A DNA stretch of 40,798 bases from Candidatus Solibacter sp. (GTDB taxonomy: Bacteria; Acidobacteriota; Terriglobia; Bryobacterales; Bryobacteraceae): assembly GCA_025361425.1 (NCBI GenBank), contig JANYAH010000087.1:1-40798 (forward strand), given 5' to 3'. A model generated the notes under the pieces. It had not been told where the DNA came from. It did not search any database and was given only the letters and a program-made list of their open reading frames with translations. Shown here in pieces: positions 1-40,798 of the stretch (the first letter of the stretch is position 1; each line of letters opens with the position of its first letter). The translations under genes were made by a program, and so were the position numbers.

Positions 1-2
1 TC

Positions 3-158
3 GGTGACATTGATGGCGTGGTGATTGTGCCCAAGGACATCACGTTAGATATCCTGGCCGCTGCCGAAAACGTCTTCGAACGCGAGGGCGCGATGCGGGC
101 AGACCTGCGTCGCGGGGTGTCCGTCAAGGAAGCGTACGCCAAGTACGGATCGCTCTGA
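3..158 (+). CDS. RraA-like family protein, C-terminal end (partial)
   Basis: The window opens inside a gene; only its last 51 residues are present. The frame reads GDIDGVVIVPKD, then a helix, and ends with SVKEAYAKYGSL. This pattern (GDxDGVVxxP, then a basic helix with KEAYxKYG) is typical of the C-terminus of the RraA / 4-hydroxy-4-methyl-2-oxoglutarate aldolase-like superfamily, which includes oxaloacetate decarboxylases and the RNase E inhibitor RraA. The catalytic part lies outside the window, so the substrate cannot be stated. The stop TGA is at 156-158, and 524 bases without a clear gene follow, so it is probably the last gene of its transcript. Confidence 0.75.
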   Translation, partial: GDIDGVVIVPKDITLDILAAAENVFEREGAMRADLRRGVSVKEAYAKYGSL

Positions 159-682
159 ACCTACAGGCGTTTGACTGCCGCACGCAAAAAGGAATCTCCC
201 TTACCGCGGCCTGTGGAATTGGATGGTGTTTCTACCCGTGACATTTCTGCCTGGCGGCGGGGGCCTTAGTTGTGGCGGCCGGGAAGGAAAATTGGGGGTG
301 ATTTGGGCGGGCGATTGGGGCGCGCATGCCGGTCTACGCGCTGGCGGCGATGCTGTTCCGCGTGGGAATTTTCGGCGTACGGAACGACGCAATTCCGTGC
401 ATCTACTTCTAGTGCTAGCGGCCGATTTGGGGCGGCGACTGCATCATGGAAAGTAGCAGACCAATCACCACAAAGATTGCGAGTCCCGAAGCAACGATCA
501 TAAGCGATACCCCATTCCTACTTCTGGAGTAGCAATTGAGGGGCCAGTCTGATTCTTGGGCTTTTCTTGGAGATTTCTACCGATAGTCGTGGGCAAATGA
601 GCCGGAATTGCCGCACCCTGTGTCAGAAATGCGCGCGGGGCGTGGACTGTACAGCAACTTTATTTACACCCCATGGGTGGGG
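159..682. other. 524-bp region without a convincing gene
   Basis: Both strands were read. Open frames here are short, Arg/Pro/Gly-rich and resemble no family, as expected for GC-rich noncoding DNA. The only item with protein-like character is a 28-codon minus-strand frame at 415-501, listed separately. No strong terminator with a T-run, tRNA-like arm or tandem repeat was seen. Confidence 0.5.
415..501 (-). CDS. Possible 28-residue single-span membrane peptide
   Basis: An ATG at 501 opens a 28-codon frame ending in TAG at 415. The peptide begins MIVASGLAIFVVIGLLLSMM and ends in a polar tail rich in Pro, Gln and Arg. That gives one clean hydrophobic span of about 19 residues, unusual for random GC-rich sequence. 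The frame is open for 24 codons upstream, but this ATG is its only standard start. The ribosome binding site is weak (a GGGG stretch about 8 nt before the ATG). No family is recognised. It could be a real small membrane protein or chance; conservation would decide. Confidence 0.25.
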   Translation of the reverse strand: MIVASGLAIFVVIGLLLSMMQSPPQIGR

Positions 683-1495
683 CTAATCGGGTTTACAGGC
701 TGCCAGATTCACGGCGAAGGCAGCGAGCCCGGTCCATTTCTGTCCTTGGCGATGCTCCAACTGGAAGCTCTTGGTGGGGCCGTCGGCGCGCACCCGCCAG
801 TCTTGGTTGGGCGTCACCGGGGCGCGCCTGATGCGGATTGCCTTAACGTTGGTTTCGCGGATATTCCAGGTTTCGCCGCCGTCGTTGGTCTCGAAGAGTT
901 CGTAGCGGTCGCGGCCCGAGCCCTGAGCGTGATCGATCACCAACGAGCCGCTTTTCTTATCCTCGAAGAAGAACTGCTGGATGGAGCCGAAACGGGGCTC
1001 ATTGAAGACCGCGTGGGAACGCCAGGTCTTGCCGCCATCGGTGGTCCTGAGGAGGAACGGGTCCTGGGGGAGCGGAGCGAAGGAGAGGCCGCTGATCCAG
1101 CCGGTTTCAACATCGGCGAACTGCAGGTGGTCGAGCCCGGCGCCGCGCACGCGCTGGTGGACTTCGCGCCAGGTCTGGCCGTTGTCCTCCGTGCCCAGCA
1201 GGATGGTGTAGAGAGTGGCGGTGGCGGTATGGATATTGCCCGCGGCGAAGATTCGGATACCGGTGGATTCCACGGCGGCCAGTTCCAGGTAGACCGGACA
1301 GGGGTCTTGTTCGGAGCAGGTAAGTCCGGCCGAGCGGACGTCTTCCTCGGTGCAACGGAACGGCACCAGCATGGCCTTGCCGGAATTTTCCAGCACCACA
1401 GGCGCGGCTGGAACCACGGGGGCGGCCCCCGCGGGAGATAGGTTCTGGGCACAGAGGGTGCAGGAGGCCAAGAGGAGTGATACAAGTTTTCGCAT
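683..1495 (-). CDS. Secreted BNR/Asp-box repeat protein (Ycf48-like fold)
   Basis: A 270-residue exported protein. The N-terminus (MRKLVSLLLASCTLCAQ) is a short Sec signal; LLASC could also be a lipobox. Three Asp-box motifs of the pattern (T/S)xDxGxTW are visible: EDNGQTW near residue 103, TTDGGKTW near 151 and TNDGGETW near 203. Such repeats mark beta-propeller proteins of the sialidase/BNR and Ycf48-like photosystem assembly groups. Three boxes in 270 residues suggest a partial or small propeller. No sialidase arginine triad is evident, so enzyme activity should not be assumed. Six Cys residues fit an extracytoplasmic protein with disulfides. The gene stands alone. Confidence 0.7.
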   Translation of the reverse strand: MRKLVSLLLASCTLCAQNLSPAGAAPVVPAAPVVLENSGKAMLVPFRCTEEDVRSAGLTCSEQDPCPVYLELAAVESTGIRIFAAGNIHTATATLYTILLGTEDNGQTWREVHQRVRGAGLDHLQFADVETGWISGLSFAPLPQDPFLLRTTDGGKTWRSHAVFNEPRFGSIQQFFFEDKKSGSLVIDHAQGSGRDRYELFETNDGGETWNIRETNVKAIRIRRAPVTPNQDWRVRADGPTKSFQLEHRQGQKWTGLAAFAVNLAACKPD

Positions 1496-1605
1496 GGCTC
1501 GAAAGGGCTATCTAACAGACACCCATGAGTTTCAACAAATAACGAGTGTCCCTTGTAACTTTGTCCATGGCATGCGTCGTCTACTAATTAAATCCCCGTT
1601 ACGAC

Positions 1606-1645
1606 GGCGGGCGCACTCACCCCTATCACCCAAAGCGCGCCCGCC
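1606..1645 (-). terminator. Hairpin downstream of cysK
   Basis: A perfect 9-bp inverted repeat, GGCGGGCGC at 1606-1614 and GCGCCCGCC at 1637-1645, with a 22-nt loop, lies about 20 nt after the cysK stop. There is no T-run on its minus-strand 3' side, so it may act as a Rho-assisted terminator or a 3'-end stabiliser. Confidence 0.4.
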
Positions 1646-1663
1646 AAAAGAAACCTTGGGTGG

Positions 1664-2623
1664 TTACTCATCGAACATTCCTTCAAAGAGAGTCGTGCTG
1701 AGGTAGCGCTCGGCGGCATCGGGCAGCACGGTCACAATCGTCTTACCGGCGAATTCCGGTAATTTGCCTAACCGGACGGCGACAGCCACCGCCGCACCGC
1801 AGGAGATGCCGCAAAGAATGCCCTCCTCTTTGGCCAACCTGCGCGCCATATCGATGGATTCCTCATTGGTAATTAGTTCCACCTGGTCGAGCATCGTCAG
1901 GTCCAGCGTGTCGGGAATGAATCCGGCGCCAATGCCTTGGATTTTGTGCGGTCCGGGTGCGATCGGTTTGCCGGCCAGGTGCTGGGTGATTACCGGACTA
2001 TTGGACGGCTCGACGCCGACGGACAGGATCTTCTTGCCGCGATCCTTCTTGATGTAGCGTGAGATACCGCTGATGGTGCCGCCGGTGCCGATGCCGGAGA
2101 CCAATACATCGATAGTGCCATCGGTATCCTCCCAGATTTCGGGGCCGGTGGTACGGAAATGAATTTCGGGGTTAGCGGGATTTTTGAACTGTTGGAGCAG
2201 GAGGAAGCGAGTGGGATCTGCCGCGGCCATCTGCTCTGCTCTGGCGATGGAGCCGGACATGCCCTCGGAGCCGGGGGTGAGGACCAGGTTGGCGCCGAGG
2301 GCCTTGAGCACCTTGCGGCGCTCGATCGACATGGTCTCGGGCATGGTCAGGTGGATGGGATACCCGCGAGCTGCGGCGACAAAGGCCAGGGCGATCCCGG
2401 TATTGCCGCTGGTGGGCTCCACCAGTTCCTTGCCGGGGCGCAGCACGCCGCGCTTTTCGGCGTCCCACACCATGGCGGCGCCGATCCGGCACTTCACGCT
2501 GTAGGCGGGGTTGCGTCCTTCGATTTTAGCCAGAATGGTGGCCTTGCCGCCATCGGTGACGCGGTTGAGGCGGACCAGCGGGGTGTGGCCGATGCTGAGC
2601 GAATTATCGTCGTAGACTCGCAA
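1664..2623 (-). CDS. cysK: Cysteine synthase (O-acetylserine sulfhydrylase A)
   Basis: Makes L-cysteine from O-acetylserine and sulfide in the cytoplasm, using PLP. The 319-residue product follows E. coli CysK closely from the start ([17 protein letters not shown]) to the end ([13 protein letters not shown]). The PLP lysine is K44 in [10 protein letters not shown], the substrate loop is [10 protein letters not shown], and the phosphate-binding loop is [10 protein letters not shown]. The start chosen is TTG at 2623. It lies 2 nt after the rrf2 stop, has GGAG 8 nt upstream, and gives the usual N-terminus; an upstream extension would read through rrf2 and has no homologous content. The tight junction implies translational coupling with the Rrf2 regulator, so cysK is probably controlled by it. 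Confidence 0.95.
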
Positions 2624-2625
2624 GG

Positions 2626-3054
2626 TTAGATCTCCCAGTTGAGGACATACTTGTTCTGTTTCTCGTGCCAGGCGCGGAGGAGCTCGGCGAAGGTGGTTTT
2701 GTCGATCACGCTGGCGATGGCATGGTCCACCTGCTGCCACATGTCGGAGAAGGGGGTGGCGTCGCCATTGCGGCGGTGCCGGCTCTTACCCTGTTGGGGG
2801 CCCTCGACGTAACGCAGCACCTCGCCAATGGTGAGCGATTCGGCGGGCCTGGCGAGCAGATAGCCGCCTTCGGCACCGCGCCGCGATTCCACGAATCCAC
2901 CCTGCTTGAGGCTGGCCAGAATCAATTCCAGAAACTTCTGGGGAATCTTCTGGCGCTGGGCGATATCGGCGATGCGGATGGGTTCACCGGCCCGCCGGGA
3001 GGCCAGATCGAGGATGGCCTGGAGGGCGTATTCACCTTTGACGGAATTGTGCAT
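2626..3054 (-). CDS. Rrf2-family regulator, CymR-like, upstream of cysK
   Basis: A 142-residue winged-helix regulator (ATG at 3054). A TTG at 3072 is an alternative start, but the family begins near [17 protein letters not shown]. The helix-turn-helix spans about residues 20-65 and the wing motif is [14 protein letters not shown]. It contains no cysteine at all, so unlike IscR or NsrR it cannot bind an Fe-S cluster through Cys. This makes it resemble CymR, the cysteine-metabolism repressor of Firmicutes that senses through a complex with CysK. Its position directly before cysK fits that role. A 31-bp inverted repeat spans its promoter, suggesting autoregulation. The CymR-type mechanism is inference from context and the missing cysteines. 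Confidence 0.85.
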
Positions 3055-3092
3055 CGGGGTTGGAGGACGCAATCACCTATATCTCACTAGAG

Positions 3093-3121
3093 ATTGTACC
3101 CATTGCGAAGAGACGGCGCAA
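3093..3121 (-). promoter_or_regulatory. Sigma-70-type promoter of the rrf2-cysK operon
   Basis: On the minus strand, TTGCGC (3121-3116) and TACAAT (3098-3093) are separated by exactly 17 nt, about 40 nt upstream of the rrf2 start. The spacer lies inside the inverted repeat described separately. Confidence 0.65.
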
Positions 3122-3127
3122 TGGGTA
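3097..3127. promoter_or_regulatory. Perfect 11-bp inverted repeat operator over the rrf2-cysK promoter
   Basis: TACCCATTGCG at 3097-3107 and CGCAATGGGTA at 3117-3127 are exact reverse complements with a 9-nt spacer. The repeat covers the -35, the spacer and the edge of the -10 of the minus-strand promoter, so a dimer bound here would block RNA polymerase. Rrf2 proteins bind as dimers to sites of about 26-30 bp, which matches this size. The site also lies 48 nt upstream of the divergent bacteriohemerythrin gene and could control both. Confidence 0.7.
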
Positions 3128-3174
3128 GAGCCGCCGATCTAAAGTTTGGTGCCCCGGCGGCCGATATATTGAGC

Positions 3175-3576
3175 ATGTTTGAGTGGAAACAAGAATATGC
3201 CGTCAACATTGGGAGCATCGACACCCAGCATCAGAAACTGTTCGCCTTGGGCCGCGAGTTGTACACGGCCATGAGCGCCGGCCAGGGAAAGAGCGTTCTG
3301 GGGCGGATACTGGACCGGCTGGTTGCGTACACCGCGGTACACTTCGCCTACGAAGAGGGCCTCATGAAGTTGCACCAGTATCCGGATTTCGTGAAGCACA
3401 AAGCGGAGCACGACGCGCTGGTCAAGCAGGTGGTGGCGTTTCAAACCGATTTCAATTCCGGCCGGGCCACCATGGCGGTTCAGGTGCTGCAATTCATAAA
3501 GGGCTGGCTGGAAAAGCACATTATGAATTCCGATTTCGCCTATATCCCTTGTCTGAAAGCCCAGAAGGTGGCGTAA
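3175..3576 (+). CDS. Bacteriohemerythrin (non-heme di-iron O2-binding protein)
   Basis: A 133-residue single-domain hemerythrin. All seven di-iron ligands are present: H19, H56, E60 (HFAYE), H75 and H79 (HKAEH), and H115 with D120 (HIMNSD). These bind an oxo-bridged Fe pair that carries O2 reversibly; bacterial members store, shuttle or sense oxygen. No signal peptide or partner domain is present, so it is cytosolic. The ATG at 3175 gives the family N-terminus (MFEWKQEYAVNI) and is preferred over an upstream TTG that would run into the operator. It diverges from rrf2-cysK and may share control by the inverted repeat at 3097-3127. Confidence 0.92.
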   Translation: MFEWKQEYAVNIGSIDTQHQKLFALGRELYTAMSAGQGKSVLGRILDRLVAYTAVHFAYEEGLMKLHQYPDFVKHKAEHDALVKQVVAFQTDFNSGRATMAVQVLQFIKGWLEKHIMNSDFAYIPCLKAQKVA

Positions 3577-3612
3577 GCAGGTGGCATCAGGCTCGGACTC
3601 ATCCCACGCGCT

Positions 3613-4020
3613 TCAGGCGAGTCCGAACAGAGCGTGGTACTTCTCTGGCAGGTGGGTAGGGCGCATGGCGCGGGAAACGAAGACATGGCGGGTATAGCCC
3701 GTGGCCAGGCGGCGATCGTTTTCAGCCAGGCGCATTTCGTAGGTGAAAGTCACCATCCGGGTGGTGGCGTTCTCGATCCAGGTTTTGACGATGACTTCGT
3801 CGTCGAAGCGGGCGGGATAGCGGTATTGGCAGTGGGATTCGGCCACCGCCAGGAAGATGCCGTCCTCAATTTCCATGTCCCGGTAGTTGAAGCCGCAGGA
3901 TTTGCAGAGCTCCACCCGGCCCACTTCCATCCAAACCAGGTAATTTGCGTAGTAGACCACGCCCATCTGGTCGGTTTCGGCGTAGCGCACGCGCAGGCGG
4001 GATTCGGTAACGGCAGCCAT
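3613..4020 (-). CDS. Acyl-CoA thioesterase, YbgC/4-hydroxybenzoyl-CoA thioesterase family
   Basis: A 135-residue hotdog-fold enzyme predicted to hydrolyse acyl-CoA thioesters in the cytoplasm. The family signature is near the start: RYAETDQMGVVYYANYLVWM, with catalytic Asp at about residue 17 and the Tyr-Ala-Asn segment that follows it. The later part (ESHCQYRYPARFDDEVIVKT) also fits YbgC/FadM-type enzymes. In Proteobacteria ybgC sits with tol-pal, but here it stands alone beside moaDE on the other strand, so context gives no substrate. TATAAT on the minus strand about 15 nt upstream of the ATG may be its -10 element. Confidence 0.88.
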   Translation of the reverse strand: MAAVTESRLRVRYAETDQMGVVYYANYLVWMEVGRVELCKSCGFNYRDMEIEDGIFLAVAESHCQYRYPARFDDEVIVKTWIENATTRMVTFTYEMRLAENDRRLATGYTRHVFVSRAMRPTHLPEKYHALFGLA

Positions 4021-4098
4021 GGAGAAGAACGATTATAACCCGGCGCAACCGGATGGCCGTCCGGAAGCGTCTGTTAGACTGAGAGTTACCAACTTACT

Positions 4099-4815
4099 AT
4101 GCGTGCGCGTGTACTGTTTTTTGGGATGCTGCGGGATATTGTGGGGATGTCCCGGGAAGAGGCCGAATTCCCCGAGGGCGCCGATCTGCACACGGTGTTC
4201 GCCAGTTACACGGCGCGCTTTCCGCGCTTCGGCGAACTGGCGCGCAGCATTGTAGTGGCGCGCAACCAGGAGTTTGCCGACCCCGCGACCAAGCTGGCGG
4301 AGGGCGACGAAGTGGCGTTCCTGCCTCCCGTGAGCGGCGGGTGTGATACCGGTCCCATGGAAATCTGCGAAGCGGGGAACTACTTCGCCCTGACCCGCCA
4401 CCCCATCGATGTCCGCGGCGTGATCGCGCGCCTGCTGACCGGCGCCGAGGGCGCGGTGGTGACCTTCGAGGGCACGGTCCGCAACCACACCAAAGGGCGG
4501 CCCACCAGGTGTCTGGATTACGAGTGTTACGAACCGATGGCGCTCAAGACGATGGCGCAGATTGGCCGCGAACTGGTCGCCGCGCATCAGGTGGAGCGGG
4601 TCGCCATGGTGCATCGCCTGGGACGCCTGTTGATCGGCGAGACCAGCGTGGCGGTGATGGTCACGGCGCCGCACCGGCGCGCCGCGTTCGAGGCTGCGCT
4701 GGAGGGCATCGACCGGCTCAAGAAAGTGGTCCCCATTTGGAAGAAGGAGCACTTCGTGGACGGCGAGGTCTGGGTGGAAGGAGAGTGGGATGAAAAAATC
4801 CCCTCGGCGGGTTAG
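4099..4815 (+). CDS. MoaD-MoaE fusion, molybdopterin synthase
   Basis: One 238-residue frame joins both subunits of molybdopterin synthase, which adds the dithiolene sulfurs to cyclic pyranopterin monophosphate. Residues 1-81 are a MoaD ubiquitin-like domain (RVLFFGMLRDIVG at the start) ending in the Gly-Gly tail, VSGG. The tail is followed directly by Cys82. Residues from about 87 to the end are MoaE: EGTVRNHTKGR, the conserved histidine region, and the lysine-rich catalytic end RLKKVVPIWKKEHF. MoaD needs a free C-terminal Gly for adenylation and thiocarboxylation, so the chain should have to be cut after G81, as reported for the mycobacterial fusion MoaX. No frameshift is seen. It overlaps the next gene by 26 nt. 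Confidence 0.92.
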   Translation: MRARVLFFGMLRDIVGMSREEAEFPEGADLHTVFASYTARFPRFGELARSIVVARNQEFADPATKLAEGDEVAFLPPVSGGCDTGPMEICEAGNYFALTRHPIDVRGVIARLLTGAEGAVVTFEGTVRNHTKGRPTRCLDYECYEPMALKTMAQIGRELVAAHQVERVAMVHRLGRLLIGETSVAVMVTAPHRRAAFEAALEGIDRLKKVVPIWKKEHFVDGEVWVEGEWDEKIPSAG

Positions 4816-5782
4816 GTGTGTCAAACGCTGGCTGGCGGCCACGCTGTGCGCCGGGGCGCTGGTGGCGCAGCAGCCCACCGTGTTCCGCACGGACGTCAAC
4901 CTGGTGCGAATCGTCACCACCGTCAAGACACAGGCCGGCGAGATTGTGGGCACCCTCGGCAAAGACGAATTTGAGGTTTACGATAACGGCGTCAAACAGC
5001 AGGTCGCGGTTTTCGAACACCAGACCGAGCAGGCGCTGTCGGTGGTTTTGATGGTGGATACCAGCGGCTCCACCTCCAAGGAACTCAAGTACGAGGCCGA
5101 TTCCGCGTCGCGCTTTTTTCGAGCGTTGCTGGGCGAGGGCAACCTTCAAGACACTGCCGCGCTCTACACCTTCAACTGGGAGGTTCGCGAACAGCAGCCG
5201 TTCACGCGGGATTTGAAGGCGTTGGATGCGCGTCTCAAATTGCTGCACGGCGAGGCGGGCACCGCCATGTACGATGCGGTGTATCTGGGCGCACAGCGCT
5301 TAGAACCGCGCCAGGGGCGCAAGGTGATTGTGGTGGTGACCGACGGCGGCGACACCGTCAGCAAGGTCAACGTCCACAAGGCGCTTGAAGCGGTGCAACT
5401 GGCCGACGCTGCGATCTACGCCATCGTGGTCATGCCCATCACCAACGACGCCGGACGCAATATCGGCGGCGAACACGCTCTGGAATTCATGACGCAAGGC
5501 ACCGGGGGGCGGACCTTCCTGCCCACCGTTGGCGCGGAGCTCGACAAGGCATTCAACGCCATCATCACCGAACTGCGCACCCAGTATCTGCTGGGGTATT
5601 ATCCGCAAAATCTCCCTTCGAGCAAGGACCGCTTCCATAAATTGGAAGTGCGCGTGAAGGGCCCGGATTTGCGGGTTTCGGCACGCAACGGCTATTATGG
5701 GGGAGTCGAGAGCGGACGCGGCGCTTCCCCGGAAGACCGCGTCACAGTGTCCCCCGACAGGCAGCAGACAAAGAAGCGTTAG
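4790..5782 (+). CDS. Secreted VWA-domain protein (VWFA-related Acidobacterial domain)
   Basis: A 330-residue exported protein. An N-terminal basic stretch and hydrophobic core (MKKSPRRVRCVKRWLAATLC) end at about AQQ. A short beta domain (VTTVKTQAGEIVGTLGKDEF) precedes the VWA domain, residues about 83-270. The MIDAS metal site is intact: D90-TSGS and TDGGD near 180. The end, TQYLLGYYP then a beta hairpin and SARNGYY, is characteristic of a VWA family found mostly in Acidobacteria. Its function is unknown; VWA folds usually bind proteins through a divalent metal. The start lies 26 nt inside moaDE, so the two may be co-transcribed. The last 25 residues after NGYYGG are low-complexity and may be a linker. 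Confidence 0.85.
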   Translation: MKKSPRRVRCVKRWLAATLCAGALVAQQPTVFRTDVNLVRIVTTVKTQAGEIVGTLGKDEFEVYDNGVKQQVAVFEHQTEQALSVVLMVDTSGSTSKELKYEADSASRFFRALLGEGNLQDTAALYTFNWEVREQQPFTRDLKALDARLKLLHGEAGTAMYDAVYLGAQRLEPRQGRKVIVVVTDGGDTVSKVNVHKALEAVQLADAAIYAIVVMPITNDAGRNIGGEHALEFMTQGTGGRTFLPTVGAELDKAFNAIITELRTQYLLGYYPQNLPSSKDRFHKLEVRVKGPDLRVSARNGYYGGVESGRGASPEDRVTVSPDRQQTKKR

Positions 5783-5793
5783 GAGAAGCCACT

Positions 5794-6024
5794 ACGCCAC
5801 CACCAGGAAAAGCGCGCGCGCCGGAACAAACGTTTGAGGAGGCGCAGTATCTCAAACGGTTGATCGAGAATTCGACGCTGGTCCGAGTCAAGCTGGAAGA
5901 CGGAGAGGAAGTGGTTGGCAGCATCGAGTATTACGACCAATCCTTCATCCGCCTGACCCGAAAGGGTGAAGCCAACCTTTTTATTTTTAAGCACGACATC
6001 AAGTACCTCACGGAAGAGTTGTAG
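5794..6024 (+). CDS. Hfq/Sm-like RNA-binding protein with no standard start codon
   Basis: The frame encodes an Sm fold: helix (EEAQYLKRLIENS), Sm1 (VRVKLEDGEEVVGSIEYYDQ) and Sm2 (LFIFKHDIKYL). FKHDI matches the YKHAI motif of Hfq, which chaperones sRNA-mRNA pairing. The frame is open from 5641, but no ATG, GTG or TTG lies upstream of the helix; the first TTG (5860) would remove half of it. The best candidate is ACG at 5794, one base from ATG and preceded by AGGAG (5781-5785) at 8 nt. It gives 76 residues starting (T/M)PPPGKARAPEQ. The AGGAG overlaps the VWA stop. Either initiation is non-AUG, or the ATG was mutated or misread. It lies 3 nt before the following phosphatase gene. Confidence 0.75.
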   Translation, partial: TPPPGKARAPEQTFEEAQYLKRLIENSTLVRVKLEDGEEVVGSIEYYDQSFIRLTRKGEANLFIFKHDIKYLTEEL

Positions 6025-6027
6025 GGC

Positions 6028-6837
6028 GTGGCGTACCTGGAAACCGCCGTGGAGATCGCGCGCGAGGCGGGCGCGCTACTGGCCAACTACTTCGAACGGC
6101 ACGTGGCCTTCGAACTGAAGGGCGATTTCGATTTGGTGACGGAGGCCGACCGCGCCAGCGAAAAGCTGATCGTGGAGCGACTGCGGACGCACTTCCCCTC
6201 GCACGGCATTGTGGCCGAAGAGGGCGGCGGTCACGAGAGCCCCTCGGAATACCGCTGGTTTGTGGACCCGCTGGACGGCACCACCAATTTCGCCCACAGC
6301 TTCCCCATGTTCAACGTCACGATGGGCCTGGAAAAGGCGGGCGAGATTGTCGCCGGGGTGATTTACGATCCCATCCGGCAGGAGATGTTCACCGCGGAAC
6401 GCGGCGCGGGAGCCTACCTCAACAACCGGCGGATTCACGTGTCCGGCGCCAAACGGCTGCAGGATAGCCTGGCTTCCACGGGATTTCCCAGCCGCAAGCG
6501 GCATCAGAACGTGAACATCCACTTCTACCACCAGATGGCCATGGCATCGCACGGAGTGCGGCGCACCGGCTCGGCTGCCATCGATTTGGCCTATGTGGCG
6601 AGCGGGCGGCTCGACGCGTTCTGGGAGTTCGGATTGAAGCCTTGGGATATGGCGGCAGGCACGCTGCTGGTGACGGAGGCGGGCGGCGCGGTCAGCGATA
6701 TGCACGGCGCCCCGCACCGGGTGGCCTCCTCGGAAACGCTGCTGGCCGACAATGGCGAGCTGCACGCTCCGGTGCTCGGGCTGTTCGGCGAAATCTTCCG
6801 CGGCGAGTTCCGCGAGCCGATCCCGCAAATTTCCTAG
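6028..6837 (+). CDS. Inositol-1-monophosphatase family phosphatase (SuhB-like)
   Basis: A 269-residue Mg-dependent phosphatase. Metal and catalytic motifs are intact: VAEEG at about 62-66, DPLDGTTNF at 80-88 and WDMAAG at 206-211. The length matches SuhB and bacterial inositol monophosphatases, which dephosphorylate inositol-1-phosphate or similar sugar phosphates; SuhB also takes part in rRNA antitermination. The substrate cannot be read from sequence. The start GTG at 6028 lies 3 nt after the Hfq-like stop, with GGAAGAG 9 nt upstream, so the two are probably co-translated. No signal peptide. Confidence 0.9.
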   Translation: MAYLETAVEIAREAGALLANYFERHVAFELKGDFDLVTEADRASEKLIVERLRTHFPSHGIVAEEGGGHESPSEYRWFVDPLDGTTNFAHSFPMFNVTMGLEKAGEIVAGVIYDPIRQEMFTAERGAGAYLNNRRIHVSGAKRLQDSLASTGFPSRKRHQNVNIHFYHQMAMASHGVRRTGSAAIDLAYVASGRLDAFWEFGLKPWDMAAGTLLVTEAGGAVSDMHGAPHRVASSETLLADNGELHAPVLGLFGEIFRGEFREPIPQIS

Positions 6838-6959
6838 ACGGGCGTCGCCGGTGTGTTCAGTTTTCCGGAACCCGGCGAAGCCTGGCTTATTCCTTCAAGA
6901 GTTCAAAGTAGGGCTCACGCGAAATGCCCGCGGTGCGCAGGTTGTTTTTGCGACGCCTA

Positions 6960-8120
6960 TTACACCGGGCTTTGCGCACGCAGCCTGCGCACCACCTCCA
7001 CGACACGCCCCGCGGCGTATTCCACCTCTTCTTCCGTAGTGAATCGCCCCAGCCCGAAACGGGTGGCCGATTGGATTAGCTCCGCCGGCACCCCGATTGC
7101 GTGCAGCACGTGGCTGCCGGCGCCACCATGGGAGTTGCAGGCGCTGCCCGCGGAGACCGCCAGATCTGGCAGCGCCACCAACAGGGCATCGCCGTCCACT
7201 CGCTCAAAACTCACGTTCAGATTGCCCGCCAACCGGTGCTCCATGGAACCGTTCACGTGTACCCCGTCCAGCCCCTCTTCGAGCCGCTGCCTTAGGCGGT
7301 CGCGCAAAACCCCCAGACGTCCGTATTCCTGCGCCATCTCTCGCGCCGCCACCACGCACGCCTCACCGAAGCCCACGATACCCGGCACGTTCAGGGTCCC
7401 CGAACGCATTCCCCCTTCGTGCCCGCCTCCGTCCATCTGCGCCGTCAGGCTGACTCGTGGATTGCGCCTCCGCACGTAGAGCGCGCCCACCCCCTTCGGC
7501 CCGTACATTTTGTGCGCGGTCACCGACATCAGATCGATGTGGTCGGCGTCCACGCTGACGGGAAACTTGCCGAATGCCTGGACCGCGTCGCAATGGAACA
7601 GCACGTTCTTCTCGCGGCAGATCGCGCCGATCTGGCGCACCGGTTGGAGTACGCCGATTTCATTGTTGGCGTACATCACGCTGACCAAAACCGTCTGCGG
7701 CCCGATGGCCTCGCGCAACTGAGCGAGGTTCACCAATCCGTCCGCTCCCGTGCGGAGAACGGTCACCCGGCAACCGGCCTCGGCCAGCGTGCTTGCCGTG
7801 TCCAACACCGCTTTGTGCTCCGTGGCAACAGTCACGATATGCGCCCGGGCGACACCGGCGGCCGTCACCACGCCCTTCAGGGCCAGATTGTTCGACTCCG
7901 TGGCGCCGCTGGTAAACACGATTTCGCGCGCGGCAGCCCCTGCCAGGTCCGCGATCCGCTTGCGCGCCACTTCCACGGCGGCTTCCGCTTCCCATCCAAA
8001 GCTGTGCGTCCCGCTTGCCGCATTGCCGAATTTCGGCCCGAAAAAGGGAAGCATCGCATCGAGGACACGCGGATCCACCGGTGTCGTGGCATGATAATCG
8101 AGGTAAATGATTTTAGTCAC
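6960..8120 (-). CDS. Cysteine desulfurase (NifS/IscS family)
   Basis: A 386-residue PLP enzyme that converts cysteine to alanine and a protein-bound persulfide for Fe-S clusters, thio-tRNA or molybdenum cofactor. The PLP lysine is K204 in SVTAHKMYGPKGVG, and the persulfide-carrying Cys is C328 in SAGSACNSHG. The N-terminus, IIYLDYHATTPVDP, is typical. The start chosen is GTG at 8120, which yields this N-terminus; a TTG at 8150 would add ten residues and run into the divergent promoter region. No iscU, iscR or other Fe-S gene adjoins it. MoaD sulfuration in the same region is one plausible use, but that is inference. Confidence 0.92.
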   Translation of the reverse strand: MTKIIYLDYHATTPVDPRVLDAMLPFFGPKFGNAASGTHSFGWEAEAAVEVARKRIADLAGAAAREIVFTSGATESNNLALKGVVTAAGVARAHIVTVATEHKAVLDTASTLAEAGCRVTVLRTGADGLVNLAQLREAIGPQTVLVSVMYANNEIGVLQPVRQIGAICREKNVLFHCDAVQAFGKFPVSVDADHIDLMSVTAHKMYGPKGVGALYVRRRNPRVSLTAQMDGGGHEGGMRSGTLNVPGIVGFGEACVVAAREMAQEYGRLGVLRDRLRQRLEEGLDGVHVNGSMEHRLAGNLNVSFERVDGDALLVALPDLAVSAGSACNSHGGAGSHVLHAIGVPAELIQSATRFGLGRFTTEEEVEYAAGRVVEVVRRLRAQSPV

Positions 8121-8134
8121 AGTAGTTGAATTGG

Positions 8135-8163
8135 GTGAAGTACTCCACAATCCCGAGTATAAT
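8135..8163 (+). promoter_or_regulatory. Sigma-70-type promoter for the glycosylphosphotransferase
   Basis: A perfect -10 hexamer TATAAT lies at 8158-8163, about 35 nt before the ATG at 8198. The hexamer at the right distance (17 nt), GTGAAG at 8135-8140, matches the -35 consensus only partly; TTGGGT at 8131-8136 is 21 nt away. The region lies between divergent genes. Confidence 0.5.
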
Positions 8164-8197
8164 TAACCTTGCCGCTGTTCGCGCATCCGGCCTTCCG

Positions 8198-9589
8198 ATG
8201 ATTCGTCTGTTTAAGGTCTTTATACCAGTTGGCGCGCTGACGCTGTTGGTCTCAGAGGTTCTGCTGGTAACCTCGGCCTTCATCTTCGCGACGTACATCG
8301 CTCTCGACGTGGCTCCCACCGTGTTTCTCTTATACGACGGCGGGCTCGCCCGGATTTCACTGGTCGTGCTCAGCATTCTGGTGGGCCTGCACTTGCACGA
8401 TCTCTATTCCCAGATTTACGTCAAATCGCGGATCGTGCTGCTGCAACAGCTCTGCATGGTGATGGGCGGAGCATTCCTCACGCAGGCGCTGATCGCTTAC
8501 TTCTACGCCGACATGCGCGTGCCGGCCTTCGTCATGTTGGAAGGCAGTGCCATCGCAGTGGCGGCTATCTTTTTTTGGCGGATCCTGTTTAGCGCCTTCG
8601 TGTTTCAGGTGGTGGGCCGGGACCGGCTGCTGCTGGTGGGGGGCAGCCCGCTGCTCGAAGACATCGGCCAGTACATCGCCGATCACCCGGAGACCGGCCT
8701 GGAGATCGCCGGCTATCTGGACGACCAGCACGAACCCGGCATCGCGCTCCCTGGCGGCAAGACGTTGGGCCCCATGGAATCGCTGCACGACATGGTTCGT
8801 ACCACGCGGCCCCACCGCATCGTGGTCGGGATGTTCGAGAGGCGCAACCGCATGCCGGTGGGCGAATTGCTGGAATTGCGTTTGGCCGGGAACATCATCG
8901 AAGAAGCCGCCAACACTTACGAGCGCGTGTGCGGGCGCATCTGTTTGAAAGAAATCCGGCCTTCGCAACTGATCTTTTCGGGCGAGTTGGGACCGCGCCC
9001 TCAAAACCTGCTCTACCAGAGGATATCGAATATGGCCGCGGCCGTGGTGGGGATAATCCTCTCCTTCCCGATTGTGCTGCTGACCGCCCTGGCGGTCCGG
9101 CTCTCCTCCCCCGGAGCGGTGCTCTACCGCCAGACACGGGTCGGCCTCGATGGTGCGCTGTTCACCGTGTACAAGTTCCGTTCCATGCGCATTGATGCGG
9201 AGGCCGGCACCGGTGCGGTATGGGCACAGAAGGACGATCCGCGCGTGACGGCGGTCGGCCGCATGATCCGCCGGATTCGCTTCGACGAGTTACCGCAACT
9301 CTTCAACGTGCTGAAGGGCGAGATGTCGATTGTGGGCCCCCGACCCGAGCGCCCGGAGTTCGTCAGGGCGCTCAACGAACAGATTCCCTACTACCGGCAG
9401 CGCCACTGCGTGCGGCCCGGCATCACCGGCTGGGCGCAGCTCAACTACAAGTACGGCGACACCCTGGAAGACACCATCACCAAGCTGGAATACGACTTGT
9501 ACTACATCAAGAACATGTCCCTGGCCCTCGACACCTACATTATCTTCCACACCTTCAAGGCGATGCTGTTGTCGCGCGGCGCGCAATAG
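8198..9589 (+). CDS. Polyprenyl glycosylphosphotransferase (EPS chain initiation)
   Basis: A 463-residue inner-membrane enzyme that should transfer a sugar-1-phosphate to undecaprenyl phosphate, the first step of exopolysaccharide assembly. The first 150 residues hold four or five hydrophobic spans, then a nucleotide-binding-like middle (RDRLLLVGGSPLLEDIGQYI). The catalytic bacterial sugar transferase domain starts near residue 270 with a membrane span, followed by VLYRQTRVGLDG, YKFRSMR, DELPQLFNVLKGEMSIVG, PRPERPEF and GITGWAQLNYKYG. This architecture matches the group associated with PEP-CTERM/exosortase EPS loci. The ATG at 8198 is favoured because an upstream in-frame ATG at 8126 precedes the TATAAT. 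It is 11 kb from the EPS export genes at 20-25 kb but probably serves the same polymer. Confidence 0.9.
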   Translation: MIRLFKVFIPVGALTLLVSEVLLVTSAFIFATYIALDVAPTVFLLYDGGLARISLVVLSILVGLHLHDLYSQIYVKSRIVLLQQLCMVMGGAFLTQALIAYFYADMRVPAFVMLEGSAIAVAAIFFWRILFSAFVFQVVGRDRLLLVGGSPLLEDIGQYIADHPETGLEIAGYLDDQHEPGIALPGGKTLGPMESLHDMVRTTRPHRIVVGMFERRNRMPVGELLELRLAGNIIEEAANTYERVCGRICLKEIRPSQLIFSGELGPRPQNLLYQRISNMAAAVVGIILSFPIVLLTALAVRLSSPGAVLYRQTRVGLDGALFTVYKFRSMRIDAEAGTGAVWAQKDDPRVTAVGRMIRRIRFDELPQLFNVLKGEMSIVGPRPERPEFVRALNEQIPYYRQRHCVRPGITGWAQLNYKYGDTLEDTITKLEYDLYYIKNMSLALDTYIIFHTFKAMLLSRGAQ

Positions 9590-9625
9590 GGCATACTGAA
9601 CAATACGGCCCCCGCGGCTGTTACC

Positions 9626-9946
9626 ATGGCGAACCCTTCGCTGTCCCCTGAGGTTGAAATCCTGGAGCGGGAGCAACTGGTCCCTCTGTACCGTGTCGTT
9701 CTTCTGGATGACAACGATCACACGTATGATTACGTGATCGAAATGCTGCAGAAAATTTTCATCTTCACGCTGGACCAGGCCTACCGGCACGCCGAAGAGG
9801 TGGATCGGGCAAAACGCACCGTGGTCATGACCTGCGAACTGCGCGAGGCCGAATTCGCCCGCGGCCAGATCCACGCCTACGGACCGGACTGGCGCCTACC
9901 GCGTTCCAAGGGATCCATGAGCGCGGTTATCGAGCCCGCCGGGTAG
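9626..9946 (+). CDS. clpS: ATP-dependent Clp protease adaptor ClpS
   Basis: A 106-residue adaptor that binds the ClpA/ClpC N-domain and delivers N-degron substrates for proteolysis. The core is recognisable: YRVVLLDDNDHTYDYVIEML followed by a helix, a central AKRTVVMTCELREAEFARGQI and a C-terminal segment in place of the usual HPLxCxxE tail. The usual loop is NDDYTP; here DDNDHTY keeps the acidic N-degron pocket pattern. The divergent C-terminal half suggests one of the ClpS variants seen outside Proteobacteria. It lies 36 nt after the sugar transferase; no clpA or clpC is present nearby. Confidence 0.85.
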   Translation: MANPSLSPEVEILEREQLVPLYRVVLLDDNDHTYDYVIEMLQKIFIFTLDQAYRHAEEVDRAKRTVVMTCELREAEFARGQIHAYGPDWRLPRSKGSMSAVIEPAG

Positions 9947-9976
9947 GCCTGTCCGCGCCGCTGATATCATGATTTT

Positions 9977-10972
9977 ATGAGGTTATTTCGAATTCTTTTC
10001 CTTTACGCGGCAGGTCTGTGCCTGGTGGCGCAAACATCCCCTCCGCCTCCCGCGCCGGCCACTCCGCTGGTCGGCTCCCCGCCCGCCGGCCCCACAATCA
10101 CCGGGGACGGGGGCGTCACCTTGCCGCTCGAAATAGTGGCGTCGCCCGCGATTCCGGCGGACAGAGTGGTGATCCAGGTGGGCGATTTCAAACTCACCGC
10201 CGGGCAGGTGGATCAGATTCTGCAAGTCTATCCTGACAATCAGCGGGTGTGGGCCAATGGCCCAGGGCGCGACAAGTTCATCGAACAGGTGGTCCGCGTA
10301 GTGCTTCTCTCCGAGGAAGGCAGGCGGCGCAAGCTGACCGAAACCGAGGCCTACAAGAACCAGATCATGTTCTCAACCGCCAGCATCCTGGCCAGTCATA
10401 CCGACGAAGATATCAAGCGCAAGGTCCGGGACGATGAGGCTTTGCTGAAGGCATATTATGAGACGCACAAATCCGAGTACGAGCAGATTCATGCGCACCA
10501 TATTCTCATCCGCATGCAGGGCTCGCCCCTGAGCGTGGCCCCGGGGCAGAAAGACTTGAGCGATGCCCAGGCGCTAACCAAAGCCCAGGAAATCCGCCAG
10601 AAGATTTTGCAAGGCGCGGCATTCGCGGGCCTGGCGCGCACCGATTCCGATGACATGGGGAGCAGTGCCAAAGGCGGCGATCTCGGCTTCGTCAAACGCG
10701 GGCAATCGGTACCCTCTTTCGAGGAGGCGGCCTTCGCGCTGCCGCTCGGCGAACTCAGCCAACCGGTAAAAACGACCTACGGCTATCACATCATTAAGGT
10801 GGAAGAAAGGAAGCCCACGAAGACGTTCGAGGAATTACGCCCGGAGTTGGAAAAGAATCTGGCAAATGAGGCCAGCCGCAAATTCTTGGAGGAACTCAAG
10901 GCCAAAACCAAGGTGGCGATCGACCCCGATTTCACCGCGACGCCCAAGGTGCTGATCGGCCCCAAGCCGTGA
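9977..10972 (+). CDS. Exported parvulin-type peptidyl-prolyl isomerase
   Basis: A 331-residue extracytoplasmic folding factor. A signal peptide (MRLFRILFLYAAGLCLVAQ) is followed by a Pro-rich linker to about residue 45, an N-terminal helical chaperone part of the SurA/PrsA type, and one parvulin domain at about residues 165-270. The domain carries the usual landmarks: IHAHHILIRM, DSDDMGSSAKGGDLGFV, PSFEEAAFALPLGE and YGYHIIKVEE. It would catalyse cis-trans prolyl isomerisation and help outer-membrane or secreted proteins fold. Its stop overlaps the zinc-ribbon gene start in the sequence GTGA, so the two are translationally coupled. Confidence 0.9.
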   Translation: MRLFRILFLYAAGLCLVAQTSPPPPAPATPLVGSPPAGPTITGDGGVTLPLEIVASPAIPADRVVIQVGDFKLTAGQVDQILQVYPDNQRVWANGPGRDKFIEQVVRVVLLSEEGRRRKLTETEAYKNQIMFSTASILASHTDEDIKRKVRDDEALLKAYYETHKSEYEQIHAHHILIRMQGSPLSVAPGQKDLSDAQALTKAQEIRQKILQGAAFAGLARTDSDDMGSSAKGGDLGFVKRGQSVPSFEEAAFALPLGELSQPVKTTYGYHIIKVEERKPTKTFEELRPELEKNLANEASRKFLEELKAKTKVAIDPDFTATPKVLIGPKP

Positions 10973-11286
10973 TCCAAACCCGCAAGCTGGCGATTGCCTG
11001 CCCGCAGTGCGGCTCCGCGGATGTATTCTACAGTTGCACGCCCAACTGCTGCTACAACCACGTGTGCGCCGATTGCGGGACGACGTTCGAACCAGCCACC
11101 ACGCTGAAAGGCGGCACAATCAGCGGCGTGATTCCGCCCGAGCCGCCGCCCGATGCCACCGACCCCACCACCGAATGCGCCAAGTGCACCTCGAATGCGG
11201 TCTATATGACCGAAGACGGCGGCGTGGTGTGTGGCAAGTGCGGCGCCATCCTGGTGCTGGAAATCACCGAGATCGCCCCCGGATAG
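10969..11286 (+). CDS. Small double zinc-ribbon protein
   Basis: A 105-residue soluble protein with two zinc-binding ribbons. The first pairs CPQCG near residue 11 with CADCG near 33, with extra Cys in SCTPNCCYNHVC. The second pairs CAKC near 70 with CGKCG near 88. A Pro-rich linker separates them. No DNA- or RNA-binding domain is evident beyond the ribbons, so the function is unknown. The start GTG overlaps the stop of the parvulin gene, which suggests a shared transcript although one product is exported and this one is cytoplasmic. Confidence 0.75.
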   Translation: MIQTRKLAIACPQCGSADVFYSCTPNCCYNHVCADCGTTFEPATTLKGGTISGVIPPEPPPDATDPTTECAKCTSNAVYMTEDGGVVCGKCGAILVLEITEIAPG

Positions 11287-11436
11287 GGGCATTGGTGCGG
11301 CCGTCATTCTTGGCTGCCGCCGGCGCCTGGTGGGGCAAGGTGTTGTGCGCGTATTGCACGGCCTTCGAAATTACACCGTTGCCGAGAGAGCGACATCGCA
11401 GCAGGTTGTGATATTCCTGAAGAATCAGATAACAAT

Positions 11437-12068
11437 ATGCGAACATCGACACTTGTTGCTTGGGCTGCGCTTGGCACAGCCCTGAACGCATTTTCCCAGG
11501 CCGCGCCGCCGGCCACACCCCAGCAGACGCCGCCCGTCCAGCAGGCACCGGCGGGACGGGGCGCGCAGACCGCCCCAGCGCCTGGCCAGCCCACTCCGGG
11601 CGGGCGCGGCGGACTCAACGCGGGGATTTCGGCAAGGCCCGCGCCGCCGCCCCCTTATACCTGTGACCCGGTAAACCCCAACACGACACCGGAGGCGCGC
11701 GCGCTGCTGAAAACCTTGTGCGGGATGTCGGGCAAGGGCATCCTGTCGGGCCAGCATAACTTTCCCAATCAACGGTCGCAGGATACCGACCAGGTGTTCG
11801 CCGCCACCGGCAAGTATCCGGCCATCTGGGGTTCGGATTTCGGTTTTCTGGACGGCGAGGACAAGGATTCCATCATCCATCGGGACCTGATGATCGAGGA
11901 GGCCAAGAAGCAGGCCGCCGCGGGATCCATTATTTATTTTTGCTGGCACATGCTACGGCCTACCGAGGATGAGCCCGGCAAGGCGGGCGAGAACGGCAGG
12001 CAGAACGCCTGAAGGCTGCTTATAGCAACCCTTGGGTGATCAGCCGGGGCGACTCGCTGCCCAAATAA
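11437..12068 (+). pseudogene. GH26 glycoside hydrolase remnant (internal deletion and frame change)
   Basis: The first frame (11437-12012, 191 residues) has a signal peptide, a Gln/Pro/Gly-rich linker, then the N-terminal part of a GH26 barrel: KGILSGQHNF, YPAIWGSDFGF and AAAGSIIYFCWHMLRP. GH26 enzymes cleave beta-mannans or related glucans. The frame stops where about 200 more residues, including both catalytic glutamates, should follow. In another frame at 11994-12068 the sequence reads RQAERLKAAYSNPWVISRGD and ends at TAA, which looks like the normal C-terminal strand-helix end of the same family. Both ends survive while the middle is lost, so this is an inactivated gene, not a small protein. 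It precedes an intact GH2 enzyme. Confidence 0.75.
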
Positions 12069-12078
12069 GAAACAGTAA

Positions 12079-12106
12079 GACAGGCCATCGACTTTGGTGG
12101 CCTGTC
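12079..12106 (+). terminator. Hairpin after the GH26 remnant
   Basis: GACAGGCCA (12079-12087) and TGGCCTGTC (12098-12106) form a perfect 9-bp stem with a 10-nt loop, just after the GH26 remnant and 130 nt before the GH2 gene. No T-run follows, so termination strength is uncertain. Confidence 0.5.
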
Positions 12107-12235
12107 ATGTCAACATGCTACTAGCTGGACCCGGTAAGACCCTATGTAATCCAACCCGGAGGTCACTATCTGATTTATCCTAGTGAAAGCTCACTACGCC
12201 GCTTCGCGTCTGGAGCCGTCGCACCGGAAAGGACA

Positions 12236-15200
12236 ATGATGAACCGCCTCTTCTTCCTCGTGCTCATCGCACTCACGCTGCAGGCTCAGGACTACACGCT
12301 CGGCGTCGGGGTTTACCCCGGCAATCCGAAGGAAAACTTCGCGCCGGCCGTGCGAATCGATTCCAGTACGTACCGTAACCTGGCGCTGCACCGCCCGGCC
12401 TACCATTCCTCCAGTTACGATTACAACCTGACCGCGCAGTTAGTCACCGATGGCATCAAAGAAACGGCGCTGCCTCGCTGGGTCTCCACCTCCACTAGCC
12501 AGCACGGCGTCTTCAAGAAGAACGAGCGCGAATGGATCCTGGACGGCAATTGGGTGACTGCGATAGATCTCTCGGGTCCCAAGGCCTGGGTGCAACTGGA
12601 GGTGGCCGGCGGCGCTTCGCCGCTCGAAATCGACCGCATCGAGGTCGACGGCGCCGTGAAGGCGCCCGGTGGCGAGCCCGAGATCTGGTCTTCAATTGTC
12701 TCCGGCTCCGACGACGGCGCCGCCTGGAGCGAACTCGGCCACAGCGATGGCATGTCGCGGCCCTCGGGCGACATCCGCCCCTCCATCAAGTTCAGCGCAC
12801 CCTCGCGCCACCGCTTCTACCGCATCGCGTTCTCCGACCCCCGCGCGAGTTCCTGGCATGTCACCGAGGTCTCACTGTTTCGTGGCAGCCAACCCGTCCA
12901 AATCGGTGGACCGCATCGGTTCTCCAGCGCCTGGAAAAGCGCTGGCGCCGGCGAGGAGTGGGTCTACGTCGACCTCGGCGCCTCGTGCACATTCGACCGC
13001 GTCATGCTCTACTGGATCCGCCGCGCCGCCCAAGGCTCGCTCCAGGTATCCGACGATTCCGTCCAGTGGAAACCTGTCGCCGCGCTGCCCGCCTCCGGCC
13101 TTACGGACGATTTGAAGCTCGCGCCGCCAGCCCAGGCGAGGTACGTGCGCATCCTCATGCAGAGGCCCGCCGCGCCCGAGGGCTACATTCTCAGCGAGCT
13201 GGAAGTTTTCGGCAAAGGCGGCCCGGTCCCGCGGGCCAAGCCCGGCCCGGAGCCTTCCGCCACTCGGCTTGAACTCTCCGGCGGCGGCTGGCGCGTCGAG
13301 CGCGATTCGCTGGTCAAAGCGGATGGCCTCGCGCTCGCCAGATCCGGCTTCGACGATTCCAAGTGGGTACTCGCCACCGTCCCCGGCACCGTCCTGGTCA
13401 GCTATTTGAACGCCGGCGCCATACCCGACCCCAACTTCTCCGACAACCAGATGATGGTCTCCGACTCGTTTTTCCAGGCCGACTTCTGGTATCGCAACGA
13501 GTTTTCCCTGCCGCCCTCGTTTTCCGGCAAGAACGTCTGGCTCAACTTCGACGGCATCAATTGGAAAGCCGAAGTCTTCCTGAACGGTCAGAGACTCGGC
13601 CGCATTGAGGGCGGCTTCATGCGCGCCCGTTTCGATGTGACTGCCAAGCTTCTCCCCGGCCGGAAAAACGTCCTCGCCGTGCGCATCCTCAAAACCGCCA
13701 CGCCCGGCAGCATTAAGGAAGCCACCATTCAGAGTACCGATAAGAATGGCGGCGCCCTTGGGGCCGATAATCCCACCTTTCACGCTTCCATCGGGTGGGA
13801 TTGGATCCCCAGCATCCGCGGCCGGGAAACCGGCATCTGGAACCGAGTCTACCTCGACGCCACCGGCCCCGTGACCGTGGAGAATGCCTTCGTCAGCTCC
13901 TCTCTGCCGCTGCCCGATACCACCCGCGCCAGCGTCACCATTGAGGCCACGCTGAACAATCACTCCGCCGCCCCCGTCTCCGGTACTCTGCGCGGCCACT
14001 TCGGCGCGGAGGCCTTCCATCTGCCAGTCACTCTCCCAGCGTCCCAATCGAAACAGGTCAAGCACACCTTTGAACTCAGCAACCCGAAGTTGTGGTGGCC
14101 CGCCGGATACGGGCAGCCCAATCTCTACGACGTCAGTCTGCAATTTGAGACCGGCCCGAACGCCGTTTCAGAGGCCAAGACGTTCCAGGCGGGCGTGCGG
14201 CAGTTCACCTACTCGGAGACAGGTGGCGCCCTACAGATGTGGATCAACGGCCGCCGCTTCATAGCCAAGGGCGGCAGTTGGGGCTTCGGCGAGAGCATGC
14301 TGCGCTACCGCGCCCGCGAATACGACGCAGCCGTGCGCTATCACGCGGAAATGAATTTCAACATGATCCGTAACTGGGTGGGCCAGATCGGCGAGGACGA
14401 GTTCTACGAGGCCTGCGACCGTCACGGTGTCGTTGTGTGGCAAGATTTCTGGTTGGCGAATCCCTGGGATGGCCCCGACCCCAACGACAATGGCATGTTC
14501 CTGCGGAACGTCAAGGATTACGTGCTGCGCATCCGCAGCCACCCCTCCATCGGCCTGTATGTGGGCCGCAATGAGGGGTATCCGCCCAAGTTTATCGACG
14601 ATGGCATCCGCGCAACGCTCGCCGATTTCCATCCCGGCATACACTACATCCCCAGTTCGGCCGACGACGTGGTCAGCGGCCACGGCCCCTACGAGGCCCA
14701 GTCCCCCAAGTACTATTTCTCGCAGCGCGCCACCCCGCAATTCCATAGCGAGATGGGCATGCCCAATATCGTCACCCTGGACAGTTTGCGCCTCATGATG
14801 CCGGAATCCGCCATGTGGCCGCAGGGCTCCATGTGGGGGATGCACGAATTCACCAACGCGGGCGCGCAAAACGGCGGCAACTTCCGCGCGCGCATTGAAA
14901 AGAGCTACGGCCCAGCCAACAATGTGGCCGACTGGCTCTGGCTCGCCCAGTTTGAGAACTACCAAGGCCACCGCGCCATGTTCGAGGCGCAGAGTAAGAA
15001 CCGCATGGGCCTGCTCATGTGGATGAGCCATTCCTGCTGGCCGTCCTTCGTCTGGCAGACCTACGATTACTTTTACGAGCCCACGGCCGGCTACTTCGGC
15101 GCCAAGAAAGCGACCGAGCCCCTGCACATCCAGTGGAACCCCGCCAGCGATAACATCGAAGTGGTTAATTACAGCGCCGGCGCGGCGCCGGGCCTCACCG

Positions 15201-15718
15201 CCCGCGTCCAGCTGCTCAATTCCGATGGTACGGTGAAATGGGAGAAATCCGCCACGCTCGATAGCGCGGAAGACACTACTGTGGCGCCCTTCAAAATCGA
15301 GTACCCCGCTGGCCTCACGCCCGTCCATTTCATCCGTCTGGAACTTCGCCAGGGTGAGAAACTGGTCTCCGACAACTTCTACTGGCGCGGTGTGGAGGAA
15401 GAAAACTACCGCGCCTTGCGCGCGCTCCCCAAGGCTATCATCGACGTTTCCACCACCGCCGAGCGCCGCGGCGATCGCTGGTTCCTGAGCACCACCCTCG
15501 CCAACGCATCCAAGGATCCCGCGCTCATGGTGCGCCTCAAAGCCGTGCGCGAGAAGACCGGAGACCGCATCCTGCCCGCCATCTATAGCGACGGCTACGT
15601 CCCCCTGATGCCCGGCGAGCGGCGCAGCATCACCACCGAACTGCGCGACGCCGACACCCGGGGCGAGAAACCCCGCATCTTAGTCGAAGGCTTCAACGTC
15701 TCCTACACCGAAAAATGA
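12236..15718 (+). CDS. Secreted GH2 family glycosidase with discoidin-like domains
   Basis: A 1160-residue exported enzyme. The signal is MMNRLFFLVLIALTLQAQ. Two F5/8-type C (discoidin) carbohydrate-binding domains follow: about 45-215 (NLALHRPAYHSSSY start) and about 225-335 (EEWVYVDLGASCTFDRV, YVRILM). A GH2 sandwich domain at about 350-560 includes VWLNFDGINWKAEVFLNGQRLG. An Ig-like domain, then a TIM barrel at about 680-900, carry the putative acid/base E780 in GRNEGYP and nucleophile E839 in FHSEMGMP. GH2 includes beta-mannosidases, beta-galactosidases and exo-glucosaminidases; HSEMGMP and the barrel resemble the mannosidase/glucosaminidase side, so the substrate is unsettled. ATG at 12239, 5 nt after AGGA, may be the true start. 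The neighbouring GH26 remnant suggests a former mannan-degrading pair. Confidence 0.88.
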   Translation: MMNRLFFLVLIALTLQAQDYTLGVGVYPGNPKENFAPAVRIDSSTYRNLALHRPAYHSSSYDYNLTAQLVTDGIKETALPRWVSTSTSQHGVFKKNEREWILDGNWVTAIDLSGPKAWVQLEVAGGASPLEIDRIEVDGAVKAPGGEPEIWSSIVSGSDDGAAWSELGHSDGMSRPSGDIRPSIKFSAPSRHRFYRIAFSDPRASSWHVTEVSLFRGSQPVQIGGPHRFSSAWKSAGAGEEWVYVDLGASCTFDRVMLYWIRRAAQGSLQVSDDSVQWKPVAALPASGLTDDLKLAPPAQARYVRILMQRPAAPEGYILSELEVFGKGGPVPRAKPGPEPSATRLELSGGGWRVERDSLVKADGLALARSGFDDSKWVLATVPGTVLVSYLNAGAIPDPNFSDNQMMVSDSFFQADFWYRNEFSLPPSFSGKNVWLNFDGINWKAEVFLNGQRLGRIEGGFMRARFDVTAKLLPGRKNVLAVRILKTATPGSIKEATIQSTDKNGGALGADNPTFHASIGWDWIPSIRGRETGIWNRVYLDATGPVTVENAFVSSSLPLPDTTRASVTIEATLNNHSAAPVSGTLRGHFGAEAFHLPVTLPASQSKQVKHTFELSNPKLWWPAGYGQPNLYDVSLQFETGPNAVSEAKTFQAGVRQFTYSETGGALQMWINGRRFIAKGGSWGFGESMLRYRAREYDAAVRYHAEMNFNMIRNWVGQIGEDEFYEACDRHGVVVWQDFWLANPWDGPDPNDNGMFLRNVKDYVLRIRSHPSIGLYVGRNEGYPPKFIDDGIRATLADFHPGIHYIPSSADDVVSGHGPYEAQSPKYYFSQRATPQFHSEMGMPNIVTLDSLRLMMPESAMWPQGSMWGMHEFTNAGAQNGGNFRARIEKSYGPANNVADWLWLAQFENYQGHRAMFEAQSKNRMGLLMWMSHSCWPSFVWQTYDYFYEPTAGYFGAKKATEPLHIQWNPASDNIEVVNYSAGAAPGLTARVQLLNSDGTVKWEKSATLDSAEDTTVAPFKIEYPAGLTPVHFIRLELRQGEKLVSDNFYWRGVEEENYRALRALPKAIIDVSTTAERRGDRWFLSTTLANASKDPALMVRLKAVREKTGDRILPAIYSDGYVPLMPGERRSITTELRDADTRGEKPRILVEGFNVSYTEK

Positions 15719-15822
15719 GACTGCAAACGCCCGACGAAGAGGCAGCCTGGGCACATTTGTAAGAGGGGCGTCGTAGTCCTGCGCTATCTCGATCTAACTT
15801 GCCGCTGTGTCTGCTGTCGATG

Positions 15823-16857
15823 TTACTCGCCGGCTGTGCCCAGCGGCGCCAATTGATAGATCCGCGCCTCGTTCGCTCCCAGCGCAGCGATCTGCGCGTT
15901 GGGCCGCGGCGTGGCATCATCCGCCGTATGGCAATTCTCGATCCACGCGCCGCAATCCATCAGCGCGAAGAATTCGCCCCCCGTATCGTGCACCGCGATC
16001 CGCGCCTGGTGGGTGTGCCCGATCACCGTCATCTTCAGCGCGCTGCCGAACTGGCGATTGGCCTCGGCGCATTTCTGCCGCGCCGCGTCCAGGTAGAGCA
16101 GCATCTCCTTGGGCGCCGCGCCTTCCACCTGCACGTTCCAGTTCGGCCCGTCATCGCCGGCGGCGCGCCAGTTCCCGGTGGGCGCCGGAGCCTGGTTGTG
16201 AATGAAGTCGCGAAAATCTCTTCCCGCCCGCCGCTTGCGGTTCAGCGGGCGCAGTTTCTCCAGATCCGCCGTTCCCGCCGGGTGCGAAGCCGTGAACTGG
16301 AACAGCACCAGATTCTTCAGCTCATTGGGTAGCTTCTCCACCCAGTCGAAGACATCGCCGTGCAGCAGCAGGACGGAAGGCGCCAGCACAAAAGACCGCT
16401 GCCACGCGTCGAAGTTGGGAAACCGGTAGAGATCGTAATCGTGATTGCCCAGCAGGAACTGCGCGTTGAGATCCGGATCGCGCAGCGCCACCAACAGACT
16501 CGCCCGATCGTTCTGGATCGCCGATGCCGCGTTGGCGTTCGGGTCCAGCCCGTCCACCTGCCGCCACAGATCGAACAGGTCGCCGATCTGATACACCACC
16601 ACTTCGCCCGCCGGGGCGGAAGCGAGTTTCAAGGCGCGCAGCGATTTCACCACGGTTTCGAGCAGCGCCGGATGGTTCGTGCCGTACCGGTATCCGCCGT
16701 CGACCCGGCGCGCGGCGGTGATCAGGTGGATGTCCGGAATAAATACGTGCAGTTCGTTAGCCTGCGGGAAGTTCAGCCGGTCGTCCCGGAGACGCGCCAC
16801 CAGCTGCACGCTGGCGATGGCCTGTAGACGCCCGAGAAGATCCGAATGCAGGCTCAT
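15823..16857 (-). CDS. Calcineurin-like metallophosphoesterase
   Basis: A 344-residue cytosolic enzyme with the full metal-binding set of the calcineurin-like superfamily: PDIH (D42, H44), GDLFD (D93), GNHD (N138-H139-D140), LLLHGD and GHTH near the C-terminus. These residues hold two metals that hydrolyse phosphomono- or diesters. A 100-residue insertion between LLLHGD and GHTH is rich in charged residues. The substrate is unknown; UDP-diacylglucosamine pyrophosphatases and related phosphodiesterases share the fold but not this length. The start ATG lies in an ATGA overlap with the stop of the upstream lipoprotein gene, so the two form an operon. Confidence 0.88.
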   Translation of the reverse strand: MSLHSDLLGRLQAIASVQLVARLRDDRLNFPQANELHVFIPDIHLITAARRVDGGYRYGTNHPALLETVVKSLRALKLASAPAGEVVVYQIGDLFDLWRQVDGLDPNANAASAIQNDRASLLVALRDPDLNAQFLLGNHDYDLYRFPNFDAWQRSFVLAPSVLLLHGDVFDWVEKLPNELKNLVLFQFTASHPAGTADLEKLRPLNRKRRAGRDFRDFIHNQAPAPTGNWRAAGDDGPNWNVQVEGAAPKEMLLYLDAARQKCAEANRQFGSALKMTVIGHTHQARIAVHDTGGEFFALMDCGAWIENCHTADDATPRPNAQIAALGANEARIYQLAPLGTAGE

Positions 16858-17357
16858 GGCTGCGACCGCCGCACGCTGCGCACCACCACAAGCTGCGTCA
16901 GCAGGTTACCCGACTGGCGGAAGATCCAGCAGTACTCGTCATCGCAGACCGCGAGCGGGTCCGGCACCTCCGGCCCGCGGTTGCGCGCATCAATCACCTG
17001 GGTCACCGCGATCCGCTTGCGGAAGATAGGCGCCGCCTGGCAAAGCGCCGCGGCGATGGCGCAAAAGTCCGAGGTCGCCAGGTTGGCGCGGATCTTCAGG
17101 TTGCCCGGGGCCGCCAGGGCGTCGAGGATTTGCTGGTGGCCCGCCGCCTGCGGGTCGGGTGCCGGGTTGCGGCCGAAGCGGTTGCCCCCATGCTCCAGGA
17201 AGCTCGCCACTTCCCCGCGCGCCGCCTGGTCCAAGGGCAGCGCCACCGCCGTGTCGTGGCTGCGAAACTGCTGTTCGCGCATAGCGACCACCGCCGGGTA
17301 GCGGACCGCGCAACCGGTGGCGAACCCCAGCGCCAGCACAAGCAACCGGTATCTCAT
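16854..17357 (-). CDS. Predicted lipoprotein of unknown function
   Basis: A 167-residue protein with a lipoprotein signal: MRYRLLVLALGFATGC, the Cys at 16 being the acylated residue. The mature part contains a region with QQFRSHDTAVALP, a helical middle, and a C-terminal beta segment (DDEYCWIFRQSGNLLTQLVV). Cysteines near residues 99, 105, 139 and 143 could form disulfides. No family is recognised. It overlaps the metallophosphoesterase by 4 nt (ATGA), so they are co-translated, which is odd because one product is exported and the other is not. Confidence 0.7.
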   Translation of the reverse strand: MRYRLLVLALGFATGCAVRYPAVVAMREQQFRSHDTAVALPLDQAARGEVASFLEHGGNRFGRNPAPDPQAAGHQQILDALAAPGNLKIRANLATSDFCAIAAALCQAAPIFRKRIAVTQVIDARNRGPEVPDPLAVCDDEYCWIFRQSGNLLTQLVVVRSVRRSQP

Positions 17358-17473
17358 TAGAAGGAGTTTACAGGAAAGGCCGCGCCGTGCATAGATTAAA
17401 AATCTGGAATAAAAATCTTGCTTCCCCGTAAGCTCCGGTGATAGGCTGAAGACGACGTGGAATGATTTAGGGT

Positions 17474-17515
17474 ATGTTGAGCCCTGCTAATTGCAACCAC
17501 GAAAAAAAGTGCTAA
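17474..17515 (+). CDS. Possible 13-residue leader peptide of an attenuator
   Basis: ATG at 17474 opens a 13-codon frame, MLSPANCNHEKKC, ending in TAA at 17513-17515. Two codons are Cys, one just before the stop, preceded by Lys-Lys. The stop overlaps the segment AAAGGCG (17514-17520) that can pair with the left arm of the terminator at 17547. This is the geometry of leader-peptide attenuation. Its ribosome binding site is poor (AGGG only 1 nt from the ATG), so translation is doubtful. Confidence 0.3.
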   Translation: MLSPANCNHEKKC

Positions 17516-17546
17516 AGGCGAGTCGGTCTGTTCGAAAAACATTTCG

Positions 17547-17578
17547 ACCCTGGCGCCTTTTTGGCCCCAGGGTTTTTT
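17547..17578 (+). terminator. Strong intrinsic terminator in the leader of the 17622 gene
   Basis: ACCCTGGCGCC (17547-17557) and GGCCCCAGGGT (17563-17573) pair over 11 positions with one mismatch, loop TTTTT, followed by a run of T. It lies 44 nt before the ATG of the next gene on the same strand, so it sits inside that gene's leader. AAAGGCG at 17514-17520 is complementary to CGCCTTT at 17554-17560 and could act as antiterminator. A further hairpin, TCGAAA/TTTCGA (17532-17547), lies between them. Confidence 0.75.
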
Positions 17579-17621
17579 GTTTGGGCGGGCAGGCCCCCAT
17601 CGCCGGATGCTGGAGGATTCG

Positions 17622-18035
17622 ATGAGCGTCTGGCCCAAAACACCGCCAGTTACTCCTTCGCTTTCGACTGCTGAAGGAGCCTTGGTTTCCGTCTCGATTC
17701 ATGTGGAGCCGCACTGCCTGGAATCGCTGCTCGAGGCGCTGGCCCTGGTAAGTTTCCCGATTAACCCGCAGATCTATCACGACGCGGCCCTGGTTTACCG
17801 CTACGCCGATGGGCGCGACGAAACCGAGTCCGTCACCCTGGTGGAATTCCCCGCCTACGAAGGCCGCCTGGATGAAGTGCGCCGCGCCGTGCAGGCTTGC
17901 GGCTTCCAGGCGGACTGTATCCACGCCATCGGCATGCTGGATGAGATCCAGTGTGACTTGCAACCGGAGCGGGCCCCCGAGGGCGCGGCATACGTCTCGC
18001 GCCATCGCGTGAAACGGCGCCCGGCTGTGGTCTAG
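17622..18035 (+). CDS. Conserved-looking orphan protein behind an attenuator
   Basis: A 137-residue soluble protein (ATG at 17622, TGGAGGA ending 4 nt upstream, a strong site). After a Ser/Pro-rich start it has two alpha-beta units: VSVSIHVEPHCLESLLEALA, and ESVTLVEFPAYEGRLDEVRR with ACGFQADCIHAIGMLDEIQ. The beta-alpha-beta pattern suggests a ferredoxin/ACT-like fold, but this is a guess from strand-helix spacing. Four cysteines are present. No family is recognised. The unusual feature is upstream: an intrinsic terminator with a possible antiterminator in its leader, implying expression controlled by premature termination. Confidence 0.7.
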   Translation: MSVWPKTPPVTPSLSTAEGALVSVSIHVEPHCLESLLEALALVSFPINPQIYHDAALVYRYADGRDETESVTLVEFPAYEGRLDEVRRAVQACGFQADCIHAIGMLDEIQCDLQPERAPEGAAYVSRHRVKRRPAVV

Positions 18036-18271
18036 CTAACGTGCGCGCAGCGCGCCGCACCAACTCGCGGGTAGTGCGCCGCGGCAAGTGGAAACTCTTC
18101 CAGCACCACTCCGCGCGGGCCGTGTCGAAACAGACGATGTTTACCTTGTGCAATGGTACTTTTTACCAGTCAAGCGTGTTTTGGCCGTTACGGCCGCAAT
18201 AATTTGCGCCATAATACGGACACAGCGTTACCGTGTGATAGGAACGCTGTCGATGCAGGTGTTGCCCAGCG

Positions 18272-19540
18272 ATGGCGATGTTACCCAAATGGATCTTTTG
18301 TAACGGACGGAGGAGGCAGGCGGAAACCTTCGCTTGTGCGTGGGTGGTAACATGCACTTGTCTTTCCGCCCAGGTTCTGATGCCAGCCGCCGGGCCCGGT
18401 GGCGCGGTGAGACTCTTCACCTCCGACGCGGCGATCCTCGAAGCCAGGGAAGTTCGTAAAGACGTTCCTTGCACCGTCACACCGGTCAAACCGGTACTCG
18501 GGTTCGACCTGAAGTTTCACGCCGGTTACGATGTCAGCATCCCGCTAAAGGACCTCGCCGGCAGCGATAACCTGCTGACCATGGTTTTCCGCGTGGCGCC
18601 CGATCAGAAGCCTGACGATGCGGTCTATTTCTCGCATCACTTTAATGTGCCGACGATCGAATCCGACGCCGGCGGCAGCGCCGTGCTGTCTGGAACCTTC
18701 GATGTGGGCGAGGGCAAATACCATGTCGATTGGTTGATGCGCGACCGTAGCGAGCGTGTCTGCTCCTTCAATTGGGAGAGCGAAGCGGTGCTGCCCACGA
18801 AGGATAAGCAGATCGCGCTCGACATCCCGGCCAGCGCCGTGCAACCCGCCGAAACCGAACCCTTCAAGCAGGAGCCCGCGGTAGCACGGGAAACGCAGGC
18901 GGACCAGCTCAACATCAAGGTGATGGTCAACTTCGCGCCGCAGGACTCGCTTTCGGCCACGCTCCAGCCCATCGATACCCACGCCCTGATCTCCATCCTG
19001 CGCAACATGGCGCGGGATCCGCGGATTACGAAGTTCAGCATCGTCGCCTTCAACATGCAGGAGCAGCGGGTGATTTACCGCCAGGAATCGGCCGCGCAGA
19101 TCGATTTCCCAGCCCTCGGCGAGGCGCTGCACTCGCTCAACCTCGGCACGGTGGATCTCAAACGGCTGGCGCAGAAGCACGGCGATGCCGAATTCCTGAC
19201 CAGTTTCATCACGCAGGAGATCAAAGACGGCAAGGAGCAGCCCGACGCCGTAATCATCGCCGGTCCGAAAGTTACCGTGGAAGGCGGTCTGCCGCAGGAA
19301 TCCTTCAGGGAGGTCGGCGATCTGAAGTTTCCGGTGTTCTACATGAACTACAACCTGAACCCGCAGGTCAATCCGTGGCGCGATGCGATCGGATCCGCGG
19401 TGAAAACGCTGAAGGGCGCCGAGTTCACCATCAGCCGACCGCGCGACCTCTTTTTTGCGTGGACGGAGATCATCGGCCGTATAGTAAAATTAAAGTTCGG
19501 AAAGACGGCAACCGCAAGCACTGGTGCGCCCGTCAGATAA
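18272..19540 (+). CDS. Secreted protein of unknown function, degenerate VWA-like fold
   Basis: A 422-residue protein. A hydrophobic stretch (FACAWVVTCTCLSAQV) near residues 20-35 looks like a signal peptide, so the true start may be internal; ATG at 18272 or 18278 are the available starts and neither has a good ribosome binding site. The first half is beta-rich (FDLKFHAGYDVSIPLKDLAG) and mentions no known motif. The second half (LNIKVMVNFAP, then RITKFSIVAFN, PDAVIIAGPKV, FPVFYMNYN) alternates strands and helices like a VWA fold but lacks the DxSxS metal site. It resembles other secreted acidobacterial proteins only in general. It is followed after 3 nt by the methyltransferase gene, so they are probably one operon. 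Confidence 0.65.
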   Translation: MAMLPKWIFCNGRRRQAETFACAWVVTCTCLSAQVLMPAAGPGGAVRLFTSDAAILEAREVRKDVPCTVTPVKPVLGFDLKFHAGYDVSIPLKDLAGSDNLLTMVFRVAPDQKPDDAVYFSHHFNVPTIESDAGGSAVLSGTFDVGEGKYHVDWLMRDRSERVCSFNWESEAVLPTKDKQIALDIPASAVQPAETEPFKQEPAVARETQADQLNIKVMVNFAPQDSLSATLQPIDTHALISILRNMARDPRITKFSIVAFNMQEQRVIYRQESAAQIDFPALGEALHSLNLGTVDLKRLAQKHGDAEFLTSFITQEIKDGKEQPDAVIIAGPKVTVEGGLPQESFREVGDLKFPVFYMNYNLNPQVNPWRDAIGSAVKTLKGAEFTISRPRDLFFAWTEIIGRIVKLKFGKTATASTGAPVR

Positions 19541-19543
19541 GTT

Positions 19544-20092
19544 ATGCGGGTTTTGCTCACTGCGTTCGTCCTCGCGTCGGCCGCGCTTCCCGCAGCCGCC
19601 CAGAAGTTTGGAGCCGCTGAGAACCTGGGGCCCGCCATCCCGACCCCACAATTCCTGGTGGACAGAATGCTGGAGGCCGGCCGCGTCAAACCGGGCGAGA
19701 CTGTGTTCGACCTGGGAAGCGGCGATGGCCGGGTGGTGATCACGGCGGCGCAGAATTTCGGCGCGCGTGCCGTAGGCGTCGAACTGATGCCCGATTTGGT
19801 CCGCAAAGCTCGTGAGCGCATCCGCGGCCTGGGACTGGCCGACCGTGTCAGCATCGTGGAAGGCAGCGCCTTGCGGGTGGACCTGAGTCCGGCGGACGTG
19901 GTGACGATGTGGTTCCTCACCAACTCCAACGACCGTCTACGCCCGCATCTGGAAAAGCAGCTCAAAATGGGCGCCCGGGTAGTCTCCAATGAGTTCCCCA
20001 TCCGCGGGTGGAAACCCACGGAGATGATTCAAATCAAGGTGGGCAAGATGGAACACACCATTTTTGTCTACGAAATCGGCCGCACGCAGTAG
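19544..20092 (+). CDS. N-terminally anchored class I SAM methyltransferase (FAM173-like)
   Basis: A 182-residue methyltransferase with an N-terminal hydrophobic segment (MRVLLTAFVLASAALPAAAQ) that looks like a signal peptide or membrane anchor. The SAM-binding domain starts at about residue 45: TVFDLGSGDGRVVITAA (motif I), AVGVELMPDLVRKAR, then FPIRGWKP. The order of FDLGSGDGR, VGxELxP and a final P-x-W-x-P is like the FAM173/ATPSc-KMT group, small membrane-anchored lysine methyltransferases first described in mitochondria. SAM is not normally present outside the cytoplasm, so an anchor facing the cytoplasm is more likely than export. The substrate is unknown. It lies 3 nt after the preceding secreted-protein gene. 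Confidence 0.8.
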   Translation: MRVLLTAFVLASAALPAAAQKFGAAENLGPAIPTPQFLVDRMLEAGRVKPGETVFDLGSGDGRVVITAAQNFGARAVGVELMPDLVRKARERIRGLGLADRVSIVEGSALRVDLSPADVVTMWFLTNSNDRLRPHLEKQLKMGARVVSNEFPIRGWKPTEMIQIKVGKMEHTIFVYEIGRTQ

Positions 20093-20112
20093 TGGCTAGT
20101 CGCGGAAGCACA

Positions 20113-20222
20113 TTCACCGCAGAGACGCGGAGACGCAGAGGAAAACGCTGAGAAAGCCAAACCCTGTTATCTGTTATCTGTTCTCTGCGCTTTTCTCAGC
20201 GTCTTTGCGTCTCCGCGGTGAA
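20113..20222. repeat. Dispersed-type inverted repeat between convergent genes
   Basis: The left arm begins TTCACCGCAGAGACGCGGAG at 20113 and runs to about 20155; the right arm (20191-20222) ends GCGTCTCCGCGGTGAA. The arms match well apart from an extra 10 nt on the left. Between them lie three copies of a 7-mer (CTGTTAT, CTGTTAT, CTGTTCT; 20164-20184). Arms of this CGCAGAGACGC type recur in many environmental bacterial genomes. It sits between convergent genes and probably folds into a bidirectional terminator. Confidence 0.75.
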
Positions 20223-20224
20223 GT

Positions 20225-21250
20225 CTACTTCGTCTTGCTGGCGTTTTCCAGCACGCTGCGCGCCAGGTAATTCTCGATCTTGGCGCCGTTGCGCGCGGTC
20301 TCGTAGTAGGCGGCGCGGAGCATCTGATCTTTGCTGTTGAGCAGCATGTCGCGGATATTCTGCTGGACGCGCGGGTCGTTCAATTCGCGCTGGCCGGCCG
20401 GTTCCCGGGTGATCACCCTGAGGATGCGGAAGCCTTCCGGGGTGGGGATGACCGGCGAGGTGCCGCCCTGCGGCAGGGAAACCACCATCTTGCGGAGTTC
20501 CGGGTTGACGCGTTCGAGATCGCTATCGCCCACGAACCCCATATCGCCGCCATTGGTCGCCGATTGGGGATCTTCCGAGTAATTCTGGGCCAGCGTGCGG
20601 AAATCCACGCCCTGGCGCAATTGGGCAGCGAGTCCTTCGATCTTGGCGCGCGCCTCCTTCTCGTTTTGGGCCTTACTGTTCTTGAGATTGCGCACATTCG
20701 GGTCGGGGAACGGCGTCACCAGAATCTGCGCGATGTGGGTAGTGGGCTCGGGCGGGTTAAAACTGGCTTTGTTGGCGTTGTAGAAACTCGTGATATCGCC
20801 GTCCGTGATGGTGATTTTGGAAGTAATTTCCTTGTTCACCAACTTGTCCACCGTCAACTTGCTGCGCACCTTAGCCTTCAGATCGTTGAGGGTCAAGTGC
20901 TGCGCGGAGAGCTGTTTTTCGAACTCTTCCTTGGTATAAGGCGCGCGCATTTTGGAGACTTCGGCCTCCACGTCCGCATCCACCGCGGCCAGACCCAGTT
21001 TCTCGGCGCGCTGCAGCATGATCTCCTGGATGATCATGCTGGAGAGCAGATCGATCTTCTGCGCCATGATCTGGTCTTCGCTGGCTCCTTCGGCCTGCTG
21101 GGCGTTGGATTGATAAGTCTTATCCAGTTCGGCGATGGTGATGGCGTGCCCGTTCACCTCAGCCGCGACATTTGCTGGCGGCGAGTGCTTGCAGGATGCG
21201 AGAAAGAGCGCGGAGACACCCGCGGCAAGGACAACAAGAATGCGGTTCAT
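20225..21250 (-). CDS. Lipoprotein parvulin isomerase of the EPS cluster (EpsD/SurA-like)
   Basis: A 341-residue lipoprotein: lipobox LFLASC with Cys20. The N-terminal half is a helical SurA/PrsA-type chaperone domain (AAEVNGHAITIAELDKTY, then IDLLSSMIIQEIMLQRAEKL). The parvulin domain is at about residues 165-270: THIAQILVTPFPDP, DFRTLAQNYSEDP, GGDMGFVGDSDLERVNPELR and EGFRILRV. It would isomerise prolyl bonds of periplasmic or outer-membrane proteins. Peptidyl-prolyl isomerases of the EpsD type are common partners in EPS loci, and the gene lies downstream of the BY-kinase on the same strand. A gap of 118 nt and a TACAAT box near its start suggest it may also have its own promoter. Confidence 0.88.
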   Translation of the reverse strand: MNRILVVLAAGVSALFLASCKHSPPANVAAEVNGHAITIAELDKTYQSNAQQAEGASEDQIMAQKIDLLSSMIIQEIMLQRAEKLGLAAVDADVEAEVSKMRAPYTKEEFEKQLSAQHLTLNDLKAKVRSKLTVDKLVNKEITSKITITDGDITSFYNANKASFNPPEPTTHIAQILVTPFPDPNVRNLKNSKAQNEKEARAKIEGLAAQLRQGVDFRTLAQNYSEDPQSATNGGDMGFVGDSDLERVNPELRKMVVSLPQGGTSPVIPTPEGFRILRVITREPAGQRELNDPRVQQNIRDMLLNSKDQMLRAAYYETARNGAKIENYLARSVLENASKTK

Positions 21251-21356
21251 TTTCGTGACCCCCTATTGTAGCCCAGGGGGGGGCCGAGTGGGCTTCGCCG
21301 GACAGGTTTCCCGCGGATCCCTGAAATGAGGCCGGGGAGCCGGACCTCCGCGTGGG

Positions 21357-21372
21357 ATGACCGTACGGTCAT
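21357..21372. promoter_or_regulatory. Perfect 16-bp palindrome at the end of the BY-kinase gene
   Basis: ATGACCGTACGGTCAT at 21357-21372 is a perfect palindrome with no spacer and overlaps the BY-kinase stop codon. It lies about 107 bp upstream of the isomerase start. The form suits a dimeric DNA-binding protein, but no partner is known. Confidence 0.35.
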
Positions 21373-22274
21373 TCGGCCTTGGAATAGTAGTAGGTGTACT
21401 TGCTGTAGAGTTCGGAAGCGCGGGCGCCGTTGGCTACGATGCCGAGGACGTTATTCTCGCAGAGAGACTGCATGGCGCGCGTCACATTGTCGAAGGTGGT
21501 GGAACCGATCTTGACCACGAGGACGGTGCCATCGGCCATGGTGGAAAGCAGGTTGGCGTCGGCTGAGAACAACAACGGCGGGGTATCGAAGATGGCCCAG
21601 TCGAAGCTGCGGGGGAGTTCCTCGAAGAGCAGCTTGGCCTGGCGCAAGTTGAGTAGTTCGAGCGGGTTCTTGACGGGCGAACCGGCGGGCAGCAGATAGA
21701 GATTCATGGCTTCCACGCGGCGGAGGGCCTGGGCGAAAGTACATTGGCCGGTGAGAAAATCGCTGAGCCCGGGAGCGCGGTCGATCTGAAAAAGGCTGTG
21801 GATGATAGGGCGGCGCAAATCGAAATCGCCAAGCAGGACGGAACTCTCCGCCAGGTGGCATTGCGCCAGGGCCAGGTTGACGGCGGTAAATGTCTTGCCT
21901 TCGGCCGGCGAGGGACTGGTGACCACGATGGTGTGTAACGGTTGCAGCGACTGAAGGTGGTTGAGCCGGGTGCGCAGGGTGCGAAACTCCTCGGACGGAG
22001 TTTCGTGGGAGTTGTTCAGATCGAGCAGGTGCGATTCCGGGGCGGGCGAGAATGGCACCACCTGGACCTGGGTGAGCATGCCGGGGTGGATGTTGAGCCG
22101 CATCGGGGTAACGGGGGGTGCCGTCGCCGCGCCGTTGACCGGTCCGTCGGGCAGATGAAGATCGGGGTTAAGGGTGCCGGCGGCAACCACCTGGTCCGGA
22201 ACCACGGGCGGCTCTTCGGGAGGCATCATGCCGCCCATTTCCGCCCGCCTCAATGCATCGTGTACTCTACTCAT
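21369..22274 (-). CDS. Bacterial tyrosine kinase (BY-kinase), CpsD/EpsG type
   Basis: A 301-residue cytoplasmic ATPase that autophosphorylates on tyrosine and, with its Wzz-like membrane partner, controls polysaccharide chain assembly. The Pro-rich N-terminal 90 residues are followed by the kinase: EEFRTLRTRL, Walker A SPSPAEGKT at 120-128, Walker A' LLGDFDLRRP at 147-156, and Walker B DWAIFDTPPLL. The C-terminus YSKYTYYYSKAE is the tyrosine cluster typical of these kinases. The membrane activator is the gene 42 nt upstream, a separate protein as in Firmicutes and PEP-CTERM-type EPS loci. Confidence 0.92.
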   Translation of the reverse strand: MSRVHDALRRAEMGGMMPPEEPPVVPDQVVAAGTLNPDLHLPDGPVNGAATAPPVTPMRLNIHPGMLTQVQVVPFSPAPESHLLDLNNSHETPSEEFRTLRTRLNHLQSLQPLHTIVVTSPSPAEGKTFTAVNLALAQCHLAESSVLLGDFDLRRPIIHSLFQIDRAPGLSDFLTGQCTFAQALRRVEAMNLYLLPAGSPVKNPLELLNLRQAKLLFEELPRSFDWAIFDTPPLLFSADANLLSTMADGTVLVVKIGSTTFDNVTRAMQSLCENNVLGIVANGARASELYSKYTYYYSKAE

Positions 22275-22316
22275 GAATTCTCCCCCAGGCGGCGGGTTTG
22301 GCGATTCCTATCATTT

Positions 22317-24002
22317 CTATGTGCCCTGGCCATAGTTATGGTAGTAGGCCGCGGCGCTCATCGCGATAGACCCGATAATAATCGCGCTGGACCAGGCGAG
22401 CCACAAAATACGCCGTTTGCGGCGCACCAGGAGCGCGTTTTCCAGCAGCGGGATGCTGCTCAGCACGGGCAGATTGGTATAGGCGCGGATGTCTTTCAAA
22501 TTCTTCAGGGAGGTATCCTTCATCTCCTTGGCACCGGCCAGCACGATGCCGAGCATCAGGCCAATGCCGGTGCCAATGGCCGCCATTTGGGGGCGGTTGG
22601 GCTCGGAGGGCGACTGCGGGTCGCTGGCGGGATCGAGCACTTCCAGGTTCTCACCGATTCTGCGGTCTTCCAGATTCCTGGCGGTGTCGGAGACCTGGTT
22701 TTTGCGTTGAAAATCTTCGTAGCTCTGCTTGGCGACCGCGAGATCGCGGGCGAGGCCGAGGTACCGTCCTTCCAGTTGCGGGCTGCCTTCGACGCGCGAC
22801 TGGTAGTTGGCGATTGTCCGCGTCAGTTCCTGCATCTGCTTGAGCTTCTCGTTCATCTGCACACTCAGGTTTTGCATTTCGGTCTTGAGTAGGTTGTTGG
22901 ACGCGGTGAGATCCTGAACGGCCTTCAATGCCTGCTGATTGGGAATCCGTTTGATGGACGGGCCGGCCGCCGGAGCGGCAGCCTGTCTTTCCATGTCTTC
23001 CTTCTCGATGTCCAGGCGTCTTTTCTCGAGAGCCGCCAGCGAGCCCATGCGAGCTTTGATGGTGGGATGGTTGGGGGTCAACTGCTCCGTCAGGGCGGCG
23101 ATCTCCGACTGTAGATTCATGATTCTCTGATTGAGCTGGTTGAGGGTCTCGTTGCGGACCTGTACCTGCCCGCCGACGGCGACCTGATCCTCGAGAATGG
23201 AACTGTAGTAGTTAAGGTTGGTGTTGTTGTTCTGGATCTGGGTTTCGATCTGGAGTTTCTGTTGCTGAAGGCGGCTGAGACCTTCGTTGGCCTGCGACAC
23301 CATCAGCTGATAGGTGTTCAACTGTGCCACGTTGGCCTGGAATTGCTCGGGCAGGCGGCCCATATTCTCCATCTTGAACTTCGTCAGCGCCTGTTCCAGG
23401 GTGTCCACCCTTTCCTTGGCCTGCTTCATTTCGTCGCCCAGGAACTGGGAGGTGACGTTCGCCTGGTCCTTCTGCACTCTGGCGTTGGACTCCGTGAACT
23501 TGGTGACCAACTCTTGGACCACGGCATGGGCCTTGAACCGGTTAGAGTAAGAGAAGGATATGGTGAATGCCGACGCGTTGCGGCCGCCGCCGGGAGCTTC
23601 GATGGGTAGAATACGGATGGACTTGAGGCGCATATCCTGGATGACGTCTTCCATGGGATATCGCTGGAGTTCCTTGCGGTAGAGATCGAGAGCCGGACGC
23701 TGGATCAATTCCTGGAGACTGCCCCGGCTGAGGATTTCCTGCTGCATCTGCAGCAGGCGCTGCTGCATCTGCATGTTGACCACGGTGGGGACGAGGCTGG
23801 CGGAAATCTGCTGGGGAGTGATGCGCAATATCGCCTGGGAGACGTAGGTGTCGGGCCAGAGGAACGCGACCACGACCGCGACGACCAGGCCGCCAAACAT
23901 GGGCCCGATCAGCCAGGAGCGGTAGCGGCGGAACATGTCGATATAATCTTCGACGTCGGGGGGACGCCGGGTAACGGTCACGAAATTCTGTGGTGCTGCC
24001 AT
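22317..24002 (-). CDS. Polysaccharide chain-length determinant (Wzz/GNVR type)
   Basis: A 561-residue inner-membrane protein. The N-terminal Wzz part (PPDVEDYIDMFRRYRSWLIG, then a membrane span at about 32-52) leads to a long periplasmic region with coiled coils from about 185 to 440, including LTPNHPTIKARMGSL. A second pair of hydrophobic segments lies near the end (MAAIGTGIGLMLGIVLAGAK; then IIIGSIAMSAAAYY). It sets polymer length and activates the BY-kinase encoded next. The ATG at 24002 is preferred to a GTG at 24032 because it gives the usual short cytoplasmic N-terminus. The length and internal GNVR-like domain match the subfamily linked to exosortase/PEP-CTERM loci, though no exosortase is in the window. 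Confidence 0.9.
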   Translation of the reverse strand: MAAPQNFVTVTRRPPDVEDYIDMFRRYRSWLIGPMFGGLVVAVVVAFLWPDTYVSQAILRITPQQISASLVPTVVNMQMQQRLLQMQQEILSRGSLQELIQRPALDLYRKELQRYPMEDVIQDMRLKSIRILPIEAPGGGRNASAFTISFSYSNRFKAHAVVQELVTKFTESNARVQKDQANVTSQFLGDEMKQAKERVDTLEQALTKFKMENMGRLPEQFQANVAQLNTYQLMVSQANEGLSRLQQQKLQIETQIQNNNTNLNYYSSILEDQVAVGGQVQVRNETLNQLNQRIMNLQSEIAALTEQLTPNHPTIKARMGSLAALEKRRLDIEKEDMERQAAAPAAGPSIKRIPNQQALKAVQDLTASNNLLKTEMQNLSVQMNEKLKQMQELTRTIANYQSRVEGSPQLEGRYLGLARDLAVAKQSYEDFQRKNQVSDTARNLEDRRIGENLEVLDPASDPQSPSEPNRPQMAAIGTGIGLMLGIVLAGAKEMKDTSLKNLKDIRAYTNLPVLSSIPLLENALLVRRKRRILWLAWSSAIIIGSIAMSAAAYYHNYGQGT

Positions 24003-24046
24003 AACTTTGATCTCTGCCGGTTGCCGAGGCACCGCTGGGATGCGCC

Positions 24047-25081
24047 TTACTTGACGATGATAATGTCTCCCGGCTTCAGTAAGATGTTCTGCTCCATTTT
24101 CTTGCCCTTGATCACGTCTTTGTAGTTGAAATTCAAGCGCTCACCGGTGGCCCGCAGAACGACGATTTTCTTCTGATTGGCGAAATCCTTAAAGCCTCCG
24201 GCATTGACCAGAGCCTCGAGAACCCTGGTGGGGACGAGCAGGGTGTATTGGCCCGGCTTGTTGACCTCGCCCTGGATGAAGAAGCGTTTGCTGTTGACCG
24301 TGGTCACCTGCACGCTGACGTCGGGATCTACGATGTATTTCTTGAGCTTTTCCTTAATGGCATTGCCGAGTTCGGCGGGGGCTAAGCCGGCGGCCATGAC
24401 GTCGCCGAGGAACGGCATGGTGATTCTGCCATCGGGACGGATCATGTGGGCGCCGCTGAACTCGGCACTGCCGTAAATCAGAACCACGATCTGATCCTCG
24501 GCGCCGAGGATAAAGGGATGGTCGTCGAGGGGAAGCCCCTGCGCGGCATTTCCGATGGCTTTATCGCGCGGCGAAGCCAGTTTAGCGGGGTCGATCTCCG
24601 GCTGCGCGAGGACCGGCGGCCTGGTTGCCGGGGCGGCTTGGGCGGGAGGATTAGCCGCGGGATTGGCAGCTTGGATGGTCGCGGGGGGAGGCGCAACCGG
24701 GAGTTGCAGCGTGCAAGGGGTGCTGCCCGTGGCGGCAATCGCGCCGGCCGAGTCTGTCACCTGAACCGTGTAGGAGAAAGTGCCGTCGGCGGTAGGTGTG
24801 CCGCTGATCGTACCGGTGGCCGGATTGAGCGCGATGCCGGCCGGCAGGGCGCCGCCGGTGATGGCAAATCGGTACGCACCGGTACCGCCCGAAGCGATCA
24901 CCGCGGAGTTGTACGCCACGCCCAACTGGATGGTGGTCCCCGAAGCACACAGGACCGAAAGCGGCGGGTCCGAAGGTTTATGCTGGCTCGGCGGTTGTCC
25001 GGCAATCGGTTTGGAAGGATCCTGTTGAGGTGCGGCGGTCGAAATGACCGTAAACAAAACCGAAAGGAGCGCCGTTCTCAT
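24047..25081 (-). CDS. Polysaccharide export (OPX/Wza-like) protein with an Ig-like domain
   Basis: A 344-residue exported protein. The ATG at 25081 (AGAGGTG just upstream) starts the signal MRTALLSVLFTVISTAA; a longer frame exists upstream without reason. Residues about 45-135 form a putative-Ig (He_PIG) domain: GGTGAYRFAITGGALPAGI, GTISGTPTADGTFSYTVQVT. After a Pro/Ala-rich linker come the polysaccharide-export domain (LGAEDQIVVLIYGSAEF, MIRPDGRITMPFLGDV, VSVQV) and one SLBB domain (FFIQGEVNKPGQYTLLVPTR). OPX proteins form the outer-membrane EPS channel. The added Ig-like domain is unusual and might contact the surface or peptidoglycan. There is no lipobox. This is the first gene of the minus-strand EPS operon. 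Confidence 0.9.
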   Translation of the reverse strand: MRTALLSVLFTVISTAAPQQDPSKPIAGQPPSQHKPSDPPLSVLCASGTTIQLGVAYNSAVIASGGTGAYRFAITGGALPAGIALNPATGTISGTPTADGTFSYTVQVTDSAGAIAATGSTPCTLQLPVAPPPATIQAANPAANPPAQAAPATRPPVLAQPEIDPAKLASPRDKAIGNAAQGLPLDDHPFILGAEDQIVVLIYGSAEFSGAHMIRPDGRITMPFLGDVMAAGLAPAELGNAIKEKLKKYIVDPDVSVQVTTVNSKRFFIQGEVNKPGQYTLLVPTRVLEALVNAGGFKDFANQKKIVVLRATGERLNFNYKDVIKGKKMEQNILLKPGDIIIVK

Positions 25082-25325
25082 GAATGCACCTCTAAGACAT
25101 CCTCGACCGGCAAGGCGGCCCGCAATTCTGGTTGACAGCGCCAAACGCGACTCACTGATCTAATAGTGTACAGCATTCCTCCGCCATCGCCGGCTGGTCT
25201 AGGACTGTCATATGTACGAATTTGAATGCTTTACGCTTGCGCCTACATCCTAAGCGGGCCAGAGGAGTACAGCGGCGTGGGGAAACCTTGGGTGCGCCGT
25301 GGGCAGGCGGGACCCAGGCAGCCGG

Positions 25326-25346
25326 ATACACTTCCACATAGTGTAT
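25326..25346. promoter_or_regulatory. 21-bp inverted repeat, candidate activator site (UAS)
   Basis: ATACACT (25326-25332) and AGTGTAT (25340-25346) are exact reverse complements with a 7-nt spacer. The repeat lies 32 bp upstream of the -24 element. Sigma-54 activators bind as dimers at such upstream repeats, so the response regulator encoded at 28427 is the obvious candidate ligand. Confidence 0.6.
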
Positions 25347-25377
25347 TTCTCCCAAAAAGCGGAGAGATTTTCGAGAG

Positions 25378-25393
25378 TGGCTTGTAAGTTGCA
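25378..25393 (+). promoter_or_regulatory. Sigma-54-type promoter (-24/-12) upstream of the kinase operon
   Basis: TGGCTTGTAAGTTGCA matches the consensus TGGCACGnnnnTTGCw at all but two positions, with the required GG-N10-GC spacing (GG 25379-25380, GC 25391-25392). A start site near 25404 would give a leader of about 95 nt to the ATG at 25499. The operon it would drive encodes a sigma-54 activator, suggesting positive autoregulation. Confidence 0.75.
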
Positions 25394-25498
25394 GAAAATT
25401 AAAATAATCTGGTTGTAGAAGTCTGAATTTATCGCGGCATCCCACGTGCAGCGAATATTTTGGATAATTGTCTCGATTCGACGGCGCCGGCGGCCCCT

Positions 25499-28426
25499 AT
25501 GTTCCAGGAACTCAAGTTCCAATTGTCAACCGCGATCCTCACCACCCTCACGCTTGCGGCCGGCGTGGCTGCGTTTATTAACTTTCAGCAGCAGAACCGG
25601 TTCCGGCTTGCGGAAGACGGTGTGATCTGGGTAGACCGGCAGGGCAGCGTGGAAGCGCTGTACGTGAAACCGGCGAGTCCGGGCCTGAATGCGGGGATCC
25701 GCCGGACGGACCGCCTGCTGGATATCGACGGGGTGAAGATCGAGCAGGCGACGGATGTGGCCAGGGTGCTGGCGCGGATTGGCGCGTGGAGCCGGGCGAA
25801 GTACCGGTTGCAGAGCCGCGGGGTGGAACTGACGGCGACGCTGGTGGTGGCGGAGCAGCCGTTGGACCGGGCGATGGTCTACCAGTACGCGGTGGGGACG
25901 GCGTACCTGATCATCGGGCTGTTCGTGTACTTCCGGCGAGGCAGCGCGCAGAAGGCGCGGCACTTTTATATTCTGTGCCTGGCGAGCTTCATCTCGCTGT
26001 GCTTTCACTACACCGGGCAATTCAACACTTTAGACAAGGTAATCTATTTCGGGAACCTAATTGCGGGGCTAATGGCGCCGACCTTGTTCCTGCATTTCTG
26101 CCTGACGTTTCCGGAACCGCGGCCGTGGTTCCGGGGGACCGTGCGCACGATTCTGCTCTACGTGCCGGCGGCCTTGATGTTTCTGGTGTTCCTGGCCTTC
26201 AGTTCCGGCGCCATGAAGATCTCCGTGCCGCTGCTGGAACTGCGCTGGATGCTGGACCGGGCGTGGATGGTGGCGTGGACGCTGCCCTACCTGATCGGGG
26301 CGATGGTTCTCTCCTTCGAATACGAGCGGACCGAAGACATGGTAGTGCGGCAGCAGTTGAAGTGGCTGCGCAACGGAGCGTTTTGCGGGATTCTGCCATT
26401 CGCGGCGTTTTACGTAGTACCGTACGTGTTGGGCGCGCTGCCGAATTCGTACATGAAGATGAGCGTGCTGAGCGTAGTGCTGATTCCACTCACGCTGGCC
26501 TACGCGATTGTGCGCTACCGGCTGATGGACGTGGACATCATCTTCCGGCGCGGATATGCGTACACTTTGGCGACGCTCTGCGTGCTGGCTGGTTTTTACG
26601 GCATCGTGTTCTCTCTGGGCAGCCTGGTGAAGCAGAACTTCAAAGATCTGGGCAGCACCGGGCAGATGACGGTGATGCTGATCGCGGCGTTCCTCTTCCA
26701 ACCGATCCGCAACTGGATGCAGGAGCGGCTGGACCGGCATTTCTACCGCGACCGCTACGACTACCGGCGGACGCTGGTGGAGTTCGCCCGGGAACTGAGT
26801 TCGGAGACCAACCTGGACACCACGCTGGCGATGGTGGGAGAGCGCTTGCTCGAAACTCTCGGCATCAAGCACCTGGGGTTCTTCATGCTGGCGGAGGGGG
26901 CGGAAGGGACGGCATTCCGGCTTCAGAAGGCGATGGGGCCCAACCCGCGGTTGGCTGTTGCCAGCCACGACGAACTGGATCTCAGCTTCCTCAACTGGGA
27001 ACTGGCGGAACCGTACCTGTTTTTCGAGCGCACGCGGCATCAACTGGATGCGGTATCGCGGGCGTGGCCTCTCCGGGTGCGCAAGACCATCGCGGATCTG
27101 GATCTGACATACTACCTGCCGTGCACGGTGCGCGGGCGCACGATCGCCTACATCGGGCTGAGCCGGACGTCGGACGGTGAGTACCTCTCGAGCGTGGACA
27201 TGGAACTGATGGTCACGCTGGCGGGTTATGTCGCAATCGCCATCGAAAATGCAACGCTCTACCGTTCGTTGCAGCTCAAGGTGGAGGAGTATGAGCGGCT
27301 CAAGGAATTTAGCGAAAACATAGTGGAATCGATCAACGTGGGAATTCTCGCGGCCGATCTGGAAGACCGGGTGGAGAGCTGGAACACGCAGATCGAGCAA
27401 CTCACCGGAATCGCGCGCGAGCAGGCGCTGGGCAGGAAGCTGGCGGAGCTGTTCCCGGCGGCACTCGCCGAGCAGTTCGACCGGGTGCGCGGGGAGACCG
27501 GGGTCCACCACATCTACAAATTTGTGCTGCAGCCGGCGGCCGCGGCGGCGGTCGCCAACGGCAACGGCCATGGCAACGGCCACGGACCGGCGGCGCGGCT
27601 GAGCGAGGCGACACTGAACATCGCGATCACACCGTTGGTATCGAAGGACCAGGAACAGATTGGCCGATTGATCATCATCGACGACGTGACGGACCGCGCC
27701 GAATTGGAGCAGCGCCTGGTGCAGGCGGATAAGCTGAGCAGCATCGGTCTGCTGGCGGCGGGCGTGGCGCACGAGGTGAACACACCGCTGGCGGTGATTT
27801 CCACGTACGCGCAGATGCTGGCGAAACAGGTGGCGGAGGACTCGCAGAAATCGCTGATCCTGGAAAAAATCGCCAAACAGACGTTTCGCGCCAGCGAGAT
27901 TGTGAATTCGCTGCTGAACTTCTCGCGGACCTCCACCACAACCTACGGGGGGGTCAGCGTGAACAAGGTGGTGCAGGAAACGCTCTCGCTGCTGGAGCAT
28001 CAGTTCACGAAAGCGGGAATCCGGATCAAGACGGACCTCGACCCAAACGTGCCCCAGGTGCACGGCAACGGGGGTAAGCTACAACAGGTATTCCTCAACC
28101 TGTTCCTCAACGCGCGCGACGCCATGGGCACGGACGGGACTTTGGAAGTGCGCTCGTTGGCAGAAGGCCTGGGTGTGCGAGTGGAGGTTTCGGACACGGG
28201 CCACGGGATTGCGCCAGAGAACCTCCACCGGATCTACGACCCGTTCTTCACCACCAAAGGCGCCAAGAAGGGTACTGGCCTTGGGCTTTCGGTAACCTAC
28301 GGTATTATTCAAGAGCATGGCGGCTTGATCGAAGTCTCTAACCGGCGGGGCGGCGGCGCCACGTTCCGGGTGGAGTTTCCTTTGGCCGTCCCAGACTCAG
28401 TAAGGAAACCGGTAACCGCCGCATAA
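25499..28426 (+). CDS. PDZ-membrane-GAF-PAS sensor histidine kinase
   Basis: A 975-residue hybrid sensor. Domains in order: a membrane span at about 7-27; a PDZ-like domain at about 35-115 (PASPGLNAGIRRTDRLLDID); seven or eight membrane spans to about 410; a GAF domain at about 430-590; a PAS domain at about 610-735, with a Gly/Asn/His-rich insertion; then HisKA with phospho-acceptor H758 (GVAHEVNTPLAV) and HATPase_c (NLFLNARDAM, DTGHGIAPE, GTGLGLSVTYGI). The ATG at 25499 is the first to give a span followed by PDZ. The layout resembles EPS-linked kinases of the PrsK type, with the PDZ facing outward, perhaps sensing envelope proteins or protease products. The response regulator starts at the next base after the stop (TAA-ATG). 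Confidence 0.9.
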   Translation: MFQELKFQLSTAILTTLTLAAGVAAFINFQQQNRFRLAEDGVIWVDRQGSVEALYVKPASPGLNAGIRRTDRLLDIDGVKIEQATDVARVLARIGAWSRAKYRLQSRGVELTATLVVAEQPLDRAMVYQYAVGTAYLIIGLFVYFRRGSAQKARHFYILCLASFISLCFHYTGQFNTLDKVIYFGNLIAGLMAPTLFLHFCLTFPEPRPWFRGTVRTILLYVPAALMFLVFLAFSSGAMKISVPLLELRWMLDRAWMVAWTLPYLIGAMVLSFEYERTEDMVVRQQLKWLRNGAFCGILPFAAFYVVPYVLGALPNSYMKMSVLSVVLIPLTLAYAIVRYRLMDVDIIFRRGYAYTLATLCVLAGFYGIVFSLGSLVKQNFKDLGSTGQMTVMLIAAFLFQPIRNWMQERLDRHFYRDRYDYRRTLVEFARELSSETNLDTTLAMVGERLLETLGIKHLGFFMLAEGAEGTAFRLQKAMGPNPRLAVASHDELDLSFLNWELAEPYLFFERTRHQLDAVSRAWPLRVRKTIADLDLTYYLPCTVRGRTIAYIGLSRTSDGEYLSSVDMELMVTLAGYVAIAIENATLYRSLQLKVEEYERLKEFSENIVESINVGILAADLEDRVESWNTQIEQLTGIAREQALGRKLAELFPAALAEQFDRVRGETGVHHIYKFVLQPAAAAAVANGNGHGNGHGPAARLSEATLNIAITPLVSKDQEQIGRLIIIDDVTDRAELEQRLVQADKLSSIGLLAAGVAHEVNTPLAVISTYAQMLAKQVAEDSQKSLILEKIAKQTFRASEIVNSLLNFSRTSTTTYGGVSVNKVVQETLSLLEHQFTKAGIRIKTDLDPNVPQVHGNGGKLQQVFLNLFLNARDAMGTDGTLEVRSLAEGLGVRVEVSDTGHGIAPENLHRIYDPFFTTKGAKKGTGLGLSVTYGIIQEHGGLIEVSNRRGGGATFRVEFPLAVPDSVRKPVTAA

Positions 28427-29875
28427 ATGACCGCTCCCCAGATTTCCCCGCCCGGCCTGAAAGGCAAGATCCTCGTCATCGACGATGAACTGGATATCCG
28501 CGAAGGCCTTTACGACTTACTGACCCTCGAAGGGGGCTACACCGTCGAGTTAGCCCACAATGGCACCGCGGGCCTGCACAAACTCGAAGGCACGGCCTAC
28601 GACCTGGTGCTGCTGGATCTGATGATGCCGGACATGTCCGGCATGGATGTGCTGCGACAGGTGCGCAAGACCGACGCGGAGACGCCAATCTTCATGATCA
28701 CGGCGTACGGCTCCGTGGAAGCGGCGGTGGACGCGCTGAAGCTGGGCGCCAACGACTACTTCAGCAAGCCGTGGGACAACGACAAGCTGATCATCGAGAT
28801 CGACCGGATGATCGCGCGGCGCCTGCTGGAGTATGAGAACACGCACCTGAAGCGCGCGCTGAAGCAGCGCTACAGCTTCCCGAACATCATCGGCAAGAGC
28901 GAGCGCATGGTGCGGCTACTGGACCTGGTGGGACAGGTGGCGTCCAGCCGGTCCACAATTCTGATCACCGGGGAGACCGGCACGGGCAAGGAATTGGTGG
29001 CCAAGGCGATCCATTCCAACTCGCCGCGGGCGGACCAGATGTTCGTGGCGGTAAACTCCGGATCGCTGCCGCCGGAGCTGTTGGAATCGACCCTGTTCGG
29101 GCACGTGAAGGGCGCTTTCACCAGCGCGATCCAGACCAAGAAGGGATACTTCGAGGTAGCGGACCGGGGGACGATTTTCTTCGACGAGATCGGAACCTTA
29201 GGGCCGGAGACACAGATCAAGCTGCTGCGCGTGATCCAGGAGAAGGAATTCACGGCGCTGGGAGCCACCGATCCGCAACGCGTGGACGTACGCATTCTGG
29301 CGGCGACCAACGCGGACCTGGCGCAACTGGTGAAGGAAGGCAAGTTCCGCGAAGATTTGTATTACCGGCTGAACGTGATCAATATCGCCTTGCCGCCGCT
29401 GCGCGACCGTAAGGAGGACATCCCGCCATTGTTGAGCCACTTCTTCACGTACTACTGCAAGGAGAATGAGAAGTTTCTGAATGCGGCGGGCAAGTCTATG
29501 CTGCAATTCCAGCCGGAGGCGATGCAGGTGCTGATGGAGCACAATTGGCCGGGCAACGTGCGCGAACTGGAGAACGTGGTGGAGCGTGCGGTGGTGCTGG
29601 CGAGCGAAGCGAACGTGCCGGTGGACGTGCTGCCGGACGCGCTGTTGCAGGCCAACGGCGTGCGCTTGAACCGGGCGGAAGGGAGTCCGCTGCCGGCCGA
29701 TGCATCGCTGTTTGAGATCGTGAATGAATTCGAACGGCGGACCATCATTGAGCGGCTGGAGAAATGCAGCTGGAGCCAGACGGAAGCGGCGGAAGGCTTG
29801 CACGTGCCGTTGTCGACGCTGAATCAGAAGATCAAGCGGCTGGACATTAAGATTCGGAAGAAATCGGACGGGTAA
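28427..29875 (+). CDS. Sigma-54-dependent response regulator (NtrC family)
   Basis: A 482-residue enhancer-binding activator. The receiver domain carries phospho-acceptor D64 (LVLLDLMMPDMSG). The AAA+ domain has Walker A GETGTGKE at about 182-189, Walker B IFFDEIG and the arginine-finger region. The C-terminal Fis-type helix-turn-helix is SQTEAAEGLHVPLSTLNQKI. The sigma-54 contact loop reads GAFTSA (229-234) instead of the canonical GAFTGA. It would be phosphorylated by the kinase encoded immediately upstream and open sigma-54 promoters, one of which lies upstream of its own operon. EPS export genes diverge from this operon and are likely targets. Confidence 0.92.
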   Translation: MTAPQISPPGLKGKILVIDDELDIREGLYDLLTLEGGYTVELAHNGTAGLHKLEGTAYDLVLLDLMMPDMSGMDVLRQVRKTDAETPIFMITAYGSVEAAVDALKLGANDYFSKPWDNDKLIIEIDRMIARRLLEYENTHLKRALKQRYSFPNIIGKSERMVRLLDLVGQVASSRSTILITGETGTGKELVAKAIHSNSPRADQMFVAVNSGSLPPELLESTLFGHVKGAFTSAIQTKKGYFEVADRGTIFFDEIGTLGPETQIKLLRVIQEKEFTALGATDPQRVDVRILAATNADLAQLVKEGKFREDLYYRLNVINIALPPLRDRKEDIPPLLSHFFTYYCKENEKFLNAAGKSMLQFQPEAMQVLMEHNWPGNVRELENVVERAVVLASEANVPVDVLPDALLQANGVRLNRAEGSPLPADASLFEIVNEFERRTIIERLEKCSWSQTEAAEGLHVPLSTLNQKIKRLDIKIRKKSDG

Positions 29876-29890
29876 AGAATTGCCGCTCCA

Positions 29891-30646
29891 TCAGCGCGCG
29901 GTCCAACCGCCGTCGATCAGGATGTCGGTGCCGGTGATGAAACCGGCGTCTTCGGAACACAGGTAGACGGCCAACTGGCCGATCTCTTCGACCTTCCCCC
30001 AGCGGCCCAGCGGGACATAGGAGAGAAACTGCGCGTTGGTTTCCGGATTCTCCATCAGGGCGCTATTGATCTCCGTGGAGAAAGGCCCGGGGCTGATGCC
30101 GTTGGCGGTGATGGCCTCGGGCGCAAGTTCCAGGGCGAGCGTGCGTGTCATACCGAGTAGCGCGGTCTTGCTGGTGGCATAGGCGATGCGGCCGGGCAGC
30201 GAAACGTGACTCATGGTGGAGGTCATATTCAGAATGCGTCCGTATCCCTGGCCCATCATGGCGGGCACGAAAGAGCGGCACAGCAGGAACGCGGCAGTGA
30301 CGTTGGTATCCATCACGCGGCGCCATTCCTCCAGGGTAAAGTCGACCATGGGCTTGCGCACGTTGATGCCAGCGTTGTTGATGAGGATATTTACCTTGGG
30401 ATACAGCGCGAGAATCTCACGCTCGATCCGGCGGACATCTTCCTCATTGGTCACGTCGGCCGGGAAGACAGCGGCCCGGCCTCCCGCGGCGGCGATTTCG
30501 GCGGCCACGGCGGCCAACTTCTCAACATCGCGCGACACCAGGGCGATGCGCGCGCCTTCGGCGGCAAGGGCCAGCGCCATGGCTTTGCCAAGCCCTTTGC
30601 TGGCGCCGGTGATGACGGCGGTGCGGTCCTGAAGTTTGCGCTTCAA
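29891..30646 (-). CDS. SDR-family NAD(P)-dependent oxidoreductase
   Basis: A 251-residue classical short-chain dehydrogenase. Cofactor motif TGASKGLG (13-20), NNAG (90-93), and the catalytic triad with Ser at about 143 and Y156-x3-K160 (YATSK) are present. The end, GFITGTDILIDGGWTAR, resembles gluconate 5-dehydrogenase and related sugar/alcohol dehydrogenases. The substrate is not determined. The start is a TTG inside the sequence TTGA that also holds the stop of the upstream PH-domain gene, so translation is coupled. No other start gives the family N-terminus. Confidence 0.88.
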   Translation of the reverse strand: MKRKLQDRTAVITGASKGLGKAMALALAAEGARIALVSRDVEKLAAVAAEIAAAGGRAAVFPADVTNEEDVRRIEREILALYPKVNILINNAGINVRKPMVDFTLEEWRRVMDTNVTAAFLLCRSFVPAMMGQGYGRILNMTSTMSHVSLPGRIAYATSKTALLGMTRTLALELAPEAITANGISPGPFSTEINSALMENPETNAQFLSYVPLGRWGKVEEIGQLAVYLCSEDAGFITGTDILIDGGWTAR

Positions 30647-31089
30647 ACGGGTGTGCCGTGCTGGGAGCGGTTGACAATTTCGTCGGCCGCGGCCTGCGGA
30701 TTATCCACATCTTCGAGCGTCAGGCGGCTGGTTTCGCCGGCAGTTTCGATGGAAAGATTGCCGACGCCGAACATGCGCTGGGTGAAGCTCTGGTCCACGC
30801 GGACATCCTGCAGCTTAGAGAGCTGGATAGTGCGGGTGGATTTGGAAAACGCCCCGGTCTCATGGCGCAGGCGGTCGCCGGAGATGGTGGTTTTAGTGAA
30901 CTGGCGGCGCAGGGCGCGCAGGGCGGGCGAAACCAGCACCAGCGGAGCGATTATGGGCACGAACTGAAACTTGTCATTGCCGCGCCACTGGGTATACCAG
31001 GCGATCTCCAGGGCAAGGAAAACCAGCACGGAAAAGACGGTGCGCAGCATGATAAATTTCGCGGTCGGCCGGATCGTGAGTTCACCCAC
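30643..31089 (-). CDS. Membrane PH-domain protein (bPH2/YdbS-like)
   Basis: A 148-residue protein with two hydrophobic spans (FSVLVFLALEIAWY; FVPIIAPLVLVSPAL) and a bacterial pleckstrin-homology domain: TTISGDRLRHETGAFSKSTR, IQLSKLQDVRVDQSFTQRMF, GVGNLSIETAG. This order is typical of the YdbS/YdbT membrane PH family, whose role is not established. The start is GTG at 31089. A TACAAT box about 24 nt upstream on the minus strand overlaps the divergent promoter of the following secreted-protein gene. Confidence 0.82.
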   Translation of the reverse strand: MGELTIRPTAKFIMLRTVFSVLVFLALEIAWYTQWRGNDKFQFVPIIAPLVLVSPALRALRRQFTKTTISGDRLRHETGAFSKSTRTIQLSKLQDVRVDQSFTQRMFGVGNLSIETAGETSRLTLEDVDNPQAAADEIVNRSQHGTPV

Positions 31090-31113
31090 AGTACTCTCCT
31101 CTCGAAAAACCGA

Positions 31114-31142
31114 TTGTACCGCGCACTGCGGTGTCTTACGAT
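31114..31142 (+). promoter_or_regulatory. Sigma-70-type promoter of the 31167 gene
   Basis: TTGTAC (31114-31119) and TACGAT (31137-31142) are separated by 17 nt; a start site near 31149 leaves a short leader before the AGGAGG at 31153-31158. The minus-strand complement of 31113-31118 reads TACAAT, so the same site may serve as the -10 of the divergent PH-domain gene. Confidence 0.6.
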
Positions 31143-31166
31143 AGAAGCCTACAGGAGGTTCCTATC

Positions 31167-32222
31167 GTGTTGAAGAAAGTCGTAACGATCGCGGGGATCA
31201 TGGCGCTGGCGGGCTCGAGTCTGTTGGCAGACTTTACGTACCAGGAAACCAGCACCATCACCGGCGGCATGATGATGAGCTTGATGCGCATTGCCGGCGC
31301 GTTCTCCAAGCAGGCGCGGGAGCCGATTCAATCGACCATCGCGGTCAAGGGCGACAAGATGGTCCACCGCACATCCCACACCGCCAGCGTGATCGACCTG
31401 GCAAGCGGTACGATCACCAACATCGATTTTCAGAAGAAGCAGTACTCCGTCATGACGTTCGAAGAGATGAAGCAGATGATGGAGCAAATGTCGCAGAAGA
31501 TGCAGCAGAGGCAGAAGGGCGACAAGGGCGAAAAGGCCGACGTGAAGTTCAAGGTCTCCGCCAATGCCACGGGCAAAACCAAGCAAGTAGCCGGCTTCGA
31601 GGCAAAAGAAATGCTCATGAAGATGGAGATGGAAGGCGCGGACAAGGAGAGCGGGCAAAAAGGCGGCCTAGCAGTGACCACCGATATGTGGATCGCGCCG
31701 GGCATCCCGGGCTACCAGGAAGTGCGCGATTTCCAGAAGCGCATGGCGGAGAAGCTCAACTGGACTCCGGGCGGCAACATGTTCATGGCGAACCCGCAGG
31801 TGTCCCAGGGAATGGTCGAAGTTTCCAAGGAAATCGCGAAGCTGGACGGCATGCCCGTGCAGAACTTCATCTCCATGGGGATGGCCGTGCAGCCCGGTAC
31901 GGCGCCCGCGCCGGGCGACGGCAGCGCGGCGCCGGTGCAGCAGCAAGCGCAGGTGGAGCGGCCATCGGTAGGCGGCGCGCTGGGCGGAGCGCTCGGCGGC
32001 CGGCTGGGACTCGGCGGATTTGGCAGGAAGAAGCCGGTAGAGCAGCCGGCGGCTCCGGCCAATGCGCCCGCGGCGGGCGGACAGGCGTCGGGAGCGCCAG
32101 GATCGCTGCTTGAGATGACCACGGAAATGACCAACTTTTCGGCGAATGCGGCGGACCCTTCGCTGTTTGCGGTGCCGGCGGGGTTCAAAAAAGTGGAGTC
32201 GGATATGAAGAAGATGAAGTAG
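31167..32222 (+). CDS. Secreted protein of unknown function with Gly/Ala-rich segment
   Basis: A 351-residue exported protein. The GTG at 31167 lies 8 nt after AGGAGG and gives a good signal, VLKKVVTIAGIMALAGSSLLA; longer starts have no binding site. The mature N-terminal half is beta-rich and Met/Lys/Gln-rich (EEMKQMMEQMSQKMQQRQ), fitting the DUF4412-type lipocalin-like group, which binds small molecules in the envelope. A low-complexity stretch at about 265-315 (GGALGGALGGRLGLGG, then Ala/Pro) is a flexible linker. The end (FAVPAGFKKVESDMKKM) closes the fold. The family assignment is tentative. Confidence 0.7.
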   Translation: MLKKVVTIAGIMALAGSSLLADFTYQETSTITGGMMMSLMRIAGAFSKQAREPIQSTIAVKGDKMVHRTSHTASVIDLASGTITNIDFQKKQYSVMTFEEMKQMMEQMSQKMQQRQKGDKGEKADVKFKVSANATGKTKQVAGFEAKEMLMKMEMEGADKESGQKGGLAVTTDMWIAPGIPGYQEVRDFQKRMAEKLNWTPGGNMFMANPQVSQGMVEVSKEIAKLDGMPVQNFISMGMAVQPGTAPAPGDGSAAPVQQQAQVERPSVGGALGGALGGRLGLGGFGRKKPVEQPAAPANAPAAGGQASGAPGSLLEMTTEMTNFSANAADPSLFAVPAGFKKVESDMKKMK

Positions 32223-32442
32223 GATGGGCGGGGGCGATCGCCAGATCGCCCTTTTTCAGGAACTTCGGGCGTTGGATCTGGTGCGAACCTCCTGGTTTCC
32301 GGCCCCGAACCGCGATTTACGCGAAATTTCGACCGCTCCTCATGGCGTTATTGTCTGGCGTGAGCCGACGGCGGCATTAGCGCGCCGGTGGGAAAGCGAC
32401 GGCTCGACTGCACACGTGACGGCGCCGGCCGGGTAGGGCGCG

Positions 32443-32916
32443 TCAGTTTGCTTCGAGCATCTTGCGGACGAAAACCAACTGGCCGAGGTGGTAGGAATTG
32501 TGGTCGGCTATGAGGAGCGCTTCGCGCAATAGCGTCTGTCCGGTGCCGTGCGGAATGCGAGCGGTAAGATCCACGCCGGGATGGGAAATGAGGTTTTCCA
32601 TGGACTTCAGATTCTGGCGGAATTGTTCGACGCTCTGGTCCCAGGCGACGGCGTCGGGCGGGGCTTCGGTTTTGGGCCAGTAGTCGCCGGGCCATTTCAT
32701 TTCCTGGTAGGCGGGGTTGCGGCAGAAATCCAGGATGTCCCACTGTGCGATGCGCAGGTGCTCCAGGAGTTGCCAGGGGGTGTGCGGCGCGCCTTTGGGT
32801 TTGGCACAGCGCAGGGCGACGGGAAACCCGGCAACGGCCTCATCGAAACTGAGATGCGCACCCTTCATGCGCAACAGGTCCAGCAGATGTTTGCGGAGGG
32901 GATCGGAAGTTGCCAT
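32443..32916 (-). CDS. DinB-like four-helix metalloprotein
   Basis: A 157-residue cytosolic protein. The metal-binding histidines of the DinB/YfiT fold are present: H53 in PWQLLEHL, and H139 with H143 in LLIADHNSYHLGQL. Members bind a divalent metal, often zinc or nickel; some are thiol transferases using mycothiol or bacillithiol, others have no known function. Nothing in the neighbourhood indicates the substrate. The gene is alone, facing away from the secreted-protein gene, and the ATG at 32916 is the obvious start. Confidence 0.8.
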   Translation of the reverse strand: MATSDPLRKHLLDLLRMKGAHLSFDEAVAGFPVALRCAKPKGAPHTPWQLLEHLRIAQWDILDFCRNPAYQEMKWPGDYWPKTEAPPDAVAWDQSVEQFRQNLKSMENLISHPGVDLTARIPHGTGQTLLREALLIADHNSYHLGQLVFVRKMLEAN

Positions 32917-33267
32917 GACTCCAGTGTGCCACCGGTGGCGGGAGGCTGAACTGATAGTGGGGCGGCCCCCCGGTCCGCGGCCGACGCCCCCTCGGCCTGC
33001 TCCGGCACTACAAGATGCCGATATCGTTGTTCCGGCTGCGGGACGGGGGCGTCCCGCGCGGACCTGGGGGTCCGCCCCACTATTTCCGCAGGATTCGCAG
33101 GTTCAAGAAAACTTAGTGACATTGGGCTTGAGCCTGCCACCGCCGGCTTGCGGGGGTATTCTTTGTCAGCCGCGTCACGCTGGCGGATCTGCTTGTAGCG
33201 CACGCGTCTAAGCTGCGCCCGGAGGCGCACGGCAGAGCCGCATCTCACTTTGCTACGATCAGACCGC
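32917..33267. other. 351-bp gap occupied mainly by an inverted repeat
   Basis: Between the DinB-like gene and the dehydratase gene. Most of it is the 130-bp inverted repeat at 32954-33083. The rest has short open frames without protein-like content. No clear promoter or terminator with a T-run was seen. Confidence 0.6.
32954..33083. repeat. Long imperfect inverted repeat (dispersed element)
   Basis: The left arm starts ATAGTGGGGCGGCCCCCCGG at 32954; the reverse complement of the right arm, which ends at 33083, starts ATAGTGGGGCGGACCCCCAG. The arms stay alike for about 50 nt. The centre contains a small hairpin (CGGCA...TGCCG). A degenerate single-arm relative lies at 35241. No ORF for a transposase is inside, so if mobile it would need a helper. 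Confidence 0.7.
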
Positions 33268-35214
33268 ATGGCTATTGCTCCTGAACGTATTCTCGATTCC
33301 GGCGACGGAACGCTTTTCGATGTGCGGTCGAAGGCGCGCGGGCCGCAAGGTTCGGTCCCGGTGACGCCGGAAATGCTGCTGCACCGGCCGTCGGGCGACC
33401 TCTTCGGATGGACGCAGAACGCGGGGATGGGCTGGGATCCGGCGCTATTGGGCGGCAAGGAATTTCTCATCCTAAGCACGCACGGCGGGATTCGCGCGGC
33501 GGACGGCACGCCGGTGGCCCTGGGGTACCACACGGGGCACTGGGAAGTGGCGCTGCTGATGGACGCGGCGGCGAAGGAGTTGAAGAGCCTGGGCGCGGTG
33601 CCGTTCGCGGCTTATTGCACGGATCCGTGCGACGGTCGCACGCAGGGCACCACGGGGATGTTCGATTCCCTGCCCTATCGCAACGACGCGGCCAGCATTT
33701 TCGGGCGGCTGATCCGCTCGCTGCCCACGCGCCGCGGCGTGCTGGGCGTGGCGACGTGCGACAAAGGGCTGCCGGCCATGATGATGGCGCTGGCCGGCGC
33801 GCGCGATCTGGCGGGGGTGCTGATTCCGGGCGGCGTGACGCTGCTGCCGGAAGATGGCGAGGACGCGGCCAAAGTGCAATCGGTGGGCGCGCGCTTCGCC
33901 CACGGGCAGATCACGCTGGAAGACGCGGCGGAAGCCATGTGCCGCTCTTGCGCATCGCCGGGAGGCGGCTGCCAGTTTCTAGGGACGGCGGCGACGGCGC
34001 AGGTGGTGGGCGAGGCGCTCGGCATGTCGCTGCCGCATTCGGCGCTGGCGCCCTCGGGGCACCCCATCTGGACGGATATGGCGAGACGCTCGGCGCGGGC
34101 GGCGATGGCGCTAGAGGCGCGTGGGCTGACGATGCGCGATGTGTTGACGGCTGCCAGCGTCAACAACGCGATGGTGACGCACGCCGCGTTCGGCGGATCG
34201 ACAAACCTGATTCTGCACTTGCCGGCTATCGCGTTTTCGGCGGGCCTGGTGCGTCCCACGGTGGACGATTGGGCGCGCATCAACCGGCAGGTGCCGCGCC
34301 TGGTGGACGCGCTGCCGAATGGTCCGCGGATGCATCCCACGGTGCAGGTGTTTTTGGCGGGCGGGGTGCCGGAAGTGATGCTGCATTTGCGGCGCGCGGG
34401 ATTGCTGGAGACGAACGCGCTCACCGTCTCTGGTTCCACGCTGGGCGAGACGCTGGATTGGTGGGAGCACTCGGAGCGGCGGGCGGCGCTGCGGCGCGTG
34501 TTGTGGGAGCGCGACGGCGTGGACCCAGACGACGTGATCATGGACCCGGACGGAGCGCGCCGGCGCGGGTTGACATCGACGGTGACGTTCCCCAAGGGCA
34601 ATCTTGCGCCCGGCGGGTCGGTAATCAAGAGCACGTCGATCGACCCAAGCGTAGTGGGCGAGGACGGCGTGTACCGGATGACGGGACCGGCGCGCGTGTT
34701 CCGTACCGAGGAAGCGGCGATGGCGGCGATCAAGAGCGGCGGCATCGTGGCGGGCGATGTGCTGGTGCTGATGTGCCGCGGGCCGATGGGGTCGGGAATG
34801 GAGGAGGTTTATCAAATCACGTCGGCGCTGAAATATCTGGCGTTCGGCAAGCACGTGGCGGTGATCACGGACGCGCGATTCAGCGGGATTTCGACGGGGG
34901 CGTGCATCGGACACGTGACACCGGAAGCGCTGGCGGGCGGACCGCTGGGCAAGGTGCGGGAAGGCGACGCGATCGAGATCGCGATCGACCGCGTGAAGCT
35001 AGAGGGTTCGGTAAATCTGGTGGTGAACGGCGACGCGGAAGAAGGCGCGCGCGAGTTGGCGGCGCGTCCACTACGCGACGATCTGGCGCCGGACGCGCGC
35101 CTGCCGGACGCGACGCGGCTGTGGGCCATGTTGCAGGACGCGAGCGGTGGGACGTGGGGCGGCTGCGTGTTCGACGTGGAAGCTATCGGGCAGCGGTTGC
35201 GGGGACTCCTATAG
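33268..35214 (+). CDS. Aldonate dehydratase of the YjhG/YagF family (IlvD/Edd superfamily)
   Basis: A 648-residue Fe-S dehydratase. It follows the E. coli YjhG/YagF D-xylonate dehydratases along the whole length: [103 protein letters not shown]. Likely cluster ligands include C117 or C121, C164 and a Cys near 229-240. It would dehydrate xylonate or a similar sugar acid to a 2-keto-3-deoxy product. The start ATG at 33268 gives the family N-terminus; a TTG 18 nt upstream is less likely. A glucarate-dehydratase-like gene follows 1.6 kb downstream on the other strand, so this region seems devoted to sugar-acid use. Confidence 0.92.
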
Positions 35215-35240
35215 TTTTCAATACCGCGGCATCTACAATG

Positions 35241-35280
35241 ATGGTGGGCGGTCTACCGGGTCCGCAGCCGACGGCGCCGG
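35241..35280. repeat. Degenerate copy of the 33-kb repeat arm
   Basis: ATGGTGGGCGGTCTACCGGG followed by TCCGCAGCCGACGGCGCC aligns with the left arm at 32954 (ATAGTGGGGCGGCCCCCCGG, TCCGCGGCCGACGCCCC) with few differences. Only one arm is recognisable. It lies just before the lower-GC orphan gene. Confidence 0.45.
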
Positions 35281-35345
35281 GTTGCGCAGGCAGGGGCTGA
35301 ACCCCAAGCGGAGCCTTTGGCGAGTTCTTGGTGTCTAAACAGCTT

Positions 35346-36692
35346 ATGCGCTGCACCGCAGTTTTCGTGGTCGTCGCTGCCTTGGCCGAAACGAGTGCGG
35401 CGCGATCGTTGAGCCTGGACCAACTGGCCGCTGCCCCGCTGCTGGTTGTGGGGAGGGTCGAAGCCATCGCAGAGCGCCGGAGACTGCCGGGATCGAACCC
35501 GAGGTATCCCCAATATGCAGGGCCAGCGATTGCCACAGTTCGCGTGATCCGGGCATTTCTACCGCTGGACAAGAATCAGATTCGCCTATCTTATTATGGG
35601 CTGGGCGCCCGAGCCGTGGTTGATGGTCCTGGCGAGCCGGTGCTTCGAGTGAATAACGTCTACATCCTACCTGTGAAATCAGACGGAACCGGTTGGAGCG
35701 TCGTTGAGAAACCAAACATTGTAACCATTCTGCCGGGCGTGGCTCGGTCGACGAGCACCGCACCTGCTGCGACGGCTAAGGCATTCCTTCTGAGAGAGGT
35801 TGCGAATGTCCTGTTGAGTGGTTCGGTCGAGGACATGTTTGATATAGCGGAGTTTCTAAAGTTTCAACCATCCCGAGGATTAATGGGAGAGGTGATGGCG
35901 GAACTGCACCTGAGTCTCGCGCCGGAGAGTGTTCGATTCCTGGAAGTCGCCGCTGTATTCTTTGCGAGTGCGCTGACCAGCAAAGCCGATATCGTGAACT
36001 TACCTTCAGAACGGGCGTCTGTCAACAGACAGATCGCATCGCTTCTTTTGCATGATATTCCAAAGCAAGACGCGATCAAGAGAGTAGCGCGGATACTGAT
36101 TCGTTGGATCGGCGACCCGAGTTTTCCGTACCGGTTTGTTCCCCACATCCACACGACATTGACACCGGAGTTCAACAGCGAGTTGGCGGATCTCTTGTCA
36201 GAAGAACTGCAGAGCCCCCAACAGGGGAGCATCTACGCGGCCTCGTGGCTGGCGGAAAGCGGTGAGCACAGCCTGCTATCAGCCTCAACTGCGGCAGCTA
36301 TCCGAGCGCTCCGGATGAGGAACATAGTCGGAAACGACCTGGTCGCCGCTGGCCGGCTCATTGTCAACTACGGAGACGAGGCACAGTTTGAGAGTTATCT
36401 GCAGGCCCTAACTCAGGCCAGAATCGCCAACGATACCCGGTATGACAGTATGTGGCGGCTCGCCGAAAGCCAGAAAGGTCCTCGTGTAATACGCATCCTC
36501 ACCTCCATTCTCCAGGATGAACGACTATCCCGGCGGTCCACTGATCATGGGTTGCGATATTGCGATGCCGCCGGACTCCGCTTACAGCAAGCGGTAGGGG
36601 TGAACTTCGGGTTTAGGCATTTTGGCGTCCAGAATGCCGCCGTCTCTCGTGCCCGTAGGTGGGTGGCAGCAAATCGCGCGATGGGGCAGTGA
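35346..36692 (+). CDS. Secreted orphan protein, lower GC than its neighbours
   Basis: A 448-residue protein with a signal peptide (MRCTAVFVVVAALAETSAA). The first part (LLVVGRVEAIAERRR, then ATVRVIRAFLP) is beta-rich; the rest is mainly helical (FLEVAAVFFASALTSKADIV, LADLLSEELQ, ALTQARIANDTRY) and may form HEAT-like helical pairs. No family is recognised. In-frame TTG (35328) and GTG (35331) upstream are alternative starts. Codon use is visibly less GC-rich than in adjoining genes, and a repeat remnant lies directly upstream, which fits recent acquisition. It separates two sugar-acid dehydratases. Confidence 0.7.
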   Translation: MRCTAVFVVVAALAETSAARSLSLDQLAAAPLLVVGRVEAIAERRRLPGSNPRYPQYAGPAIATVRVIRAFLPLDKNQIRLSYYGLGARAVVDGPGEPVLRVNNVYILPVKSDGTGWSVVEKPNIVTILPGVARSTSTAPAATAKAFLLREVANVLLSGSVEDMFDIAEFLKFQPSRGLMGEVMAELHLSLAPESVRFLEVAAVFFASALTSKADIVNLPSERASVNRQIASLLLHDIPKQDAIKRVARILIRWIGDPSFPYRFVPHIHTTLTPEFNSELADLLSEELQSPQQGSIYAASWLAESGEHSLLSASTAAAIRALRMRNIVGNDLVAAGRLIVNYGDEAQFESYLQALTQARIANDTRYDSMWRLAESQKGPRVIRILTSILQDERLSRRSTDHGLRYCDAAGLRLQQAVGVNFGFRHFGVQNAAVSRARRWVAANRAMGQ

Positions 36693-36799
36693 TCTATAGT
36701 CCCCGCAGCACGACTACATTCGAAGTCCACGCGTAGCGTCCGCCGCTCCAGCGGCTTCGTTCAAACCCGCTTGCGACCTCACACCCAGCCGTGCGCCGC

Positions 36800-38119
36800 C
36801 TACCAGCGCGGCAGGATGCGTTCCCAGTGCGGGTCCACGTGTTTGCGCATCTCCGCGGTGTCGTCGCGTTTGCGGAAGGGGACTTTGGCGTAGCGCTCCC
36901 GGCCGCGGGCCAGTTGATCGTAGTCCAGATCGATCCCCAGCCCCGGACGATCCGGAATCGGCACGCATCCGTTGACGAACTTTATGCGGCCGCCGGCCAC
37001 GACCTCGTCCTTTTCGGTCTGCCAGGGATAGTGCGTATCGCAAGCGTAGGTCAGATTAGGACAAGCCGCGGCCACCTGCGTCATGGCCATCATGCTGACT
37101 CCCAGATGAGTGTTGGAGTGCATCGAAAGCCCCATCCCCAGGACCGACGTCAGATGCGACAAGTGTTGCACATTGCGCATACCGCCCCAATAGTGCGGGT
37201 CGCAGAGCACAATCTGCACCGCGTCGAGTTGCTTCGCAACCGGCACGTCGGCGAAACAGGTGACCGCCACATTGCTCGCCTGCGGCGTGTGGTTGTTCTC
37301 GGCCAGTAGGCGCCGCCGCACCTCGCCCATGCCCTCCAGGGTGGCACACCCGTCTTCCAGGTAGCCGCCGTCGGCCAGTTCGTCCTTCAGCGCGCGCCCC
37401 ACCTCCACGGTGGTATCCACGCTCCACGCACAGTTGGGGTCAATGCGCAGCGGAAACTTCGAGCCGAACTCGCGCCGCAGGGCGCGGATGCTTTCGATCT
37501 CGACGGCGGGATCCAGCACGCCGCCCTTCAGCTTGATCTCGCGAAACCCGTACTGCGCGGTCATCTGCTTGCACTCGCGAACGCACGCCTCCGGCGTAAG
37601 CACCTCGCCGTACTCGTCCTCGCGCGCGTCGCCGCCAATTCCGCCGCCGCCCCCATGCTTATAGAAGAGATACGCGGAGAAGCTGACTTCATCGCGCACG
37701 CGCCCGCCGATGACATCGCACACCGGCTTGCCGGTGGCTTTGCCGATCAGGTCCAGACAAGCGATCTCGATGGCTGCGAATGTGCGCGCGTGGCGGTCCA
37801 ACGGATTCTCACCCGGCACCAGGTAGGTCTGCGAGCGGCCTCCGGGGGCGTTAGCCATGGCATGCCCGGCCTCGCGGCTCAAATCCCGCCACAACCCGGC
37901 CAGCTGGAACGGGTCCATGCCGGTGACGCGGGCACGCACCGCTTCCAGGCCGGCCAGCGGCCCATCGCCGCCATAGGTCTCGCTGAAACCGATAAGCCCG
38001 GAGTCTGTCTTCAACTCCACGATGGTGCGCAGGGCGAACGGCGCGTGCAGACCGTAGGAACTACGCAGGGGCGGATCGGCAATCGCGATCGGGTGCAAGA
38101 CCAGTTCCGTGATTTTCAT
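36800..38119 (-). CDS. Glucarate dehydratase-like enzyme (enolase superfamily)
   Basis: A 439-residue Mg-dependent dehydratase. The N-terminal capping domain has GLHAPFALRTIVELKTDSG. The barrel carries IKLKGGV (catalytic Lys pair), metal ligands in RIDPNCAWS and EDGC, SNVAVT, DPHYWGG and MHSNTHLGVSMMAMTQVA (catalytic His/Asn region). These match the glucarate dehydratase group, which removes water from D-glucarate or L-idarate to give 5-keto-4-deoxyglucarate. A Gly-rich loop (YKHGGGGGIGGD) replaces a longer region in the E. coli enzyme. With the YjhG-like enzyme on the other strand it points to hexarate and pentonate breakdown. Some relatives act on other acids, so the substrate is probable, not certain. 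Confidence 0.9.
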   Translation of the reverse strand: MKITELVLHPIAIADPPLRSSYGLHAPFALRTIVELKTDSGLIGFSETYGGDGPLAGLEAVRARVTGMDPFQLAGLWRDLSREAGHAMANAPGGRSQTYLVPGENPLDRHARTFAAIEIACLDLIGKATGKPVCDVIGGRVRDEVSFSAYLFYKHGGGGGIGGDAREDEYGEVLTPEACVRECKQMTAQYGFREIKLKGGVLDPAVEIESIRALRREFGSKFPLRIDPNCAWSVDTTVEVGRALKDELADGGYLEDGCATLEGMGEVRRRLLAENNHTPQASNVAVTCFADVPVAKQLDAVQIVLCDPHYWGGMRNVQHLSHLTSVLGMGLSMHSNTHLGVSMMAMTQVAAACPNLTYACDTHYPWQTEKDEVVAGGRIKFVNGCVPIPDRPGLGIDLDYDQLARGRERYAKVPFRKRDDTAEMRKHVDPHWERILPRW

Positions 38120-38179
38120 AGCACGTGAATTGAATTGAAATGGGAAGGGGCCGATCCCGAAAGGGCGGTGGCGCGCGGC

Positions 38180-38311
38180 TTACTTGCGCGAGCCGCGGCG
38201 CGGGTTCCGGATCTGCGATTGACGCGCCTTGATCTTCTTTCGCTTGGGCTTGCTGATCTTGAAGGTGCCGCTGCCCACGTACTCCGCTTGATACAGTTTA
38301 TCGTCCGCCAA
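38180..38311 (-). CDS. 43-residue strongly basic protein of unknown function
   Basis: A short gene: TTG at 38311, with AGGAG 8 nt upstream, to TAA at 38180. The product begins MADDKLYQAEYVGSGTFKIS and continues with a dense Lys/Arg region (KPKRKKIKAR, NPRRGSRK). The first 18 residues look structured; the tail is nucleic-acid-binding in character, like small ribosomal proteins, but no known ribosomal protein matches. TACAAT at 38355-38350 on the minus strand may be its -10. The good ribosome binding site makes it likely to be real. Confidence 0.65.
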   Translation of the reverse strand: MADDKLYQAEYVGSGTFKISKPKRKKIKARQSQIRNPRRGSRK

Positions 38312-38374
38312 AAGATTTTCTCCTAAAATGCACGAATAATTGCTCCCCCATTGTACCGCGCATTATTCTGGAAG

Positions 38375-39658
38375 ATGAGGATGGGTGTTCCGCCGCTACA
38401 AATCGGGGATGATTCGGCTCTGCCGTTGATGGCGGAGTTGGCGCCCAGCCGCGTCCCGCATACCTTTCGCGCCTTGCGCCACCGCAACTTCCGCCTGTTT
38501 ATCGGCGGCCAGGTCATCTCACTGGTGGGCACCTGGATGCAGAACGTGGCGCTGAGCTGGCTGGTGTATCGCCTCACCCACTCGGAACTTCTGTTGGGGA
38601 CCACCTGGTTCTGCTCACAGATCGCGGTGTTCGCGCTGGGGCCGCTGGGAGGGATCGCGGCCGACCGCTTTTCCCGCCAGAAGGTGGTCATCGTGACACA
38701 AACCCTGTCGATGGTGCAGGCCTTCGTGCTGGCGGCGCTCACCCTCAGCGGACGCGTCCAGGTCTGGCAGTTGCTGGTGCTGGCTGGTCTGCTGGGCGTG
38801 ATCAACGCCTTCGACATGCCGGGGCGGCAGGCGCTGGTGATCCAGATGACCAGCAAGGAAGATCTGATCAACGCGATCTCGCTCAACTCGGCGGTGTTCA
38901 ACGCGGCGCGCGTGGTGGGGCCGGCCATCGCCGGACTGCTGCTGACGGTAGTCAGCGAAGGCACGTGTTTTCTGGTCAACGGCTTCAGCTTTCTGGCGGT
39001 GATCTTGTGCCTGACGGCCATGCGGCTGCCGCCCACCGCGCCCAGGGCCGCCACGCCCATGTGGCAGCACCTGGTGGATGGCTTCCGCTACGCCGGCCAT
39101 CATTCCGCGGTGCGGCGCGTGCTCGCGCTGATGGGCGCCGCGACGCTATCCGGCATGCCAGGTCTGGTTCTGATGCCGTTTTTCGCCGACGATATTTTTC
39201 ATCGCGGCTCGCGCGGCCTGGGAATTCTGATGGGCGCGATGGGCATCGGCGCGGTGGTGGGCACGCTGACGCTGGCGCGCCGCACGCGGCTTTCCGGATT
39301 GGGCAAAGTGATGGTGTTCAGCGGGCTCACCACCGGCGCCTGCTACCTCGCTTTTGCGTTTTCCCCGTCTTTTTATTTATCGCTGGCCATCATGCCGCTC
39401 ATCGGATACAGTGTGATGCGGCAGATGGCCTCGGCGAACACCACCATACAGACCCTGATTCCCGACGAATACCGCGGGCGCATTATGGCGTTGTACTCCA
39501 TGACCGTGGTCGGTCTGGGACCGTTCGGCAGCTTGGCGGCCGGCGCCCTGGCCGGACACTTCGGCGCGCGCGCCACCATGGCGGCCGGCGGCGTGCTCGC
39601 GCTTGTGTCATCACTCGTCTTCGCCTGGCACTTGAGGAGAGATCCGATTGCGGCTTAA
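38375..39658 (+). CDS. MFS transporter (EntS-like MFS_3 family)
   Basis: A major facilitator exporter of about 427 residues with ten to twelve membrane spans. Typical segments: FRLFIGGQVISLVGTWMQNV, LGGIAADRFSRQKVVIVTQT (the conserved loop 2-3 motif), NSAVFNAARVVGPAIAGLLL and IPDEYRGRIMALYSMTVVG. These match the MFS_3 group, which includes the enterobactin exporter EntS and putative drug exporters. The substrate is unknown. Start sites: ATG at 38375 is used here, with ATG at 38429 possible; a TTG at 38351 is unlikely. The next gene starts inside its last codons. Confidence 0.88.
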   Translation: MRMGVPPLQIGDDSALPLMAELAPSRVPHTFRALRHRNFRLFIGGQVISLVGTWMQNVALSWLVYRLTHSELLLGTTWFCSQIAVFALGPLGGIAADRFSRQKVVIVTQTLSMVQAFVLAALTLSGRVQVWQLLVLAGLLGVINAFDMPGRQALVIQMTSKEDLINAISLNSAVFNAARVVGPAIAGLLLTVVSEGTCFLVNGFSFLAVILCLTAMRLPPTAPRAATPMWQHLVDGFRYAGHHSAVRRVLALMGAATLSGMPGLVLMPFFADDIFHRGSRGLGILMGAMGIGAVVGTLTLARRTRLSGLGKVMVFSGLTTGACYLAFAFSPSFYLSLAIMPLIGYSVMRQMASANTTIQTLIPDEYRGRIMALYSMTVVGLGPFGSLAAGALAGHFGARATMAAGGVLALVSSLVFAWHLRRDPIAA

Positions 39659-40798
39659 ACTTGCCTTGTTCCTGACGCTGCTGGGGGCGGCCTCCGGGGT
39701 ATCTCCGGAGGCCGCTCAGCCGGGCGATTCCGCCAAACTCTGCGCGCTGATTCCGCCGCTCGCCGAACAACTCACCAAGGTCTCGGGGATGCCCTTGCGG
39801 CACGCCGTGGCCTGCGACTTCATTACCAAGGCGAAGATCAAGGAGTTCCTCAACAAGCGTGTCAAGGAAGTCGCCAAACCCGAAGATCTGCGCGCCGAAG
39901 AGCTCACGCTCAAGAAGTTCGGCCTGGTGCCGGCGGATTTCGACCTTACGAAAAACACGATCGAGCTGCTCACCGAGCAGGCCGCCGCTTTCTACGACTA
40001 CGAGAAGAAGAAACTATTCATCACCGACACCACGTCGGCGGAGACCCAAGAGGCCGTGCTGGCCCACGAGGTCGCCCACGCCATCGCCGACCAGAGCTAC
40101 AACCTAGCCAAGTTCATCAAGGCGGGCGGCAAGAGCGATGACGGGTCCTCGGCACGCCTCGCCGTCATGGAAGGCCAGGCTACCTGGCTGATGTCCGAAC
40201 TGCTGGCGCGCAAGACGGGGCAATCGCTCAAGGATTCGCCGGCGCTTCTGGCCATGATGATAAGCGCCACCGAAGGCGCGGCGGGGCAGTTCCCGGTCTT
40301 CGACAAATCACCGCTCTACCTACGGCTTTCCCTTGTCTTCCCCTATTCCAAGGGACTGCTGTTCCAGAATGCGGTCTTCGAGCGCGACGGCCAGAAGGGG
40401 TTCACCGAGGTCTTCCTCAAGCCCCCCGTCTCCACGCAACAGATTCTCCACCCGGAGAAATACTTCAGCGGCGTGAAGCCGACTCAGCCGGACCTGCCCC
40501 AGCCCCACCTTCCGAAAGGCTACAAGAGCCTGGTGGGCGGATCGCTCGGCGAACTGGAGCACGGGATCATGCTGGAACAGTATTCCGGCAAGGCGGACGC
40601 GGCCGAACTCGCACCGCACTGGCGCGGCTGCACCTTCGAACTGCTGGAGAACAAGAAAGCCGGCGGCGTGGTGCTGTTGTACGCGGCGGAGTGGGACAGC
40701 GAAGACGCCGCGCGCCGGTATTTCACCGCTTATCGGCGGCAGCTCTCCAAGAAATGGAAACAGATGACCGTGGCTAGGGAAACCGGCGAGGCCGTCAC
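39648..40798 (+). CDS. Exported HExxH metalloprotease-like protein (partial, runs off the window)
   Basis: At least 383 residues; the 3' end is outside. The TTG at 39648 overlaps the MFS stop by 11 nt and has AGGAGA 8 nt upstream, a strong site that fixes the start. A signal peptide follows (LRLKLALFLTLLGAASG). Zinc-site motif H140-E141-VA-H144 (LAHEVAHAIADQ) is present, with E175 in MEGQATW about 30 residues later, the spacing of the gluzincin third ligand. After that a conserved-looking region (FPYSKGLLFQ) and a C-terminal domain follow. It resembles M48/M61-like proteases only in this motif; the family is not identified. It is co-transcribed with the exporter. Confidence 0.75.
   Translation, partial: MRLKLALFLTLLGAASGVSPEAAQPGDSAKLCALIPPLAEQLTKVSGMPLRHAVACDFITKAKIKEFLNKRVKEVAKPEDLRAEELTLKKFGLVPADFDLTKNTIELLTEQAAAFYDYEKKKLFITDTTSAETQEAVLAHEVAHAIADQSYNLAKFIKAGGKSDDGSSARLAVMEGQATWLMSELLARKTGQSLKDSPALLAMMISATEGAAGQFPVFDKSPLYLRLSLVFPYSKGLLFQNAVFERDGQKGFTEVFLKPPVSTQQILHPEKYFSGVKPTQPDLPQPHLPKGYKSLVGGSLGELEHGIMLEQYSGKADAAELAPHWRGCTFELLENKKAGGVVLLYAAEWDSEDAARRYFTAYRRQLSKKWKQMTVARETGEAV

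Follow-up and report, generated by a model that had tools for sequence, protein, structure and literature searches.

A long-loop SAM-II riboswitch, a predicted SAM sensor, precedes an orphan gene with a putative PII-like product in Bryobacteraceae

SAM-II riboswitches normally precede methionine or S-adenosylmethionine (SAM) genes, a placement that is usual and not obligatory. Members of the long-loop family (RF01726) have a helix P1, an H-type pseudoknot helix P2, and the sequence blocks GATTT, ATTGCAACC, and TGCTAAAG. The class, its long-loop form, and its terminator-bearing and translational forms are already known (PMC1273637, PMC2258182, PMC2864571, PMC9373788, and PMC10907184). In the described arrangement, a promoter lies directly before P1 and a terminator lies 3' of the aptamer (PMC1273637), and SAM-II riboswitches have been described as OFF switches that act with terminators (PMC1273637, PMC9373788). 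In S. meliloti, a SAM-II riboswitch acts through a terminator at metZ and translationally at metA, both methionine synthesis genes (PMC9373788). Long loops are assigned to Bacteroidetes and marine sources in Table 1 of PMC2864571.

The leader described here lies in a 40,798-nucleotide contig of Candidatus Solibacter sp. (Bryobacteraceae; assembly GCA_025361425.1, contig JANYAH010000087.1), hereafter the window. A first-pass annotation had read it as an attenuator or a riboswitch that matched no known class. It is very probably a SAM-II riboswitch, predicted from its covariance-model match to sense SAM: a permissive Rfam scan of positions 17340–17640 returned RF01726 at 17451–17525 (43.6 bits, E 2.5e-7), and the eight further matches all had E values of at least 0.85. 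The riboswitch alternative is thus borne out, and the class turns out to be a known one. With default settings, Rfam gave no match anywhere in the window, because the score falls 0.4 bits under the gathering cutoff of 44 bits. This low score is probably due to a long insertion in L1, which spans 20 positions as compared to 4 in the RF01726 alignment. The leader shares P1, P2, the three sequence blocks, the promoter placement, and the 3' terminator with described long-loop SAM-II riboswitches, but differs from them in taxon, in its sub-cutoff score, in a target that is not a recognized methionine or SAM gene, and in an additional helix, termed the latch, that spans the terminator. Taken as a whole, positions 17451–17604 very probably constitute a long-loop SAM-II riboswitch with a terminator platform, which would repress the 137-amino acid gene when SAM is plentiful.

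Features of the leader and the orphan gene in the window (positions are those of the window).
Feature	Position	Strand	Remark	Evidence
Promoter-like -35 TTGCTT	17418–17423	+		read from sequence
Extended -10 TGATAGGCT	17439–17447	+	just 5' of aptamer	sequence and family motif count
SAM-II riboswitch aptamer, long-loop form (RF01726), predicted	17451–17525	+		cmscan and whole-genome searches
P1 5' strand CGTGG	17456–17460	+	partner CCACG, 17497–17501	aptamer match, fold, RNAalifold
Extra hairpin in L1	17469–17485	+	arms 17469–17473 and 17481–17485	fold; compensatory changes (RNAalifold)
13-codon frame MLSPANCNHEKKC	17474–17515	+	chance frame within aptamer	ATG survey of 111 leaders
Putative P2 pseudoknot 5' strand GCTAATTGC	17486–17494	+		SAM-II architecture; pair table over 110 of 111 leaders
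Putative P2 pseudoknot 3' strand GCTAAAGGC	17511–17519	+	overlaps proposed antiterminator	SAM-II architecture; pair table over 110 of 111 leaders
Proposed antiterminator strand AAAGGCG	17514–17520	+		complement of 17554–17560; folding; family complementarity counts
Latch helix 5' strand	17517–17534	+		minimum-energy fold; covariation
Intrinsic terminator	17547–17578	+	hairpin 17547–17573, T-run 17573–17578	inverted repeat, hairpin scan, RNAalifold
Latch helix 3' strand	17586–17604	+	adjoins Shine-Dalgarno on 5' side	fold; covariation
Shine-Dalgarno GGAGG	17612–17616	+		sequence
Orphan gene, 137 amino acids, predicted PII-like fold	17622–18035	+		homologues, alignments, models, fold matches

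Conservation was assessed in all 111 leaders linked to the orphan gene (see below), oriented to the same strand. In a MAFFT alignment of 51 leaders, picked out of 81 non-redundant ones, each of the P1 pairs (CGTGG with CCACG) is kept in 50 or 51 sequences; P1 is broken in one of the 51 and otherwise never varies, and it is so nearly invariant that it carries no covariation information. Both anchor motifs of the P2 core occur in 110 of the 111 leaders, L229 being skipped. The four inner P2 pairs are fixed by these motifs, and so are invariant by construction and silent on covariation. The flanking pairs are also well kept in these 110 leaders: pair 37–68 is C-G in 107 and U.G in three, and thus standard in all, pair 36–69 is standard in at least 102, and pair 38–67 is U.G in 104. 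The P2 register given here would be the one that places the U.U position and its flanking pairs as in the SAM-II crystal structure. ATTTA of L1 is invariant across the 51 aligned leaders, and TTGC and GCTA of P2 occur in 110 of 111; these three motifs presumably hold the positions that contact SAM in the solved structure, and SAM is the candidate ligand of the window's aptamer. The compensatory base changes on which the first-pass annotation had staked its reading are present: on the 51 leaders, RNAalifold identified 19 pairs, eight of which changed on both sides, located in the L1 hairpin and the terminator, and the latch covaries strongly as well. The region 17440–17620 is more stable than shuffled sequence (z -2.41; 1 of 200 shuffles equally good). 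In 90 of the 111 leaders, an extended -10-like motif (TGnTAnnnT) starts 17–20 nt ahead of the P1 GTGG, while shuffles predict 4.2, and its placement suggests that the RNA probably begins at or beside the aptamer, as for described SAM-II riboswitches (PMC1273637).

The SAM-II riboswitch and the orphan gene are tightly linked. Covariance-model searches (E ≤ 0.001) of 200 Bryobacteraceae genomes found SAM-II in 111 (112 matches), and the orphan protein occurs in 118 (120 matches). In 111 of the 112 cases, the SAM-II match shares the strand of the orphan gene and lies directly 5' of it, at a distance of -4 to 154 nt, where a methionine or SAM gene would be usual; the lone unlinked match, in G411, is 56 nt from a contig end. 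RF01726 scores of at least 44 bits are reached in just 17 of the 200 genomes (best, 48.8 bits), and in 4 of 61 relatives, including an unlinked match in G058. Nine orphan-protein matches were without SAM-II in the family search. Eight were examined, the second copy in G390 being left out: SAM-II is matched weakly in four (26.7–31.6 bits, E 0.006–0.096), one is a gene fragment that lacks its 5' end (G001, L261), and SAM-II was not detectable beside the gene in G453, G496, and G503 (L265, L267, and L268). G496 and G503 belong to the same genus and have kept the orphan gene, the regulation of which has possibly been lost there. Outside the family the protein was not encountered: in a phylum sample of 297 genomes with few family members it occurred in the window's genome only, and of 150 genomes sampled from the order, 70 had a match, all of them Bryobacteraceae. 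Of the other SAM riboswitch classes, SAM-I alone was searched for in whole genomes, and 3 of the 61 relatives carry it; its sole Bryobacteraceae carrier among these, G023 (L272), has neither SAM-II nor the orphan gene, which hints at replacement.

Downstream of the orphan gene, synteny over 34 loci is partial, with a 422-amino acid protein at 15, a SurA-like protein at 12, and a methyltransferase-like protein at 11 (names from the window's Pfam matches or by eye). The gene for the 422-amino acid protein starts about 500 to 1200 nt past the orphan start (in the 12 positions listed), and because of this spacing we treated the orphan gene as free-standing. In the window, the 422-amino acid protein (18272–19540) has no Pfam match. 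Farther upstream, positions 12236–15718 encode a 1160-amino acid protein of the glycoside hydrolase family 2 type, with exo-beta-D-glucosaminidase Ig-fold and F5/8 type C domains.

Other Acidobacteriota families (leaders L089–L100; genomes G089, G102, G127, G289, G313, and G345) have the same aptamer class, mostly with terminators as judged by eye. These six genomes differ, however, in having two SAM-II riboswitches each, with aptamers of 60–65 nt that lack the L1 hairpin, and in targets whose N-termini look MetH-like by eye, unlike the orphan gene. The tail AAAGAGCC of some of these leaders can pair, again by eye, with the right arm of the terminator and the T-run. The unlinked match in G058 (L024 / L064) is that genome's single SAM-II (48.6 bits) and precedes a 1049-amino acid frame that appears by eye to be secreted or outer-membrane-like and not a methionine gene.

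The expression platform of the window includes the terminator that the first-pass annotation had pointed out upstream of a gene with a ribosome-binding site, and both are evident in the sequence. The inverted repeat (17547–17557 and 17563–17573) is 11 nt long and 91% complementary, with a single C.C mismatch, and is followed by six T residues; a simple terminator scan did not list it. Across the family, 98 of the 111 leaders have room for a terminator, and a hairpin with a T-rich tail is found at -10 kcal/mol or better in 86 of these and at -12 kcal/mol or better in 85, as compared to 92 of 294 shuffles at -12 kcal/mol or better. This hairpin scan found no good terminator in the other 12 long leaders. 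In the remaining 13 of the 111, the start as chosen follows the aptamer at a short distance, and in 11 of these a start codon is 4–9 nt past AAAGG or AAAGGAG, as seen by eye. Start codons were set by a simple rule, and L244, L247, and L254, for example, probably use ATGs nearer the aptamer. Both platforms known from S. meliloti metZ and metA thus appear to occur in Bryobacteraceae, but serve one orphan gene family here instead of two methionine synthesis genes (PMC9373788).

The antiterminator proposed in the first-pass annotation, AAAGGCG, stands for the window but is less certain as a general family rule. Its seven nucleotides are perfectly complementary to CGCCTTT at 17554–17560, and as the aptamer's 3' end (GCTAAAGGC) is the pseudoknot strand, most of the antiterminator belongs to the aptamer core. 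When the window RNA was folded to the end of the left arm, AAAGGC was paired with GCCTTT (-14.8 kcal/mol, or -14.7 kcal/mol with all seven pairs forced). Once the right arm was included, the terminator was favored (-25.6 vs. -18.0, a difference of 7.6 kcal/mol), and antitermination would therefore have to be kinetic. Among the 86 terminator leaders, complementarity between tail and left arm runs to at least 6 pairs in 47, CCTTT occurs in 36 (16.2 expected), and the antiterminator is significant on its own (p ≤ 0.05) in 3. Nascent folds showed tail–arm pairing in 81 of 86, as compared to a mean of 77.5 and a maximum of 81 when arms were swapped between leaders; by the P2-strand measure, the value was 78 against a swapped mean of 71 and maximum of 77. 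Complementarity in the family is modestly enriched, and pairing in nascent folds hardly exceeds that of swapped arms. A partner-swap test revealed no difference (own -8.17, swapped -8.16), but with so little variation in the tail it carries little weight in either direction.

The latch covaries strongly. In the minimum-energy fold of the window, 17600–17604 pair with 17517–17521 and 17586–17595 with 17525–17534, enclosing the terminator. The part of the 5' strand compared across the family was GGCGAGTCGGTC (17517–17528). In 46 non-redundant leaders, this strand paired better with its own partner than with swapped ones (-17.7 vs. -15.1 kcal/mol, z -7.6, 0 of 2000 swaps), while controls with the coding start, upstream sequence, reversed strand, and spacer gave z values of -0.9 to 1.1, and the test against the whole terminator hairpin gave z -2.1 (41 of 2000 swaps). 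Matched base changes between the latch strands are visible in individual leaders. RNAalifold did not recover the latch on the MAFFT alignment of 51 leaders, probably because the 3' strand is not aligned in register; the register was taken from a duplex program, and the partner-swap test was used in place of RNAalifold. The latch can form only after read-through. The median distance from the end of its 3' strand to the start codon is 18 nt, and it includes P2 nucleotides 67–69 in 82 to 84 of 85 leaders. As it uses three nucleotides of P2, the latch probably stops the aptamer from folding again and keeps the ribosome site accessible.

These elements suggest an order of events. Transcription would start at or beside the aptamer. 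If SAM is absent, AAAGGCG would pair with the CGCCTTT left arm and delay the terminator, such that polymerase enters the gene; if SAM is bound, the AAAGGCG strand would be locked in P2 (GCTAATTGC with GCTAAAGGC), and the terminator would form and stop transcription before the gene. In read-through RNA, the aptamer tail starting with GGCGAGTCGGTC would then pair with the strand preceding the Shine-Dalgarno sequence to form the latch. For members with a start codon close behind the aptamer, the AAAGG(AG) Shine-Dalgarno sequence would instead be hidden inside P2.

The orphan protein had been called unrecognized, which holds for its sequence but not for its predicted fold. Twenty-two aligned members of its family match across a core of ~95 residues and share ten invariant residues (G19, L21, L33, E34, L37, L40, F45, P49, F76, and P77). 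Searches of Pfam and NCBIfam produced no significant match for the 22 members, with few weak matches scattered among them (best Pfam E 0.04; best NCBIfam E 0.0067, between one member and an unrelated epimerase), and no PII family appeared among the matches at E up to 1. The best PHROGs match (E 0.011) was to an entry of unknown function, and no significant match was obtained to sequences of solved structures in the PDB (best E 0.13). In AlphaFold models, both the window protein (pLDDT 86.8) and a 97-amino acid relative (pLDDT 84.4) have a predicted beta-alpha-beta-beta-alpha-beta topology, that of a ferredoxin-like subunit, as in the PII-like proteins CPII, GlnK, SbtB, PstA, and CutA. The best Foldseek E values were 8.7e-4 and 1.8e-3, respectively. 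Superposition by VIA on CPII (5ds7) gave Z 9.1 for the window protein (rmsd 4.2, 84 aligned, 11% identity) and Z 9.5 for the relative (rmsd 3.2, 75 aligned, 17% identity), where Z values of 7 to 8 are common for models without relatives, and the two models, being built from the same 22 sequences, are not fully independent. PII, PII-like, and CutA proteins make up most of the top rows from Foldseek and VIA; lower rows include NIF3-related proteins, aspartate kinase regulatory domains, an ATP phosphoribosyltransferase, and designed folds. The family differs from known PII-like proteins in its low identity to CPII and its lack of a Pfam match, and the beta hairpin located where a T-loop would be expected varies among members, from long to absent. 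A PII-like fold is the best reading of these models, not proof, and we take the most likely product to be a small PII-like regulatory protein that would be made at low SAM.

We considered other explanations for the leader. Leader-peptide attenuation, raised in the first-pass annotation, would have ribosomes stalling at the Cys codons of MLSPANCNHEKKC and thereby selecting the antiterminator or the terminator. The frame is real, running from ATG at 17474 to TAA at 17513–17515 over 13 codons with two TGC (Cys), and its stop overlaps the antiterminator as had been stated. However, it lies entirely within the SAM-II match, its Cys codons are part of the conserved aptamer core (TTGCAACC, GTGCTAA) and recur in leaders that lack such a frame, just 11 of the 111 leaders have an in-frame ATG leading to the GCTAA stop (four of them with a 13-codon frame), and the 14 nt 5' of the window's ATG (GAATGATTTAGGGT) contain no clear Shine-Dalgarno sequence. 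We rejected this mechanism on these grounds as extremely improbable. An aptamer derived from SAM-II with a changed ligand, such as S-adenosylhomocysteine or another adenosyl compound, would fit a target that is not a known methionine or SAM gene and the sub-cutoff scores of most family copies, but the low scores are probably explained by the long L1 insertion, and the conservation of ATTTA, TTGC, and GCTA noted above makes such a change highly unlikely.

The direction of the switch could in principle be reversed, with SAM favoring read-through and the product removing or sequestering SAM. A precedent exists in Svi3-3, a phage SAM lyase that forms a PII/CutA-like trimer, and SAM chemistry on a PII-like fold is therefore possible (PMC7877911). 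The arrangement of the leader argues against an ON switch, which we consider quite improbable: the window's P2 strand overlaps the antiterminator, such that SAM should favor termination, and in leaders with a close start AAAGG(AG) lies in P2, where SAM should hide it. The orphan protein also has no significant match to the sequence of a solved structure. The same predicted switch direction speaks against a SAM lyase as the product; Svi3-3 is absent among the fold-search rows listed, which proves nothing. We also give little credence to a constitutive terminator for a transcript from upstream or for an independent small RNA, with the gene having its own promoter. The terminated leader would itself be a small RNA, comparable to RZ of S. 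meliloti metZ (PMC9373788), and the terminator wins at equilibrium. Yet the neighboring upstream frame (16854–17357, minus strand) is divergent, a simple scan of the plus strand from 15500 to 19500 detected no sigma-70-like promoter (the same scan missed the extended -10), the linkage of SAM-II to the gene is family-wide, and the latch extends across the terminator to the Shine-Dalgarno sequence. A SAM-II OFF switch with a terminator platform remains the preferred reading.

Neither a SAM-II/PII-like regulon nor the latch was found in the full-text literature searches on SAM riboswitches, Acidobacteria, and PII. The riboswitch class is known, and its one-gene regulon, with a predicted PII-like product, and the latch seem undescribed within that literature. 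More tentatively, and as a possibility that we hold to be on the unlikely side, the Bryobacteraceae SAM-II may serve, in place of methionine enzymes, a dedicated PII-like signaling protein of low SAM, which would relay the SAM signal at the protein level to enzymes or transporters, with the latch as a new commitment element that captures the P2 strand after read-through. For the riboswitch class, the curated cutoff hides most of this clade (17 of 200 genomes above it, as compared to 111 of 200 at E ≤ 0.001), one class is joined to two expression platforms at the same gene, and the proposed latch would add to how SAM-II platforms work. For the Bryobacteraceae, an orphan protein family gains its first functional handle in the form of predicted SAM control, and should this PII-like protein prove to pass on SAM status, a second layer of SAM signaling would exist on top of the riboswitch.
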